This document shows, piece by piece, positions 1 to 64,000 of a stretch of 64,000 nucleotides of DNA. Where the stretch lies: assembly GCF_021390675.1 (NCBI RefSeq), contig NZ_JAJEJV010000004.1, forward strand, positions 496,001 to 560,000, written 5' to 3'. The position numbers and the translations under genes are program-made. The notes under the pieces were generated by a model. That model worked only from the letters and a program-made list of their open reading frames with translations, did not search any database and was not told the DNA's origin. The DNA comes from Dyella sp. 2HG41-7 (GTDB taxonomy: Bacteria; Pseudomonadota; Gammaproteobacteria; Xanthomonadales; Rhodanobacteraceae). Position 1 is the stretch's first letter; every line of letters begins with the position of its first letter.

Positions 1-277
1 GCGACGGATCGGACGGTTGATTCACCACTTGTTGCGGCGACACTTTGCGGCTGCCGGAACGTAATTGGTTTTGGTCGATATAGGTGTAATCGATATTGAT
101 GCGCCAACCCGATGCGGTGGAATAGCCGGTGGCGGCATCCGTGCTGAGCGTGCACCCGCACGTGGCGCACGCGAGCGCGGCTTGGGGAAGGGCGCTCAAC
201 GCCAACAAGCCGGCAACGGCGGTGAACGGTTTGCCGAACGTGTTTCGAAAAAGCGCGTAACGATGTGTCGATGACAT
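1..277 (-). CDS. Cys-rich exported protein, putative outer-membrane/metal-associated (5' part only)
   Basis: Only the first 92 codons are in the window; the gene runs off the left edge. The product starts MSSTHRYAL and has a signal peptide of about 35 residues: basic start, hydrophobic core AVAGLLALSAL, then QAALA before the predicted cut. The mature protein begins with a Cys cluster, CATCGCTLS, followed by a beta-strand-like stretch (GWRINIDYTYIDQN) typical of an outer-membrane barrel or receptor. Similar short Cys motifs straight after a signal peptide occur in outer-membrane proteins of copper and heavy-metal clusters, and the upstream same-strand neighbour is a DUF2946 protein often found there. 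The metal role is inferred from context. The ATG has GGAA 9 nt upstream. Without the C-terminus the family cannot be fixed. Confidence 0.6.
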   Translation of the reverse strand, partial: MSSTHRYALFRNTFGKPFTAVAGLLALSALPQAALACATCGCTLSTDAATGYSTASGWRINIDYTYIDQNQLRSGSRKVSPQQVVNQPSDPS

Positions 278-461
278 AAGCATGCATTCCATGCGTGGCC
301 GCGCCCGGGGTCGGCGCGCACACGAGGTGATCGATGACAGATCCTCACCAAGCAACACCGCCAAAACGCCGCGGCGCCTTGGTTGCGTCATGCTCGATGG
401 GGATCATTCCTTGGCGACAGACACGCCTGGCGATGCGCCATGCGTGCTGCCGGGTCGCGGG

Positions 462-839
462 TCAAACGATGCGCGGTGGTCCGCGTGGACGCGCGCTCAA
501 CCACGGCGTGGTGGGTGCGCTTTGTGGTGTGGTGGTTTGCGGCGATAGCGCCGGAAGCAGCGCGGCTACCGTTACGACGGGTACATCGAACGCGGCGACG
601 GGCGTGTGCGTGAGCAGCGTGCAATAGCCGCAATGCGCGGTGGGATCGTCCGGATCTTGCGGGCTGCACGGCATGTGGTGATGCGCGCCATGCATCATGC
701 CCATATGGCAGCCCATCTCCATGTCCATGCCGACATGGTTGGGCATCGAGCGGGACACCAGCGGCATCACTACGACCAGCAGCATGGCGGCAATGCCCAG
801 CCATGCGACTAATCGACGATGTGCGGCGCGTTTGAACAC
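462..839 (-). CDS. DUF2946 family membrane/exported protein
   Basis: The product, about 125 residues from the GTG start chosen here, has a basic N-terminus (FKRAAHRR), one strong hydrophobic segment (LGIAAMLLVVVMPLV) and a Met/His/Cys-rich middle with GCHMGMMHGAHHHMPC and HCGYC. This layout matches DUF2946, a family of small inner-membrane or exported proteins found beside copper or heme TonB-dependent receptor genes; the function is unknown. The frame stays open upstream to 1067, with ATGs at 959 and 884. I prefer GTG at 839 because GGGA sits 8 nt before it and the hydrophobic segment then follows directly. The same-strand gene after it (start 277) encodes another Cys-rich exported protein, so the two may form a metal-handling operon. 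The His/Met/Cys density fits metal binding but is not proof. Confidence 0.6.
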   Translation of the reverse strand: MFKRAAHRRLVAWLGIAAMLLVVVMPLVSRSMPNHVGMDMEMGCHMGMMHGAHHHMPCSPQDPDDPTAHCGYCTLLTHTPVAAFDVPVVTVAALLPALSPQTTTPQSAPTTPWLSARPRGPPRIV

Positions 840-1470
840 GCGAGTGATCCCAATTCGGACAAGCCTGGAGCAGGCTCCAGGCATTGTCGCACAGCAGCGG
901 ATAAGGCTCACGCGACAGAGTGTCGCCTTGGTCGATGCCTGGGTGACGCGCGCGGTCATGCACCTGCGTTCCAGACGTGAGACGTCCAGACATGTCCCGG
1001 TCGATCCGGCGCGGCTAGCATTATCGAAGCCCAAATAACTGTTAACTGGATCACGTAACGAAAGCAATTTAACGCAGCCGCAGACCCAAAACGGCTGTGC
1101 ACAGGGGAACCATGAATCGTCCGTCTCACTTCACCCTAGGCCTGTTTGGGCCTGGGCTAAGCCCGTTTGTGCCTTGTGTAAGCGGAACCATCCGCTTTCG
1201 CGCCGTTGCGCGCGGCACCAACGCCCGTGCGCTTTGTCGCGCGCTGCACGCGCGCGACCGCGCAGGGCGGCGGCCGAATGTCTGCCGGCGATTTCGATGC
1301 CACGCCGCGCACAGCGTTCCCCTCGTTTCACGAATCCCGCTTCGTCTGCATTGAGCGCCGCGTTGATCGCGGCGTAACGCCTTTTCGATCGATGCATGCG
1401 CGGCATTAGCCCAGCGCGCGCGGCGATCGCCACTCGACATCCGCATTGACATTAAACAGGGAGTTTCACC
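840..1470. other. Intergenic region upstream of the autotransporter gene
   Basis: About 630 bases separate the divergent DUF2946 and autotransporter genes. I see no convincing coding frame here; the open frames on both strands lack ribosome sites and family resemblance. There is a small hairpin at 1180-1197 (7-bp arms, loop ACCA). The last bases carry AGGGAG at 1458-1463, 7 nt before the GTG start at 1471, which supports that start. No clear -35/-10 pair is visible. Confidence 0.5.
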
Positions 1471-4400
1471 GTGAATCGTATTTACCGTTTGGTTTGGAAT
1501 TGCGCGCTGGGCGCTGTCCAGGTTGCGTCCGAGCTGGTGCGCGCTTCGAACGGGCACATGGCCAACAGCGGTCCTGCACGCCCCCATCGACTCAAGCCGT
1601 TGGCCATGGCGCTTGCGCTGGGTCTTTCGCTGCCGTTGATATCGATCGACGCGCATGCCGATGGCGGTCACGGCGGTAGTTCCGGCGGCGCCCCCTCGGT
1701 TCCGGGCGGTGCGGGCGGCAGCGCCACCGCGCCAACGGGCGCAACAGGCTTTGCCGGTATTGTGGGCGGATATCAGGCGGGCGGCGGTGGCGGCGGCGGA
1801 GCCAGCCCGTTCACGACGCCGGTTGGAGGAAGCGGAGGGCAGGGCGGCTTCGGGGCAGCTGGCGGAACCGGCAGCGCTGCGTTCTTGGAAATCTCGTCGG
1901 GGGCCGTCCCCACTTTTGCGTTCGGCGGCGGAACCGGAGGCGCGGGCGGCGCGGCCACAGGATATGGCGGCGGCGGCGGTGGTGCTGCTGGCTCGGCTGC
2001 GGTTTGGGCGGCGATGAGCGGCGCTTTCCCCGTGACGGCGGCCGCAGGGGCTTCGCCCACCGGTGGCGCGGGTGGCGCTGGCGGCGCAGGCGCGGGCTAT
2101 GGCGGTGGCGGTGGCGGTGGCCAAGGTGGCGCCGGCATGCTGGTTACCGGCTATGGCGCAGGCGCGCCGGGCACGATCAACTCGGCCGGTAACTTCACTG
2201 GCGGCGTGGGTGGTGCGGGCGGTGCGGGCGGATCGGGGGCATATGCAGGCGGCAATGGCGGTTCGGGCGGCGATGGCGGCGCGGGCATGCTGTTCGGTAG
2301 CAACTTCGTGGGTGTCTTGAACAACAGCGGAGCGATCACCGGCGGCAACGGCGGTGCGGGTGGTAATGCCGGGGCCGGATACAGTTTGCTCGGCACGAGC
2401 GGTGCAGGCGGCGCCGGTGGCGCAGGTATCAGCACCGCTGCCGGCAGCATTCTCACGATCGTCAACAGCGGCACGATCCGCGGCGGCAACGCGGCCAGTG
2501 GCTCTGCGGCCGGCGGCGTCGGCATCACGGGTAGCAACCTCACTGTCGTCAATAGCGGCACGATCAGCGGCGGCTTGGCGGGCAACGGAAGCACTGTGGC
2601 CAGCGCCATTGTTTTCACCGGCGGCACGAATACGTTGGAGCTGGAAGCTGGCGGGCAGATCAACGGCACCGTGGTCGCCGTGTCCGGCGGCAACGATACG
2701 TTCCAGTTGGGCGGCAACGGCACCACCGCTACGTTCAACGTGGGGCAGATCGGTGGGAAGTACCAAAATTTCGCCAACTTCGAAAAGCTAGGCAGCAGCA
2801 CCTGGACGTTGACGGGCAGCACGTCGTCGACCACCTCATGGAAATTGGATGGCGGCACGCTGGCGATTTCCAGTGACAGCAATCTCGGCGCCAGCGCGGG
2901 CTCGTTGAGTTTCAACGGCGGCGCGTTGGAGATCACGACGACGTTGACCACCAATCGCACGATGTCGCTGGGCGCCGGCGGCGGCACTCTCGCCCCCGAT
3001 GTCGCCACGATGTTGACGGAAGCCGGCAGCATCGGCGGCGCGGGTGGGCTGACGACATCGGGCGGCGGCATAGTGACGCTGGCGGGCGCCAATACGTATA
3101 CCGGCGTTACCACGATCAATGCGGGCAGCACGCTGGCGCTGACCAGCAATAACAGCATCGCTCATTCGAGCGATGTCATCGACAACGGCACGTTCAATAT
3201 CAACACCAGCGGCGCGACCATTCAATCGCTGGGCGGTAGCGGCGTCGTCAACCTTGGCACGCAAACGCTCACGCTTACGAATGCCAGCGATACGTTCACC
3301 GGTTCGATCCTCGGCTCCGGCGGCGTCGCATTCGATGGCGGCAATCAGATCGTTACCAGCGCCAATAACTCGTACACCGGTTCGATGACGGTTAACGGCG
3401 GCACGTTGTCGCTGAAGTCCGGCGGCGCGTTTTCCAACCTTTCCACCTTCAGCGACAACGGCACGGCGTTGGTCGACGGATCGGGCTCGAACATCACCGC
3501 CTCCGGCGGCAGCGGTACGCCGATGATGATCGGCGACAACGGCACCGGTACGCTGACGGTCAGCAACGGTGCGACCGTCGTCAGCAACGGCCAATTGAAC
3601 GTCGGCCAGAATGCCGGCGACAACGGCACGGTGAACGTCTCCACCGGCGCGCAACTCAACAGCAGCAGCTTTATCAATATCGGCCAATTGGGCACCGGTG
3701 CGCTGAGCGTATCCACGGGCGGCAAGGTCGACGCTTCCAGTTTCTTTTCCATCGCCGATGGCGCGGGGTCCACGGGTTCCGTGCAGATTACCGACAGCGG
3801 TTCAAGCGTCAGTTCGGCGAACTTTGTGGTGGGCAATCACGGCGGCAACGGTAGCTTGACGGTCGCCAACGGCGGCGTGGCGACGGGCGTCAACAGTTTC
3901 GGGATCGCCGCGGACGTCGGTTCCGTTGGCACGGTCAACATCGGTGCTGCGGCAGGCAGCGCTGCGGCTGCGCCCGGTACGCTGAACACCAATTCGGTGG
4001 ACTTCGGTAATGGTACGGGCACGCTGGTCTTCAATCACACCAGTCTGACGTATACCTTTGCGCCGACGATCCTCGGCAACGGCACGGTGGATGTGCTTGC
4101 CGGCTACACCACGTTCAACAATTACGAGTATTACACCGGCGCCACCAACATCAGCGGCGGCAGGTTGATGTTGGCGGGCGCGAGCGGCATTGGTTCGTCG
4201 AGCGGCGTCGATGTCGGCAGCGGCGGCATCTTCGATATTTCCGCCGTTTCCACAGGCGCCGCGACCATCCGCGATCTGTCTGGTGCGGGCACGGTGGCCT
4301 TGGGCGGCGTTGCGCTTTCGCTCGGCACCGCGAACAGCACTGAGTTCGATGGCGCGATCACCGACGGCGGCATCTTCAATGGCAGCGGCGGTTCGCTGAA

Positions 4401-7400
4401 TAAGCAGGGCAGCGGCACGCTCGATCTCACTGGCGTGAACACGTATACCGGAGGCACCACGATCTACAGCGGCACGCTGCAGTTGTCGGGCGCGGGAAGC
4501 ATCGCGTCGTCGAGCGGCGTCGATGTCGGTAGCGGCGGTACCTTCGATATTTCCGGCCTGACGAATGGCGGCACGACCATCGGTAATTTGTCCGGTGCTG
4601 GCACGGTCGCTTTGGGCGGCAATGCACTCTCCATCGACGCGGCTTACAACGCTGAGTTCGACGGCACGATCGTCGACGGCGGCATCGCTGGCGGCGCGGG
4701 TGGCGCGCTGATCAAGAACCGCCTCGGCACGCTCGATCTCACCGGTGCGAACACGTACACCGGCAGCACCACGATCAACAACGGCACGTTGCAGTTGTCG
4801 GGCGCGGGAAGCATCGCGTCGTCGAGCGGCGTGATCGTCAATGACGCCAGCTTCGATATTTCCGGTTTGACCCATGGCGGTACGACGATTGGCGATCTGT
4901 CCGGCGCGGGCACGGTTGCGTTGGGCGGCAATGCGCTCACCGTTGGCACGGCAAACAACACCGAGTTCGATGGCGCGATCACCGACGGCGGCATCGCTGG
5001 CGGCACCGGCGGTGCGTTGATCAAGCAAGGCAGCGGCACGCTCGATCTCACGGGCGTGAACACGTACACCGGCAGCACCACGATCAACGGCGGCACGCTG
5101 CAGTTGACGGGCTCGGGAAGCATCGCTGCGTCGAGCGGCGTGATTCTCAATGGCGGCACGTTCGATATTTCCGGTGCGACAAATCTCGTCTCGACCATCG
5201 GCGATCTGTCCGGCACGGGCACGGTTGCGTTGGCAGGCAATACGCTTGCCGTCGGCACGGCGAACAACACCGAGTTCGATGGCGTGATCACCGATGGCAA
5301 TGCAGGCATCGGCGGCGGGTTGATCAAGCAAGGCAGCGGCACGCTCGATCTCACCGGCGCGAACGCATACACCGGCGACACCACGATCAACAACGGCACG
5401 TTGGCGTTGTCGGGTTCGGGCAGCATTGCGTCGTCGCGGGCGGTTATCGTCAATAACGGCAGCTTCGATATTTCCGGTTTGACCAATGGCGGCGCGACGA
5501 TCAGCGATCTGTCCGGCGCCGGCACGGTCGCGTTGGGTAGCAATGCGCTCACGGTCGGCACGGCGAACAACACCGAGTTCGATGGCGCGATCACCGATGG
5601 CGGCATCGCGGGTGGTACGGGCGGTTCGCTGATCAAGCAAGGCACGGGCACGTTGACCTTGGGTGGCGTCAATACGTACACCGGCGATACGACGGTGCAA
5701 TCGGGTGCATTGCTGCTTACGTCGGGCGGTTCGATCGCTGGCAACGTGAATGTGGATAGCGGGGCGAGCCTCGGCGGCCTGGGTTCGATTGGTGGCACGG
5801 TCGATCTGGCTTCCGGCGCGTCGCTTGCGCCGACCGGAACGATGACGGTCGGCAACATGATTGCCGAGCAAGGCAGCCAGTTGAACGAAACGTTCGGTGC
5901 GCCGGGCGCGAACTTCCAAACCATGGGCAGCAGTAGCAGCGTTAGCGTCACCGGCAATCTGGAATTGGATGGCGCCACGCTCAATGTCACCAGCGCCGGC
6001 AATATGGGGCCGGGCATCTATAACCTCTTCACTTACGGCGGCACGCTGACCGAAACCAACGGCGGCATCAGCCTCGGCACCACGCCATCGGGTGAAGTGC
6101 TGGCGATCCAGAATCTCACCGGCAGCAAGCAGATCAATCTGCTCGACACGACCGGTTACACGCTGAATTTCTGGAATGCGAACGGCCAAGCCAGCGCCAC
6201 GCAAATGGGTGGCGGCAGCGGCACGTGGTCGGCGACGTCGCAGACGTGGACCGATGCAAATGGCGATGTCACCTCGGTGATGCAACCGCAGCCGGGCTTC
6301 GGCATTTTCGGCGGCGCGGCGGGCACGGTGCTTGTGGATGACAGCGCCGGTGCGGTGCAAGCCACCGGCATGCAGTTTGCGAGCGACGGTTATGTCGTGA
6401 CCGGTGACACGCTCACGCTGGTCGGCAGCGGCGGCAATGCGCCGATCATCAACGTCGGCGATGGCAGCAGCGCGAGTGCGGGTTGGACGGCTACGTTCAA
6501 CAACGCGGTGGTGTCGAGCGACGGCCTCACTAAGACCGACCTCGGCACGTTGGTGTTGAACGGCAATAACACGCAGATCATCAACGGCGCGACGATCAGC
6601 GGCGGCAATCTGGTCATTGGTGCGGGCACCGGTTCCGTCCTGATCGTTGGCGCCGACGGCACGGCTGGCGTGGGCGCCACCACCAGCAACGGCACCGATG
6701 GCGGTGCCGGCGGCGCCGGCGTCACGATGGCCAGCGACACACACTTCACCAATGGTGGCAATGGCATCGCGCTGGGTGGCTTCGGTGGCAACGGTGGCGC
6801 GGGCGGTTACAACGCGAACGCTCCCGCCGGTGCCGGCGCCGGCGGCGCAGGCGGCATCGGCGTCGATGGCGGCGCTGGCAGCGTCACAGTGACGAACAGC
6901 GGCTTTATTACAGGTGGCGTCGGCGGCAGGGGCGGCTTTACCAGTCAGACCTTCGGTTTGACGGCGAGCGGCGTCGGTGGTGCGGGTGGCGCCGGTGTGG
7001 CGCTTGGCGATAGCAGCATGCTGATCAACAACGCAAGCGGCTCGATTTCCGGTGGCGCCGGCGGCTATAGCCAATCCGCTGTTTTCGACGGCAATCCGTC
7101 GGCTCCGGCGGGAAGCTCCTATCGCTTTACCAGTAACAACGGCGCGACCGGCGGTGCGGGCATCAGTGTCGGTGACTTCGGTTCGGTGACCAACGGTGGT
7201 TCGATCCAGGGCGGCAACGGTTCGATGGGCGGCGCCGCCGCTGTGATCGTGCCGACGAACGCCGCTTCGTACGGCAGTTTCAGCGCGATCGGCGGCAACG
7301 GTGGTAACGGTGGCGCGGGCGCGAGCCTGGGTACCGACACGTCGCTTACCAACACCGGCAGCATCTTCGCCGGCAACGGCGGTGCGGGTTCGTTCTATCC

Positions 7401-10400
7401 CACCTTTGGATCGGCGCTCGTCTTTGCGCCTGGCTCGACCACGGGCAGTTTGCAGGCAATCGCCGGCGCAGGCGGCGCGGGCGGCGATGGCGTGGATATG
7501 GCCGGCGGCCTGACCAACCAGGTCGGTGCTTATATCGGCGGCGGCACCGGCGGCGCTGGTGCGGCGATGGGTTTCACCATCAATGGCTCGACCACTTATG
7601 CCAGCAACGGCGGCGTGGGTGGCAACGGCGGTAACGGCGCGGTGTTCGGTAGCGGTTTCGGAAACGCCAGCAACGCGGGCGCTATCGGCGGCGGCAGCGG
7701 CGGTGCGGGCGGCGACTTTGTTCCGCTGAACATTCCCGTTCCTTCGACCTTCGTATCCGCAGGCGTCGGTGGCGCGGGCGGTGATGGCGGCGCGGCGCTC
7801 GTCGCCGGCGCGGGCAACGTCTCCAACAGCGGCACGTTCGTCGGCGGCCATGGCGGCAACGGTGGTTCGCTATCCAGTTGGAGTGTTCCCGGTGGTGCAG
7901 GTGGCGCTGGCGGTAACGGTGGTGCGGGCGTCGTCAGCAACGGCAGTCTCAACCTGAGCAACGTCAGCGGTGGTGTCATTGCCGGTGGTTACGGCGGTCG
8001 TGGCGGCAGCGGCGGCATGGGCAACGGCGACGTCAACGGACAAACGACTGCCACGGCTGGCAGCGCGGGTGGCGTCGGTGGTGAAGGTGGCGCGGGCGCC
8101 AATCTGATGGCGGGGACGATCCTCGCCAACAACGGCACGATTGTCGGTGGCAAGGGCGGTGCGGGCGGTATCGGCGGATACGGTGGTTATGTATCGAGCA
8201 CGGCCAGCGGCGCGACCGGCGGTAACGGCGGCGTCGGTGGTGCGGGTGCGGCCGGTGTGAGTGGCGCGGGCTTTACGGTCACCAACAGCAGCGTGATCAC
8301 CGGGGGCTTGGGCGGCGCAGGTGGCACGGGCGGATCGTCGAATTACGCCGCAGGAACTGCCGGCAACGGTGGTAACGGCGGCGCGGGCGGCGCAGGCATC
8401 AGCGGTTCGGGCATGTCGGTTACCAACACCAGCACCGGCACGATTCTCGGTGGCAACGGCGGCGCTGCCGGTCCGAAGGGCTATGTGTCGGCTGGCGGCA
8501 GCGGTGTCGCCGGCATCGGCGGCGCAGGTGGCGCGGGCGTGGTGTCGACCGGCGGCTCGACGATCATCAACGCCGGCCTTATCGCCGGTGGTTTGAGCGC
8601 CACCGGCGCGCAAGCCGATGCGGTGGATTTGAGCGGCGGCGGCAACATGTTGATCGTCGAAGCGGGCTACGCGTTCACCGGCAATGTCGTCAGCACCAGC
8701 GGCAACACCAACGGCGGCGATACGTTCGCGCTCGGCGGCAGCACCAACGCAACGTTCGACCTCAGTAAGGTCGGCGCAGGCGCCGCCATTCAAGGTTTCA
8801 CGCAGTTCGCCAAGATCGGCACCAGCACATGGACCTTGTCGGGCGCCGGCAATGCGAACCAGAACTGGACGATCAGCAGCGGCACGCTGGTCGGCAATAG
8901 CACCAGCATCGTCGGCAATGTCACGTTCGCGCCGGCGAGCAACGGCAGCGCCGATGTGACGTTCAATCAGTCGACCAACGGTACCTTCGGCGGCGTGATC
9001 AGCGGCAACGGTTCGCTGACCAAGATCGGCAATGGCACGCTGACGCTTACGGGCGACAACAGCTACACCGGCGCCACCACCATCACGGGCGGCATGTTGC
9101 AGATCGCCAACGCCAATGCGGTGACCTACGCCTCTGCGATTACCGGCAGCGGCAGCTTGACGCAGAGCGGCAGCGGCATCCTGATCCTCAACGGCGCGAA
9201 CACCTACGCGGGCGGCACGACGGTGCAAGCCGGTACGCTGGAAGTGGGCGACAGCTCGCACACCAACGCAACCGTCCAGAACGACGTGACGGTGAACGCG
9301 GGCGGCACCTTGCGCGGCCACGGCACCATCATCGGCAACGTGACCAGCGATGGCACGGTGTGGCCGGGCGGATCGGTCGGCGTGCTTACCATCGTCGGCA
9401 ACTACACGCAAAATGCGGACGCCACGTTGCAGGTCGACGTGACTCCCACGCAAGCGTCGGAATTGAACGTGTACGGCAACGCCAGCTTGGCGGGCACGGT
9501 GAACATCATCTACGCGCCCGGCACCTACGCGAATACGACGTACACGCTGGTGCAGGCGAAACAGGTAACCGGTCAATTCGCCGCGATGACGTCGACAGGC
9601 TCCGTACCGACGGCGTTGAATCCGACGCTCTCTTACAACACGAGCCAAGCGCAGCTCACTCTCGCTGCCGCGAGTACGACGCCGGTGACACCGCCGGCTA
9701 CAACCGTGGTCGCGCCGCAGGACGGCAGCTTGTATGCCAACCTGATGCGCAGCCAGGATCTGGTCGGTCAGCAGGTGTTGTCCACGGTGCTCGATGCGAC
9801 GCTGCGCAACGGCGATATGGGTTGCAACGGCAGCGCAGGTGCATCGCACACCAACACCGTCGCGTCCGCGTGCCACAGCGATCTGTGGATGCAGTACAGC
9901 GGCGGCAGCGATTCGCTCACGGGCAGCAACGGTTTGAACAGCACTTCGTTCGGGCTGCAGGGCGGCTTCGATCACGGCGTGACCGACACCGCGCACGTGG
10001 GTATCGAAGCGGGCTACAACCGCATCAACGGCAGCGATCGCAACGGCGGCAACGGCACCATCGACAGCGTGCACGGCGGCGTCTATGCCTACGCGAATGT
10101 CGGCCCCACGGTGTTGTCGGGCATGCTCGACGGCACGCACAGCAGCTACAGCATCTATCGCCAGACCGGCATCGGTCACGGCGTCACGCGTCCGGACGGC
10201 GATGCGATGTCTGCTGCCGTGCAGGCTGCGTGGCCGATGACGATGGCGCAGTGGCAGGTGACACCGGCGGTGGGTGCGTTGTACGAGCACCAGACGTTGA
10301 ACGCCTTTGGCGAGACGGTGCCGAGCAACAATCCGTTGGCCGACGAGTTCTCGCTGCAGGGTGCACACACCACGTACAACGTGTTGCAGCCCTATGCGCG

Positions 10401-10695
10401 CGTGCAGTTCTCGCATGCGTTCACGGCGCAAGGCATCAGCTATCTGCCGCAGTTCGACGTGGGTTATCGCTACGACACGCGCAGCAACAACATGCCGGTG
10501 GTGCAAGCCACCAGCCAGGACGGCACGGTGTTTATGTTGCCGGGCGATCGCGTGGGTCGTGGCGTCGCTACGGTTGGCGCGCGCATCAACGCGCAAGCAG
10601 GCGCTTCGTGGAGCCTTTACCTGGATTACCAGGGACAGTTCTCCAGCCATCTCAACGACAACGCGTTGAGCGTGGGCTTTACGAAAACGTTCTAA
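1471..10695 (+). CDS. Giant glycine-rich autotransporter adhesin with PATR repeats
   Basis: A type Va secreted protein of 3074 residues. Residues 1-64 form an extended signal peptide: a conserved-type N-terminus (MNRIYRLVWN), a basic linker (HRLKPLAMALALGLSLPL) and a cut near AHA-DGG. The passenger has two long Gly/Ala/Asn-rich tracts dominated by GGxGGAG runs (about residues 60-340 and 1740-2380). They flank a beta-helix-like block with autotransporter-associated beta-strand repeats (TLDLTGVNTYTGGTT, TLQLSGAGSIASSSG) near residues 890-1430 and again near 2500-2600. Residues about 2750-3074 are the C-terminal autotransporter barrel, ending with Phe (SVGFTKTF) as outer-membrane barrels do. The passenger has almost no Cys; two lie near the barrel start. 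The GTG start has AGGGAG 7 nt upstream. The gene is monocistronic and followed by a hairpin. An adhesive or biofilm role is inferred from the family. Confidence 0.92.
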   Translation: MNRIYRLVWNCALGAVQVASELVRASNGHMANSGPARPHRLKPLAMALALGLSLPLISIDAHADGGHGGSSGGAPSVPGGAGGSATAPTGATGFAGIVGGYQAGGGGGGGASPFTTPVGGSGGQGGFGAAGGTGSAAFLEISSGAVPTFAFGGGTGGAGGAATGYGGGGGGAAGSAAVWAAMSGAFPVTAAAGASPTGGAGGAGGAGAGYGGGGGGGQGGAGMLVTGYGAGAPGTINSAGNFTGGVGGAGGAGGSGAYAGGNGGSGGDGGAGMLFGSNFVGVLNNSGAITGGNGGAGGNAGAGYSLLGTSGAGGAGGAGISTAAGSILTIVNSGTIRGGNAASGSAAGGVGITGSNLTVVNSGTISGGLAGNGSTVASAIVFTGGTNTLELEAGGQINGTVVAVSGGNDTFQLGGNGTTATFNVGQIGGKYQNFANFEKLGSSTWTLTGSTSSTTSWKLDGGTLAISSDSNLGASAGSLSFNGGALEITTTLTTNRTMSLGAGGGTLAPDVATMLTEAGSIGGAGGLTTSGGGIVTLAGANTYTGVTTINAGSTLALTSNNSIAHSSDVIDNGTFNINTSGATIQSLGGSGVVNLGTQTLTLTNASDTFTGSILGSGGVAFDGGNQIVTSANNSYTGSMTVNGGTLSLKSGGAFSNLSTFSDNGTALVDGSGSNITASGGSGTPMMIGDNGTGTLTVSNGATVVSNGQLNVGQNAGDNGTVNVSTGAQLNSSSFINIGQLGTGALSVSTGGKVDASSFFSIADGAGSTGSVQITDSGSSVSSANFVVGNHGGNGSLTVANGGVATGVNSFGIAADVGSVGTVNIGAAAGSAAAAPGTLNTNSVDFGNGTGTLVFNHTSLTYTFAPTILGNGTVDVLAGYTTFNNYEYYTGATNISGGRLMLAGASGIGSSSGVDVGSGGIFDISAVSTGAATIRDLSGAGTVALGGVALSLGTANSTEFDGAITDGGIFNGSGGSLNKQGSGTLDLTGVNTYTGGTTIYSGTLQLSGAGSIASSSGVDVGSGGTFDISGLTNGGTTIGNLSGAGTVALGGNALSIDAAYNAEFDGTIVDGGIAGGAGGALIKNRLGTLDLTGANTYTGSTTINNGTLQLSGAGSIASSSGVIVNDASFDISGLTHGGTTIGDLSGAGTVALGGNALTVGTANNTEFDGAITDGGIAGGTGGALIKQGSGTLDLTGVNTYTGSTTINGGTLQLTGSGSIAASSGVILNGGTFDISGATNLVSTIGDLSGTGTVALAGNTLAVGTANNTEFDGVITDGNAGIGGGLIKQGSGTLDLTGANAYTGDTTINNGTLALSGSGSIASSRAVIVNNGSFDISGLTNGGATISDLSGAGTVALGSNALTVGTANNTEFDGAITDGGIAGGTGGSLIKQGTGTLTLGGVNTYTGDTTVQSGALLLTSGGSIAGNVNVDSGASLGGLGSIGGTVDLASGASLAPTGTMTVGNMIAEQGSQLNETFGAPGANFQTMGSSSSVSVTGNLELDGATLNVTSAGNMGPGIYNLFTYGGTLTETNGGISLGTTPSGEVLAIQNLTGSKQINLLDTTGYTLNFWNANGQASATQMGGGSGTWSATSQTWTDANGDVTSVMQPQPGFGIFGGAAGTVLVDDSAGAVQATGMQFASDGYVVTGDTLTLVGSGGNAPIINVGDGSSASAGWTATFNNAVVSSDGLTKTDLGTLVLNGNNTQIINGATISGGNLVIGAGTGSVLIVGADGTAGVGATTSNGTDGGAGGAGVTMASDTHFTNGGNGIALGGFGGNGGAGGYNANAPAGAGAGGAGGIGVDGGAGSVTVTNSGFITGGVGGRGGFTSQTFGLTASGVGGAGGAGVALGDSSMLINNASGSISGGAGGYSQSAVFDGNPSAPAGSSYRFTSNNGATGGAGISVGDFGSVTNGGSIQGGNGSMGGAAAVIVPTNAASYGSFSAIGGNGGNGGAGASLGTDTSLTNTGSIFAGNGGAGSFYPTFGSALVFAPGSTTGSLQAIAGAGGAGGDGVDMAGGLTNQVGAYIGGGTGGAGAAMGFTINGSTTYASNGGVGGNGGNGAVFGSGFGNASNAGAIGGGSGGAGGDFVPLNIPVPSTFVSAGVGGAGGDGGAALVAGAGNVSNSGTFVGGHGGNGGSLSSWSVPGGAGGAGGNGGAGVVSNGSLNLSNVSGGVIAGGYGGRGGSGGMGNGDVNGQTTATAGSAGGVGGEGGAGANLMAGTILANNGTIVGGKGGAGGIGGYGGYVSSTASGATGGNGGVGGAGAAGVSGAGFTVTNSSVITGGLGGAGGTGGSSNYAAGTAGNGGNGGAGGAGISGSGMSVTNTSTGTILGGNGGAAGPKGYVSAGGSGVAGIGGAGGAGVVSTGGSTIINAGLIAGGLSATGAQADAVDLSGGGNMLIVEAGYAFTGNVVSTSGNTNGGDTFALGGSTNATFDLSKVGAGAAIQGFTQFAKIGTSTWTLSGAGNANQNWTISSGTLVGNSTSIVGNVTFAPASNGSADVTFNQSTNGTFGGVISGNGSLTKIGNGTLTLTGDNSYTGATTITGGMLQIANANAVTYASAITGSGSLTQSGSGILILNGANTYAGGTTVQAGTLEVGDSSHTNATVQNDVTVNAGGTLRGHGTIIGNVTSDGTVWPGGSVGVLTIVGNYTQNADATLQVDVTPTQASELNVYGNASLAGTVNIIYAPGTYANTTYTLVQAKQVTGQFAAMTSTGSVPTALNPTLSYNTSQAQLTLAAASTTPVTPPATTVVAPQDGSLYANLMRSQDLVGQQVLSTVLDATLRNGDMGCNGSAGASHTNTVASACHSDLWMQYSGGSDSLTGSNGLNSTSFGLQGGFDHGVTDTAHVGIEAGYNRINGSDRNGGNGTIDSVHGGVYAYANVGPTVLSGMLDGTHSSYSIYRQTGIGHGVTRPDGDAMSAAVQAAWPMTMAQWQVTPAVGALYEHQTLNAFGETVPSNNPLADEFSLQGAHTTYNVLQPYARVQFSHAFTAQGISYLPQFDVGYRYDTRSNNMPVVQATSQDGTVFMLPGDRVGRGVATVGARINAQAGASWSLYLDYQGQFSSHLNDNALSVGFTKTF
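4414..5655 (+). repeat. In-frame tandem repeats of about 303-312 bp inside the autotransporter gene
   Basis: Four consecutive units begin with the same GGCACGCTCGATCTCAC-type sequence at 4414, 4726, 5035 and 5338, and a fifth, diverged start lies at 5647. Spacings are 312, 309, 303 and 309 bp, all multiples of three, so each unit adds 101-104 residues. Each unit encodes a T-L-D-L-T-G-x-N-x-Y-T-G strand motif, a S-G-S/A-G-S-I-A-S-S block, F-D-I-S-G, and T-E-F-D-G-x-I-T-D-G. This is the PATR-type repeat of autotransporter passengers. A degenerate earlier copy starts near 4130. Confidence 0.85.
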
Positions 10696-11000
10696 GCAAC
10701 AAGCAAGACAACGGCCTCGACACACGATGTGTCGAGGCCGTTGAACGCACGACATGCGCGATCTCGCCTCGTTTGGCCGTCCAAGACAAACGCAAAAGCA
10801 AGGTCGCGATCAAGATCGGCGGGCAACCGCTTGATAGGGCGCACCGCTGTGAAGCGAGCCTTCACTTCAAAAATGAATCCGCTAGTCGCATGCTTGCGGC
10901 GATCGGTCGAAGAGCGTCCTGTGTCGATCTCGCGCACGCTCATTCGTCACATGCATAAAGGCGGCCATGTCGGCCGCCTCTTCCCGCTGAGGAAATTGCC
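10696..11000. other. Intergenic region with two hairpins
   Basis: About 300 bases between the autotransporter and the DUF1428 gene. Besides the 10709-10743 hairpin, a second one lies at 10960-10978 (7-bp GGCGGCC/GGCCGCC arms), just before the ribosome site GAGGAA at 10989-10994. An 83-codon minus-strand frame (10692-10943) crosses the region, but it has no recognisable family and overlaps the hairpin, so I do not call it. Confidence 0.45.
10709..10743. terminator. Strong hairpin after the autotransporter gene
   Basis: A perfect 16-bp inverted repeat (10709-10724 with 10728-10743) with a CGA loop starts 14 bases after the autotransporter stop codon. It lacks a long T-run, so termination is likely but not certain. 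Confidence 0.6.
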
Positions 11001-11357
11001 ATGTCCTACATCGATGGTTTCGTGCTCGCCGTACCCCATGCCAACCGCGAGAAATTCATCGGATTCGCCGGTAAGTTCGATCACATTTTCATTGAGTTCG
11101 GCGCCATTCGAGTGATGGAGTGCTGGGGTGACAACGTGCCCGATGGCAAGCTCACCGATTTCCGCCGCGCCGTGCAGGCGAAGGAGGACGAATCGGTGGT
11201 GTTCTCCTGGATCGAATGGCCCGACAAAGCCACCCGCGATGCGGGTATGGACAAAGTCATGAAAGATCCGCGCATGGACGCCGCCAACAACATGCCCTTC
11301 GATGGCAAACGCATGATCTACGGCGGCTTCGCACCGGTGGTCAGCCTGCCGGGTTAG
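11001..11357 (+). CDS. DUF1428 family protein
   Basis: A 118-residue cytosolic protein matching the DUF1428 family in length and character: it starts MSYIDGFVLAVP, has FGAIRVMECWGDNVPDGK in the middle, and ends with DGKRMIYGGFAPVV. Members are small alpha/beta proteins with a ferredoxin-like (dimeric alpha-beta barrel) fold and no settled function; some lie near stress or antibiotic-biosynthesis genes. The ATG is preceded by GAGGAA with 6-nt spacing. The gene stands alone, follows a hairpin, and is convergent with the TetR gene across a strong hairpin. No transmembrane segment or signal peptide is visible. Confidence 0.88.
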   Translation: MSYIDGFVLAVPHANREKFIGFAGKFDHIFIEFGAIRVMECWGDNVPDGKLTDFRRAVQAKEDESVVFSWIEWPDKATRDAGMDKVMKDPRMDAANNMPFDGKRMIYGGFAPVVSLPG

Positions 11358-11372
11358 GGAAGAATAAGAGGG

Positions 11373-11405
11373 CGGTGTGCTTTTCCGAATGGGAAAAGCA
11401 CGCCG
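11373..11405. terminator. Bidirectional hairpin between DUF1428 and tetR genes
   Basis: A 14-bp stem with one G-T pair (11373-11386 with 11392-11405) closes a 5-base loop between two convergent genes. The T4/A4 tract lies inside the stem, so it may serve both strands. Confidence 0.6.
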
Positions 11406-11429
11406 ACCTCTGTTTCCGAGATTTTGCGG

Positions 11430-11999
11430 CTACTTCGCCAAAAGCCGCTTGAATTCCAAGTGCACGATATCGGCGAACGTCGTAGGTGTCGCGTAGGCGC
11501 GGGCGACTAACATGGCTCCGTACACGATCGCCATAAAGGCCTCGGCTTCTTGACGAACGGAATTGCGCAATTGAAAGACGCCGAGTTGCGCGCCTGTGCT
11601 TAAGACGGTTTCAAGCCAATTTGTCAGTGCGCGAAAATGCGCACGCACGGCGTCGGCCAACTCACTGGGGAGCGTCGGCATTTCAGCCGCGAGCATGCCC
11701 GCAACACAAAAGGGCGCCGACGCGTCGGCGATGCATTTTTCCCAATAACCCGTGTACGTGAGGAGTTGTTGTTGGGGATCGACGCCCGCCTCAGCGAGCG
11801 CGCGTGCATGGTGCTCGATGTGCGTCCGTGACTCGTCCACGACGGCCTTGGCCAGGTCGGCCTTGGCGGGAAAGTGGTGGTGAATGCTCGCTTTGCGTAC
11901 CTGGACTTGGTCGGCGACGTCCGCATAGCTGAATCCGTTGTAGCCCCGCGTCTGGATGAGATAACGGGCCGAGTCGATGAGTTTCTGTTGCGTCGTCAT
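11430..11999 (-). CDS. TetR/AcrR family transcriptional regulator
   Basis: A 189-residue one-component repressor. The N-terminal helix-turn-helix is typical of TetR: LIDSARYLIQTRGYNGFSY, then VADQVQVRKASIHHHFPAK with the usual HHHF at the recognition helix (residues about 8-52). The C-terminal ligand/dimer domain resembles TetR_C members that control small membrane or detoxification genes (APFCVAGMLAAE). The gene is divergent from a DUF308-like membrane protein gene. A 30-bp inverted repeat begins one base upstream of its start codon, and a related palindrome sits in the neighbour's promoter, so autoregulation plus control of the neighbour is inferred. AGGA, part of that repeat, lies 7 nt before the ATG, so the putative operator also contains the ribosome site. 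The ligand is unknown. Confidence 0.9.
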   Translation of the reverse strand: MTTQQKLIDSARYLIQTRGYNGFSYADVADQVQVRKASIHHHFPAKADLAKAVVDESRTHIEHHARALAEAGVDPQQQLLTYTGYWEKCIADASAPFCVAGMLAAEMPTLPSELADAVRAHFRALTNWLETVLSTGAQLGVFQLRNSVRQEAEAFMAIVYGAMLVARAYATPTTFADIVHLEFKRLLAK

Positions 12000-12000
12000 A

Positions 12001-12030
12001 AGGCCATCCTACCACTAGGTAGGATGGCCT
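12001..12030. promoter_or_regulatory. Candidate TetR operator 1 (13-bp arms)
   Basis: A perfect inverted repeat with 13-bp arms around a 4-base centre (ACTA) starts one base from the tetR start codon. It contains the core CCTACC-N4-GGTAGG and includes the tetR ribosome site. A second copy of the TAGGATGGC half lies at 12094. Binding by the adjacent TetR protein is inferred from position. Confidence 0.65.
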
Positions 12031-12070
12031 TGGATGCCAGAGGGACCCTGTTATCGGCTCAAATTCATGG

Positions 12071-12099
12071 TTGACCTGATATCTACCTACTAGTAGGAT
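12071..12099 (+). promoter_or_regulatory. Promoter with overlapping candidate TetR operator 2
   Basis: TTGACC (12071-12076), a 17-bp spacer and TAGGAT (12094-12099) make a good sigma-70 promoter for the DUF308-like gene. The perfect 12-bp palindrome CCTACTAGTAGG (12086-12097) covers the spacer and the -10 box and resembles operator 1, so a bound repressor would block polymerase. Confidence 0.65.
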
Positions 12100-12128
12100 G
12101 GCAATACTACTCATTAGGAGCCTGCGCC

Positions 12129-12668
12129 ATGACCTGGTTACAGCAGTTCTATTTCCTACGGGCCGCCGTAGCCGTTGCTTGGATCTCGCTGGTCGTGATC
12201 ACCGCGCCCGCTTCTTTGCCGCTCGCAGGTGCGTTGCTCGTGCTTTATCCGGCGTGGGACGCCTATGCGAACTGGTTGGATGCAAAGCAAAGCGGCGGCC
12301 TTCTGTTCAACAAAGGCCAAACGTTCAACATGATCGTCAGCGCCATAACGGCCATTTGCGCGGGTATTGCCGTCGGCGTACACGGAAACGCGGGCGGCGT
12401 TCTCGTGTTTGGTAGCTGGGCGCTTCTCGCGGGTCTTTTTCAGTTGGTGGTGGGCATCTCGCGCCGAAAACTCGGTGGCCAAGTTTTCATGATGATCAGC
12501 GGTGCGCAATCGGCGCTCGCGGGCGTCGTCTTTATTTACCAATCCTTCCGTGTCGCGCCCGGTCTCGTCCAGCTGACGGGATACGCAGGGTTTGGCGCCT
12601 TCTACTTCTTGGCCGCGGCGTTGTGGCTGACCTTCAAAAAAAAGCGCGCGGCACTCGCCATGTCGTGA
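12129..12668 (+). CDS. DUF308/HdeD-like membrane protein
   Basis: A 179-residue integral membrane protein with about six hydrophobic segments: residues about 10-30, 32-48, 68-88, 92-110, 120-140 and 148-170, then a basic tail (FKKKR). The pattern and the DAYANWLDA stretch resemble DUF308/HdeD-type proteins, whose E. coli relative contributes to acid resistance; the assignment is by pattern and not certain. AGGAG lies 8 nt upstream of the ATG. It is divergent from tetR and its promoter carries an operator-like palindrome, so it is probably the main regulated target of that repressor. Confidence 0.8.
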   Translation: MTWLQQFYFLRAAVAVAWISLVVITAPASLPLAGALLVLYPAWDAYANWLDAKQSGGLLFNKGQTFNMIVSAITAICAGIAVGVHGNAGGVLVFGSWALLAGLFQLVVGISRRKLGGQVFMMISGAQSALAGVVFIYQSFRVAPGLVQLTGYAGFGAFYFLAAALWLTFKKKRAALAMS

Positions 12669-13005
12669 CGCACTTCTTGTGAGTACGCAGATTCGGGCGC
12701 GGGCGATTTTCCGGTTTGTGATTTGGGCGGTTGTACTCAGCGCGCCCGCTGTCCGAATTTTGATTCAGCCGCCTGCGCAATACGGCGCACAACGCATCGG
12801 GAATAACGTTCAGCAAACGCGATCATCTCAAGCAGGATCGCCATCAGGCAGAACGGTTTTTCCGAATCGCTAGCGAGCTAATCGTAGTCAGCGACATCGA
12901 ACAACGACGTTGATGCCGAAATCGCCGTAGACGCACGTTCGAATGCAGAAGAGTTCTGCACTAAACGAATCACTCTCGCCCTCTATGTTCAGAAGGAAGA
13001 TCGAC

Positions 13006-13509
13006 ATGTTTGGAATTTCACCGCTTGGCTGGATACACACACTCGGCAGCCTGCCTGCCATTCCGGCAGCCGCTTACATGTTTAGTCGTTTCGGCCGGAT
13101 CGTGCCTCGCTCGACCGCAGGCAACATCTACTTTGTTTCCATGCTGATTGGGGGAATGACCATCTTCCTCATAGCGCATCAGCCGGCAAGCTACATCGTT
13201 GCCTGCGCCACGCTCGCACTGTTGTTGGTGGGCTACGGCGTTGGGCGACTCTCTTGGTCGCAGACACCAAAAGGGTATGTCGAGACCATCAGCCTGACGC
13301 TGACCGCATTTCTACTTATGCTGCCGACACTCTCTGAGACGTTGCGTCGCGTTCCGGATGGCCATCCGTTCGTGACGGATCCGAAATCACCGATTCTTCT
13401 TGGTGTCATGGCCACGCTCGGCGTGCTGCTTATCGCAGGTCTCACGGCGCAGATACTCTACTTTCGCAAGCGGATGCATCTTCTCCAAGACAACAGCAGC
13501 TCATCCTGA
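13006..13509 (+). CDS. Small multi-pass membrane protein, DUF2306-like
   Basis: About 167 residues with four likely membrane segments: LGWIHTLGSLPAIPAAAYMF, IYFVSMLIGGMTIFLI, YIVACATLALLLVGYGVG and ILLGVMATLGVLLIAGLTAQ. The early G-x-I-H-T-L-G pattern recalls DUF2306-type proteins, but I cannot confirm the family. The frame is open upstream to 12943; I choose ATG 13006 because GGAAGA ends 5 nt before it and the first membrane segment then starts at once. The 3' end overlaps the convergent HxlR regulator gene by 9 bp. No function can be given. Confidence 0.7.
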   Translation: MFGISPLGWIHTLGSLPAIPAAAYMFSRFGRIVPRSTAGNIYFVSMLIGGMTIFLIAHQPASYIVACATLALLLVGYGVGRLSWSQTPKGYVETISLTLTAFLLMLPTLSETLRRVPDGHPFVTDPKSPILLGVMATLGVLLIAGLTAQILYFRKRMHLLQDNSSSS

Positions 13510-13950
13510 TGCCGGAAGATGTGTTTTCCGAAGTTCATCCATAAATTCTGCGCGCACTTCAGGCCCACCTTCTTTCAAAGTGCGAGCGAGACCTTGCAAC
13601 TTCGAAGCGGGCAAATACTCGTCGCCCCATGCAGCCATTTCCAACAGAAGTGGAACCAGCGCGATGCCTTTCTCCGTAAGGCTGTAAATCGCTTTCTGTT
13701 TATGCGTCGGGTCATCGGACTTGGTAATGATCCCTTGCTCGACAAGTTTTCGAAGTCGATCGGCAAGGATATTCGACGCGATTCCCTCCAAAGATTGGGT
13801 CAGGAGTTCGCGGAAATGCCTTCGATTAACGAAAACGATGTCGCGGATGACGAGCAAGGTCCATTGATCGCCAAGCACTTCGAGCGTTTGGTTGATGACG
13901 CATTCGGATCTATGACTCGTGCGCACGCTGCTTCCAACTCGCATTGACAT
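13501..13950 (-). CDS. HxlR family winged-helix transcriptional regulator
   Basis: A 149-residue regulator with the HxlR winged helix at residues about 17-105: CVINQTLEVLGDQWTLLVIR opens the domain, RHFRELLTQSLEGIASNILADRL is the recognition region, and YSLTEKGIALVPLLLEMAAW closes the wing. The Cys at residue 17 is where redox- or quinone-sensing members of this family place theirs. The C-terminal tail is longer than the domain alone. It is convergent with the preceding membrane-protein gene and divergent from the HAF-repeat gene. The shared upstream region carries three ACTGGTT half-sites, a plausible operator. Confidence 0.88.
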   Translation of the reverse strand: MSMRVGSSVRTSHRSECVINQTLEVLGDQWTLLVIRDIVFVNRRHFRELLTQSLEGIASNILADRLRKLVEQGIITKSDDPTHKQKAIYSLTEKGIALVPLLLEMAAWGDEYLPASKLQGLARTLKEGGPEVRAEFMDELRKTHLPASG

Positions 13951-13975
13951 CCCAGCCCCATTCTACGGCTTCACA

Positions 13976-14015
13976 ACTGGTTGCATCATATAACTGGTTG
14001 TGTTATTGAACCAGT
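13976..14015. promoter_or_regulatory. Three ACTGGTT half-sites upstream of hxlR
   Basis: ACTGGTT occurs at 13976-13982 and 13993-13999 as direct repeats 17 bp apart, and inverted as AACCAGT at 14009-14015. The block lies about 25 bases upstream of the HxlR gene, as expected for an autoregulatory HxlR operator. Binding is inferred. Confidence 0.5.
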
Positions 14016-14112
14016 ATTCGTGACGCGAGCTCCGTCCAGCGGGCGCTCGCGCGGAAGGCTGCGTTGTCAGGAACCTGGGGAATGGGACTGAAACTTCGTA
14101 GGAGGCAAAAAT

Positions 14113-15414
14113 ATGAACATGTTCAAGCAGCTGCGTCATCTCTGGATACCGTGCGCTTCGATTTTTGCTCTGACTTGTTTTGGCAATGCCTACGCTCAGG
14201 TGAGCTACAAAGTGACCGACCTGGGCGTTCCGAAGAATGACAATTATTCGATGATCATGTCCGTCAACAATGAGGGCTGGTCGGAGATCATGGCTGGGAA
14301 CTTCCTGCCGGGGCAGGGGGATTCGTTATCCGGGATACCTTTAAACGGACGCGCACTGATAAATATCGACGGCTATTACGTCGACCTCGGCACGCTCGGC
14401 GGACCGAACAGTTGGATGAACTTTGGCGAGATCAACGACCTCGCGCAGGTCGTGGGTGATGCCGAAACGGCCGTCCCAGACCCGAACGGCGAAGACATCT
14501 GCGGATTTGGCACGCACCTTACGTGTCTTCCGTTTCTTTGGCAGCCGTTCCAGATGATCGCGCTCCCAACACTCGGCGGAAATAACGGCGAGGCGAGCGC
14601 GATTAATAATCGTGGACAAATCGTTGGCATGGCAGAAAACGGCGCCGTGGACTCTTCGTGCCAACCAGGCACGATGAATAATCAGGTTCAACTGCCGGTG
14701 CTGTGGGAAAACGGCAAGGCCCACGCGCTTCCTACGGTGGATAAAGATCCAGACGGCTTCGCATTTTGGATCAACGATCTTGGTCAGGCCGTAGGCTATT
14801 CGGGAAACTGCAGCGGACCCATTCACGGCATCGTATGGGAAAACCGCACGGCGTCTGCGCTTCCTGATCTTGGAACCGGCGGCTTCGGTGAGAACATCAA
14901 CGACCAGGGCCAAATTGTTGGAACCGTCGGTAGTGCTGACGGAACGACCCAAACAGCTGCGATTTGGCAGATTGTCAAAGGCACGGGCACCGCCAAACTC
15001 ACCACCGTGCTCGGACTGCTGCCGGGAGATGCAGCGGGCATCGCTTTCGGTAACAACAACCAAGGCCAAGTAGTGGGCGGTGAGTGGAACGCCAACTTCT
15101 TCTGGTCTCATGCTTTCATCTGGCAGAACGGTGTGATGACCGACCTCAACACGCAATTCCCTGCCAGTTCCAACCTGTTCGCAACCTTCGCCGCCAAGAT
15201 CAACAACCGCGGACAAATCGGAGGCATGGCAATCGTATGCAGCGGGCCGCACCAGGGCGAGATGCACGCCTTTCTGGCAACCCCTGTGAAGCAAAGCACG
15301 GGTGAATCGATTGCAGAGGCCGCACCGACGTGCCTGCAATCCAATTTTCCTGGAGCGGACGCGGTTAAACGGCTTTTGAAGAAATCCGGACCCGGCGGCC
15401 AACTCGTGCGCTAA
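14113..15414 (+). CDS. Exported HAF-repeat protein
   Basis: A 433-residue protein with a signal peptide (basic MNMFKQLRH, hydrophobic core, cut near AYA-QVS). The rest is built from HAF repeats: units such as AINNRGQIVGMAE, WINDLGQAVGYSG, NINDQGQIVGTVG and KINNRGQIGGMAI, each followed by HAFLW-type segments (HGIVWENG, HAFIWQNG, HAFLAT). At least six units are visible between residues about 85 and 385, suggesting a beta-propeller-like fold. HAF-repeat proteins are widespread exported proteins without an assigned activity. AGGAGG lies 7 nt upstream of the ATG. It is divergent from the HxlR gene, so shared regulation is possible. Confidence 0.85.
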   Translation: MNMFKQLRHLWIPCASIFALTCFGNAYAQVSYKVTDLGVPKNDNYSMIMSVNNEGWSEIMAGNFLPGQGDSLSGIPLNGRALINIDGYYVDLGTLGGPNSWMNFGEINDLAQVVGDAETAVPDPNGEDICGFGTHLTCLPFLWQPFQMIALPTLGGNNGEASAINNRGQIVGMAENGAVDSSCQPGTMNNQVQLPVLWENGKAHALPTVDKDPDGFAFWINDLGQAVGYSGNCSGPIHGIVWENRTASALPDLGTGGFGENINDQGQIVGTVGSADGTTQTAAIWQIVKGTGTAKLTTVLGLLPGDAAGIAFGNNNQGQVVGGEWNANFFWSHAFIWQNGVMTDLNTQFPASSNLFATFAAKINNRGQIGGMAIVCSGPHQGEMHAFLATPVKQSTGESIAEAAPTCLQSNFPGADAVKRLLKKSGPGGQLVR

Positions 15415-15779
15415 CGCGTGTTTTCGAAGCGTCGTTGAACCACTTCCGGAATCTCTGAGGCTGTTTGGTGTGGGTCACGCCGCGATAGGCAGCATGGTGT
15501 GGTGGCGACAGTAAGCCGCTTCGGCTTCGGCGGGTGGACATGCCCGATCGTTCTCACGATACGGAAGGCTGAGTAAGGTCCGCTTTCGAACGAAAGCGGA
15601 CCTTTCAGTGATGTATTCGAGGTCCGGCGTTGCTTAAGATTGCCAGAGCCGACGCACCCTTTGAGGTCGCTCGTCGCAATACCCCGAATGCCGATGCCTC
15701 CCGTCCAAAGTAGGCCATCCAGCCTTCCGGATCTCTTACGTCAGTGGGGTGGTCAAGCGTTCTGACTCAGGAGGATTGC
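15415..15779. other. Intergenic region with one hairpin
   Basis: About 365 bases without a supported gene. It holds the 15575-15604 hairpin and, just before the next gene, a strong AGGAGG ribosome site. Nothing else is recognised. Confidence 0.4.
15575..15604. terminator. Hairpin, possible terminator of the HAF gene
   Basis: A near-perfect palindrome AAGGTCCGCTTTCG / CGAAAGCGGACCTT lies 160 bases after the HAF stop. It is followed by TTTC only, so termination is possible rather than certain. Confidence 0.45.
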
Positions 15780-16199
15780 ATGAAACCATCCGTTCTCTTG
15801 CGAATCGCGTCGATCCTTACGCTGTTGCTCGCGGTGGGACATACCAGCGGCGGGTTGAGCTTCTGGTCTCCCGCAGGGGAAACGGATGTCCTTCGCGCGA
15901 TGAGGTCGTTTCATTTCGATGCAGCGGGCGCCAGCCGAACCTATTTGGATTTCTTTCTCGGCTTTGGCTATATCAACAGCGTCTACCTGTTTATGCAGGC
16001 GATCGTGCTCTGGCAGTTGGCATCCATGGCGAAGACGGATGCGTTTCGCGTTCGACCTCTGATCGGCTCGTTCTTGTTGGCGTCCGTGGTGTCTGCAGCC
16101 CTGTCTTGGACGTTTATCTTTGTAGTGCCGGTTGTGTCGTTTGTTGCGATTACTGTATGTCTAGGGCTTGCGTTTCACGCGGCCGGAAAACGCGGATAG
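15780..16199 (+). CDS. Small four-helix membrane protein (LIC_13387-like)
   Basis: A 139-residue membrane protein with four hydrophobic helices: residues about 5-25 (ending GHTSGG), 52-75 (FLGFGYINSVYLFMQAIVLWQ), 88-108 and 110-132. The GHTxGG after helix 1 and the FxxG-x-G-x-INSV stretch are typical of a family of small bacterial membrane proteins of unknown function (LIC_13387-type); this is recognition by pattern. AGGAGG with 5-nt spacing fixes the ATG at 15780 rather than the GTG-side start at 15744. It is convergent with the split tRNA gene 47 bases away. Confidence 0.75.
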   Translation: MKPSVLLRIASILTLLLAVGHTSGGLSFWSPAGETDVLRAMRSFHFDAAGASRTYLDFFLGFGYINSVYLFMQAIVLWQLASMAKTDAFRVRPLIGSFLLASVVSAALSWTFIFVVPVVSFVAITVCLGLAFHAAGKRG

Positions 16200-16245
16200 G
16201 CTTGGCGCTTGCGTTGCGCAGCAGAAAATGCCGAATGACTTGAAG

Positions 16246-16574
16246 TGGTGGGCCCACCAGGATTCGAACCTGGAACCAAGGGATTCGCGTGTTCCGAAAG
16301 TTTCCTTTCGGCGCGGACTATCTCTTCACCCTCCGACGTTGCGACACGTGCGGGTGGGGTGCGGGACGCTCGAGCCTGTTATGAAGGACGCTGAAGTCCT
16401 CAGGTAGTCTCTGCACCGTCCGACGGTGTACCGCCGGCTTGGCTCAGGGTTGCCATCGATCCGCGCGAACGCGTCGCTAAGGTTTCCCTGAATTCATCCC
16501 GTTCCCGTTCGCGCATTACTACGCGACGGCACCTTTCGATGAGTCCCCTGCTCTAACCGTTGAGCTATAGGCCC
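16246..16574 (-). tRNA. tRNA-Ile(CAU) interrupted by a group I intron
   Basis: The exons are 16539-16574 (36 nt, 5' half) and 16246-16285 (40 nt, 3' half including encoded CCA). Joined, they give a normal 76-nt cloverleaf: acceptor GGGCCTA/TGGGCCC, D arm GCTC/GAGC, anticodon arm GGGGA-CTCATAA-TCCCT, T arm CCAGG-TTCGAAT-CCTGG. The anticodon is CAT. The sequence resembles E. coli tRNA-Ile2 (TAAT after the anticodon, CTTGGT variable region, D loop ACGGTTA) rather than either methionine tRNA. C34 would be converted to lysidine by TilS to read AUA. The intron lies between anticodon base 36 and base 37. A scanner that allows only short introns would miss this gene or call two fragments. Confidence 0.93.
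16286..16538 (-). ncRNA. Self-splicing group I intron (IC3-like) in the anticodon loop
   Basis: 253 nt on the minus strand, from CGAAAGGTGCCG to a terminal G. P1: exon CAU pairs with intron GUG (last exon U with G as a wobble), and C1 pairs with G6 around a GAAA tetraloop. Core elements resemble the Azoarcus tRNA-Ile intron: AAUUCAGGGAAACCUUAGCG (P/Q region), GAUGGCAACCCUGAGCCAAG (P6/P3 side), GUGCAGAGACUA and AGAUAGUCC, which pair GACUA/UAGUC as P7 with the guanosine site. P9 is CCGAAAG-GAAA-CUUUCGG. The last base is G, as required. It is about 50 nt longer than the Azoarcus intron, mainly between the two P7 strands. It has no ORF and therefore no homing endonuclease. Confidence 0.92.
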
Positions 16575-16725
16575 TATCTCAAAGGGGAATGATAACAGCA
16601 TGACGTGGGAACTGCGCCGCGTCGTTCGACGCCATTTTTAAGGTGGATTGGGCGATGTGCTTCGGCATTTTTAACGTAGCCGGGGCTACGCTTCTTGGTC
16701 TTCCCCCCAAAGACGGAGATGCGTG

Positions 16726-17097
16726 ATGAGCACTGAAACCGTTGCGAATCGACTGGTGAGTTTGTGCCGCGAGGGTAAGTACGAGGAAGCGCAGCGCGAG
16801 CTGTACGCGCAGGATGCGATCAGCATCGAGCCGCAGGAAATGTCGAATGGCCCGATGGGCAATGCGAAAGGTTTGAAGGCGATACTTGCGAAGGGGCATC
16901 AGTTTCAGGATGCCGTCGAGGCGATTCACAAGAACGAAGTGAGCAATCCTGTCGTGGCGGATGGTTGGTTTAGCGTGGCGATGCATTTGGACGCGACGAT
17001 GAAAGGGCGCGGTCGCACGGATATGCGGGAGATCTGCGTGTATCACGTGAAGAACGACAAGATTGTGCAGGAGCAGTTTTTTTACGATGTGCATTGA
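16726..17097 (+). CDS. SnoaL-like/nuclear transport factor 2-fold protein
   Basis: A 123-residue cytosolic protein. VANRLVSLCREGKYEEAQRE forms the first helices and LYAQDAISIEP the first strand. HFL-type strands follow (DGWFSVAMHLDATMKGRGRT), then REICVYHVKNDKIVQEQFFY. This is the pattern of SnoaL-like polyketide-cyclase/NTF2-fold proteins, which bind small molecules; the substrate is unknown. The ATG at 16726 has CGGAG 7 nt upstream; a GTG one codon earlier is less well spaced. It stands alone, divergent from the split tRNA gene. Confidence 0.8.
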   Translation: MSTETVANRLVSLCREGKYEEAQRELYAQDAISIEPQEMSNGPMGNAKGLKAILAKGHQFQDAVEAIHKNEVSNPVVADGWFSVAMHLDATMKGRGRTDMREICVYHVKNDKIVQEQFFYDVH

Positions 17098-17150
17098 TGC
17101 GTGGTGTTGAGCGCATCGATGTTTAGTTCTGGCAATGAAATTCAAACATG

Positions 17151-17280
17151 CCTCACCGTCACCCCGGCGCAGGCCGAGGGGCAGTTAGGTACTCGTCCGT
17201 AGGACGCGATACTTTTTAAGCTGTGTGCTTCGCACGGCGTATTTGTACTGGGCCCCGGCCTGCGCCGGGGCGACGTGAGG
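17151..17280. repeat. Palindromic intergenic element, family A, copy 1 (130 bp)
   Basis: It begins CCTCACCGTCACCCCGGCGC and ends with a near reverse complement, GCGCCGGGGCGACGTGAGG. GTGCTTCGCAC lies inside. Its ends and length match a second copy at 21184-21315, so this is a dispersed terminal-inverted-repeat (REP/MITE-like) element. It has no coding capacity. Confidence 0.7.
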
Positions 17281-17360
17281 TGGTGGTAAGGTTTGTGGCA
17301 AGTGCGTGCAACCTCCCCCGGGATCTAGTCCGGGGCAGTCTCTGCAAGCAGGGGAGGGGG

Positions 17361-17400
17361 AAAAGCAAAAAGCCCCGCGTCTGCGGGGCTTTTTGCTTTT
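17361..17400 (-). terminator. rpoD rho-independent terminator
   Basis: A perfect 18-bp inverted repeat (17361-17378 with 17383-17400) with a GTCT loop lies 33 bases beyond the rpoD stop. The GC core AGCCCCGC is flanked by A-rich and T-rich runs, so it works as a terminator for the minus strand and probably for both. Confidence 0.85.
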
Positions 17401-17433
17401 GCGGAGCTTTTTACTTCGCGATGATCGTATTGC

Positions 17434-19299
<1,866 letters not shown>

Positions 19300-19462
19300 A
19301 CCAACCGCCGCGGGATAGGAACCAATCAGTATAGCGATGTGATGCTTTTTTGACCAGTTTTCAAGTGAAAAATTCAGGCACGCCAACACGCAAAAATCGC
19401 GCCAAATCGCGGTTTTCAGCGTGGGTGTGAGTGTTCGAACAAGAGGCCAGTTGCTGTGGCAC

Positions 19463-19903
19463 TTAACGCACCTCTAGCCAAAAGGTGACAGGGCCATCGT
19501 TGACCAGGTGAACCTCCATATGGGCGCCGAAGCGTCCGATTTCCACCCTCGGATGTGCGTCGCGCGCCAATGTCACCAAGCGTTCGAACCAAGTTCGTCC
19601 GTGTTCGGGCGAAGCGGCGCTGGTAAAGCTTGGACGCATGCCTGAACGGGTGTCGGCGGCGAGGGTGAACTGGCTGACCAAGAGCAATCCTCCGCCGGTA
19701 TCGGTAAGGGAACGGTTCATCTTGCCGGCGTCGTCGGAGAACACGCGGTAACCCAGTAGGCGTTCCACCATCCGTTTGGTTTGCGCTTCCCCGTCCTCCG
19801 GCTGCACCGCCACCAAGGCGAGCAAGCCCGCGCCGATGGCGCCCACCGTTTCGTTGTCGACGTCGACGCGCGCGGAGGTGACGCGCTGAATCAAGGCAAT
19901 CAT
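19463..19903 (-). CDS. dtd: D-aminoacyl-tRNA deacylase
   Basis: 146 residues, the normal length for Dtd (E. coli 145). It removes D-amino acids, and mischarged glycine, from tRNA. Motifs visible: the start [15 protein letters not shown], the active-site SQFTL ([12 protein letters not shown]) and the C-terminal [11 protein letters not shown] with the cross-subunit Gly-cis-Pro pair. The ATG at 19903 is set by family alignment; the open frame continues upstream to 20212 through a palindromic repeat and is not coding there. The gene is divergent from an LpxL-type acyltransferase across that repeat. Confidence 0.97.
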
Positions 19904-20070
19904 GGGCGACCGGGGCATTGCATGGAGGACGGCGGTAACTCTGCAGGGGAAAGGTTGATGGGTAAAGAGATGGAAGGCGGCTTGAGGAGGGGGCGTGTCC
20001 GACGCGTTTGGAGGGCGATGGCCCACACGCCTATCAACGGCAGGTGTCGGCAATGCTTGAGAAAAAAGCT

Positions 20071-20191
20071 CCCTCCCCTGCGACGGCAGGGGAGGGTCGG
20101 GGTGGGGTCGTTCGCGCTTGCTATGAAGTTGTTGAGTTCCATGCAAGTGCGGGCAACCCCACCCTAGCCCTCCCCTACACGTAGGGGAGGG
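20071..20191. repeat. Palindromic intergenic element, family B, copy 1
   Basis: Two outward hairpins bracket a spacer. One is CCCTCCCCTGC-GACG-GCAGGGGAGGG (20071-20096) and the other CCCTCCCCTAC/GTAGGGGAGGG (20168-20191). Between them are GGGTCGGGGTGGGGT and its complement-like ACCCCACCCTAGCC, so the whole 121 bp is an imperfect palindrome. A related copy lies at 31184-31287. Confidence 0.7.
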
Positions 20192-20276
20192 GACAGATTT
20201 GCGCAGCGACAAGAATCATTCGCTCAATGGCTCGTCGCCCTTTACCCTTACGCGTTCGCCCGCTACACACCCAACC

Positions 20277-21155
20277 ATGCGTCCTGATATCTACCTCGTC
20301 TACGTGCTACTGCGTTTGTTCGGTCTGTTGCCGTTGCGCTGGCTGCAGGCGATCGGCGCGGGGTTCGGGCGTTTGGCGATGCGTCGCGGCGGGAAGATGG
20401 CGCGCTATACGGCGGTGAATCTGCGCATCGTCGAACCTGAATTGGACGAAGCGTCGCGTGCCGCTCTGGTGCGCGAGGCGATGATCGAAGGCGGCAAATC
20501 GATCACCGAGATCGTCAAGATCTGGGGCTCCAGCGCCGAGCATGCATTGAGCCTGGTGCGCGAAGTGCGTGGCGAGGCGTTGTTTGATGCGGCGCTGGCG
20601 TCGGGCAAGGGCGTGATCATCGCGGCGCCGCATCTGGGTTGCTGGGAGCTGCTCAATTACTGGCTGTGCCGCAAAACGCCGATCGCGATTTTGTATCGAC
20701 CGCCGCGCATCGCCGCGGTCGAAGCGCTGCTGCGCAAAGTGCGCGGCGCGTTGGCGCCGGAACAAGTGCGAGCCGAAGGCGCCGGCGTGCGCACGTTGTA
20801 CAAGCGACTGGCGGCGGGTGGCACGGTGGGCATTCTGCCGGATCAAAAACCGCGCGCCGGCGAAGGCGAATTCGCGCCGTTCTTCGGTCGCGAGGCGATG
20901 ACGATGGTGTTGTTGCCGCGCTTGGCGGCGCGCACGGGTGCGACAGTGTTGTTCGCCTTCGCCGAACGCTTGCCACGCGGCGAGGGTTATCGCATCCACT
21001 TTTTGCCGGCGCCGGAAGGGTTGGACGATGCGGATTTGCCGCGCGCGTGCGCGGCGCTCAATCGTGGCGTGGAGAACTGCGTGAATATCGCGTTTGCGCA
21101 GTATCAGTGGCATTACAAGCGGTATTCGGCGGATAACCGGCCGAGTCCATATTGA
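20277..21155 (+). CDS. LpxL/HtrB-type lysophospholipid (lipid A) acyltransferase
   Basis: A 292-residue inner-membrane-associated acyltransferase. A hydrophobic N-terminal anchor (YLVYVLLRLFGLLPLRWLQ) is followed by the catalytic H-x4-E motif in APHLGCWELL (residues about 121-126). Then come ILYRPPR, GILPDQKPRAGEG and VLFAFAERLPRGEGYRIHF, all typical of LpxL/LpxM. It probably transfers a secondary acyl chain from acyl-ACP to lipid A or a similar acceptor; length and motifs fit, but which chain cannot be told. The ATG at 20277 (MRPDIYLVY) is chosen because the upstream in-frame segment has no family features. It is the first gene of an envelope-glycolipid locus. Confidence 0.9.
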   Translation: MRPDIYLVYVLLRLFGLLPLRWLQAIGAGFGRLAMRRGGKMARYTAVNLRIVEPELDEASRAALVREAMIEGGKSITEIVKIWGSSAEHALSLVREVRGEALFDAALASGKGVIIAAPHLGCWELLNYWLCRKTPIAILYRPPRIAAVEALLRKVRGALAPEQVRAEGAGVRTLYKRLAAGGTVGILPDQKPRAGEGEFAPFFGREAMTMVLLPRLAARTGATVLFAFAERLPRGEGYRIHFLPAPEGLDDADLPRACAALNRGVENCVNIAFAQYQWHYKRYSADNRPSPY

Positions 21156-21183
21156 GGGCTATTTTGCGGAAGAGTTTCGTATA

Positions 21184-21315
21184 CCTCACCGTCATTCCGG
21201 CGCAGGCCGGAATCCAGTACAAACGTGTCGTGCGAAGCACTCAACTTCTTAGATTTTGCGTGCTTCGCACAGCGTACTTAACTGGATTCCGGCCTTCGCC
21301 GGAATGACGGTGAGG
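21184..21315. repeat. Palindromic intergenic element, family A, copy 2 (132 bp)
   Basis: The terminal inverted repeats start CCTCACCGTCATTCCGGCGC and end GCCGGAATGACGGTGAGG. Inside are CCGGAATCCAGTAC and its complement ACTGGATTCCGG, and GTGCGAAGCAC with GTGCTTCGCAC. The element fills the gap between two convergent genes, where it could fold into a long hairpin and end transcription from both sides. Confidence 0.8.
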
Positions 21316-21340
21316 TAGGGTTATGGCTGGCGAATTGAAC

Positions 21341-21658
21341 CTACTTCTGCTCGATTCTGCGCAAAAACACCGCCATTTCCTTTTCGGCTTGCTTGTCACC
21401 ACGTTCCTGCGCGACAGCAATGCCTTGCCGCCACGCGTCCGCAGCGCCCGCTTCATCGGCATTCGCCAAACACGCCTTGCCGAGCAATTTCCAAGCGGCG
21501 GAGTAATGCGCATCAAACGCCACTGCGCGCCGAAGTTCTTCCATCGCGCCCTTTGCATCGCCGGCATCAAGCAACGCTTTCCCCAACGAAAACCGTAGCA
21601 ACGCGCCATCGCGCGGACCATCGCGCTGCGCGCGCAGGCTGTCGATCAGCGATGTCAC
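21341..21658 (-). CDS. Small TPR-repeat protein
   Basis: 105 residues with two to three tetratricopeptide units: LRFSLGKALLDAGDAKGAME and SAAWKLLGKACLANADEAGA, then DAWRQGIAVAQERGDKQAEK with a helical end. The start is GTG at 21658, giving a GTGA overlap with the stop of the upstream glycosyltransferase gene; translational coupling is likely. TPR units mediate protein contacts, so a role beside the membrane glycosyltransferase is possible but unproven. The open frame runs further upstream inside the transferase gene, where it encodes no TPR sequence. There is no signal peptide from the GTG start. Confidence 0.82.
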   Translation of the reverse strand: MTSLIDSLRAQRDGPRDGALLRFSLGKALLDAGDAKGAMEELRRAVAFDAHYSAAWKLLGKACLANADEAGAADAWRQGIAVAQERGDKQAEKEMAVFLRRIEQK

Positions 21659-23388
21659 GGCTCCGCGCCGTACTGCACCGCCGCGGTACCCGCAGGGAAG
21701 ACGCGCGGCGGTTGTGCCGGTTCCGATGGTGTGCGACCGGAGCGCAGCGCCGCCAAAGTCGGCGCCGACCACACGGCCAGCCAGGACGAACGGAACGGCT
21801 GCGCCAGCAACGCGTAACGACGGGCCGTGGCGTCGAGTTGATTGGGGTGCGTCACGATCAAACCATCCGGATGATCGCTGGCGAATGTCTGCAGCGCTTG
21901 CCCGTCGCGCAGTTCGATGATCGATTGCGTGAGCTGTCCGGCGAAATGGAATTGGCCTTCGTAGCTGCCTTCGAACGCGACCGGATGATGTTCGGATTGC
22001 GCGGAGGAAATCAGCGCGGTGGTCGGGCTCAAATCGTATTTGTGCCACAGCGTGAGCGTAAACAGCGTGTTGAGCGCAAGCGCGCCGAGCAAACCGGCGA
22101 CGGCGACGCGACGCATTTCACCGCGTCCGCGCATCAGCAGCAAACAACCCAGCAGCAAGAAGGCGACGCTGAAGGTGCGGCTGAACGGCGCGGCGCCGAC
22201 GATCCATTCGCTGTGAATCGTTTGGCTCGCTGAAATGTACGGCAACGCGAACAGCACTACGGCGAAGAGAATGCCGCCGACGCCAAGAATCCAGCTGCCC
22301 AGCCAGTAGTTTTCCGACAGCGCCACGCGTTGCTCGCGCAATTCCGCGATGGCGCCGGCGACCAGCAACATCCAGCCGCCGAATTCCGGCAGCAGGTAAT
22401 ACCACTGCTTGCCGCTGATCAACGAAAACACCACGAACGAAGGAATCAGCCAGCAAAGCGCAAAGCGCAGACCGTTGGTGAACGGTTTGCGCAGCGTGCC
22501 CAACGCAACCCATGCGCGCGGCCAACCGCTGAACGGGAACAGCAGCATCGGCAGCCACACCAGGTACCAGCCGAACCAGTTGGGATGGCTTTGCAATTGC
22601 TCGTCGTGCTGTGCGCCGTTTACCACGCGACCAGCGGTTTGCGTAAAGAACAAACGGTGGCGATACGCATCGCCGCCGCTGAAGCCGGCCGGTACCGCCC
22701 ACGCCACCAACAACGCGAAACCCAACAGCACCGACAACGCACCGCGACCGTACCAACGTGCGCGATGTTCGCGCGCCCAATCGTTCCACAGCGGGCCCAG
22801 CAGCCACGGAAACGCGATATGCAGCAGCATCACCGGTCCCTTGGTGAGCAGGCCGGCGCCGATCAAAACGCCAAACAACAACCAGCGCGGTTCGCTGCGG
22901 CGCACGGTTGGCGTCAAGCACAGCAGCGCGCCGAGCACGCAATCGGCAAGCAGCACTTCGTACATCACTTGCAGGCCGAACAGGAAGGCGTACGACAACG
23001 CCATCAACATCCACGGCGCCGCTTTGGACACCCACGGGCGCTCCGGGAAAAGACGACGCGCGAGTATCGACACCTGCACCAGCTGCACGCCGCCGAAAAT
23101 CACTTCCAGCACGCGCGGCCACACGTCGTTGACGCCGAACACGAACCAGCCGGCATGAATCAGCCAGTACAGCAGCGGCACTTTCTCGCTGTACGCCTCG
23201 CCGTTGATATGCGGCACCAGCCAGTGATGGTCGCGCCACATGTCCCACGCCACGGCGAGCGTGCGCGTCGAGTAGAGCGGCATCGGGCCATGCGAAAAGA
23301 TCGCGATCAGCGCGACAACGGTCCACAACGGCAGCCACGGCCACACGCTGCGTAACACTTCAGAACGGCGATAGTGAGTAGGAGACAC
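21655..23388 (-). CDS. GT39/ArnT-like membrane glycosyltransferase, divergent active-site loop
   Basis: 577 residues with about ten membrane helices and a periplasmic C-terminal domain: the GT-C architecture of ArnT/PMT enzymes, which move a sugar from a polyprenyl-phosphate donor. Family-like segments are VPHINGEAYSEKVPLLYWLI, GLLTKGPVMLLHIAFPWLL and HPNWFGWYLVWLPMLLFPF. The first periplasmic loop, where ArnT enzymes have a DE-x-R-type acidic motif, reads PLYSTRTLAVA: the Arg remains but the Asp/Glu pair is missing. Its paralog at 29435-31162 keeps SDEPRY. It overlaps the TPR gene by GTGA. An envelope role in lipid A or core decoration follows from context; the exact sugar is unknown. Confidence 0.85.
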   Translation of the reverse strand: MSPTHYRRSEVLRSVWPWLPLWTVVALIAIFSHGPMPLYSTRTLAVAWDMWRDHHWLVPHINGEAYSEKVPLLYWLIHAGWFVFGVNDVWPRVLEVIFGGVQLVQVSILARRLFPERPWVSKAAPWMLMALSYAFLFGLQVMYEVLLADCVLGALLCLTPTVRRSEPRWLLFGVLIGAGLLTKGPVMLLHIAFPWLLGPLWNDWAREHRARWYGRGALSVLLGFALLVAWAVPAGFSGGDAYRHRLFFTQTAGRVVNGAQHDEQLQSHPNWFGWYLVWLPMLLFPFSGWPRAWVALGTLRKPFTNGLRFALCWLIPSFVVFSLISGKQWYYLLPEFGGWMLLVAGAIAELREQRVALSENYWLGSWILGVGGILFAVVLFALPYISASQTIHSEWIVGAAPFSRTFSVAFLLLGCLLLMRGRGEMRRVAVAGLLGALALNTLFTLTLWHKYDLSPTTALISSAQSEHHPVAFEGSYEGQFHFAGQLTQSIIELRDGQALQTFASDHPDGLIVTHPNQLDATARRYALLAQPFRSSWLAVWSAPTLAALRSGRTPSEPAQPPRVFPAGTAAVQYGAEP

Positions 23389-23457
23389 GTTTCTAAGGCC
23401 ATCCGTGTTGATGTAATCGGAATTTTAACAACTTGAGCGCCTGAACTGGTTCTGTAT

Positions 23458-24483
23458 TCAGGCCGGACCCCAATAACCGATGCGACGGCGCAACTTTAGC
23501 TTGCGCCACAAATTCAAGGGCTTGGCTTTGCGATTGCGTCCGCCAGCGACAATAAACGCGTCGATCGCATCCAGCACCCGTTCACTTGAGTGACCGTCGC
23601 GATAAGGATGGATCGCGTCGCTGTATGCGCGAATCGCCTGCATCAGTTCCGGCGGACGCGCCAGCGCTCGCTCGATGGCCGGCTCGAATTGCGACGGATC
23701 GTCGATATCGATCAGCTGCGGACCGGGCGCGCGATTCTTGAACGTCACCACCGGTTTGCCGGTGAGCAGGAACTCGTTCAACGCAGACGATGTATCCGAA
23801 CACATCATGTCGACCTGCGGGAACAGTTCGAGAATATTGTCGTTCTCGGCGAACGTCAGATACGCGTTCTGCAGCGACTTGAACTTCGCCACCGTCTCCG
23901 GGTTCATCTTGGGATGGAAGGAAACGATCCAGCGCCAACGCCCGTCGCGCGAAAGACGATTCACTTCGTCGTACAAGGTTTCCGCTGCGCTCCACGATGG
24001 CGAGAAGGTGGAGTGATACAAAATGACGCGCGGGGTGCGCACGGGTGGAAGCGGCCCGGCGATTTCCTTCATAAAGGGATCGACTTTCGGCCAGCCCGTT
24101 TCCGTTACCGCAAAATGCCCGAGTTGTTTCGCGAGCGCGCCGAACTTCTCCGTATCGCGCGGACCGGTGGTGCAGTACAGATCGAAGAATCCGCGGATGT
24201 AGACATGTCGCGGTTTGCCTGCGTCGAAGCCGTGGAACACCTCGACTTTCACGCCGGGAAAGAAATGCGGCAGATGATTGCCGGGCGTGATCACCGCGAT
24301 GGGATTCCACTTGCGCACGTCCTGCACGCTGAGCAGGCGTTCGCCTTCGACCAGATCTTCCGCGCCGGGACCGTCGAAGAACCAGGCGGTTTCATCGCCA
24401 CGCGCGCGGATGGCGTCTTGCAGCGGGCGCAGGATGGCCAGCGCGTAACGTTCCGATCCGTAGAGAAGGTAGTGCTTCGGCAT
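23458..24483 (-). CDS. CDP-glycerol glycerophosphotransferase (TagF)-like protein
   Basis: 341 residues of GT-B type. HGFDAGKPRH resembles the nucleotide-side loop; the C-terminal half has WRWIVSFHPKMNPETVAKF and the hallmark DMMCSDTSSALNEFLLTGKP, like the TagF/CDP-glycerol transferase family. In Gram-negative bacteria such proteins lie in LPS or capsule loci and may transfer glycerol-phosphate-type groups to core sugars; the donor here is not known. There is no N-terminal membrane segment. It follows the WaaE-like gene on the same strand by only 3 bases, so the two are one transcript. The ATG start (MPKHYLLYGS) gives a full-length N-terminal strand. Confidence 0.85.
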   Translation of the reverse strand: MPKHYLLYGSERYALAILRPLQDAIRARGDETAWFFDGPGAEDLVEGERLLSVQDVRKWNPIAVITPGNHLPHFFPGVKVEVFHGFDAGKPRHVYIRGFFDLYCTTGPRDTEKFGALAKQLGHFAVTETGWPKVDPFMKEIAGPLPPVRTPRVILYHSTFSPSWSAAETLYDEVNRLSRDGRWRWIVSFHPKMNPETVAKFKSLQNAYLTFAENDNILELFPQVDMMCSDTSSALNEFLLTGKPVVTFKNRAPGPQLIDIDDPSQFEPAIERALARPPELMQAIRAYSDAIHPYRDGHSSERVLDAIDAFIVAGGRNRKAKPLNLWRKLKLRRRIGYWGPA

Positions 24484-24486
24484 CGT

Positions 24487-25305
24487 TCAATGATCCAGTC
24501 CGCTACGCGTGAGCGCGGCGGCAGCGGTGTCGCGGGAGGCGGGATTCTGGCGCATTTCGTAGTAACGCATGCGCTTGTATGCCGCGTAGCTGGCGGCCGT
24601 TTGCGCAATGGCGTAACCGCGCCAACCGTCGAGAAAGCCGAGGCGCAACACGTAGTCTTTGAAGAACGCCAGCGCGAACACGAAGGGTGTTTGCCACATG
24701 CGAGTCGGCTTGTTCTTGTCCAGCCAGTCGCGACATTTCAGTTCGGCGTAAAGCAGCACTTTAAGCTGCTTCTCCACCAGGCTGGGATTGTTGTCGTGCA
24801 GAAACGGCGCATGAAAGGTGACCGATGCGCCGCTGAATTGCAGCGACTCGTGCACGCGCACATCGTTCCAGCGCGCGCGGTCGCGGTGATAGAAACGCGC
24901 CATCTTTTCGCCGACCGCAGGGCGGTACCAGCGCATGGGCTTGCCCATGTAGATGAGATGCCGGCGCAGAATCGCCGCCGCCGCGTCGCTTTCCATCAAG
25001 GCCGGCAGGCGACGTTGCAGTTCGTCGACGAGTTCGGGCGTGAGGTACTCGTCTGCATCCAGCGCGAGTATCCAAGGGTGACGGCATTGTGTGGCAGCAA
25101 AATTACGCTGCGGCCCGAAACCCAGCCAATCCTGATGCACCACGCGCGCGCCATGGGCTTGCGCGATCGCCACGGTATCGTCGGTGCTGCCGCTGTCGAC
25201 CACCAGTTTTTCGGCAGCGAACGGCACGCTGTCCAGGCAACGCGCGATTTTTTGCGCTTCGTTGCGGGTGATCACAACAAGCGTGATGGGTAGAAGGGGC
25301 GCCAT
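24487..25305 (-). CDS. GT2 family glycosyltransferase, WaaE/KdtX-like LPS core enzyme
   Basis: 272 residues. The N-terminal GT-A domain opens LPITLVVITRNEAQKIARCL, with VDSGSTDDT (donor binding) and the DxD-type metal motif in ALDADEYLTPEL (residues about 92-99). It continues with RVHESLQFSG and the C-terminal helical segment HLIYMGKPMRWY...KDYVLRLGF typical of WaaE/KdtX. WaaE adds a beta-1,4-glucose to heptose I of the LPS core in enterobacteria, while KdtX-type enzymes sit beside waaA; the sugar here is inferred only from similarity. Coupled to the TagF-like gene downstream and divergent from another GT2 gene. Confidence 0.87.
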   Translation of the reverse strand: MAPLLPITLVVITRNEAQKIARCLDSVPFAAEKLVVDSGSTDDTVAIAQAHGARVVHQDWLGFGPQRNFAATQCRHPWILALDADEYLTPELVDELQRRLPALMESDAAAAILRRHLIYMGKPMRWYRPAVGEKMARFYHRDRARWNDVRVHESLQFSGASVTFHAPFLHDNNPSLVEKQLKVLLYAELKCRDWLDKNKPTRMWQTPFVFALAFFKDYVLRLGFLDGWRGYAIAQTAASYAAYKRMRYYEMRQNPASRDTAAAALTRSGLDH

Positions 25306-25530
25306 GCGCGCATTCTAGCGGGCATCCGACGTGCCGAGGGGTGTGAGCCGGGTCACGGCTAGGTGTGCTGCGTTCCGGCGACGTTCCATTCTCGCGTTAT
25401 AGGGTAAGGTAAGATGCGCGCCGCACGGGCGGCTCACCACATTTGGCCTCTCGTGAGCTCGAAATGTGCCGGCCCGCATGGCGAAATGATGCATCGGCGT
25501 TCGTGAGTCGTATTGGAAACCGAGATCGTC

Positions 25531-26430
25531 ATGCCCAAGTCTGCCGTGGCCAGCGTTACCGTCATGGTCTCCACCTATAACTGGAAGGAGGCGTTGGCCC
25601 TTTCGCTGCGCAGTCTGGCCAAGCAAAGCCGCCTGCCAGATGAAGTGATCGTGGCCGACGACGGATCGCGCGAAGACACGGCCCAATTGCTGGCCGAGAT
25701 CGCCAAGACCTTTCCGGTGCCGTTGCGTCACGTGTGGCAAGCGGACGAGGGTTTTCGCAAGGCGCGCATCCTCAATCGCGCGATTGCCGCCGCGCATGGC
25801 GAATACGTGATCCAGCTCGACGGCGACATGCTGGCGCATCCGCGCTTCGTGGAGGATCACCTGAGCCTCGCGCAGCAAGGTCGGTTTTTGCAGGGCACGC
25901 GCATCCGCACCACGGTTCCCGAAACCGATCGCCTGCTCGCTGGCGGTCAACCGCGTTTTGGTTGGTTCGTTGATGCGTATTTCCGCGACGACAACGATCG
26001 CAGCACGTATCACTTCGGCCGTCGACATCACACGTTGCGGTTGCCGTGGCTGGCGCGCATCAAGTCGCGTTCCACCGGTCATCCGATGGGATGCAATGTG
26101 AGTTTCTGGCGCGAGGATCTGCTGCGCGTCAACGGTTACGACGAGCGGATGCACGGTTACGGCAGCGAGGATTTGGAAATCGATATTCGTTTACGCAATG
26201 CGGGATTGCGCCGTTCGCAAATCAAATTTGCGGCGCTGGCGCTGCACTTGGAGCACGCCTCGGTGTCGTCGCAGGATCCGGCCGATCCGGAATTGCCCAA
26301 CAACAAACTCTTGTTCGCTAGCGCGGAACGCCATCTGGTGCGCAGCGAGTTTGGTCTAGACGCGCATCTCGCGGATTTTGTGCTCTCGCCGGCGGCGGAT
26401 ATCCGCAAGCCAGGGAGCCAACGCGCATGA
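25531..26430 (+). CDS. GT2 family glycosyltransferase with galactosyltransferase-type C-terminus
   Basis: 299 residues from ATG 25531 (a TTG 18 bases earlier is also open). The GT-A fold is clear: VTVMVSTYNWKEALALSL, VADDGSREDT, QLDGDMLAHPRF with the DxD metal motif, then the second-domain signature GCNVSFWREDLLRVNGYDE and GYGSEDLEIDIRLRNAG with the ED base motif. This matches cytosolic polymer- or core-building GT2 enzymes with the Glyco_transf_7C module. It overlaps the downstream O-antigen-ligase gene by ATGA, and a paralog (27638-28468) follows that ligase, so the three are one translation-coupled unit. Confidence 0.88.
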   Translation: MPKSAVASVTVMVSTYNWKEALALSLRSLAKQSRLPDEVIVADDGSREDTAQLLAEIAKTFPVPLRHVWQADEGFRKARILNRAIAAAHGEYVIQLDGDMLAHPRFVEDHLSLAQQGRFLQGTRIRTTVPETDRLLAGGQPRFGWFVDAYFRDDNDRSTYHFGRRHHTLRLPWLARIKSRSTGHPMGCNVSFWREDLLRVNGYDERMHGYGSEDLEIDIRLRNAGLRRSQIKFAALALHLEHASVSSQDPADPELPNNKLLFASAERHLVRSEFGLDAHLADFVLSPAADIRKPGSQRA

Positions 26431-27641
26431 CCGCTCCGTTGCGACTTCCGACGGAAACGGAAAGCAGGAACCCGCAGGGCAACACTCCCATCGTGGTGGT
26501 GTTGCAGCGCTTGCTGATGGCGGGCATGGCGTGGCTCATCATTGGCATGGCGGTGATGCCGTCCAGCATTTCGTTCAATCCCAGCAAGGCGTATCAAATC
26601 GTTTTGGCGTTGACGATGTGGCTGCCGACGCTGGCGCTGATCGCGATGCGACCCAAGCGCGTGGTCGATGTGTGCAAGATGCCGACGATGCCGTGGGTGA
26701 TCGCCTTGCTGGCGTGGGGTTGCGTGTCGCTGGCGTGGAGTCACGCGCCGCACCGCGGCGACGAAGCGATGCGCGATTTCAGCATCTTTTTGTTTCTGAT
26801 CGCCTGCCATTGGGTTTTCGGCGGAAACGAAGCGCGTACGCGTTGGCTACTGGTCAATTGCGCTTTGGTGCTCGCCGCGGTGTCCGTGTTCGACATCGTC
26901 GAATTTGCGCTGCATCCGCCCACGGACGATCGTCTGATCGGCATCGGTGTGATGGGTAACGCCAATCTCGCGGCGGCCGGCATGGGCGCGGGATTGATCT
27001 GGTTGTGGCCTTGGCGCGCGGAAGGTTGGCGCTGGGTGACGGTGAAGTGGCTGGCGATCAGCACACTCGCGCTGTTTATCCTGCTTACGTTTACGCGCAG
27101 CGCCTGGGCTGCGTTGTTCGGCGCGCTGGTGGTGATGGTGCTGTGCCGCGGCGGTCGGCGCGCGTGGCTGTATGCGGGCGTGATCTGCGTCCTTGGCGTA
27201 TTGGGTGTCGTCGCCGGATTCCATGTGCTGATGGAGCGCGGTTTGTCGCTGCGCCCGGAAATCTTTGCGAAATCGTTGGATATGTTTCTGCAACATCCGT
27301 TGCGCGGCTTGGGGCAGGGCACGGCGTTCACCATCGAAGCCGGCAACGAAACGCTCGATCACGCGCACAACATGTTCGCGCAGCTCGCCATCGAACTGGG
27401 TTTGCCGGCGGTGCTGATGTGGCTCGGCATTTGGCTGGCGCTCGGCTGGCGTGCATGGCGTCATCGGCACGATGCGCTTGGCTTGATCGTGCTTGGCCTG
27501 TGGGTGTTCGGTTCGATCGCCGTGGAATTCGATCTGCCGCACCTGTTGGATAGTCCGCGACCCGGCTGGTTGATTACGTGGCTACCGCTGGCGCTGAGCT
27601 GGACCTTCGCTCGGCCGAACCCCGCAAAGCGCTCGGCATGA
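26427..27641 (+). CDS. O-antigen ligase/polymerase family membrane protein (WaaL-like)
   Basis: 404 residues with about ten to twelve membrane helices. The Wzy_C signature is present: FTRSAWAALFGALVV (the Arg-containing helix start) and the conserved His motif DHAHNMFAQLAIELGLP near residues 309-325, in the large periplasmic loop. WaaL enzymes join undecaprenyl-linked glycan to lipid A-core in the periplasm; Wzy polymerases and bacterial oligosaccharyltransferases share the fold, so this could be any of them. Its position among core glycosyltransferases favours WaaL. It overlaps genes on both sides by ATGA (26427-26430 and 27638-27641). Confidence 0.85.
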   Translation: MTAPLRLPTETESRNPQGNTPIVVVLQRLLMAGMAWLIIGMAVMPSSISFNPSKAYQIVLALTMWLPTLALIAMRPKRVVDVCKMPTMPWVIALLAWGCVSLAWSHAPHRGDEAMRDFSIFLFLIACHWVFGGNEARTRWLLVNCALVLAAVSVFDIVEFALHPPTDDRLIGIGVMGNANLAAAGMGAGLIWLWPWRAEGWRWVTVKWLAISTLALFILLTFTRSAWAALFGALVVMVLCRGGRRAWLYAGVICVLGVLGVVAGFHVLMERGLSLRPEIFAKSLDMFLQHPLRGLGQGTAFTIEAGNETLDHAHNMFAQLAIELGLPAVLMWLGIWLALGWRAWRHRHDALGLIVLGLWVFGSIAVEFDLPHLLDSPRPGWLITWLPLALSWTFARPNPAKRSA

Positions 27642-28468
27642 ACGTTTCGCTGGTTATCACCACCTACAACTGGCCGGCCGCGTTGGCGCGCGTGCTGGAA
27701 AGTGTGGCGATGCAGACGCGTCTTCCTGACGAGGTGTTGATCGCCGACGACGGTTCAGGTGCGGAAACCGCTGTGCTGATTGCGCGCGCCAGCGAAAGCT
27801 TGCCGGTGCCGTTGCGGCATGTGTGGCAGGAAGATTTGGGCTTCCGCGCCGCGCGCTCGCGCAACCGCGGTATTGCGGCGAGCAAAGGCGATTACATCGT
27901 GCTGCTGGACGGCGACATGATGATCCATCCCCGATTTATCGCCGACCACTTGATGATGGCCGAGCCTGGTTTTTTTCTGCAGGGCGGTCGACTCAAGGCG
28001 AACGATGCGGAAAGCCAACGCCTCCTTGCGGGCGGCGAGCCGGTTTACGCACCGTGGGTAAAAGCGAACTTTCATGAGTTCGACGGTACACGCCGGCTTT
28101 ACGCGTTTCGCCAGCCGTTATTGGCGCGTTGGAAAGCGCGCTCGCGCAACGGCGGCCGCGTGATGAGCTGCAATATGAGTTTCTGGCGTGAGGATCTTTT
28201 GCGCGTCAACGGCTTCGACGAGCGCATGGAAGGCTATGGCGCGGAAGATCGCGAGTTGGTCGTGAGACTGGAGAACGCAGGTTTGCGCCGCCGAGCGCTG
28301 AAGTGGTGCGCGCTGGCGATGCACTTTGAGCACTCCACGCGTCAGCAGGAAAACTTGAACGATCCCGATTTGCCGAACAATCGGTTGCTCAAGGCGAGCA
28401 TCGAGCAGCGCCTTGTGCGTTGCGAGCTTGGCATCGATCAGCACACCGCGGAATTCGTCAACAGCTAG
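27638..28468 (+). CDS. GT2 family glycosyltransferase, paralog of the 25531 gene
   Basis: 276 residues from ATG 27638, which overlaps the ligase stop. The layout is the same as in the first GT2: VSLVITTYNWPAALARVL, IADDGSGAET, LLDGDMMIHPRF, SCNMSFWREDLLRVNGFDE and EGYGAEDRELVVRLENAG, then DLPNNRLLKAS near the C-terminus (PELPNNKLLFAS in the paralog). Long stretches are nearly identical between the two, so a duplication around the ligase gene is likely. The differing middle (YAPWVKANFHEFDG here, RFGWFVDAYFRDDN there) suggests different acceptors. It acts in the cytosol on a lipid-linked or core acceptor. Confidence 0.88.
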   Translation: MNVSLVITTYNWPAALARVLESVAMQTRLPDEVLIADDGSGAETAVLIARASESLPVPLRHVWQEDLGFRAARSRNRGIAASKGDYIVLLDGDMMIHPRFIADHLMMAEPGFFLQGGRLKANDAESQRLLAGGEPVYAPWVKANFHEFDGTRRLYAFRQPLLARWKARSRNGGRVMSCNMSFWREDLLRVNGFDERMEGYGAEDRELVVRLENAGLRRRALKWCALAMHFEHSTRQQENLNDPDLPNNRLLKASIEQRLVRCELGIDQHTAEFVNS

Positions 28469-28470
28469 CG

Positions 28471-29448
28471 CTACAGCGCGGCTAATGCGTTCTGTAATCG
28501 TTGCGGGAAATGCGCATGGTTATGTTCGAACCAAGCGCGCGCGGCTTCGCCCATCGCTTCGGCCGTCGAAACATCCATGCTCAAGCATCGTTCGATGGCC
28601 GCTTCCATACTGGTTTCGGTAAAGCCATACGTCGTGGCGAGGTCTTGCGTGCCAATGGCTTGCGCGGGCACCAGCAAGCCGCGCTCGACGCTCACCAGTT
28701 CGTTCATCGGTTCGGCATTTAAGGTCACGACAACTGCGCGGCAACTCATCGCTTCGACCAAATAATGGCCGAAACCTTCGGTTTGCGACGGGCATAGGTG
28801 AAAGCGATGTTCGTTTTGCAAACGGCGATAATCGGCGTCGCTGAGATGGTCGCGAATCAGGGTGACGTTTGCCGGCAGCGTTTCGATCTCGACGCGTTTA
28901 CGACGCCAGGCCACGGTGAGCATCGGCCATTCGGGATGCTTGCGCCATAGCTCGAGCAAGGCTTGCGTGCCTTTGTTGCCGCTGCGCCCCGGGCCGTGAA
29001 AGAAAGTGTAGCGACGCGCGACGCTGGCGTCGTATCGATCCGTGCTAGTGAAGCCAATAAAACGTGTGGTTGCGCCAAGCTGTTGGAACAGGCGCTCGGC
29101 GTGATGGGTTTTCACCCACACCGCATCCACCATCGACAGCGCGGCTTTGTCCTGTGGCCGAAAATATTCTGGATTCGGTATCAGCACGTTGCGCTTCGCG
29201 CCGCGCAGAAATTCGGGGCGGATGCGTTCCAGCATTACGTTTACGTCGAACGCGGGCGGTTTGCGCGCAAGTGTCATACGCGTCAACCATTCGGCGAACC
29301 GTCCGCGATGCGGCAAACCGGTGGTCTGCGTCTGGCAACTCGTACCTTGCAGTGCGTCCGCCAAGAGTGGCAGATCGCGACTGAGGCCCGCGGCGTTGTC
29401 GCGGGCAATTAACTGACAACGCAGCATGGTGCGATCAGTTTGCGGCAT
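28471..29448 (-). CDS. GT4-like (GT-B) glycosyltransferase
   Basis: 325 residues. The C-terminal half has the glycosyltransferase group 1 pattern: RYTFFHGPGRSGNKGTQALL (donor-domain start), LIRDHLSDADYRRLQNEHRF, then the E-x7-E motif in HLCPSQTEGFGHYLVEAMSC followed by VVVTLNAEPMNELV. The N-terminal half is less conserved, as usual for the acceptor domain. The ATG at 29448 overlaps the upstream GT39 gene by 14 bases and has GGAG 7 nt before it; the frame continues to 29475. It probably adds a sugar to the core or to a lipid-linked glycan; the donor is unknown. Confidence 0.85.
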   Translation of the reverse strand: MPQTDRTMLRCQLIARDNAAGLSRDLPLLADALQGTSCQTQTTGLPHRGRFAEWLTRMTLARKPPAFDVNVMLERIRPEFLRGAKRNVLIPNPEYFRPQDKAALSMVDAVWVKTHHAERLFQQLGATTRFIGFTSTDRYDASVARRYTFFHGPGRSGNKGTQALLELWRKHPEWPMLTVAWRRKRVEIETLPANVTLIRDHLSDADYRRLQNEHRFHLCPSQTEGFGHYLVEAMSCRAVVVTLNAEPMNELVSVERGLLVPAQAIGTQDLATTYGFTETSMEAAIERCLSMDVSTAEAMGEAARAWFEHNHAHFPQRLQNALAAL

Positions 29449-31162
29449 CGTCGGGCTCCGGCATTTCGTCGGCATTCTTAGGTACGCAGCCTTGGATCGC
29501 CGCGTCGGATTTGAACAGCCACCAATTGCGGCGATTGGCGTGCCCGACGTTGATGGCTTTGCGGCGATCTACGCATTCGCCCATGGATGGATCTTGTGCG
29601 AACAGCCAACGCGTAGCCGGCGCGGCAGCCTGCCATTGCACGGCATGCACGAACTGCTGCGATGTAGGCGCGCTGAAACCGAAGTCCATCGCGTGCCGGT
29701 CGAGCATCAGCATGTTTTGTTCCTTCCAATCGACCAAACCTACTTCGTCTTGTGCACTCAAACGCGCGCTGACATGTTGCATAAGCTCCGCCGACGAACT
29801 GCTGTCGTTGAGCAATGGATACGCCCACAGTCCCCACACCAGCCACAGCGCCAGCATGCCGCTGGCCACCGCGACGTGCACGCGACGCAAGCGGAAAATG
29901 GCGAGCGCCAACCACTGCGCGGCGCCGATAACGATGCACATCCACCACAAGCTGTCCGCAGGTCCATTGAAACCGCGATCGTAAGCGAGCTTGGTGGCGA
30001 ACGCCGGATGCGCCGTTAATGCGTAAACGCCCAGCCCAAGCATGCAGCCGCCGATCACAAGCAGAAACGCAGCGCCGAGCACGCGCAGCCAGCGCGTGGC
30101 GAGCAACGCTTCAAGATAGGGTGCAGTGATCAACGCCAGCATCGGCACGATAGGCAGCACGTACACGTCGCGTTTGCCGGCGGATGCGCTGAAAAACACG
30201 AGCACCAGCACGATCCATCCCAGCGGCAGCAGGATGCGCGCATCCTTGGCTTTCAACGCATTCCACCAACGCGGAAACGTGCCGGGATAGGTCAGCGACA
30301 ACGGCAGCCAGTTGTAGACCATCAACGGCAGATAGAAGAACGCCGAATGGATGTGGTGCCACGCATGTGCGTAGCGGCCCGCGGTTTGATGGAAAAGAAT
30401 GTTGTGCACGTAAGCCGCATACACCGGATTGTCGGCGTGCGCGCGCGCGACCAGCAGCATGGGAACCAACCACAACGCGATCGCGAACAAGGTGGCGACG
30501 AGGCCCAGCAGCCAATGCCACCGCGCGCCGTTGTTCATCGCGCTAACACCGTTCCATCGACCGAACGCAGCGAACGCGTAAGGCACCAACATCAACAACG
30601 CGAGAAAGCCGACGCCCTTCGTGATGACGCCGAGGCCTGCGCAAAAACAGCCGAACCAGTACAAACGCCAATTCGGTCCGCACAACGTATGACGCAATAA
30701 GCCCCAGTTCGCTGCAGTAATGAAGAACACGACCAGCGGATCGATCTGCGCGCGCTTGGCTTGAAACACGAACTGGATGCACATCAGCGCCGCCATCGCG
30801 GCGTACATGCCCGTCTTGCGATCCCACAGACGTCGACCAAGGTCATAGAGGAGCCACAGCGTGCCCAGCGCAGCGAGAAACGACGGCAGCATGAAAGCGA
30901 TGCGCCAGTTCCGCACCAGCTCGAAACTGGCGGCTTCCAACCACATCAGCATCGGCGGCTTGTCTGCGTAAAGCTCCACGCCGCGATGCAGGAACAACCA
31001 GTCGCCGCTTTCCACCATTTGTTTCGCGGCGAGCGTGTAGCGGGGTTCGTCGGACGGCCAGGGATCGCGCAGGCCGATACCGACGCCGAGGATCAGGATG
31101 GCGAAGAAGACCAGTAGCCAGAACTGGCGGCGTTCCTGAGTTGTGGCAGCGGTGATCGACAT
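29435..31162 (-). CDS. GT39/ArnT-like membrane glycosyltransferase
   Basis: 575 residues with about eleven membrane helices. The first periplasmic loop has the intact ArnT/PMT acidic motif in WPSDEPRYTLAAKQMVESGD, followed by the typical YADKPPMLMWL. Later come CAGLGVITKGVGFLALLMLV and the Leu-rich helices, with a periplasmic domain at the C-terminus. Such enzymes use polyprenyl-phospho-sugars, for instance undecaprenyl-phospho-aminoarabinose in ArnT. The ATG at 31162 (MSITAATTQ) is chosen because the 25 residues upstream come from a palindromic repeat. Its 3' end overlaps the GT4-like gene, so both are co-expressed. Linked lipid A modification is possible; no other arn genes are here. Confidence 0.88.
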   Translation of the reverse strand: MSITAATTQERRQFWLLVFFAILILGVGIGLRDPWPSDEPRYTLAAKQMVESGDWLFLHRGVELYADKPPMLMWLEAASFELVRNWRIAFMLPSFLAALGTLWLLYDLGRRLWDRKTGMYAAMAALMCIQFVFQAKRAQIDPLVVFFITAANWGLLRHTLCGPNWRLYWFGCFCAGLGVITKGVGFLALLMLVPYAFAAFGRWNGVSAMNNGARWHWLLGLVATLFAIALWLVPMLLVARAHADNPVYAAYVHNILFHQTAGRYAHAWHHIHSAFFYLPLMVYNWLPLSLTYPGTFPRWWNALKAKDARILLPLGWIVLVLVFFSASAGKRDVYVLPIVPMLALITAPYLEALLATRWLRVLGAAFLLVIGGCMLGLGVYALTAHPAFATKLAYDRGFNGPADSLWWMCIVIGAAQWLALAIFRLRRVHVAVASGMLALWLVWGLWAYPLLNDSSSSAELMQHVSARLSAQDEVGLVDWKEQNMLMLDRHAMDFGFSAPTSQQFVHAVQWQAAAPATRWLFAQDPSMGECVDRRKAINVGHANRRNWWLFKSDAAIQGCVPKNADEMPEPDDAAN

Positions 31163-31183
31163 GCAAGCGTCCGAGTACTTACT

Positions 31184-31287
31184 CCTCCCCCTGCTTGCAG
31201 GGGGAGGTTGGGAGGGGGTGGTCCGAGCTTGCCGCAAGTTGTGGGGACTTCACCCCACCCCAACCGCCCCTACTGCACGTAGGGGAG
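31184..31287. repeat. Palindromic intergenic element, family B, copy 2
   Basis: Starts with the hairpin CCTCCCCCTGC-TT-GCAGGGGGAGG (31184-31207), then GTTGGGAGGGGGTGG. It ends with CACCCCACCCCAACCG and the hairpin CCCCTAC-TGCAC-GTAGGGG (31267-31285). The layout matches the 20071-20191 element. It lies between two minus-strand genes, rsmB and the GT39 gene. Confidence 0.68.
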
Positions 31288-31313
31288 GGAGTTGCTTGAG
31301 GCATGCATCGGCA

Positions 31314-32609
31314 TCACCGCCGTTCAAGCACGGCATAGTACATGCCGTCGAGATCGTCATCGCCAGGCAGGATTTGCCAGCCGATCGCTGCAGGTTGTCC
31401 CGCCGGAAGTTGCACGGGCACAACGCGCGCATCGTCGTGATCTTTCAAGAAATGCGCGATCACCGCTTCATTCTCTGCACGCAACAGCGAGCAGGTGACA
31501 TAGACCAGACGTCCGCCCGGCGCGAGCAACGGCCACAGCCCCGCCAGAATTCGCTGTTGCTGCGCGACCAGCGTATCGATATCGCTGGCGCGACGATGCA
31601 GACGCACATCCGGTCGACGACGCAACACGCCAGTCGCCGAGCAAGGTGCGTCGATCAGGATGCGATCGAAAGCTTGCTTGTCCCACCAGGCGGAGGGATC
31701 GCCCGCATCGCCGATGCGCAGATCGGCCTGTAGACCTAGCCGCTCCAGGTTTTGACGAATGCGCGCAGCGCGCGGTGCGTCGAATTCGACAGCGGTAAGC
31801 GAAATATTCGCGCGTTCCAACACATGACACGCTTTCCCGCCCGGCGCGGCGCACGCGTCGAGCACGCGTTGACCATCGTGAATATCGAGCAGATCGGCCG
31901 CGACTTGCGCAGCGCCATCTTGCACGGCGAATAACCCATCGGAGAAGCCGGGCATGCGCGTCACATCGCTGCTATGCGGCAGCACGATGCCGTCGACCAG
32001 CCAGGGATGCGCGTCGGCGGTGTAACCGGCGGCGCGAAGTTGCTCAATCAGCACATCGCGCGCAGCACGGCGACGATTCGCGCGCAACATCAACGGCGGT
32101 TCGCGATTGCTATCGGCGAGCACGGCTTCCACGTGCGTGGGCCAATCGGTAGCGATGGTGTCGGTCAGCCACGGCGGAAGCGCGTAGCGCGTCTGTGCTT
32201 GCGCATCCAATTGGGCCAACAGCGTGACGCGTTCGCGCTGCCAGCGACGCAGGATGGCGTTCACCAATCCGGCCAGACGCGGACGGTTCAACGCGCGCAC
32301 GGCCTCCACGGTAGCGGCGACGGCGGCGTAATCCTGCATTTGCAGAATTTCCAACTGCACGATGCCAAGCACCAGCAACGCATGCACTTCGGGTTCTTTG
32401 CGGCGCAGCGGTTTATCCAGCAAGCGATCGAGCGCGGCGTCGAAGCGCAACCACCAGCGCGCGCCATCGCTCAACAAAGCAGTAAGCAAGGCGCGGTCGC
32501 GTGGATCGCGCAGCTTCGGTGCGCGCTGATCCATCGCTTCGCGCAGCGATACGCCGCGTAGCGCGATATCCGCCAGCGCTTGCGCAGCGAGGGCGCGCGT
32601 GTCGTTCAT
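31314..32609 (-). CDS. rsmB: 16S rRNA (cytosine-967-C5)-methyltransferase RsmB
   Basis: 431 residues (E. coli RsmB 429). The N-terminal NusB-like domain (residues about 1-135) contains [20 protein letters not shown] and [10 protein letters not shown]. The C-terminal SAM-dependent domain has [15 protein letters not shown] (SAM loop), [20 protein letters not shown] with the PCS cysteine, and [16 protein letters not shown] with the catalytic TCS cysteine. It methylates C967 of 16S rRNA. The ATG overlaps the fmt stop by ATGA, giving the common order def-fmt-rsmB. Confidence 0.97.
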
Positions 32610-33538
32610 CGCGCCTGACGCAATTCGGGACGTGCGTTGAGGTAATCGACCGCGCTGATGCGTTTGCCGCCCGCGCGTTGCAACGCCGCGACGCGCAATA
32701 CGCCTTCGCCGCAGGCGATGTCGATGCCATCGCGTTGTGCGCCGATCACTTGTCCGGGCGTTGCATCGTGCGATTGATCGATGGCGCGAGCGGCCCAGAT
32801 ACGCACGTTTTCGCCGGCGATATCGCCTTCGGCGACGGGCCAGGGGTCGAACGCGCGTACTTGATGTTCCAGCGCGATCGCCGGCTTCGAAAAATCGAGG
32901 CGCGCTTCGGTTTTTTCCAACTTGTGCGCGTAGACCACGCCGTCATCGGATTGCGTCGTCGCATGCAGCATTTCGCCTGCCAACGTGCGGCGCAAACCTT
33001 CGGCGAGTACATCCGCGCCGAGAACGGAAAGACGATCGTGCAGCGTGCCGCCGGTGTCCTCACGCGTGATGACGGTGCGACGTTCGAGCAACACAGGGCC
33101 GGTATCGAGCCCAGCTTCCATCTGCATCAGATCGACGCCGGATTCTGCATCGCCGGCGAGAATCGCGCGTTGAATCGGCGCGGCGCCGCGCCAGCGTGGC
33201 AACAGACTTGCGTGTACGTTCCAACAACCGAGGCGCGGAATCGCGAGCACTTTGCGCGAAAGAATCAAACCGTATGCAACGACGACCATCAAGTCGGGGC
33301 GATACGCTTCCAACGTATTGCGCGCTTCGACGGTTTTCAGCGATTCGGGTTGCTCGACCGGAATATTTGCGGCGAGCGCCGCCTGCTTCACGGGACTGGG
33401 TGTGAGCTTGCGGCCACGGCCAGCGGGGCGATCCGGTTGCGTATAAACGGCAACGACTTCAGCGCCGCTCGCTCGGCATGCTTCAAGACATGGGACGGAG
33501 AATTCCGGCGTGCCCGCAAAAACAATGCGCAAGCTCAC
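32606..33538 (-). CDS. fmt: Methionyl-tRNA formyltransferase
   Basis: 310 residues (E. coli 315). It formylates initiator Met-tRNA with 10-formyl-THF. Visible: [17 protein letters not shown] at the N-terminus, the basic loop [19 protein letters not shown], the catalytic Asn-His-Asp set in [19 protein letters not shown] and LDTGPVL, and the C-terminal OB-fold domain (FDPWPVAEG to the end). The start is GTG at 33538, overlapping the def stop as GTGA; the open frame extends antisense-like to 33775 without family sequence. It is coupled to def upstream and rsmB downstream. Confidence 0.97.
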
Positions 33539-34044
33539 GCGCTCGCAGCCTGCTTGCGCTGCTTCTCCATGCGCTTGAGCAGGATCGAACGCTTGAGCGG
33601 CGACAAGTAATCGACGAACACCTTGCCGGCCAGATGATCCATCTCGTGCTGAATGCACACAGCGAGCGGACCTTCCACTTCCAGTTCGAAGGTTTTGCCT
33701 TCGACATCCTGCGCGCGCACTTTCACTTTCAACGCGCGGGTGACGTCGGCATAGATGCCGGGGAAGGACAAACATCCTTCCTGATACACCTGCGTGCCGT
33801 CCTTCTCCAGAATCTCCGCGTTGATCAACGCGAGGGGTTGGTTGCGCTCTTCGCTCATGTCCGCGACGAGCACGCGCTGGTGCACGTTGACCTGCGTCGC
33901 GGCGAGACCGACGCCGTTGGCGGCGTACATAGTCTCGAACATGTCATCGACGAACTGCTTCAATGCGGCGTCGAACGTGGTGACGGGCGCGGCTTTCGTG
34001 CGCAACCGGGGGTCGGGGAATTCGAGAATGGTCAGGACAGACAT
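33535..34044 (-). CDS. def: Peptide deformylase
   Basis: 169 residues (E. coli 169). It removes the formyl group from nascent proteins, working after Fmt. All three metal/active-site motifs are present: GVGLAATQV (residues about 44-52), EGCLSFPG (Cys metal ligand) and [10 protein letters not shown] (HExxH-type HEMDH with both His ligands and the catalytic Glu). The ATG gives the usual start ([15 protein letters not shown]). First gene of def-fmt-rsmB; the next genes are divergent. Confidence 0.98.
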
Positions 34045-34172
34045 GAGCGGATTACCTCAGGCGCCGGAACTGCGGGCAATTTAATAAAAGCCCCGCCGCG
34101 CGCGGTCTAGAATATGGTTATTGTACGTGCTTCAACATGCTGTCGGCGCACGAATTTGCCAACTGGCTCGTG

Positions 34173-34200
34173 TTGCTTGGGTTAACGGTTCGGTTACACT
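34173..34200 (+). promoter_or_regulatory. Likely sigma-70 promoter of the LysM gene
   Basis: TTGCTT (34173-34178), a 16-bp spacer and TACACT (34195-34200), 33 bases before the LysM start codon, in the divergent region with def. The ribosome site GGGGGAGGGGG follows at about 34212-34223. Confidence 0.45.
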
Positions 34201-34233
34201 CGCCCGAGCGTAGGGGGAGGGGGATTCCCGTTT

Positions 34234-35382
34234 ATGATCAAAAAGTCCATTGGGCTGCTGGCCGGCATGCTGGTCACCGTGGCCGTCTATGCGGCTGGGG
34301 CTCAGCTTCGTGCCGATCACCCCGACAGCTATACCGTCCATCGGGGCGATACCCTGTGGGGCATCTCCGCCCGTTTCCTGTCCAAGCCTTGGCTATGGCC
34401 GGAAATCTGGCAGGCCAATCCCCAGGTTCGTAATCCGCACCTGATCTATCCGGGCGACGTGCTGGATCTGTCCTTTATCAATGGCGGGCCGGCGTTGCGT
34501 CTGGAGCCCTCCATGCATCGCGAAGGCGAGGCCATCCCCGCCGTTCCGCTCGATCAGATCAAGCAATTCTTGAAAGATTCGCGCGTGGTCGATCCGGACG
34601 AGGTGAAGAACGCCCCGTATGTGATGGGCTTCGAAGAAGGCGACCTCACGGGCACCGTCGGCCGCAATGTCTACGTGCGCAATCTCGACGCCAAGCCGGG
34701 CCAGCGCTGGGCGATCGTGCGTCCGACGCATGTGTTCCGCACCCATGGCGGTTCCGGCGCCGAGGAAAGCGACGGCATGACGGCCAACATCGCCGACAGC
34801 GACGTCGCCACCATCCGTACGCCCTGGAACGAAGAATGGGCCACCAGCGTCGACAACGTCACGCCGGATCATGCCTTCCGCGGCAAAACGCTGGGGATGG
34901 AAGTGACGGTGATCGGCGAGGCCGAAGTGCTGCGCGGCGGCGATCCGTCCACATTGCTGCTGCTCAATTCCATCGTGGAAATCCGCGCCGGCGATCGCTT
35001 GATGCCGATCGACGACAACCCGTACGACCCGTATTACTACCCGCATCCGCCGAAGAGCTCGCCCGATGGCGCGCGCGTGATCGCCTTTGCGCAAGAGCGC
35101 ATGAGCCAGGTTGGCCCGTACGACGTGGTGGTGCTGTCGGTGGGTTCGAAAGACGGCGTCGACAACGGCACCACGTTCTCCTTGTGGCAGCCGGGCGAGC
35201 AGGTGCCCGACGACGTGGCGCACAGCAGCTTCAGTCGCTATGACCACAAGTTCGTGACGTTGCCGGACGAATACGTCGGCCACATGATGATCTTCCGCAC
35301 CTTCGATCACGTCAGCTACGGCTTGGTGATGGACGGTCTGAAGCCGGTGAAGGTCGGCGCACGCGCGAAGATGCCCGAATAA
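34234..35382 (+). CDS. Exported LysM-domain peptidoglycan-binding protein
   Basis: 382 residues. The signal peptide (MIKKSIGLLAGMLVTVAVYA) cuts near AGA-QLR. One LysM domain follows (residues about 32-83): SYTVHRGDTLWGISARFL, then WLWPEIWQANPQVRNP and LIYPGDVL. The remaining 290 residues form a beta-rich domain without catalytic motifs. LysM proteins of this shape sit next to dprA in many gammaproteobacteria, and act in the periplasm on or near the cell wall; the role is unknown. It reads with dprA after an 84-base gap, so co-transcription is likely. Confidence 0.93.
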   Translation: MIKKSIGLLAGMLVTVAVYAAGAQLRADHPDSYTVHRGDTLWGISARFLSKPWLWPEIWQANPQVRNPHLIYPGDVLDLSFINGGPALRLEPSMHREGEAIPAVPLDQIKQFLKDSRVVDPDEVKNAPYVMGFEEGDLTGTVGRNVYVRNLDAKPGQRWAIVRPTHVFRTHGGSGAEESDGMTANIADSDVATIRTPWNEEWATSVDNVTPDHAFRGKTLGMEVTVIGEAEVLRGGDPSTLLLLNSIVEIRAGDRLMPIDDNPYDPYYYPHPPKSSPDGARVIAFAQERMSQVGPYDVVVLSVGSKDGVDNGTTFSLWQPGEQVPDDVAHSSFSRYDHKFVTLPDEYVGHMMIFRTFDHVSYGLVMDGLKPVKVGARAKMPE

Positions 35383-35466
35383 CGCGCCTTAGTTAGCGTA
35401 AATACCCACAGCACGGCGCGGTCAATCCGCGCCGTTGCCGTTTCTGGGCTCGCGTAGACTCGACGG

Positions 35467-36612
35467 ATGAACGAGCAAGCGGAACTGCGCGATTGGTTGG
35501 TGGCGCTGCGCACGCCAGGTCTGGGCCCCGGCGGATTGCGCGAACGCCTCGCCGCGGCGGCTGGGAGTATCGGCGGCGTACTCAGTGATCTTCGACGTCA
35601 TGCCTTCACCCTCGGCGCGGAAGCGCAGGCGTGGCTGGAACAGCCCGATGAGGCGCGTCTCGCCGCCGATTTTGCATGGTTGAGCGATCCACAGCATCGC
35701 CTGCTGCGCTGTACCGATGCGGATTTTCCGCCGCAGTTGGAAACCATTCCGCAGCCGCCGGTCGCGTTGTTCGTGGCCGGTGACGCCAGCTTGTTGCTGC
35801 ATCCGCAGGTGGCGATCGTCGGCGCGCGCAGCGCCAGCGCGGCCGGGAAAACGAACGCACGCGCGTTCGCGCGGCATCTCGCGCTCGCCGGCTTTGTGGT
35901 CACCAGCGGTTTGGCGGACGGCATCGATGGCGCCGCGCACGAGGCGGCCTTGGAGGCAGGTCATCCCACGATTGCGGTAGTCGGCACGGGGCCGGATCTA
36001 GTCTATCCACGCAAGCATCGCGAGCTCTCCGGTCGCGTGACGGCGCAGGGCGCGCTGGTCAGCGAATTTCCACCAGGCACGGCAGCTCGGGCGGATCACT
36101 TTCCACGCCGCAACCGCATCATCGCGGGGTTGTCGCTGGGGACCGTGGTGATCGAGGCGGGGCTGCAGTCGGGCTCCCTGATCACCGCCCGGCTGGCGGG
36201 CGAACAGGGGCGGGAGGTGTTCGCCGTGCCCGGTTCCATCCATAATCCGCTCGCTCGCGGCTGCCACCGACTCATCAGGGACGGTGTGCGATTGGTCGAA
36301 AGCCCCACGGAAATTGCCGAAACCCTGGTTCCCGCTGCGCGGGCGCTCGGCGCCGACCTGGCGCAGCGCCTCGAACGGAACCCGGCGGCGCCTGTGGGGC
36401 GCGCTCAATCGGCGGCTGGCGGCTGGCGCGACGATCCGGAATACCAGCGGCTGCTGGACGTGCTCGGACACGATCCTATGGCTTTGGACGACCTGGCGAC
36501 GCGCACCGGGCAGAGTGCCGCCGTCTTGTCATCCATGCTGCTCATGCTGGAGCTGGAAGGCTGCGTCGAGGGCTTGCCGGGTGGTCGCTATCAGCTTCTA
36601 CCGGGTCTTTGA
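35467..36612 (+). CDS. dprA: DNA-processing protein DprA (Smf)
   Basis: 381 residues (E. coli 374). DprA shields incoming single-stranded DNA and loads RecA during natural transformation. Domains: N-terminal helical SAM-like part (LRDWLVALRTPGLGPGGLRE), the Rossmann-like core with VAIVGARSASAAGK, VVTSGLADGIDGAAHEAALE, VVGTGPDLVYPRKHREL and FPRRNRIIAGLS, then a C-terminal winged helix (DPMALDDLATRTGQSAAVLS ending GGRYQLL). The ATG is in the normal family position. It lies between the LysM gene and topA, as in relatives. Competence is possible but other com genes are not in the window. Confidence 0.96.
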   Translation: MNEQAELRDWLVALRTPGLGPGGLRERLAAAAGSIGGVLSDLRRHAFTLGAEAQAWLEQPDEARLAADFAWLSDPQHRLLRCTDADFPPQLETIPQPPVALFVAGDASLLLHPQVAIVGARSASAAGKTNARAFARHLALAGFVVTSGLADGIDGAAHEAALEAGHPTIAVVGTGPDLVYPRKHRELSGRVTAQGALVSEFPPGTAARADHFPRRNRIIAGLSLGTVVIEAGLQSGSLITARLAGEQGREVFAVPGSIHNPLARGCHRLIRDGVRLVESPTEIAETLVPAARALGADLAQRLERNPAAPVGRAQSAAGGWRDDPEYQRLLDVLGHDPMALDDLATRTGQSAAVLSSMLLMLELEGCVEGLPGGRYQLLPGL

Positions 36613-36746
36613 TCTTGCCCAGAAGGCGCGCTAGACCTCGCTTTCACACGTACCAGCTTGACAGCCGTTAAGCCGGCGTGCCCCAACTATTAATAGGCGA
36701 CCGTTCAGAAACGGCCGCACATGGACTTCTCGGAATCTCAAGCTAC

Positions 36747-39233
36747 ATGGCAAAGAACCTGCTCATCGTCGAGTCGCCGGCCAAGGCCAAGACGATCAAC
36801 AAATACCTCGGCAAGGACTTCCAGGTCCTGGCCTCCTACGGTCACGTGCGCGACCTGAAGCCCAAAGAGGGCGCGGTCGACACGGACCACAACTTCGAAA
36901 TGAAGTACGAGGTGATCGAGCGCAACGAGAAACACGTCGACGCCATCGCCAAGGCGGCCAAGGTCGCCGACGACATCTTCCTCGCGACCGACTTGGATCG
37001 CGAAGGCGAGGCGATCAGCTGGCACATCAGCGAGATCCTCAAGGAGCGCGGCCTCGCCAAAGGCAAGAAAATGCATCGCGTGGTGTTTTCGGAGATCACG
37101 CCCAAGGCGATCAAGGCCGCCGTCGCTGCACCGCGCGAACTTTCGCACGACATGGTGGACGCCCAGCAAGCGCGCCGCGCGCTGGACTATTTGGTCGGCT
37201 TCAACCTTTCGCCCGTGCTGTGGCGCAAAGTGCAGCGCGGTCTTTCCGCCGGTCGCGTGCAGAGCCCGGCGCTGCGCATGATCGTGGAGCGCGAAGAAGA
37301 AATCGAAGCCTTCGTAGCGCGCGAATACTGGACCGTGGAAGCGCAGCTCAAGCACGCCGACGGCGATTTCAGCGCGCGCCTCACCAAGCTCAACGGCAAG
37401 AAATTCGAACAGTTCGACCTGACCAACGAAACCGATGCGATGGCGGCGCGCGCCGCGCTGAAAGAAGCCGCGCACGGCAGCCTCACGGTCAGCGAAGTCG
37501 GCAGCAAGGAACGCAAGCGCCGTCCTGCGCCGCCGTTCACCACGTCGACCTTGCAACAGGAAGCCGCGCGCAAACTCGGCTTCGGCACCACGCGCACGAT
37601 GAAAATCGCGCAAGGGTTGTACGAAGGCGTGAGCATCGGCAGCGAAGGCAATGTCGGTCTGATCACCTACATGCGTACCGACTCCACCGCGCTCTCGGGC
37701 GACGCGCTCGGCGAACTGCGCCAGCTCATTGCGCGCGACTACGGCAAAAAAGCGGTGCCGGATCATCCGCAGGTGTATCGCACCAAATCCAAGAACGCGC
37801 AGGAAGCGCACGAAGCGATTCGTCCCACTTCCGCCATGCGCACGCCGCGCGAAGTGGCCGCGTTCCTTACCGATGATCAGCGCAAGTTGTACGAATTGAT
37901 CTGGAAGCGCACGGTCGCGTGCCAGATGATTCACGCCACGATGAACACCGTGTCGGTGGATTTCGATCTCAAGCATGTGAAAGGCGGCGATGCGGCGTTT
38001 CGCGCGACCGGCACCACGGTGATCGATCCGGGCTTTCTTGCCGTGTACGAAGAAGGTCGCGATCAGAAATCCGCCGAGGACGACGACGAAGGTCGTCGCT
38101 TGCCGAAACTCGTCAAGGGCGAGCAGGTTCCGCTGCAGGACGTTCTCGCCGATCAGCATTTCACCGAGCCGCCGCCGCGTTATTCCGAAGCGAGTTTGGT
38201 GAAGGCGCTGGAGGAATACGGCATCGGTCGTCCGTCCACGTACGCCAGCATCATTCAAGTGCTGCAGAACCGCGAATACGTGTTGTTGGACAATCGCCGC
38301 TTCCGTCCCACCGACGTGGGTCGCGCGGTCAGCAAATTCCTGACGCAGCACTTTACGCAATACGTCGACTACGACTTCACCGCCAAGCTCGAAGACGAGC
38401 TCGACGCGGTGAGCCGCGGCGAAGAAGCGTGGGTGCCGCTGATGCGCCGCTTCTGGGAACCGTTCAAGCAGCAGGTGGAAGAAAAAACCGAATCGGTCGA
38501 TCGCAGCGAAGCCACCGGCGCGCGCGAACTCGGCACCGATCCCAAGAGCAACAAACCCGTTTCCGTGCGCCTGGGTCGCTATGGACCGTATGCGCAGATC
38601 GGCGACAAGGACACCGACGAGAAACTGCAATTCGCCTCGTTGCGTCCCGGCCAAAGCATGCACACGATCACGCTCGAAGAAGCGCTGGAACTCTTCAAGC
38701 TGCCGCGCAAGCTCGGTCAAGCGGAAAACGGTGATGAAGTGAGCGTGGGCGTCGGTCGTTTCGGGCCGTTCGTGAAGCAGGGCAGCACCTACGCCTCGCT
38801 CAAGGCGGAAGACGATCCGTACACCATCGAATTGCCGCGCGCTCTGCAGATCGTGCAGGAAAAGCTCGAGCTGCTCGCCAACCGCATCATCAAAGATTTC
38901 GGCAACGGCGTGCAGGTGCTCAACGGTCGCTTCGGTCCGTACATCACCGATGGCGAAAAGAACGCGCGCATTCCGAAAGATCAGGAACCCAAGGAACTCA
39001 CCGAAACGCAGTGCCTGGAATTGCTGGCTGCCGCGCCGGTGAAGAAAGGCCGCTTCGGCAAGAAGACCGCTACCGCGAAAGCGGCGCCGGCCGCGAAGAA
39101 GGCCGCGGCGAAAAAAGCGCCGGCAAAAAAGACGGTGACCAAGAAAGCCGCTACCAAGAAAACGGCTGCGAAAAAAGCCGCCACAAAGAAAACCGCCACC
39201 AAAAAAGCAGCGGCCAAAAAGGCGAAGGCGTGA
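36747..39233 (+). CDS. topA: DNA topoisomerase I
   Basis: 828 residues. It relaxes negative supercoils through a 5'-phosphotyrosine. Visible: the TOPRIM domain at the start (NLLIVESPAKAKTINKYLGK, and DLDREGEAISWHI with the DxDxE-type acidic motif), the domain II-IV core (VGFNLSPVLWRKVQRGLSAG) and the active-site Tyr in GLITYMRTDSTAL (residue about 310). Unlike E. coli TopA there are no four-Cys zinc ribbons at the C-terminus; instead there are repeat segments (RLGRYGPYAQIGDKD, GRFGPFVKQG, GRFGPYITDG). A histone-like tail of about 60 residues made of K-K-A/T-A repeats ends the protein. The ATG at 36747 (MAKNLL) is the family start; the frame opens at 36678. Confidence 0.97.
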   Translation: MAKNLLIVESPAKAKTINKYLGKDFQVLASYGHVRDLKPKEGAVDTDHNFEMKYEVIERNEKHVDAIAKAAKVADDIFLATDLDREGEAISWHISEILKERGLAKGKKMHRVVFSEITPKAIKAAVAAPRELSHDMVDAQQARRALDYLVGFNLSPVLWRKVQRGLSAGRVQSPALRMIVEREEEIEAFVAREYWTVEAQLKHADGDFSARLTKLNGKKFEQFDLTNETDAMAARAALKEAAHGSLTVSEVGSKERKRRPAPPFTTSTLQQEAARKLGFGTTRTMKIAQGLYEGVSIGSEGNVGLITYMRTDSTALSGDALGELRQLIARDYGKKAVPDHPQVYRTKSKNAQEAHEAIRPTSAMRTPREVAAFLTDDQRKLYELIWKRTVACQMIHATMNTVSVDFDLKHVKGGDAAFRATGTTVIDPGFLAVYEEGRDQKSAEDDDEGRRLPKLVKGEQVPLQDVLADQHFTEPPPRYSEASLVKALEEYGIGRPSTYASIIQVLQNREYVLLDNRRFRPTDVGRAVSKFLTQHFTQYVDYDFTAKLEDELDAVSRGEEAWVPLMRRFWEPFKQQVEEKTESVDRSEATGARELGTDPKSNKPVSVRLGRYGPYAQIGDKDTDEKLQFASLRPGQSMHTITLEEALELFKLPRKLGQAENGDEVSVGVGRFGPFVKQGSTYASLKAEDDPYTIELPRALQIVQEKLELLANRIIKDFGNGVQVLNGRFGPYITDGEKNARIPKDQEPKELTETQCLELLAAAPVKKGRFGKKTATAKAAPAAKKAAAKKAPAKKTVTKKAATKKTAAKKAATKKTATKKAAAKKAKA

Positions 39234-39269
39234 ACGTGAAACTCGCGCTTTCGCCCGCGTGGCGCGCGC

Positions 39270-39842
39270 ATGAGTAAGCGTTACACCCTCGCCGAGCTTG
39301 ATGGCGCCGCCGACGTATTGCGCAGCGGCGGTGTGGTGGCGTATCCCACCGAAGCCGTGTTCGGTCTCGGTTGCGATCCGCATAACCGCACGGCGTTCGA
39401 ACGGATTTTCGAACTCAAGCAGCGACCCGCCACGCAGGGCGTGTTGCTGATTGCCGCCGACTTCACGCAGATCGCACATTACATCGACATGGCCAAGGTG
39501 CCGGCCGGCGTGTTGGCGCAAGTGCGTGCGAGCTGGCCGGGGCCGTTCACTTGGATTTTTCCGCGCAGCGCCGAGGTACCCGAATGGGTGGCGGGCGGAC
39601 ATGCCGGCATCGCGTTGCGCGTGACCGCGCACGGCCCGGCTGCAGCCTTGTGCCGGGCGTACGGCGGCGCGTTGGTATCCACCAGCGCCAACCCCCACGG
39701 GCAGCCTGGCGCGCGCGACACGGTCACCGTCGCAACCTATTTCGGAGACCGCCTGGACGGAGTCGTGGATGCGCCGTTGGGTGGCGCGACCGCACCCACC
39801 ACCATTCGCGATGCATTGACAGGCGCTATCATCCGAACCTGA
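39270..39842 (+). CDS. tsaC: Threonylcarbamoyl-AMP synthase TsaC (YrdC/Sua5)
   Basis: 190 residues, as in E. coli TsaC. It makes threonylcarbamoyl-AMP from Thr, bicarbonate and ATP for the t6A37 modification of ANN-decoding tRNAs. Visible: GGVVAYPTEAVFGLGCDP (substrate cavity), RIFELKQRPATQGVLLIA with the KR motif, GPFTWIFPRS and ALVSTSANPHGQPGARDT. It follows topA by 36 bases on the same strand, as in many gammaproteobacteria. The ATG (MSKRYTLAEL) is the usual start. Its target tRNAs include the split tRNA-Ile(CAU), whose A37 is the first base of exon 2. Confidence 0.95.
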   Translation: MSKRYTLAELDGAADVLRSGGVVAYPTEAVFGLGCDPHNRTAFERIFELKQRPATQGVLLIAADFTQIAHYIDMAKVPAGVLAQVRASWPGPFTWIFPRSAEVPEWVAGGHAGIALRVTAHGPAAALCRAYGGALVSTSANPHGQPGARDTVTVATYFGDRLDGVVDAPLGGATAPTTIRDALTGAIIRT

Positions 39843-39995
39843 ATCCTGCGAAACACGGTAATGGCGCGGTCGGGGCCGATTCAGCCGTCACCGTGAGGAT
39901 GGGGGATGCAGGAAACAATCCCGAGTACCGGCAGCAACCGACCCAATCGGCCGGCGCGGGGATTGTTGTATCGACGAGCAATCGGGAGTCCATGC

Positions 39996-41378
39996 GTGGC
40001 GATCGTCTACGACACCTATCAACGCGAAGAAGCGGCGCGCCTGTTGCCTCTGTTGAAGGTGGACGATCCGCAGCGCGTGGTCGCCGTGCACGACGGTTAT
40101 CCGGTGACTGCTGCGCAATTTATCGATCATGTGGAACGCGTCGCCGCTTTGTTGCCGGAAGCATCGGCAGCGGTGAATCTGTGCGAAGACCGCTATGCGT
40201 TTCTCGTCGCGTTTTGCGCCATCGCGTTACGCGGACAAGCCAATCTGTTGCCGCCATCGCGCGCGCCGCAAGCGGTGGAAGAAGTGATGGCGGCGCATCC
40301 GGGTTGTCACGCCTTGGGCGATCGCCCCATGCATCCGGCGCCGCAGCGTTATCACGTGTTGCCGCCGTTGCCGGTGGATGCATCGGCAACGCGCGAACGC
40401 GTTTGGCCGTCCATATCGGCGCTGCAAACGGTGGCGGTGGGCTACACCTCCGGTTCCACCGGAACGCCGCGACCGAATACGAAATCCTGGCGCAGTCTGC
40501 ATGCAAGCACGGCGGGCAATTTGCGCATGTTGCAGCAGGTGGTTGGCGAACGATTCTCGGTGGTGGCGACCGTGCCGCCGCAACATGTTTACGGTATGGA
40601 AATGTCCATCCTGTTGCCGCTGCTCGGCGATGTGCAGGTGCATGCCGGACGGCCGTTTTTCCCGGCCGATATCGCCGCCGCATTGGAAGCGATGCCCGCG
40701 CCGCGCGTGCTGGTTACTACGCCGGTGCATCTGCGTGCATTGGTCGCGTCTGGCGTCACGCTGCCGTCGCTAGCCGCAATGCTCTCAGCGACCGCGCCGA
40801 TGCCGCCTGAGCTGGCCTTGGACGCCGAGCTATGCTTCCACGCGCCACTGCTGGAAGTCTTCGGATCCACCGAAACCTGCGCGTTCGCATCGCGACGCGT
40901 CACGGCGGACAGCCACTGGTCGCTTTATCACGGCGTGCATCTTCATCCGCAGCCGGACGGCACGCAGATCGAAGCCCCGCAACTCGACGCGCCGACCGTG
41001 CTGGCGGATATCGTGGCGCTACACGACGAAGGCCGCCGCTTCGAACTCTGCGGACGCCACGCCGATCTCTTGGAAATTGCCGGCAAGCGCGCCTCGCTGG
41101 GCGACCTCACCCGCCGTCTGCTAGCCATCCCCGGTGTCGAGGACGGCGTCGTGGTCCAGCTGGACGACGCGGACGCCATTGGCGTGCGCCGCATCGCCGC
41201 CCTGGCCGTGGCGCCGACGCTGGATGAGCACGTCATCCTCGATGCGTTGCGCGCATCGATCGATCCGGTGTTTCTACCGCGTCCGTTGCGTCGGGTCGAA
41301 AGCCTGCCGCGCAACGAAACCGGCAAGCTGCCGCGCGCCGCGTTGCTGGCCATGCTGGCGCCGCACGTGGCGGCCTGA
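39996..41378 (+). CDS. AMP-dependent acyl-CoA/aryl ligase, aryl-polyene/xanthomonadin type
   Basis: About 460 residues. It belongs to the adenylate-forming (ANL) family: A3 loop GYTSGSTGTPRPNTKSW, A5-like LEVFGSTETCAFASR, A7/A8-like RRFELCGRHADLLEIAGKR and the C-terminal Lys motif in RNETGKLPRAALL. The SGSTGxPxP-x-x-KxW form of A3 is the one I associate with ligases of xanthomonadin and aryl-polyene clusters, which activate hydroxybenzoate- or cinnamate-like starters. Here it is alone between tsaC and purD, with no acyl carrier, ketosynthase or dehydratase gene. The start is uncertain: GTG 39996 has GGGAG 8 nt upstream; the frame opens at 39906 with a 30-residue extension unlike the family. 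Confidence 0.82.
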   Translation: MAIVYDTYQREEAARLLPLLKVDDPQRVVAVHDGYPVTAAQFIDHVERVAALLPEASAAVNLCEDRYAFLVAFCAIALRGQANLLPPSRAPQAVEEVMAAHPGCHALGDRPMHPAPQRYHVLPPLPVDASATRERVWPSISALQTVAVGYTSGSTGTPRPNTKSWRSLHASTAGNLRMLQQVVGERFSVVATVPPQHVYGMEMSILLPLLGDVQVHAGRPFFPADIAAALEAMPAPRVLVTTPVHLRALVASGVTLPSLAAMLSATAPMPPELALDAELCFHAPLLEVFGSTETCAFASRRVTADSHWSLYHGVHLHPQPDGTQIEAPQLDAPTVLADIVALHDEGRRFELCGRHADLLEIAGKRASLGDLTRRLLAIPGVEDGVVVQLDDADAIGVRRIAALAVAPTLDEHVILDALRASIDPVFLPRPLRRVESLPRNETGKLPRAALLAMLAPHVAA

Positions 41379-41476
41379 AAGCCCGCTGGAACCCCGTTTT
41401 GAGCCTACGAAAGCCCGCACTCCCGCTACAATAAGCGGCTTGCGCCCTCGGCGCTGGCAGTGACGGAGTCAACGGC

Positions 41477-42760
41477 ATGAAGGTTTTGGTCATCGGCAAC
41501 GGCGGTCGCGAGCACGCGCTGGCGTGGAAGCTCAAGCAATCGCGGCGCGTCGGCGAAGTGATCGTGGCGCCCGGCAACGCCGGTACCGCGCGCGAGCACG
41601 GCGTGCGCAATGCCGATGTCGCCGTCACCGATATCGAAGGCCTGTTGAAGTTGGCCAAGGCGGAGAAGGTCGAGCTGACGGTGGTCGGCCCGGAAGTGCC
41701 GCTGGTGGCCGGTGTGGTCGACAAATTCCGCGCGGCAGGCATGCGCATCTTTGGGCCTCGCGCCATCGCCGCGCAGCTCGAAGGTTCCAAGGCCTTCGCC
41801 AAGGATTTTCTGCTCCGCCACAACATTCCCACCGCGCGCTACGCGGTCTTTACCGAACTCACCAAGGCGCTGGCGTATGTGCGCGAACACGGCGCGCCCA
41901 TCGTGATCAAAGCGGACGGCCTGGCTGCCGGTAAAGGCGTGGTCGTCGCGCTAACGCTGGGCGACGCCGAACTCGCGCTGCATGACATGCTCGGCGCGCA
42001 CGCCTTCGGCGATGCGTCCGCGCGCGTGGTTATCGAAGAATTTCTCGACGGCGAAGAAGCCAGCTACATCGTGATGAGCGACGGCTCTTTCGCGCTGCCG
42101 ATGGCGAGCAGCCAGGATCACAAACGCCGCGACGACAACGATCTGGGCCCCAACACCGGCGGCATGGGCGCGTATTCGCCTGCGCCGGTGGTAACGCCGG
42201 ACGTCGAAAAACGCATCCTCAAGGAAGTGATCGAACCCACGCTGCGCGGTATGGCGAGCGAAGGCGCGCCGTTTATCGGCTTCCTCTATGCGGGCCTGAT
42301 GATCGACAAGCACGGCGCGCCGAAAGTGATCGAATTCAACGTGCGCTTCGGCGATCCGGAAACGCAGCCGATCATGCTGCGACTGAAATCCGACTTCGTC
42401 GATTTGATCGAAGCGGCGCTGGATGGCGAGCTGAGCCGCAAGCACGTGCAATGGGACGCGCGGCCTTCCATCGGCGTCGTGATGGCGGCCGGCGGTTATC
42501 CGGCCAAAGTGCAAACCGGCGACGTGATCGAAGGACTGGATACCGACTTTGGCGCGGACGTGAAGGTTTTCCACGCCGGCACCAAGCTTGATGCACAAGG
42601 CCGCGCCATGACCGCCGGCGGTCGCGTGTTGACGGTATGCGCGCTTGGCAAAGATATCGCGGCGGCGCGCGAGCACGCGTACGACGCTATTCGCCACATT
42701 CATTTTGACGGCGCGTTCTGCCGGCGCGATATCGCGCATCGCGCATTGCATCGCAAGTGA
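41477..42760 (+). CDS. purD: Phosphoribosylamine-glycine ligase
   Basis: 427 residues (E. coli 429). It joins glycine to 5-phosphoribosylamine with ATP, the second step of purine synthesis. Four-domain layout: MKVLVIGNGGREHALAWKL (N domain), VVGPEVPLVAGVVDKF, the ATP-grasp domain with VIKADGLAAGKGVVVA, DHKRRDDNDLGPNTGGMGAY and IEFNVRFGDPETQPIM, and the C domain (SIGVVMAAGGYP). The ATG has family position. A good terminator follows 5 bases after the stop. purH, a common partner, is not adjacent. A -10-like TACAAT lies at 41427-41432 without a well-placed -35. Confidence 0.97.
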   Translation: MKVLVIGNGGREHALAWKLKQSRRVGEVIVAPGNAGTAREHGVRNADVAVTDIEGLLKLAKAEKVELTVVGPEVPLVAGVVDKFRAAGMRIFGPRAIAAQLEGSKAFAKDFLLRHNIPTARYAVFTELTKALAYVREHGAPIVIKADGLAAGKGVVVALTLGDAELALHDMLGAHAFGDASARVVIEEFLDGEEASYIVMSDGSFALPMASSQDHKRRDDNDLGPNTGGMGAYSPAPVVTPDVEKRILKEVIEPTLRGMASEGAPFIGFLYAGLMIDKHGAPKVIEFNVRFGDPETQPIMLRLKSDFVDLIEAALDGELSRKHVQWDARPSIGVVMAAGGYPAKVQTGDVIEGLDTDFGADVKVFHAGTKLDAQGRAMTAGGRVLTVCALGKDIAAAREHAYDAIRHIHFDGAFCRRDIAHRALHRK

Positions 42761-42764
42761 TTAA

Positions 42765-42795
42765 CGAGCCGGCGCCATTGCCGGCTTCGTTTTTT
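42765..42795 (+). terminator. purD rho-independent terminator
   Basis: CGAGCCGGC and GCCGGCTTCG form a GC stem with one bulge around GCCATT, followed by T6 (42790-42795). It starts 5 bases after the purD stop and also faces the convergent GFA gene. Confidence 0.8.
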
Positions 42796-42801
42796 AAGGC
42801 G

Positions 42802-43185
42802 TCAGATTTCTTTGCTCTTGTGCGCCAACTTGGCGCCATGCAATTCCCAATGCCGGCCGTCGAAAGGCTGGATATCCAAGGCCGCCGGCTGCGGATCGAG
42901 GCAACGCACGTTGACGTCGTAGCCGTCTGGATTGGAGCGAGGAATGTAAAACGCCTTCACGCCGCACACTTTGCAGAACGTGTGCTTGGCGGTGCCGGTG
43001 TTGAATGTATACGTCGTCAGACTGGATTCGCCTTGCAGCAACCGAAAGCGCGATTTGGGGACGATCAGATGCAGATACCCGAATTTCGCGCAGATGGAGC
43101 AATTGCACTCTTCGCACGTCACGGTCTCCGACGCTTCCACTTCGAACTTCACCGCGCCGCAATGGCAGCTGCCTTGGTACCACAT
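42802..43185 (-). CDS. GFA family (DUF636-type) zinc protein 1
   Basis: 127 residues. This is the GFA/CENP-V fold with zinc-binding Cys sets: GSCHCGAVKFEVE, TCEECNCSICAKFG and HTFCKVCGVKAFYIPR. The named family, glutathione-dependent formaldehyde-activating enzyme, gave many members their annotation, but most, including short ones like this, have no proven activity. The ATG at 43185 (MWYQGSCHCG) has the family start; the frame continues to 43197 and would overlap the upstream gene. It lies 9 bases after a second GFA gene on the same strand; the two are distant paralogs, probably one transcript. Confidence 0.9.
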   Translation of the reverse strand: MWYQGSCHCGAVKFEVEASETVTCEECNCSICAKFGYLHLIVPKSRFRLLQGESSLTTYTFNTGTAKHTFCKVCGVKAFYIPRSNPDGYDVNVRCLDPQPAALDIQPFDGRHWELHGAKLAHKSKEI

Positions 43186-43193
43186 GGTCCGTC

Positions 43194-43646
43194 TCACCCG
43201 ATCACTGGATTGTGCGGCGACAGGCTCTCGGCGAACCGCACATCAGCGATCCAGTTTCGTTTGCGTCGAGCCAGGCGGTCTTCGGTGTTTTCGCCGTCGA
43301 GCGTCGATGGCGATCGTTTCAGCAGAGACGCATCCACGTTCTGAAACGTATTCACGTTGACGACGGCATACATATTGTCGTCGATCGTGCTTGTCGACAC
43401 TGGCACCACGCCGCAACGCGTGCAGATCAGGAAATCGGCCGTCATCGTGCCGAATGCGTAGCGAGAAACGTACGCGAGATCTTTGATCGCGATGGTGAGC
43501 GTGCCCGTCGGGCAGGATGTCCAGACGCCGCCGTGTTTCGTGCAGAACGTGCAGGTGCAGGCGCGCGCGGATATTTCCGACGGCTGCGATTTCCAGTCGA
43601 GCGTGAAGCTGATGTTTCCGCAATGACAGCTTCCGAAAATAATCAT
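43194..43646 (-). CDS. GFA family (DUF636-type) zinc protein 2
   Basis: 150 residues. Same fold as its downstream neighbour: IIFGSCHCGNISFTLDW, then ACTCTFCTKHGGVWTS and FLICTRCGVVPVSTS, so all expected zinc Cys positions are filled. A longer C-terminus ends with Trp-rich sequence (RKRNWIADVRF) typical of the subgroup. The ATG at 43646 is preferred to the frame start at 43685 because the family begins just before GSCHCG. No substrate can be proposed. Tandem GFA genes with little shared sequence suggest separate roles. Confidence 0.88.
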   Translation of the reverse strand: MIIFGSCHCGNISFTLDWKSQPSEISARACTCTFCTKHGGVWTSCPTGTLTIAIKDLAYVSRYAFGTMTADFLICTRCGVVPVSTSTIDDNMYAVVNVNTFQNVDASLLKRSPSTLDGENTEDRLARRKRNWIADVRFAESLSPHNPVIG

Positions 43647-43720
43647 GGGATGCTCGAATCGGCGGCACGCTGGGTGATCAAGCATAAGCGAGCCGATGCC
43701 TGTAAATCCATGCGGATCGA

Positions 43721-44095
43721 TTAGCCGCGATGCTTACGCCGAACCCGTTGCCGCCACAGCCATGCGTAGATGCCTAAGTTGATCGCAAGGACGATCGCCG
43801 CCAGCACGAATTGGATCGATCGAGTTAAACCCTCGGGATAAATCGTGGCAACCAAGTAATGTCCAATGCAGTCACCTTGGTAGGCCGATTCCCCTGCACG
43901 GGTTCGAAAATAGTTTTCGATATCCGTCAGCGGACAGAGATGCCCGCTTAATTCGACAAAAAATCCCCACGCTGCCGCCGGAAGTTGCAGCCAGGGAATC
44001 CAGCGCCATTTCAACGCGAGCAATGCACCCAGGCAGACAAACAGAATGAACGCCAGATGCAGCGTCAGAACGGCGTCGGCGGCAAGCAGAAACAT
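43721..44095 (-). CDS. DUF2784 family membrane protein
   Basis: 124 residues with three to four membrane helices: residues about 3-27 (AADAVLTLHLAFILFVCLGA), 33-52 and 92-113. The signature CPLTDIENYFRTRAGESAYQ and the following GDCIGHYLVATIYPEGL are typical of DUF2784, a family of unknown function. The ATG at 44095 lies 2 bases after the stop of the upstream gene on the same strand, so the pair is probably translated from one message. The C-terminus is basic (RQRVRRKHRG). Confidence 0.88.
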   Translation of the reverse strand: MFLLAADAVLTLHLAFILFVCLGALLALKWRWIPWLQLPAAAWGFFVELSGHLCPLTDIENYFRTRAGESAYQGDCIGHYLVATIYPEGLTRSIQFVLAAIVLAINLGIYAWLWRQRVRRKHRG

Positions 44096-44097
44096 GA

Positions 44098-44520
44098 TCA
44101 GGCGAGGGTAAAGCGCGCTGCGCGATAACGTTCGAGATCTGGCGTGTGGCAGTACATGTGTTCGACGAAGAAATTGCGCTCCTGCCACATGACTTCCATA
44201 TCCCAGATGCAGAACGAAAACCGCGAGGGATCTTCCACCCATCCCTCCGCCGTTCGGGCGGATGTGGACGTAAACAGCTCGTTGTCGTTACCCCACCATC
44301 CAAGCACGAGGTAAAGCGCCTGGGCGGCGTTATGGAAAATCGCGAACGCTGGCGTGGTATCCCAGGCGATGTTGCGCGCGCGCTTTATTTCTTTGAGCCG
44401 CGCCAGATAAGGTGTCTGATCGACCGTCCGGTTTTCCACCGAGATCGTATACAACTTGACGCCGTCGGTATCGCGCCAGTCGGCGTGGCTTTCGACGCGT
44501 CTGGGTTGAAAAAGTGGCAT
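44098..44520 (-). CDS. Conserved-type hypothetical protein
   Basis: 140 residues, soluble, Trp-rich: LVLGWWGNDNELFTST, FCIWDMEVMWQERNFFVEHM. I do not recognise the family. The balanced composition, full-length reading frame, ATG start and tight 2-base link to the DUF2784 gene make it a real gene. No signal peptide, membrane helix or catalytic motif is seen. The W-D-M-E-V-M-W-Q-E-R stretch and the HNAAQAL segment would be the first residues to test for conservation. Confidence 0.75.
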   Translation of the reverse strand: MPLFQPRRVESHADWRDTDGVKLYTISVENRTVDQTPYLARLKEIKRARNIAWDTTPAFAIFHNAAQALYLVLGWWGNDNELFTSTSARTAEGWVEDPSRFSFCIWDMEVMWQERNFFVEHMYCHTPDLERYRAARFTLA

Positions 44521-44671
44521 AGGGACGCTCCTGTCGCACGGGGATGACGGCGATGGAAATCCGTCCTTCGAAGCATACCGAGATTGCCTCCGAAACGGGT
44601 CGAGCCGCCGTGCGTAACTGGCCCGGTTTTCGCGCTAGGCTACGCAGCATTAGTTTCCGCCAGGGATTCGC

Positions 44672-46546
44672 ATGAGCCAGTTCGCTCTGTTAGGCAGTCG
44701 ACGTTTCGCGCCGTTTTTCTGGACCCAGGCGCTGGCCGCGTTCAACGACAGTGCGTTTCGCAACGCCATGGTGATGTTGGCGGCCTTCCAAATGGGGTTG
44801 TCGGATCATGACGTGGGTTTGTATACGAACCTGGCGCCGGCGCTGTTTATTCTGCCGTTCTTTCTGTTTTCCGCGACGGCGGGGCAGTTGGCCGAGAAGT
44901 TCGAAAAGACCCGCATCATCCGTTACGTCAAGCTGTTCGAGATCGCGGCGATGGTGCTGGCGGCGTACGGATTTTTGGGCCATCACTTGGCACTATTGCT
45001 CGTCGTGCTTTTCATGATGGGCGTGCACTCCACCGTATTCGGCCCGATCAAGTACGCCATTCTTCCGCAGGCGTTGAAGCCTTCCGAATTGGTGGGTGGC
45101 AACGGCATGGTGGAAATGGGGACGCAGATGGCGATCCTGATCGGCATGACGGCTGGCAATGTGCTGATGTTGATTGCCGGCGTCGGGCCGCATCTTTCGG
45201 CCGCGCTCACCATCGGCGTGGCGGTGATCGGCTATTTCGCGAGCCGGTTTATTCCGCCCGCGCCTGCTTCCGCGCCGAATCTCGTCTTCAATTGGAATCC
45301 GGCCAGCGAAACGGTTCGCGTGCTGCGCATCGCGCGCGAAGACCGTGCAGTATTCAACGCCGTGCTGGGTATTTCGTGGTTCTGGTTTTTCGGTACCGTG
45401 CTGGTCGCGCAATTGCCGCTGTACACGCGCATCAACCTGGGCGGCGACGGCACGGTCAACACGCTGGTGCTGACGCTGTTCTCCATCGGCACCGGCGTGG
45501 GTTCGCTGATGTGCGAAAAGATGTCCGGCAAGCGCGTGGAAATCGGCCTGGTGCCGCTGGGTGCGTTCGGACTCACCGCGTTCGGGGTCGATCTGTTTTT
45601 TGCGCGCTCCGGCGCAGCGGCGGAACGCGGCTTGAACTGGCTTGCGTTTCTGCATGCGCCGGGGAGCTGGCGCATCGTGCTGGATCTCACCTTAATCGGC
45701 ATGTTCGCCGGCTTCTATGTCGTCCCTTTGTTCGCCTTCGTGCAATCGCGCGCGCCGAAGGAAAAGTTGTCGCGTGTGATTGCCGGCAACAATATTCTCA
45801 ATGCGTTGTTTATCGTGGTGGCGTCCTGCTTCGGGCTCGCGATGGAACGGCTGAACTTCAACGCGGCGCAGATCTTTTTGATCGCGGCGCTGCTGAACGT
45901 GGTGGTGGCGGCGTACATCTTCACGCTGGTGCCCGAATTCCTGATGCGGTTTATCACCTGGATCTTGGTGAATACGCTGTATCGCATTCGCGTGGATGGC
46001 ATGAAGCATTTGCCGGAAGAAGGCCCTGCGTTGCTGGTATGCAACCACGTCAGCTTTATGGATCCGTTGATCCTGATGGCGAATCTGCGGCGTCCTGCGC
46101 GCTTCGTGATGTATTACAAGATCTTCCAGTTTCCGATTTTGCATTTTGTGTTCAAAACGGCGAAAGCGATACCGATCGCCGGACAAAAGGAAGATCCCGC
46201 CGTCCTGCAAAAGGCCTTCGACGACGTGGACGCCGCGTTGGCCGATGGTGAGGTGGTATGCATCTTTCCAGAGGGCGGTTTAACCAAAGACGGCGACATG
46301 GGCCCCTTCAGGCCGGGTGTAGAGAAGATTTTGTCCAGGCGTCCGGTACCCGTGGTGCCGATGGCGCTGCGCGGGTTATGGGGAAGCGTGTGGAGCCGGC
46401 GCGATTCCATGCTTGGGCGCGCGCGTTTGCCGCGTCGTTTTCGCGCGCGCGTCGAACTGGTGGTGGATGCGCCCAAGCCAGCGGAAGAGGCGAGCGCGGC
46501 GGTCTTGGAAGCGCGCGTGCGCGCGCTGCGCGGCGATATGGCCTAA
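44672..46546 (+). CDS. MFS lysophospholipid transporter (LplT-like) fused to PlsC-type acyltransferase
   Basis: 624 residues. Residues 1-400 form a 12-helix MFS transporter (FFWTQALAAFNDSAFRNAMV, MMGVHSTVFGPIKYAILPQ) like LplT, which flips lysophospholipids inward. Residues about 425-624 are a PlsC-type acyltransferase with NHVSFMDPLIL (H-x4-D), FPEGGLTKDG and a V-x-P-M-A-type end. In E. coli the same job uses two proteins, LplT and Aas, and Aas also has an acyl-ACP synthetase domain. Here the transporter and acyltransferase are fused and no synthetase domain follows, so the acyl donor must come from elsewhere. The role, salvage of lysophosphatidylethanolamine, is inferred. It stands alone. 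Confidence 0.93.
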   Translation: MSQFALLGSRRFAPFFWTQALAAFNDSAFRNAMVMLAAFQMGLSDHDVGLYTNLAPALFILPFFLFSATAGQLAEKFEKTRIIRYVKLFEIAAMVLAAYGFLGHHLALLLVVLFMMGVHSTVFGPIKYAILPQALKPSELVGGNGMVEMGTQMAILIGMTAGNVLMLIAGVGPHLSAALTIGVAVIGYFASRFIPPAPASAPNLVFNWNPASETVRVLRIAREDRAVFNAVLGISWFWFFGTVLVAQLPLYTRINLGGDGTVNTLVLTLFSIGTGVGSLMCEKMSGKRVEIGLVPLGAFGLTAFGVDLFFARSGAAAERGLNWLAFLHAPGSWRIVLDLTLIGMFAGFYVVPLFAFVQSRAPKEKLSRVIAGNNILNALFIVVASCFGLAMERLNFNAAQIFLIAALLNVVVAAYIFTLVPEFLMRFITWILVNTLYRIRVDGMKHLPEEGPALLVCNHVSFMDPLILMANLRRPARFVMYYKIFQFPILHFVFKTAKAIPIAGQKEDPAVLQKAFDDVDAALADGEVVCIFPEGGLTKDGDMGPFRPGVEKILSRRPVPVVPMALRGLWGSVWSRRDSMLGRARLPRRFRARVELVVDAPKPAEEASAAVLEARVRALRGDMA

Positions 46547-46553
46547 CGACGCG

Positions 46554-47423
46554 TCAATGCAGCCAACTACCCATCACGATCAACGCCACCACGCTTAGCC
46601 ACGCCAATAGTGCGCGTAGCAGGGCGTCGCGCAAACGACGCAGTTCGTGCAGCGTATCGGTGCGCTCTTCCGTGTAACCGTCGCCGCCTTCGATGTCGGT
46701 CAGCACGTCGGCGCGCGCGGCGGCGCCGAGAAAATCGGGGTTGGAGAGATACCAGCTATTGGGTATGGCCTGTTGATGCCAGCGGCGCCACGCGCCGATC
46801 ACCGCGTCCCAATGACCAACGAGCGCGAGCGTGAAAACCATCAGTTGCGCCGGCAGCCAATCCAATGCATTGGCGAGATAGCGTGCATAAGTGCGCGCAT
46901 TCGCATCGAGCGCGAGCGACGTGTCGTGACCCAGCTGACGCGCAAGCCGATAAAGCAGCGCGCCGACGGGGCCAAGCAGGAAGAACCACAAAAGCACGGC
47001 GAACCGGCGACGCAAGGCGGCGTACGCCGTCGCTTCGCCGAGATCGGCGGTGCGCCACGGCACCTGTTCGCCGTCGTCCGACAAGGCTTGCGCGGCGGCT
47101 TCGCGGCTGCCTTGGTCCGGCGCTTTGAGGATGGCTTCGAGATCCGCTTCGAAAGCGTGCGGGCCGAACGAAAACAGCAGCACCGCAAGCGCAAAGATCA
47201 GTTGCAGCAGATCCGGCAACGGCAGATGCCGCAACATCCAGATCACCAAGGCACAGACCACCACCGGCACGAACACCGCCAGCGTCACGCGACCGGCGCC
47301 GTTGGTGTCGGCCAGCTGATTCACCCAACGCCGAAAGCCCGCATCGCCGCGCCAGTGCGCGAGCTGCGGCTGCACATGCAGCAAACCCAAAGCGATAAGC
47401 GCGGCAAGCAGGCGAATGGCCAT
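46554..47423 (-). CDS. ampE: AmpE-like inner-membrane protein
   Basis: 289 residues with four to five membrane helices: residues about 3-20, 47-65, 70-88, 140-165 (VLLWFFLLGPVGALLYRL) and 268-288. The pattern LLGPVGALLYRLARQL and NALDWLPAQLMVFTLALVGH matches the AmpE/CobD-like family, in which AmpE is a membrane protein linked to AmpD-AmpG beta-lactamase signalling. ampD, usually the partner, is not adjacent. The ATG (MAIRLLAALIAL) begins directly with the first helix. It overlaps nothing; the convergent fusion gene ends 7 bases away. Confidence 0.83.
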   Translation of the reverse strand: MAIRLLAALIALGLLHVQPQLAHWRGDAGFRRWVNQLADTNGAGRVTLAVFVPVVVCALVIWMLRHLPLPDLLQLIFALAVLLFSFGPHAFEADLEAILKAPDQGSREAAAQALSDDGEQVPWRTADLGEATAYAALRRRFAVLLWFFLLGPVGALLYRLARQLGHDTSLALDANARTYARYLANALDWLPAQLMVFTLALVGHWDAVIGAWRRWHQQAIPNSWYLSNPDFLGAAARADVLTDIEGGDGYTEERTDTLHELRRLRDALLRALLAWLSVVALIVMGSWLH

Positions 47424-47494
47424 GAAAACGGACTCCCTTGGATGACCGCATTGTAAGCGAGGGATGCGGCCCGTTCACAAACCCGCGGCGACTG

Positions 47495-48448
47495 TCAGCG
47501 CGCGATCAGCGCATCCAGATCCAAGCCGGCACGTTCGCGCAGCCAGTGCGAAAGCAATTGATAGGAGACCGACAGTTGGGTCGGTGCAGTGAGACTGCCG
47601 TCGGCAAGGCCGTCGATAATTTGCTGCGGCGTAAACCAGCGCGCGTCTTCCAGTTCGCCGTCGCGCAGCCGAATGGTGGGGGAGAGAGCGGTGGCAGTGA
47701 AGCCGACCATCAACGATGCCGGCATCGGCCACGGCTGGGAGGAGTGATAGTGCACGTCGCCCACGATCACGCCGGATTCTTCGGCTACCTCGCGCCGCAC
47801 CGCATCTTCCAGCGCTTCGCCCGGTTCGACGAAACCGGCCAGCGTGGAGTAGCGCCCGGGCGGCCAGCTTGCCTGGCGTCCGAGCAGGCATGCGCCTTGG
47901 TATTCGACGATGACGATGATCGCCGCATCGGTGCGCGGAAAATGCAAACGACCGCACGTCGGATTCGTACATTGCGCGCGATGGCCGGACGAAACGAGCG
48001 TCAGCGGCGAACCGCAGCGCGCGCAAAAACGCGTTTCCCGCTGCCAATGCGCGAGGCCTTTGGCGTAGGCGAACAATCCGGCTTCATCCGCCGCAAGGCG
48101 AAGTCCGGCTTCGCGCAAACCCATGCGGCGCGCATTGAACGCGGATTCCAAGGCGGCGACATCGTCGCTTTCGTCGAGCAGCAGCATGAAGTGCGGCTGG
48201 CCGTCCGCGATGCCGAGCAAACTCCAGGACGCATGCGCCAGCAATTGTTCACGCTCGCGCGCATCCAGCCAGCGCAGCACTTCGTGTTCTTTGTGCAAAA
48301 ACGCATCGCCGGCCGCATCGAGCAGCAAGTAACGCGCGTCGGGAGAACCGGCCTTGGTCGACACCCACTCGGCGACGTCGCGCTGTTCGGCGACGCGGTC
48401 GAGAATCTGGCTGAGTCCGGCGAACGTGTTGAGCTTCGTCGCAATCAT
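47495..48448 (-). CDS. nudC: NAD(+) diphosphatase/deNADding enzyme NudC
   Basis: 317 residues. NudC cleaves NADH to NMNH and AMP and removes NAD caps from RNA. Visible: the N-terminal NUDIX-like domain, the four-Cys zinc ribbon (RFCARCGSPL and QCTNPTCGRLHFPR), the Nudix box GFVEPGEALEDAVRREVAEE with the Glu ligands, and the family tag SQPWPMPASLMVGF (SQPWPFPxS in E. coli). The length is larger than E. coli's 257 because of the N-terminal domain. It lies 16 bases after erpA on the same strand, so they may be co-transcribed. Confidence 0.96.
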   Translation of the reverse strand: MIATKLNTFAGLSQILDRVAEQRDVAEWVSTKAGSPDARYLLLDAAGDAFLHKEHEVLRWLDAREREQLLAHASWSLLGIADGQPHFMLLLDESDDVAALESAFNARRMGLREAGLRLAADEAGLFAYAKGLAHWQRETRFCARCGSPLTLVSSGHRAQCTNPTCGRLHFPRTDAAIIVIVEYQGACLLGRQASWPPGRYSTLAGFVEPGEALEDAVRREVAEESGVIVGDVHYHSSQPWPMPASLMVGFTATALSPTIRLRDGELEDARWFTPQQIIDGLADGSLTAPTQLSVSYQLLSHWLRERAGLDLDALIAR

Positions 48449-48464
48449 CCGGACCCGTAATGGT

Positions 48465-48833
48465 TCAAGTGGAGAAGGAGGAGCCGCAGCCGCAGGTGGT
48501 CTTGGCGTTGGGGTTGCGGATAACGAATTGCGAACCGCTCAGGCTCTCGGTGTAATCGATCTCCGCGCCCGTGAGGTATTGCAGCGAGAGAGGGTCCACC
48601 AGCAGCGTGACGCCTTCGCGATCCAGCGCGAAATCGTCTTCCGCGCGCGTTTCGTCGAAGGTGAATCCGTACTGGAAGCCCGAGCAGCCGCCGCCGCTGA
48701 TGTAGACGCGCAGCTTCAGGTCGGGGTTGCCCTCTTCCTGAATCAGTTCGTGCACCTTGCGCGCGGCCGCCTCCGTAAAGATGAGCGGGGCGCCGGCTTG
48801 GCGGTAATCGGGGATGGCTACGATGGTTTCCAT
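48465..48833 (-). CDS. erpA: Iron-sulfur insertion protein ErpA
   Basis: 122 residues (E. coli 114). An A-type carrier that passes 4Fe-4S clusters to target enzymes. The three cluster Cys are present: [12 protein letters not shown] and CGCGSSF near the C-terminus. Other family marks are [18 protein letters not shown] and [17 protein letters not shown]. The ATG at 48833 ([10 protein letters not shown]) gives normal length; the frame opens at 48872 (ATG, MLESAV) with a 13-residue extension and a similarly weak ribosome site, so the start is not certain. Confidence 0.94.
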
Positions 48834-48943
48834 GACGCGGATATTGGGCTGCGATACTGCGGACTCAAGCATATCAGCTCGGGCCCGTGCCTCGGGTCAG
48901 GTTTTCGCGGTCGATTCAGGTGGTTGCGCTCTGGAGGTTGCGC

Positions 48944-49366
48944 TCAGGCGGTTGCGTGCTCGTGGCGGACATCCGGCGCCGGCAGTTCGCGCTGAACGTG
49001 ATCTTCGCCCTGATGCGCCATGCGTCCGTTCACCTGCGCGCCGGCCGCCATTTCCAGCGAGTTGTAGCGAACGTCGCCCACCACGCGGGCCTGCGCGGCC
49101 AGTTCAAGCCGCTCGCTGGCGTAGATGTCGCCGGTCACCTGGCCGTTGATCATCGCGTGCGGCACGCGCACCTCGCCCTGCACCTGGCCGTGCTCGCTCA
49201 ACGTGAACATCGCGTTCGGGCCTTCGCCCAACACCGCGCCTTCGATGCGCCCGTCCAGATGCAGCGTGCCGGTGAAACGGACATCGCCGCGGATGATTGT
49301 GCCGTGCGAAATCAGGCTGGTTTCGCCGTGGCGGCTGCTGGGTTCTTGGCGTTTACGGTTGAGCAT
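48944..49366 (-). CDS. Bactofilin family protein
   Basis: 140 residues. A bactofilin core (residues about 20-115) of parallel beta-helix repeats: SLISHGTIIRGDVRFTGTLH, DGRIEGAVLG, VPHAMINGQVTGDIYASERL and QARVVGDVRYNSLEMAAGAQ, with Gly at turns every six residues or so. Bactofilins polymerise without nucleotides and organise cell-wall or polarity factors. The C-terminal tail is charged and disordered (HVQRELPAPDVRHEHATA). The ATG at 49366 overlaps the upstream gene by 14 bases, so both are coupled. Confidence 0.92.
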   Translation of the reverse strand: MLNRKRQEPSSRHGETSLISHGTIIRGDVRFTGTLHLDGRIEGAVLGEGPNAMFTLSEHGQVQGEVRVPHAMINGQVTGDIYASERLELAAQARVVGDVRYNSLEMAAGAQVNGRMAHQGEDHVQRELPAPDVRHEHATA

Positions 49367-50114
49367 CGGTTTCCCCTTGGGTGATCGTGACTGGGGTGGA
49401 AAGAGCATCGCTCCAAGCAACGGTGCGACTGACGGGCTCGCCATTTTCGGGCTGAACCGTGACATGTAAACGCGTCGGACGAAAATCGGAGGGTAGCGCG
49501 ATGGTGGTGTGCAACTGCTGGAAATAGCGGAAGCGAAAAGGAATGCCGTCTTTTTCGGACGCATTCCCCAACGTGGACCATTCCAACTGCACGACTTTGT
49601 TGTTGCGCAAGCCTTCTACGGTCACCGTGGTGGTGCCGCTGGTGTCGTCGTCGCGTTTTACGTTTTGCGTGAGGCTGACGGTGAGATTCCACGCCGACGA
49701 ATGCGATACCGGCTGCAGCGCGACTTCTTGGACTTTCAAACCTTGGCGTTGCGCATCGCCGCCGACCAGGCGCGAGTAGAAACCGAGATCCGCGCGCAAG
49801 CCGCTGATTTCTTCATCGCGTTGCGAAATGGTTTGACGCAACGCCTTGGTGGCGATATCGCCGACTTGTTGCGAGCGTTCAAGATTCGCGACTTGCTGTT
49901 TGAGCTGATCGTTCTCGGCGGTGAGCGCGCGCACCGCGCGATGATCGGAAATGCGCGGCGCCACATTTTTCCATGCGCCCGCAGCCAGCGCCGCGAGAAT
50001 CGCCACGACCAGTACGCTGCCCAGCCACGCCAGACCCATCCACAGCAAACGTCGACGCTGACTGGCAGCGTCGTGCGGGCGTACGACGTAGCGCGGTGGT
50101 GGGCGGGAAGCCAT
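49353..50114 (-). CDS. DUF6776-like membrane-anchored protein
   Basis: 253 residues. One N-terminal membrane helix (LLWMGLAWLGSVLVVAILAA, residues about 22-42), then a coiled coil (RALTAENDQLKQQVANLERS and following, residues about 60-100), then a beta-rich domain (LNLTVSLTQNVKRDDDTSGT and TTIALPSDFRP). The gene order with bactofilin and erpA is typical of xanthomonads, where this position holds a DUF6776 protein; the name rests on that resemblance. The type II orientation puts the coiled coil in the periplasm. A link to bactofilin scaffolding is suggested by the 14-base gene overlap. The ATG at 50114 is preferred over 50168. Confidence 0.75.
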   Translation of the reverse strand: MASRPPPRYVVRPHDAASQRRRLLWMGLAWLGSVLVVAILAALAAGAWKNVAPRISDHRAVRALTAENDQLKQQVANLERSQQVGDIATKALRQTISQRDEEISGLRADLGFYSRLVGGDAQRQGLKVQEVALQPVSHSSAWNLTVSLTQNVKRDDDTSGTTTVTVEGLRNNKVVQLEWSTLGNASEKDGIPFRFRYFQQLHTTIALPSDFRPTRLHVTVQPENGEPVSRTVAWSDALSTPVTITQGETDAQP

Positions 50115-50232
50115 CGGGCACTTCCGGGCAAAACGGTGGATATAGCCCCTGCGTGATGAAATCGTCAAGAAACGGGCAGGCGCTTTGTGGCGCGGATCGC
50201 TCTAATCCGCCACCGAACACATCTTCTTAACG

Positions 50233-50703
50233 TTAACTTTCCATTTTCGACTGCAGATAACGCTCTGCGCCGATGTCCTTGATCAGGCTGAGCTGGGTTT
50301 CCAGCCAGTCGATATGGTCTTCCTCGTCGCGCAGGATGATTTTAAAAAGATCGCGGCTGACGTAGTCGGCGATGCTTTCGCAATAGCCGATCGCCGCGCG
50401 CAGATCCACGACTGCCGACAATTCCAGATCGAGATCGCACTGAAGGCATTCGAGCGCGTTTTCGCCGATGCGCAGCTTGCCCAGATGTTGCAGATTGGGA
50501 AGCCCTTCCAGGAACAAAATGCGTTCCATCAGATGATCGGCGTGCTTCATCTCGTCGATCGATTCTTTGTACTCGTGTTCGGAGAGTTCGCGGTAACCCC
50601 AGTTTTTGTACATGCGGTAATGCAGGAAATACTGGTTGATCGCGGTCAGTTCGTTGAAGAGCACCTTGTTGAGGAACTCGATGACCTTGGCGTCGCCTTT
50701 CAT
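50233..50703 (-). CDS. bfr: Bacterioferritin
   Basis: 156 residues (E. coli 158). A 24-mer iron store with heme between subunits. All ferroxidase ligands are visible: Glu18 ([13 protein letters not shown]), Glu51 and His54 in [12 protein letters not shown], Glu94 ([11 protein letters not shown]) and Glu127/His130 ([13 protein letters not shown]). Met52, the heme ligand, is present in DEMKH, so this is heme-containing Bfr. It lies 141 bases downstream of bfd on the same strand with a strong terminator between, so they are co-located but probably separate transcripts. Confidence 0.97.
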
Positions 50704-50792
50704 GGCTTGCTCTCCGTGCAGAGGGACAAGCTCCGACTATACGTGCTCGGCACGTCGGGTTGGGGCATTGAGAAGGGTTACGCGCCCAAACA

Positions 50793-50823
50793 AAAACGCC
50801 ATCGCGAAAGGCGATGGCGTTTT
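50793..50823 (-). terminator. bfd terminator
   Basis: A perfect 13-bp stem, AAAACGCCATCGC with GCGATGGCGTTTT, around a GAAAG loop, 21 bases beyond the bfd stop on the minus strand. On that strand it ends in T-rich sequence. Confidence 0.8.
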
Positions 50824-50844
50824 GGCAATCAATACAACGGTGGG

Positions 50845-51045
50845 TTACGCGGCGACCAGAATCGGCAGATCGAGCGCGACTTGCGCGATGGCCTTATCCA
50901 GCGTGGCGCGCGCTTCGGATTCGCAGCAGCCGCAGCAATCGGAACAACCGGTGCGCGCCTGCAGTTCGGCGAAGCTTTGCACACCATCGGCCGCAGCGCG
51001 GCGGATGTCGTGGTCGGTAACGGCGTTGCAAAGGCAAATGTACAT
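50845..51045 (-). CDS. bfd: Bacterioferritin-associated ferredoxin
   Basis: 66 residues (E. coli 64). A 2Fe-2S protein that reduces the bacterioferritin core to release iron. The cluster motif is intact: MYICLCNAVTD (CxC) and CSDCCGCC (CxxC plus extra Cys), followed by a short helix. The ATG fits the family start. It sits upstream of bfr on the same strand with its own terminator, so the pair works together in iron storage. Iron-dependent (Fur) control is common for bfd; I see no clear Fur box. Confidence 0.95.
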   Translation of the reverse strand: MYICLCNAVTDHDIRRAAADGVQSFAELQARTGCSDCCGCCESEARATLDKAIAQVALDLPILVAA

Positions 51046-51109
51046 GCGCGCATTTCAACGCGAATGCGAATGATTGTCAACTAGATTCGATGAGGACGGT
51101 CGCTGCGAT

Positions 51110-51655
51110 TCAGGCGGCGGCCCGCCCGCCCCGGCCTGGCCGGGTTTGATGGTGTGGCTGCGGGCCCAGCTGGATCGACAGCATATTTTCCACCAGCGGC
51201 GCGAAATGGCGCAGCGCCCGGTGGTAAACGTCGCGCTTGAAATTGACCACGTGCACGGCCGGGTACCAGAAATCCACCCAGCGCCAGAGATCGAATTCCG
51301 GCTTGTCGCAGGCATCCAGGCACAAGGCGTCTTCGCTGCTCACCAGCTTCAACAGAAACCACACTTGTTTCTGGCCGATGCAGGTCGGGTGCTGGTGATG
51401 GCGGATATAGCGGCTGGGCAGCTTGTAGCGCAGCCAGCCGCGCGTGCTGCCCAAGACTTCGACGTGTTCGGGGAGCAGGCCGGTTTCTTCCTGCAGCTCG
51501 CGGTACATGGCTTCCAGCGGGGTTTCGTCGCTGCGCATGCCGCCTTGCGGGAACTGCCAGCCGTCGCGATGGACGCGGCGCGCCCAGAATAGTCGGCCGT
51601 CTGCATTAAGCAGAACGATCCCAACATTCGGACGGTAGCCATCAACGTCAATCAT
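51110..51655 (-). CDS. rppH: RNA pyrophosphohydrolase RppH
   Basis: 181 residues (E. coli 176). It removes pyrophosphate from 5' ends of mRNA and starts RNase E decay. The Nudix box [20 protein letters not shown] is complete with the Glu set; [20 protein letters not shown] precedes it, and [20 protein letters not shown] follows, as in the family. The start is taken at 51655 ([12 protein letters not shown]); the frame extends to 51700. The C-terminal tail is basic and Gln/Gly-rich. It is the first gene after the divergent tRNA-Met locus. Confidence 0.96.
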
Positions 51656-51839
51656 CCAGCCTCCTCGAGCCCCGTGACACGGCCTAAATGGCCTTGGCAC
51701 GTGTAACCCTGGATCGATTCAACCACAGCCTACAAAGCCGGAGCAAGCCAACCACTTGAACGACAAGGGCAGCCCGATTAAACTGCCGCGCCCCGCCTGA
51801 ATCTAGCCCGATCCGGTCCCACCGGACGGCGCATCTCTT

Positions 51840-51916
51840 GGCTATGTAGCTCAGCCGGTTAGAGCACAGCACTCATAATGCTGGGGTCGGTGGTTCGAGT
51901 CCACCCATAGCCACCA
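51840..51916 (+). tRNA. tRNA-Met (CAT, elongator)
   Basis: A 77-nt cloverleaf: acceptor GGCTATG/CATAGCC, D arm GCTC/GAGC with loop AGCCGGTTA, anticodon stem CAGCA/TGCTG with loop CTCATAA, T arm GGTGG/CCACC and encoded CCA. It closely follows E. coli elongator tRNA-Met (same TAGCTCAG, AGAGCAC and CTCATAATG). The normal C1-G72-like acceptor rules out initiator tRNA. Confidence 0.95.
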
Positions 51917-51931
51917 TCTATCAAGATACGC

Positions 51932-51972
51932 AAACGCCGCCGCCATGCTCATCGAGCATTCGCTGGCGTTTT
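51932..51972 (+). terminator. tRNA-Met terminator
   Basis: AAACGCC pairs with GGCGTTT, enclosing an inner ATGCTC-ATC-GAGCAT hairpin and followed by TTC. It lies 15 bases after the tRNA 3' end. Confidence 0.6.
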
Positions 51973-52087
51973 CGTGTGCGTTGGTCGCGACGAACGTGTT
52001 CGATGCGCATCGTGGCGCCGCAGCGTTTCGCCGCTACGGCGCATCGCATCGTTGAACGTTGTAATACTGCTCCGTCGGAGCGTCGCC

Positions 52088-52255
52088 TCAGGCAACCTCC
52101 GCCGCGAGGCGGTTCATATAGGTCGTATCCGTTTCCTGATACAGGCCGGACCAAGGATTGAGGACATAGCCGTCGATCGGCTCGAAGGACACGCGCTTGG
52201 TGTCCGGCGTTTGCTCAGCACGCGCAACTAGCGCATCAAGGGTCATCGGATCCAT
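52088..52255 (-). CDS. Small protein of unknown function (55 aa)
   Basis: A 55-codon frame starting MDPMTLDALVARAEQTPD and ending RLAAEVA. GGAG lies 5 nt before the ATG, an ideal ribosome site. The protein is soluble, with an N-terminal helix and an aromatic/Pro middle (PIDGYVLNPWSGLYQETD). I know no family for it. It lies alone between the tRNA-Met gene and the HAD gene. The strong ribosome site and coding-like composition favour a real gene, but comparison with relatives is needed. A second Met at codon 4 is less well placed. Confidence 0.55.
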   Translation of the reverse strand: MDPMTLDALVARAEQTPDTKRVSFEPIDGYVLNPWSGLYQETDTTYMNRLAAEVA

Positions 52256-52564
52256 ATGCACTCCGCAGTTGTTTGTGGTGGGAGGTTCAGACTATCGATT
52301 GGTTCGTTCGTATCCGGTTAAAGCAAATGCCGATTTCGACGAACACGAAATTTATAAATGCGCTCGCAAAACCATCGATGACATCTCGTTGAATTTTGTG
52401 TTGCAAACATGCGTTGACTCGACATTCACATGCGTTCAACCGAAACATTCGCCGAAAACGCAACGCGCACGTTTTGCATGCGTCGATGGAGTGGCGTCCA
52501 TCGCCATCGGTTGCGTAGACTGCCGTAAAGACGTGTCTTCTGCTGTTCACGAGGCGTATGACGC
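52256..52564. other. Intergenic region, lower GC
   Basis: About 309 bases between the 55-codon gene and the HAD gene. The first part is AT-richer than its surroundings (GTTAAAGCAAATGCCGA, GAATTTTGTGTTGCAAAC). Open frames across it have no ribosome site. It presumably holds divergent promoters, but no clear -35/-10 pair is seen. Confidence 0.4.
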
Positions 52565-53158
52565 ATGAACTTGGCTTTGTTCGATTTCGACGGAACGATT
52601 ACACAGCGTGAAATGTTTGCCGATTTCATGAGCGCTGCGGTGAGCACGCGGCGCATGTTGGCGGGCGGCGTGTTGTTCGGGCCGATGCTGGCGGGATACA
52701 AGCTGGGTCTTGTTTCGGGCAATGTGATTCGCGCGAGCGTGGTGCGCTTCGGCTTTCGCGGCGTGCGCGCCGACAAAGTGCATGCGGCGGGACGCCGATT
52801 TGCAGTGGATGTGCTGCCAACGGCCATGCGACCCGATGCGCTGGAGCGCATTCGCTGGCATCAACAGCAAGGCGATCGGGTGGTGGTGGTGTCCGGCGCG
52901 CTGGATGTCTATCTCACCCATTGGTGCAAACAGCACGGGCTGGATCTGATCTGTTCGGGTCTGGAAACGCGGGGCGATCTGTTGACCGGGCGCTTCCGTG
53001 GCGAGCAGTGCGTGGGGCCGGAAAAATCGCGGCGCATCCGCGAGACGCTGGATCTCAATGAATTTCCAGTGGTTTATGCCTATGGCGACACGCACGAAGA
53101 TCTTGAAATGTTGCAGCTGGCGCACCGCCGCTATTACCGCTGGCAAGAAGTTGCCTAA
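52565..53158 (+). CDS. HAD-IB family phosphatase
   Basis: 197 residues. All HAD motifs are visible: I, LALFDFDGTITQRE (nucleophile Asp7 and Asp9); II, VVVVSGALD; III, the Lys in GPEKSRRI; IV, YGDTHEDLEML. The helical cap (residues about 15-90) and the SerB-like layout place it in subfamily IB, with phosphoserine phosphatase and CicA-like proteins. Substrates in this group range from phosphoserine to phospholipid head groups, so none is assigned. It is followed by the tal promoter region, and is a separate unit. Confidence 0.9.
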   Translation: MNLALFDFDGTITQREMFADFMSAAVSTRRMLAGGVLFGPMLAGYKLGLVSGNVIRASVVRFGFRGVRADKVHAAGRRFAVDVLPTAMRPDALERIRWHQQQGDRVVVVSGALDVYLTHWCKQHGLDLICSGLETRGDLLTGRFRGEQCVGPEKSRRIRETLDLNEFPVVYAYGDTHEDLEMLQLAHRRYYRWQEVA

Positions 53159-53211
53159 ATGGATGCGACCGGGCGCATAGTCGCAATGGTCATCAGATCG
53201 TGACAGGCCCC

Positions 53212-53239
53212 TTGATACTCTGCTGAATGGATTTAAATT
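53212..53239 (+). promoter_or_regulatory. Possible promoter of the tal-pgi-gnd-zwf operon
   Basis: TTGATA (53212-53217), 16-bp spacer, TAAATT (53234-53239), 100 bases before tal. The -35 is good and the -10 moderate. The leader includes an AAGGAG ribosome site at about 53325-53330. Confidence 0.4.
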
Positions 53240-53338
53240 TCAGCGTGGAGCTTTCCCCTTTCGGGCTGCCGCTCTCTGCCGCGTGCCACGCATCGCGACG
53301 ACGCGTCGCCCTCATTCAACGTTTGAAGGAGTACTGCA

Positions 53339-54412
53339 ATGGAACAACCGACCCGCACGCTGAATGGGCTCGGACAGAGCCTTTGGTTGGATAACATCAC
53401 CCGCGGCATGCTGGGCGATGGCACCTTGCTCAGTTATCGCGAGCAGAAATCCGTCACCGGCCTCACGTCCAACCCTACGATCTTCGCCCAGGCGATCAAG
53501 TCCGGCAAAGATTACGACGCGTCCATCCGTGCGGCCGGCAATGTCGATCCGGAAACGGTGTTCTTCGGTCTGGCCATCGACGATCTACGCCGCGCGGCTG
53601 CGATCTTCGAGCCGGTGTATCAGCACACGCATGGCGTGGACGGTTGGGTGTCGTTGGAAGTGTCGCCGCTGTTGGCCGACGATACGCAGCGCACGATTGA
53701 GCAAGCCGTGGCGCTGCATAAGCAAGCCGCCGTGCATAACCTTTTCATCAAGGTGCCGGGCACGCCCGCCGGTGTTCCCGCGATCGAAGAACTGATCTTC
53801 CGCGGCGTGCCGATCAACGTAACCTTGCTGTTCTCGGCCGAGCAATATCAGGCCGTTGCCGAAGCATGGTTGCGCGGTCTCGAGCGTCGTCATGCAGCCG
53901 GTCTGGATTTGGATGTGGCATCGGTGGCGTCGGTGTTTATCAGCCGCTGGGACGTGAAAGTGGCGGACAAGGTGCCGGCCGAGCTGCAGAACAAACTCGG
54001 TTTTGCGGTTTGCGGGCAGATCTACGCCAAGTACCGTGAGCTGATCGATTCGCCGCGCGTGCAGCGTCTGCAGAATGCCGGCGCGCGCATCCAGCGTCTG
54101 CTGTGGGCGAGCACGGGCACTAAAGATCCGAAGGCCAGCGACGTGATGTACATCGAGCATCTGATCGCGCCGCTCACCATCAACACCATGCCGGAAAAAA
54201 CGCTGCTTGCGTTCGCCGATCACGGCAAGGCGGAACGCTTGATGACGTTGAACGACCCGAGCATCGCCAGCACGCTGGCGCGTTTCGAAGCCGAAGGCAT
54301 TCAAGTGGAACCGCTCGCGCAGCAGTTGCAAAAAGAAGGCGCCGAAGCGTTTGTGAAATCCTGGCGTGAATTGGTCGACACGGTGAGCGAACGGATCGGA
54401 GCCGCTGCATGA
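53339..54412 (+). CDS. tal: Transaldolase
   Basis: 357 residues. It moves a dihydroxyacetone unit between sugar phosphates in the non-oxidative pentose phosphate pathway. Visible: [15 protein letters not shown] (conserved N-terminal TSNP), [13 protein letters not shown] and the Schiff-base Lys in [12 protein letters not shown] (residue about 141), then [20 protein letters not shown] and a conserved SRWD. The length fits the longer bacterial transaldolase group. The stop overlaps the pgi-ROK start by ATGA (54409-54412), opening a tightly coupled four-gene operon. Confidence 0.96.
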
Positions 54413-56724
54413 GCGCGCTGCGCGAGAAGGCAGCATGGCGCGCGCTGGAGACGAACCAGCAAGAACTGGCAAAACGACATTTACGCGATCTGTTCGAGGC
54501 CGATCCCGGCCGCGCCGAGCGCTATCGCGCCGAAGCGGCCGGCTGGCGTCTGGATTACGCCAGGCACCGCATCGACGATCAAGCGCTGCAGCACTTGTTC
54601 GCCTTGGCGCGCGAGTGCGGCGTCGAAGCGCGGCGCGATGCGATGTTCGCAGGCGAGAAGGTCAACACCACCGAGCAACGTGCGGCGTTGCACGTTGCTC
54701 TGAGAACGCCGGCGCGCAAGTCGATCAAGGTCGATGGCGTCAACGTGGTGCCGGATGTGTATGCCACGCTCAAGCGCATGCGCGCGTTCGCCGATCGCAT
54801 TCGCGATAGCAGCTGGCTTGGTTTCAGCGGTCGGCCGATTCGCAACATCGTCAATATCGGTATCGGCGGATCGGATCTGGGTCCGGTGATGGCTTACGAG
54901 GCGTTGCGTCATTTCAGCGATCGCAAGCTGCAGATTCGCTTCGTCTCCAACGTCGACTACACCGACTTCGCCGAAGCGGTGCACGATCTGCGTCCGGACG
55001 AGACGTTGTTTATCGTTGCGTCGAAAACGTTCACCACGCTGGAAACCATGACCAATGCGCACAGCGCGCGCGATTGGTTGATGGCTGCGGCGAACGGCGA
55101 CAAGGGTGCGGTGGCGAAGCACTTCGTGGCTTTGTCCACTAACGAGAAAGCCGTCGAAGAATTCGGCATTTCCACCCAGCAGATGTATGGCTTCTGGGAT
55201 TGGGTGGGCGGTCGCTACTCGATGGATTCGGCGATCGGTCTGTCGACCATGATCGCCATCGGGCCGGATGCGTTTTCCGAGATGCTCGCCGGCTTTCACG
55301 CGATGGACGAACATTTCCGCACTGCGCCGCTGGAGCGCAATCTGCCCGTGATCATGGGCTTGCTAGGCGTGTGGTACACGGATTTCTTCGACGCCGCGAC
55401 AGTGGCGGTGCTGCCGTACGAGCAGTATCTGAAGCGTTTTCCCGCGTACTTGCAGCAACTCACGATGGAATCAAACGGCAAGCACGTCACCATCGAGGGC
55501 GCGACGGTCGACTACAACACGGGGCCGATTTATTGGGGCGAGCCGGGTACGAACGGGCAGCATTCGTTCTATCAGCTTATCCACCAGGGCACGCGATTGA
55601 TTCCGTGCGACTTTATCGGTTTCGGCCAGTCGCTCAATCCGTATGGGCGTCATCACGATCTGCTGTTGGCGAACATGATCGCGCAAGCCGAAGCGCTCGC
55701 GATGGGCAAAACGCTGGAACAAGTGCGCGCGGAAGGTATCGACGAGCATCTGGCGCCGCATCGTGTATTCGAAGGCAATCGTCCGTCCAGTTTGTTGTTG
55801 GCGGAACGTCTTACGCCGCAGGCGTTGGGCAGTTTGGTGGCGTTGTACGAACACATCGTGTTTACGCAGGCGGCGATCTGGGACATCAACCCCTTCGATC
55901 AATGGGGCGTGGAGCTCGGCAAGCAGCTCGCGGTGCGCGTGGTGGACGAAATCGAATCGCCGCGCAAGCCGCTCAATCACGACAGCGCCACCAACGCGGC
56001 GATCGCGTGGTATCGCAAAGCGCGTCGCAAGGCGGAACCGGCTGGCGCCGCGGCCGTCGCCAAGGCGCAACGCAAAGTGCTGGTTATCGATATCGGCGGC
56101 AGCCATGTCAAAGCGATGTTGACCGGCAATCCGCGCGAAGTGGAAATCAAATCCAGCCGCAAACTCACGCCGGCGGAGATGGTCAAGCAATTGCGCGCCA
56201 GCATTCGCGGTTGGAAATACGACGCGGTGTCGATCGGTTATCCTGGTCCGGTGATTCACGAACGCATCGCGCGCGAGCCCTACAACCTTGGCAAAGGATG
56301 GGTGGGTTTCGATTTCAACAAAGCGTTCGGATGTCCCGTCAAAGTCGTCAACGACGCCGCGATGCAGGCGCTCGGCAGTTATGAAGGCGGCCGCATGTTA
56401 TTCCTGGGCCTTGGCACGGGATTGGGTTCCGCATTTGTCGTCGACGGCATCGTCGAGCCGATGGAGCTGGCGCATCTGCCGTACAAAAAAGGCACGTACG
56501 AAGATTACGTTGGCGCACGCGGCCTCAAGCAACACGGCAAAAAGAAATGGCACGCGCACGTGTTCGATGTCATCGCGCAGTTGAGCGCGGCGCTTGAGCC
56601 CGATTACGTCGTGCTCGGCGGCGGCAACGTGCGTCATCTCAGCGAATTGCCAGCGGGCGTACGCCGCGGCGACAACCACAACGCCTTCGCGGGCGGCTTC
56701 CGGTTATGGGAGAACAACACATGA
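54409..56724 (+). CDS. pgi: Glucose-6-phosphate isomerase fused to a ROK-type (polyphosphate glucokinase-like) kinase
   Basis: 771 residues in one frame. Residues about 1-545 are Pgi (E. coli 549): [47 protein letters not shown], the catalytic Glu in TMESNGKHV, His in [13 protein letters not shown] and Lys in [11 protein letters not shown] linker ([20 protein letters not shown]) joins a kinase domain (about 555-771): phosphate-1 loop [15 protein letters not shown], catalytic Asp in [11 protein letters not shown] and phosphate-2 loop [14 protein letters not shown]. The kinase lacks the ROK zinc motif CxCGxxGC, and [19 protein letters not shown] resembles polyphosphate glucokinases. The protein could phosphorylate glucose and isomerise the product. 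ATGA overlaps tal and gnd. No stop or frameshift lies between the domains. Confidence 0.95.
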
Positions 56725-57776
56725 GCGCGGATAAAGCGCAGAAAGGCGCATTGCAGCTCGGCTTCGTCGGGTTGGGGCGCATGGGCCTGAATATGGTTCG
56801 CCGCATGCAGGATGCGGGCATCGATTGCGTGGTGTTCGATACGCACGTTGACGCGCGCAAAGAAGCGGCGAGTCACGGCGCGACGGCAGCGGAATCGATC
56901 CAGGATCTGGTCGCGAAACTCAAAGCGCCACGCGCGGTGTGGCTGATGTTGCCGACCGCCGTGGTGGATGCGGTGCTCGATCAGCTCGTACCGCTATTGA
57001 GTGCGGGCGATACCGTGATCGACGGCGGCAATTCGCACTACGTCGAAGACCTGCGGCGCGCCGAGGCGCTGGGCAAACATAAAGTGATGTATGTCGATGT
57101 CGGCGTGAGTGGCGGCGTGTGGGGCCGCGAGCGTGGCTATTGTCAGATGATCGGCGGTCCCGAAGAGGCGTACAAACGTCTTGAGCCCGCGTTCGCCGCG
57201 CTGGCGCCGGGCGTTGAGGCCGCACCACGCAGTGAAAGCCGCAGCGGCGAACCGTCGCCCGCCGAAAAGGGTTATCTCTACTGCGGACAAAATGGCGCCG
57301 GTCACTTCGTAAAGATGGTCCACAACGGCATCGAATACGGCTTGATGGCTGCGTATGCCGAAGGCCTCAATGTGCTGAAGAATGCCAACGCGGGTAAGCA
57401 GCAGCGCAATGCCGATGCGGAAACCGCGCCGTTAGAAAATCCGGAGCGCTATCAGTACGACTTCCCGATTGGCGACGTGGTGGAGTTGTGGCGTCGCGGT
57501 AGCGTGATCGGTTCGTGGTTGCTCGATTTGACGGCCGACGAAATGGCGCGCGATTCGACGCTGAAAAACTACACCGGTCGCGTTTCGGATTCCGGCGAAG
57601 GTCGTTGGACGGCGCAGGCGGCGATCGACGAAGGCGTGCCGGTACCGGTCCTTACGGCTGCGTTGTTCGGGCGATTCACGTCGCAAGGCAACGACCTTTA
57701 CGCCAACAAAGTCATGTCGGCGATGCGACATGCGTTTGGCGGACATGCCGAGATCAAGACCGACAACAAAGGATAA
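56721..57776 (+). CDS. gnd: 6-phosphogluconate dehydrogenase, decarboxylating (short form)
   Basis: 351 residues from the ATG at 56721 that overlaps the upstream stop. It oxidises 6-phosphogluconate to ribulose-5-phosphate and CO2. N-terminal Rossmann domain [16 protein letters not shown]; the strand-2 end [12 protein letters not shown] has Asp where NADP-type enzymes have Asn-Arg, hinting at NAD preference. Substrate motifs are [35 protein letters not shown] and [20 protein letters not shown] with the Lys and His-Asn of the active site. It is much shorter than the 470-residue E. coli Gnd and matches the short group found in xanthomonads. zwf follows by 3 bases. Confidence 0.95.
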
Positions 57777-57779
57777 GAC

Positions 57780-59219
57780 ATGACGGCGACAACGCTGGTG
57801 ATTCTCGGGGCAAGCGGCGATCTCACCCAGCGATTGTTGATGCCGGCGTTGTATCGCCTGCATGCGTTGGGATTAACCCGCGATCTGCGGATCGTGGGTT
57901 ACGCCAAAGAGCCGTGGAGTCGCGCCCGATTCGAGCAGCACATCCACAAAGCGCTGCAGTCGTTTGCGCAAGATTTCAAACCGGCGCAGTGGAACCGCTT
58001 TCGTCGGCAAATCGATTACGTCGGCGGCGAACTCACCGCCGACGATCTGCGTGCGCTCAAAGATTCGTTGAGTCCCGCGACACTGTTCTATCTCGCGTTG
58101 CCGCCGCCGCTGTTCGGCACGGCGGCCGAAGCGCTGGGCGAGGCCGGATTCGCCAAAGCGCCGCGCAATGGTTGGCGTCGGTTGATTGTCGAAAAGCCTT
58201 TCGGTACGGACTTGGCGTCTGCCGAAGCGCTGCGTCAAGCCATGCATGCGCATTGGGAAGAAGAACAGATCCTGCGAATCGATCACTTCCTCGGCAAGGA
58301 AACCACGCAGAATTTGATGGTGTTCCGCTTCGCCAATCGCTTTATCGAGCCGATCTGGAATGCGCAGCACATCGAGCAAGTGCAGATCACCTACGCAGAA
58401 ACGCTGGGCGTGGAGAAGCGCGCGGCCTATTACGACCATTCCGGCGCGCTGCGCGACATGTTGCAGAACCATCTCATGCAACTTTTCAGCCTGACGGCGA
58501 TGGCGCCGTTGGGCGAATGGGATGCGGAGGTGTTGCGCAATCACAAAGTCGAAGTGTTGCGTTCGGTGGTGCCGATTACCGCGGCGACGGTGAATGCGCA
58601 CGCGGTGCGCGGTCAATATCGAGCAGGACATCTAGGCCGCAAGAAACTGATCGGTTATCGCAGCGAGCCAGGCATCCCGCGTCGGTCGAACACCGAAACG
58701 TTTGCGGCGTTGCGTTTTGAAGTGGACAACTGGCGCTGGCGCGGTGTGCCGTTCTATTTGCGCAGCGGCAAGCGGCTGGCGAGCAATTATTCGGAAATCG
58801 CGGTGCAGTTTCGCGAAGTACCGGGTGCGTTGCCCAAGGCGATCAAAGCGGGCAACAACTGGATGATTTTTCGCATTCGCCCGACCGAACAAATGGATTT
58901 GATGGTCACCGCAAAGCAACCCGGTCTGGAACTTTCCGGTCGTCCGCTAGTGCTGACCGCGCCTTACGCGACGCCCGATCACCGCGAATTCTCGGCCTAC
59001 GAACAATTGCTGATGGACGCCATCGAAGGCGATCGCACGCACTTCTTACGCTTCGATGAAGTGGAGTGGGCATGGCGTTTGCTCACGCCGGTGCTCGAAG
59101 CGTGGCAAAGCGGCACGCCGGATTTTTACGCCGCTGGTTCCGAGGGGCCAAGCACTCAGAAGCGCTTGCTCGATCCTGGACATGTGTGGCGTCCGATCGC
59201 CGACAACGGCGACGCTTAA
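57780..59219 (+). CDS. zwf: Glucose-6-phosphate 1-dehydrogenase
   Basis: 479 residues (E. coli 491). First step of the oxidative pentose phosphate pathway. Visible: the coenzyme loop ILGASGDLTQRLLMPALYRL, the active-site RIDHFLGKETTQNLMVFRF with the Asp-His pair, VEKPFGTDLASA and RSGKRLASNYSEIAVQF. It lies 3 bases after gnd, completing tal-pgi/ROK-gnd-zwf: the set converts glucose to pentose phosphates and NAD(P)H. pgl (6-phosphogluconolactonase) is absent from the run, which is worth noting because the lactone step is then spontaneous or encoded elsewhere. Confidence 0.97.
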   Translation: MTATTLVILGASGDLTQRLLMPALYRLHALGLTRDLRIVGYAKEPWSRARFEQHIHKALQSFAQDFKPAQWNRFRRQIDYVGGELTADDLRALKDSLSPATLFYLALPPPLFGTAAEALGEAGFAKAPRNGWRRLIVEKPFGTDLASAEALRQAMHAHWEEEQILRIDHFLGKETTQNLMVFRFANRFIEPIWNAQHIEQVQITYAETLGVEKRAAYYDHSGALRDMLQNHLMQLFSLTAMAPLGEWDAEVLRNHKVEVLRSVVPITAATVNAHAVRGQYRAGHLGRKKLIGYRSEPGIPRRSNTETFAALRFEVDNWRWRGVPFYLRSGKRLASNYSEIAVQFREVPGALPKAIKAGNNWMIFRIRPTEQMDLMVTAKQPGLELSGRPLVLTAPYATPDHREFSAYEQLLMDAIEGDRTHFLRFDEVEWAWRLLTPVLEAWQSGTPDFYAAGSEGPSTQKRLLDPGHVWRPIADNGDA

Positions 59220-59269
59220 ACGCGTCGCCGCGAAAGCGGCCCGTGCATCGGGCCGAGTAGAATGACGCC

Positions 59270-59632
59270 ATGCATATTTTCAAAGTCTTCCAAATTGAAG
59301 CGGCTCACCGCTTGCCCAACGTGCCGGCGGGGCACAAGTGCGCGCGTCTGCACGGGCATTCTTTTCGCATCGAAATTCATGTCGTCGGCGAACCGGATCC
59401 GACACTCGGTTGGGTGATGGATTTCGCCGACGTCAAAACCGCGTTCGCGCCGTTGTACGAACAGCTCGATCACCACTACCTCAACGACATCGAAGGCCTG
59501 GAAAACCCCACCAGCGAAATGTTGGCGCGGTGGATCTGGCGCCACCTCGAGCCGAGCCTGCCGGGATTGGACAAAGTGGTGGTGCATGAGACCTGCACCT
59601 CGGGCGCCAGCTGCTCACGAACGAATTTTTGA
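59270..59632 (+). CDS. queD: 6-carboxy-5,6,7,8-tetrahydropterin synthase QueD
   Basis: 120 residues (E. coli 121). It makes 6-carboxytetrahydropterin from dihydroneopterin triphosphate in queuosine synthesis. Visible: [20 protein letters not shown] with the zinc His and the catalytic Cys, [13 protein letters not shown] with HGH zinc ligands, [32 protein letters not shown] and [10 protein letters not shown] near the end. The ATG is at the family position. It is 50 bases after zwf and could be read through, though its function is unrelated. The other queuosine genes are not in the window. Confidence 0.95.
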
Positions 59633-59718
59633 CGCGTCGCAAAATTCACGGTTTTGTAACTAAGTTAGTAAATTTATTGAAATTTTTGTGACATCGCGAA
59701 ATCTTCACAAAAAAGATA

Positions 59719-59747
59719 TTGCACCGCACAAAAAGCCCTGATAGGAT
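59719..59747 (+). promoter_or_regulatory. Promoter of the phasin gene
   Basis: TTGCAC (59719-59724), a 17-bp spacer and TAGGAT (59742-59747) lie in an unusually AT-rich stretch 40 bases before the phasin start. GAGGGG at 59774-59779 is the ribosome site. Confidence 0.6.
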
Positions 59748-59786
59748 TTGTTCCACTCTCCCACATTCCCCTCGAGGGGCAAATCC

Positions 59787-60179
59787 ATGACTCAGCAACT
59801 GAACACCCAGGTTTTCGCCTACGCCAAGCAGCTGGCTGACAATGCATTCAAGGCTCACGTCCTGGCCATCAAAGGTCTGGAGCAGGTTGCCGAACTGCAG
59901 CTCGCAGCGCTGGAAAAGCAGACCCAGGCTACGGCTGATTTCATCGTCCAGGCGGCCGAAGTGCGCGACATCGACGCGCTGCGCGGTCTCTGGGAAAAGG
60001 GCACCTCGCTGAGCCGCGAACAGGCTGAAAGCGCCGTTTCCGTGACCAAGGAAGTGGTCGCCGTGGCCCAGAAGACGGCCGAATCTCTCAATGCGCTCCT
60101 GCAAGAACAGCAGAAGGCCACCAGCGAAGCGGTTGCCGCTCCGGTTGCCGCCATCAAGAAAGCTGCTGCCGCCAAGTAA
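59787..60179 (+). CDS. Phasin family protein
   Basis: 130 residues, almost entirely helical. NTQVFAYAKQLADNAFKAHV, then AELQLAALEKQTQATADFIV and SREQAESAVSVTKEVVAVAQ form amphipathic helices typical of Phasin_2 proteins, which coat polyhydroxyalkanoate granules; related proteins bind other cell inclusions or act as chaperones. The C-terminus is Ala/Lys-rich (AAPVAAIKKAAAAK). The ATG at 59787 is set by GAGGGG 7 nt upstream; the open frame at 59748 is not used. It has its own promoter and terminator and probably high expression. No PHA synthase gene is in the window. Confidence 0.92.
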   Translation: MTQQLNTQVFAYAKQLADNAFKAHVLAIKGLEQVAELQLAALEKQTQATADFIVQAAEVRDIDALRGLWEKGTSLSREQAESAVSVTKEVVAVAQKTAESLNALLQEQQKATSEAVAAPVAAIKKAAAAK

Positions 60180-60220
60180 TTACCCTCGCGCATATCGCGG
60201 CTCCCCCTCGATATGCCTTA

Positions 60221-60247
60221 GGCCGGGCCTTCGCGCCCGGCCTTTTT
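60221..60247 (+). terminator. Phasin rho-independent terminator
   Basis: GGCCGGGC and GCCCGGCC form an 8-bp stem around CTTCGC, followed by T5 (60243-60247). Classic intrinsic terminator 41 bases after the phasin stop. Confidence 0.85.
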
Positions 60248-60295
60248 CTTGTCCGAAATTCCCCCCGTGAGACCCCGTGTCGCATGGCTTTTGGC

Positions 60296-60325
60296 TTGAT
60301 GGTCCAAAAGTCACGCTGATATACT
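60296..60325 (+). promoter_or_regulatory. Promoter of the atp operon
   Basis: TTGATG (60296-60301), 18-bp spacer, TATACT (60320-60325), upstream of atpI. Transcription would start near 60332. Confidence 0.55.
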
Positions 60326-60355
60326 TTTAAAGATTGGATCGTGACCCGTGGCGTG

Positions 60356-60757
60356 ATGAATGCCTGGTGCGAAAAACCGCGGGAACCTCACGTGCTCAAC
60401 AGCTTAACCTCCGGTCGGCGCCTTGCTCTGCGATTGCTGTTATGGCAGCTAGTCGTGGCCATAGTCGTGGGCCTCGCTTTCTCGGTACGTGGGTTCCGAT
60501 GGGCGATAGCGGCGGCAGCGGGGGCGACGATCGTGGCGCTGGGGACCGCGCTGCTGTCGACGAGGTTGTTTGGGCAAGTGAGTCATGCTGGTTTGGCATT
60601 TTTTCGCTTCCTGACGGGCATGCTCCTGAAATGGGTGGTGATCGTCGGGGGGCTGATCATCGTCATGGTTAAATTCAAATTGCCGCCGCTGGCCGCCATC
60701 ACGGGGTTGGTGGCTGCTTACGCGGTTAATCTTCTAGCGTTCAGATTTAAAGGTTGA
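60356..60757 (+). CDS. atpI: ATP synthase subunit I (AtpI)
   Basis: About 133 residues with four membrane helices (RLALRLLLWQLVVAIVVGLA, WAIAAAAGATIVALGTALL, AGLAFFRFLTGMLLKWVVIV and LPPLAAITGLVAAYAVNLLA). AtpI helps c-ring assembly and is not in the final enzyme. It starts the atp cluster, 3 bases before atpB. The start is unclear: ATG 60356 is used here; GTG 60341 is nearer the promoter, and GTG 60392 (LNSLTSGRR) has GGGA 8 nt upstream and directly precedes the family-like part. Confidence 0.85.
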   Translation: MNAWCEKPREPHVLNSLTSGRRLALRLLLWQLVVAIVVGLAFSVRGFRWAIAAAAGATIVALGTALLSTRLFGQVSHAGLAFFRFLTGMLLKWVVIVGGLIIVMVKFKLPPLAAITGLVAAYAVNLLAFRFKG

Positions 60758-61561
<804 letters not shown>

Positions 61562-61580
61562 TTTCGTTCACCTTAGTTAG

Positions 61581-61904
<324 letters not shown>

Positions 61905-62005
61905 ACCATGCGGTTCGTGGCGCCTCCGTTGGGCGGCGCCACATTCCGTAAGGGCGTCTTCGATGCCCAAGCCCGTCACATCATGCAAGTACAGGTAACG
62001 CAGCG

Positions 62006-62476
62006 ATGGAATTCAACGCCACTCTAATCGGCGAAATGATCGCATTCGCGATCTTGATCTGGTTCTGCGCGCAATTCGTCTGGCCGCATCTCAACAAGGC
62101 CATCGAAGAGCGTCAGCTGAAGATCGCCGAAGGTCTCAACGCGGCCGAGCGTGCGCACGCGGAATTGAAGGCTGCCGACAACAAAGCGGCGGCCGAGGTC
62201 AAGCAGGCGCGTCAGCAAGCGACCGAGATCATCGATCGCGCGCAGCAGCAGGCCAACCAAATTCTGGACAAGGCCCGCGCCGACGCCGTGACCGAGATCA
62301 ATCGCCAGAAGGCGGCCGCGCAGGAAGAAATCGCTTCGATGGCGCAGCGCGCACGCGAAGAATTGCGTGAACGCGTCGGCGCGCTCGCCGTGCAAGGCGC
62401 ATCGAAGATCGTGCAGCGCGAAATCGATCCGGCTGCGCACAAGGCGATGCTCGACCAGCTCGCGACCGAGATCTAA
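62006..62476 (+). CDS. atpF: ATP synthase F0 subunit b
   Basis: 156 residues (E. coli 156). A single N-terminal membrane helix ([20 protein letters not shown]) and a long right-handed coiled coil rich in Ala, Glu, Lys and Gln ([20 protein letters not shown]). It is the peripheral stalk joining F0 to F1. Read with atpH 3 bases downstream. Confidence 0.97.
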
Positions 62477-62479
62477 TCG

Positions 62480-63016
62480 ATGGCCGCCCAGTCGATCACT
62501 CTCGCTCGTCCTTACGCCCGCGCCGCTTTCGAGCTGGCGCAGGCCGAAGGTGCGCTCGCCGTTTGGTCACACGCATTGGCGTTCGCCGCCGAAGTGGCGA
62601 GGGACGCGCGCGTGGCCGCGCTCAGCACCGATCCGCGCGTATTGCCGGAACAGCTCGTCGCGCTGCATCTGCCCGAAGGCATGAAGGCGGACAGCGCGTT
62701 TGGCAAGTTTCTCGGCGAGTTGGCCGAACAGCATCGCATGTCGCTGCTGCCGGACATCGGCGCGCTGTACGAAACCTATAAGCGCGAATCCGAGTCGCAG
62801 TTGCTGGTGAAGATCACCAGCGCGATGGCTCTGGATGCCGCGCAGGCCGAGCAGCTCAAGGAGTCGCTCAAGCGCCGCTTCAAGCGCGAGATCGAACTGG
62901 AAACCCAGGTCGATCCTTCGCTGCTGGGTGGCGTGGTGATCGATACCGGCAGCGAAGTGATCGACGGCTCCGCCCGCGGTCGCCTGCAACGCCTGGCCAG
63001 CGCGCTCACGAATTAA
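62480..63016 (+). CDS. atpH: ATP synthase F1 subunit delta
   Basis: 178 residues (E. coli 177). It caps the peripheral stalk on top of F1. Visible: ITLARPYARAAFELAQAEGA at the N-terminus and the C-terminal family signature LGGVVIDTGSEVIDGSARGR. It lies 3 bases after atpF and 23 bases before atpA. Confidence 0.97.
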   Translation: MAAQSITLARPYARAAFELAQAEGALAVWSHALAFAAEVARDARVAALSTDPRVLPEQLVALHLPEGMKADSAFGKFLGELAEQHRMSLLPDIGALYETYKRESESQLLVKITSAMALDAAQAEQLKESLKRRFKREIELETQVDPSLLGGVVIDTGSEVIDGSARGRLQRLASALTN

Positions 63017-63039
63017 GCATACAAATCTAGGATACGACC

Positions 63040-64000
<961 letters not shown>

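Follow-up and report, generated by a model that had tools for sequence, protein, structure and literature searches.

The much-studied group I ribozyme of Azoarcus sp. BH72, an IC3 intron of pre-tRNA-Ile(CAU), is inserted at the same site of the same tRNA as the intron described here, between nucleotides 36 and 37. The tRNA-Ile intron of Azoarcus is mentioned as known in a review of the field (PMC3984707), and several Acidovorax and Burkholderia carry a group I intron in tRNA-Ile2 which had been overlooked by tRNA finders (tRNAscan-SE 2.0 paper, PMC8450103); these differ from the present intron in the genus of the host and resemble it in being group I introns of tRNA-Ile2. The list of tRNA group I introns given in a 2014 review comprises cyanobacteria, alpha- and betaproteobacteria, with gammaproteobacteria not among them (PMC4033280), and among the open-access papers listed in our searches there was no report of a tRNA-Ile(CAU) intron in Dyella or its family. 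Two further types are relevant for comparison. The IA2 intron of T4 td is described as similar to two IC3 tRNA ribozymes apart from the P7.1/7.2 extension between P7 and P3 (PMC4498298), and the IC3 introns of tRNA-Leu, of the cyanobacterial and plastid kind, also represent a self-splicing type residing at the anticodon, though in a different tRNA and at a different site.

The window analysed here, i.e., the whole stretch of 64,000 nucleotides from Dyella sp. 2HG41-7, contains a tRNA-Ile(CAU) gene at positions 16246-16574 of the minus strand, interrupted after U36 by a group I intron of 253 nt. The coordinates coincide exactly with those suggested earlier from the letters alone (hereinafter the original prediction), where the host was taken for a probable xanthomonad; this is correct at the order level, the window belonging to the Dyella group. 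The gene and its neighbour are composed as follows.

16539..16574, minus strand: 5′ exon, tRNA-Ile(CAU) nucleotides 1-36 with the anticodon CAU as its last bases (36 nt; same sequence in the uninterrupted genes of G001, G008 and G015).
16286..16538, minus strand: group I intron, 253 nt, without homing endonuclease (Rfam match to RF00028, structure from 53 sequences, ORF reading).
16246..16285, minus strand: 3′ exon, tRNA-Ile(CAU) nucleotides 37-76 with encoded CCA (40 nt; exon joining).
17434..19389, minus strand: rpoD, next to the tRNA gene on its upstream side and marker of the conserved locus (named from our sequence reading and database matches).

The Rfam search proposed along with the prediction returned a group I match: Intron_gpI (RF00028) covers positions 16551-16294 of the minus strand over the whole model (1-253) with 71.7 bits (E 3.2e-16 over the window), the gathering score being 50 bits. 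Joined exons make up 76 nt, folded by ARAGORN as a CAT tRNA (labelled “Met” by this program), while the unspliced gene is overlooked at default settings and, with introns allowed, a wrong tRNA-Arg is proposed. In three members of the genus (G001, G008 and G015) an uninterrupted tRNA downstream of rpoD is identical to the joined exons of the window over all 76 nt, which fixes the insertion point between nucleotides 36 and 37; both the predicted joined sequence and the predicted site are thereby borne out. The intron obeys the usual boundary rule, a U before the intron and a G at its end (PMC11915505). Seven ORFs of at least 20 aa touch the intron, the longest of which (79 aa) extends beyond it, and no homing endonuclease was found among the seven, in agreement with what had been expected.

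Secondary structure was drawn from the window sequence and evaluated on 53 aligned introns out of 77 collected, each taken with 7 nt of the 5′ exon and 6 nt of the 3′ exon. It consists of the following elements.

16530..16541, minus strand: P1, exon C34 A35 U36 plus intron C against intron GGUG, with a GAAA loop and a U.G pair marking the 5′ splice site (4/4 pairs in 53/53 sequences).
16505..16529, minus strand: P2 hairpin with a GNRA loop, GUAA (both-side changes in 10/10 pairs, 82% of cells paired).
16362..16501, minus strand: P3, strands 16495-16501 and 16362-16368 (7 pairs, 100% of cells paired).
16415..16491, minus strand: P4-P5-P6-P6a domain (P4 and P6 100%, P6a 99.7%, P5 92% of cells paired).
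16316..16409, minus strand: P7, guanosine-binding helix, strands 16405-16409 and 16316-16320 (5 pairs, invariant in 53/53).
16375..16404, minus strand: P7.1-like two-tier hairpin in the P7-P3 interval (9 pairs, 100% of cells paired, 53/53).
16327..16361, minus strand: P8 (alignment structure).
16286..16315, minus strand: P9.0 (4 pairs) and P9 with GAAA loop (16294-16311), terminal G (P9.0 98%, P9 93% of cells paired).

Across the 53 sequences 96.2% of 3995 cells are paired, against 34-42% when pairing partners are displaced by 1 to 3 columns, and both-side changes occur in 34 of the 76 pairs, a level reached by none of 500 shuffles. P1, P3, P4, P6 and P7 are paired in every sequence; covariation is seen in P5, P6a, P9.0 and P9, with the inner region of P5 being irregular and the outer pairs of P2 broken in about half of the sequences. 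P3 and P7 form the pseudoknotted core together with P4-P6 and P8, and the elements noticed at the outset (P1 with a GAAA loop, P7 strands GACUA/UAGUC, P9 with GAAA and a last base G) are all present, P1 being formed by exon CAU and an intron C against GGUG. The insert lies in the anticodon loop, a location shared by protein-spliced introns (PMC4033280), and might therefore be reconciled with an archaeal-type tRNA intron removed by proteins, but all group I helices are present, with covariation, and the Rfam match spans the whole model, which makes this explanation almost negligible.

The element which sets this ribozyme apart is the hairpin between P7 and P3. It has compensatory changes in two of its nine pairs among the 53 sequences and is present in 77/77 collected introns of the 36/37 site (50 from the family, 23 from other members of the class and four named records), the collection script having required its first bases, while all 50 family introns and 18 of the 23 class introns had been gathered earlier without that condition. 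No 36/37 intron among the places given to the script was dropped, the Vibrio locus L117 being left out. This locus (L117:5978-6560, Vibrio sp. 10N.286.49.B1) harbors two adjacent tRNA-Ile2 genes, the first of which is apparently broken after the anticodon arm and the second contains a group I intron (98.9 bits) with a long P7-P3 stretch of different sequence in unaligned comparison.

The analogy with Azoarcus drawn in the original prediction is justified as regards the tRNA, the guide GUG, the GNRA loop of P2, small size and the overall core, though not as identity with its IC3 intron: the Azoarcus intron passes from P7 directly to P3 with no hairpin and is 205 nt long (197 printed and 8 missing) versus 253 nt in the window (PMC8890501). 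Identical residues occupy 106 of 186 aligned columns, the printed Azoarcus sequence containing some N (PMC8890501). With respect to subgroup, the intron has no P5abc extension, P5 being a simple stem by inspection, as in IC3, and carries a P7-P3 extension of nine pairs in 53 sequences, which IC3 introns lack; strict membership in IC3 was rejected on the basis of this conserved hairpin. An extension in the same interval is found in IA2 introns (T4 td and IStrons), but there it consists of two hairpins, P7.1 and P7.2, with P9.1/P9.2 additionally present in IStrons, as described for these introns (PMC4498298, PMC4227781), whereas the window intron has one hairpin and a simple P9. With its single hairpin between P7 and P3, the intron therefore matches the description of neither IC3 nor IA2. 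The hairpin is absent from four fully read tRNA-Leu introns of relatives (L178, L215, L221 and L223). Group I introns of tRNA-Ile2 are thus known already and the new element is the structural variant with an extra hairpin, the degree of surprise being moderate.

The genome comprises 4.26 Mb in four contigs and is 99.99% complete. Rfam detects 46 tRNAs in it, the split gene not being among them, and all their anticodons were read. CAT occurs in only two, one at window position 51840 and one elsewhere, which by our own typing are of the elongator and initiator types, respectively; UAT is found in none of the 46, nor is there a second tRNA-Ile(CAU) among them. The pattern of the intact junction, with up to two mismatches allowed, has zero matches across this genome, so that the gene appears as the sole copy, as had been supposed. 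A pseudogene accompanied by an intact copy elsewhere was considered and rejected, the genome-wide search having found no such copy. The assignment to Ile2 follows from the sequence type and from the fact that the elongator and initiator types are already represented by the two other CAT tRNAs of the genome. The joined exons make a 76-nt cloverleaf that has the CAU anticodon and differs from either Met tRNA, and tilS is present in the genome (167 bits, a 580-aa frame). Since there is no second tRNA-Ile(CAU) among the 46 and tilS is present, reading of AUA most likely depends on splicing of the intron, the splicing itself being presumed. A scan for sigma-70-type promoters upstream of the split gene gave zero matches, and the lack of a consensus promoter might indicate that the gene is dead and AUA is read by another tRNA. 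This we regard as very improbable: no other CAT isoleucine tRNA and no UAT anticodon is available among the 46, core helices are kept in 53/53 sequences, and AUA is in use, since in 44 ORFs of the window, selected heuristically, it makes up 26 of 783 isoleucine codons; rpoD, counted separately, has one.

The reading that we consider highly probable is that the only tRNA-Ile(CAU) gene found is interrupted by a group I ribozyme, and that the spliced tRNA, after receiving lysidine from TilS, reads AUA, the intron being old, mainly inherited and lost several times. The anticodon CAU would serve as the substrate strand of P1, paired with intron GGUG so that U36.G stands at the splice site. Free guanosine bound in P7 would attack after U36, and the freed U36 would then attack after the last G of the intron, giving a ligated tRNA with the loop CUCAUAA. 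In this tRNA C34 would be converted by TilS to lysidine, allowing it to carry isoleucine and to read AUA. The intron itself encodes no mobility function of its own. From what is established about group I introns and TilS we infer that the RNA would splice itself, that splicing would precede the action of TilS and that growth would depend on it.

The occurrence of the intron in this genome is real, as predicted, but it is not isolated. RF00028 matches were obtained in 11 of 16 genomes of the genus and in at least 54 of 233 genomes of the family, the latter being a lower bound imposed by stricter filters. All 56 intron places of the family were read, 50 of them in tRNA-Ile(CAU) and six in tRNA-Leu, so that 50/233 genomes carry the tRNA-Ile(CAU) intron. 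Together with a later find, group I introns of tRNA-Leu are noticed in seven places of the family (L172, L178, L179, L180, L181, L182 and L285), and L178 and L285, both fully read, have no P7-P3 hairpin. In a sample of the class, 56 of 369 genomes have RF00028 matches; inspection of the context of all 70 places revealed 25 cases of tRNA-Ile(CAU) split at 36/37 in 24 genomes, including the window and L277, which was read at the 3′ end only. Across the phylum, the hairpin motif of this intron lineage was encountered in one of 398 sampled genomes, the window's own. The class survey also gave two genes resembling tRNA-Ile(CAU) in which the break follows U33 and not U36 (L279:401-596, minus strand, in G278, and L230:501-734, minus strand, in G264); their introns are of group I (29.1 and 57.2 bits, respectively) without the P7-P3 hairpin, and their joined exons fold as CAT tRNAs.

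Intact counterparts were traced with the same junction pattern, matched by 162 of 233 family genomes. An intact tRNA-Ile2 gene was found in none of the 50 carriers, two of which match the pattern falsely, through a 3′ fragment not recognized as a tRNA by ARAGORN (G038) and through a CTCTTAA loop (G132); among the matches listed, the non-carriers G127, G135 and G136 do so through a CTCTTAA-type loop only. The fragment in G038 (L192, G038:C8:244195) is a 3′ part of tRNA-Ile2 with uninterrupted anticodon loop located 1 kb from the split gene, perhaps representing the other end of an inserted element. The family thus divides into at most 157 genomes with the intact form (loops judged among the matches listed), 50 intron carriers and 26 in which neither form was found. 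Of the last group, 12 are at least 90% complete and one is a single contig; a repeated search of all 26 with laxer filters and two more patterns yielded no tRNA-Ile2 exon or junction and one weak tRNA-Leu intron (L285). G034, G036, G187, G232 and G017 are near-complete genomes of the family having neither intact nor split tRNA-Ile(CAU) by the patterns used. In view of these 26 genomes, dependence on the tRNA-Ile(CAU) gene need not be a rule for the family, and some relatives may read AUA another way. Within the genus, the intron-free G013 has an intact gene far from rpoD, and G014 (86% complete) has neither form.

The gene usually resides next to rpoD. Among loci with sufficiently long flanks, no more than 1500 nt separate the split gene from the C-end of rpoD at 17/18 in the class, 17/21 in the family and 10/11 in the genus, the match at L140 (a 30% paralogue) not being counted; at the eleventh locus of the genus the distance is about 2 kb. 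Among 80 rpoD loci surveyed, 47 have the 5′ exon of tRNA-Ile2 in the flank examined. Carriers beside rpoD include Dyella mobilis, Lysobacter daejeonensis, Luteimonas aestuarii and two further gammaproteobacterial assemblies, and intact genes beside rpoD are found in Luteimonas marina, Xanthomonas and Stenotrophomonas. In the tree of 77 introns, where bootstrap is not settled and many inner branches are unsupported, the genus introns fall into a single clade (100/99), a further split (100/99) sets the family introns, joined by those of Lysobacter and Luteimonas, apart from the remaining 25 of the class, and 12 group labels require 14 changes versus 47.3 when shuffled. Since the intron tree follows genus and family, the simplest reading suggests an old resident of the rpoD-linked gene, transmitted mainly by descent with several clean losses. 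On the rpoD tree of the genus, the presence of the intron needs three changes, two of them forced by well-supported branches, so that some transfer among near relatives may have taken place.

Patchy presence (11/16 in the genus) and the occurrence in viral contig L262 of a related intron sharing the hairpin motif would also be compatible with recent arrival of a mobile intron through a phage or plasmid in place of inheritance. We consider this unlikely, though by no means negligible, because the intron encodes no endonuclease, clusters by genus and family and keeps the same rpoD-linked place across the class, while plasmid records have no match to the split gene and no match in phage records exceeds 30% of the query. 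The phage records gave seven matches, six to the 36-nt 5′ exon only and one to a 99-nt stretch at 72.7%; all being partial, phage carriage of the window intron was rejected, as was carriage by plasmids.

Viral contigs nevertheless contain introns of their own. In L262:9185-11250 (IMGVR_UViG_3300030098_003770) five group I introns are packed into approximately 2.1 kb of a phage gene; one of its ORFs matches SU10-type major capsid protein, and the first intron shares its hairpin motif with the tRNA-Ile introns. A group I intron of 76.9 bits was noticed at L264:9587-9887, minus strand, of a 146.8 kb viral contig, inside an apparent phage tRNA-Leu gene; all phage introns known by 2014 are described in one review as residing in protein genes (PMC3984707). 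The first 300 bases of viral contigs L260, L261 and L263 start inside a Dyella-type intron and continue into the 3′ exon; in L260 a tyrosine integrase comes next (482-1723), an arrangement resembling that of an integrative element with its attachment site in the 3′ exon of the split tRNA. Group I introns with a hairpin-like P7-P3 stretch, as judged by eye, were seen in apparent tRNA-Thr(UGU) and tRNA-Lys(CUU), four and one, respectively (L197, L199, L202, L205 and L208). Group I introns in the apparent T-loop of tmRNA genes (L266, L268, L269, L278 and L280) belong to a known kind (PMC11915505).

A wider proposal, to which we give somewhat less than even credence, is that these introns represent an undescribed subgroup of gammaproteobacterial tRNA group I introns with a two-tier P7.1-like hairpin, which may have occupied the rpoD-linked tRNA-Ile(CAU) since early in the class, passing mainly by descent with frequent clean loss and having relatives in tRNA-Thr(UGU), tRNA-Lys(CUU) and phage genes. 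If true, introns of the window type and of the Azoarcus type would be structurally different ribozymes occupying one and the same bond of this tRNA, and in a further two genomes (L279 and L230) hairpin-less introns would have inserted three nucleotides closer to the 5′ end.

The extra hairpin offers a second small tRNA ribozyme for comparison with the Azoarcus one, and the split gene is overlooked by the tRNA finder used in this analysis. For this bacterium, it appears that every AUA codon is read by means of a tRNA which first has to be released by an RNA enzyme. Since close relatives with and without the intron exist at one locus, its gain, loss and cost become directly testable for a catalytic intron in a single-copy and probably essential tRNA.
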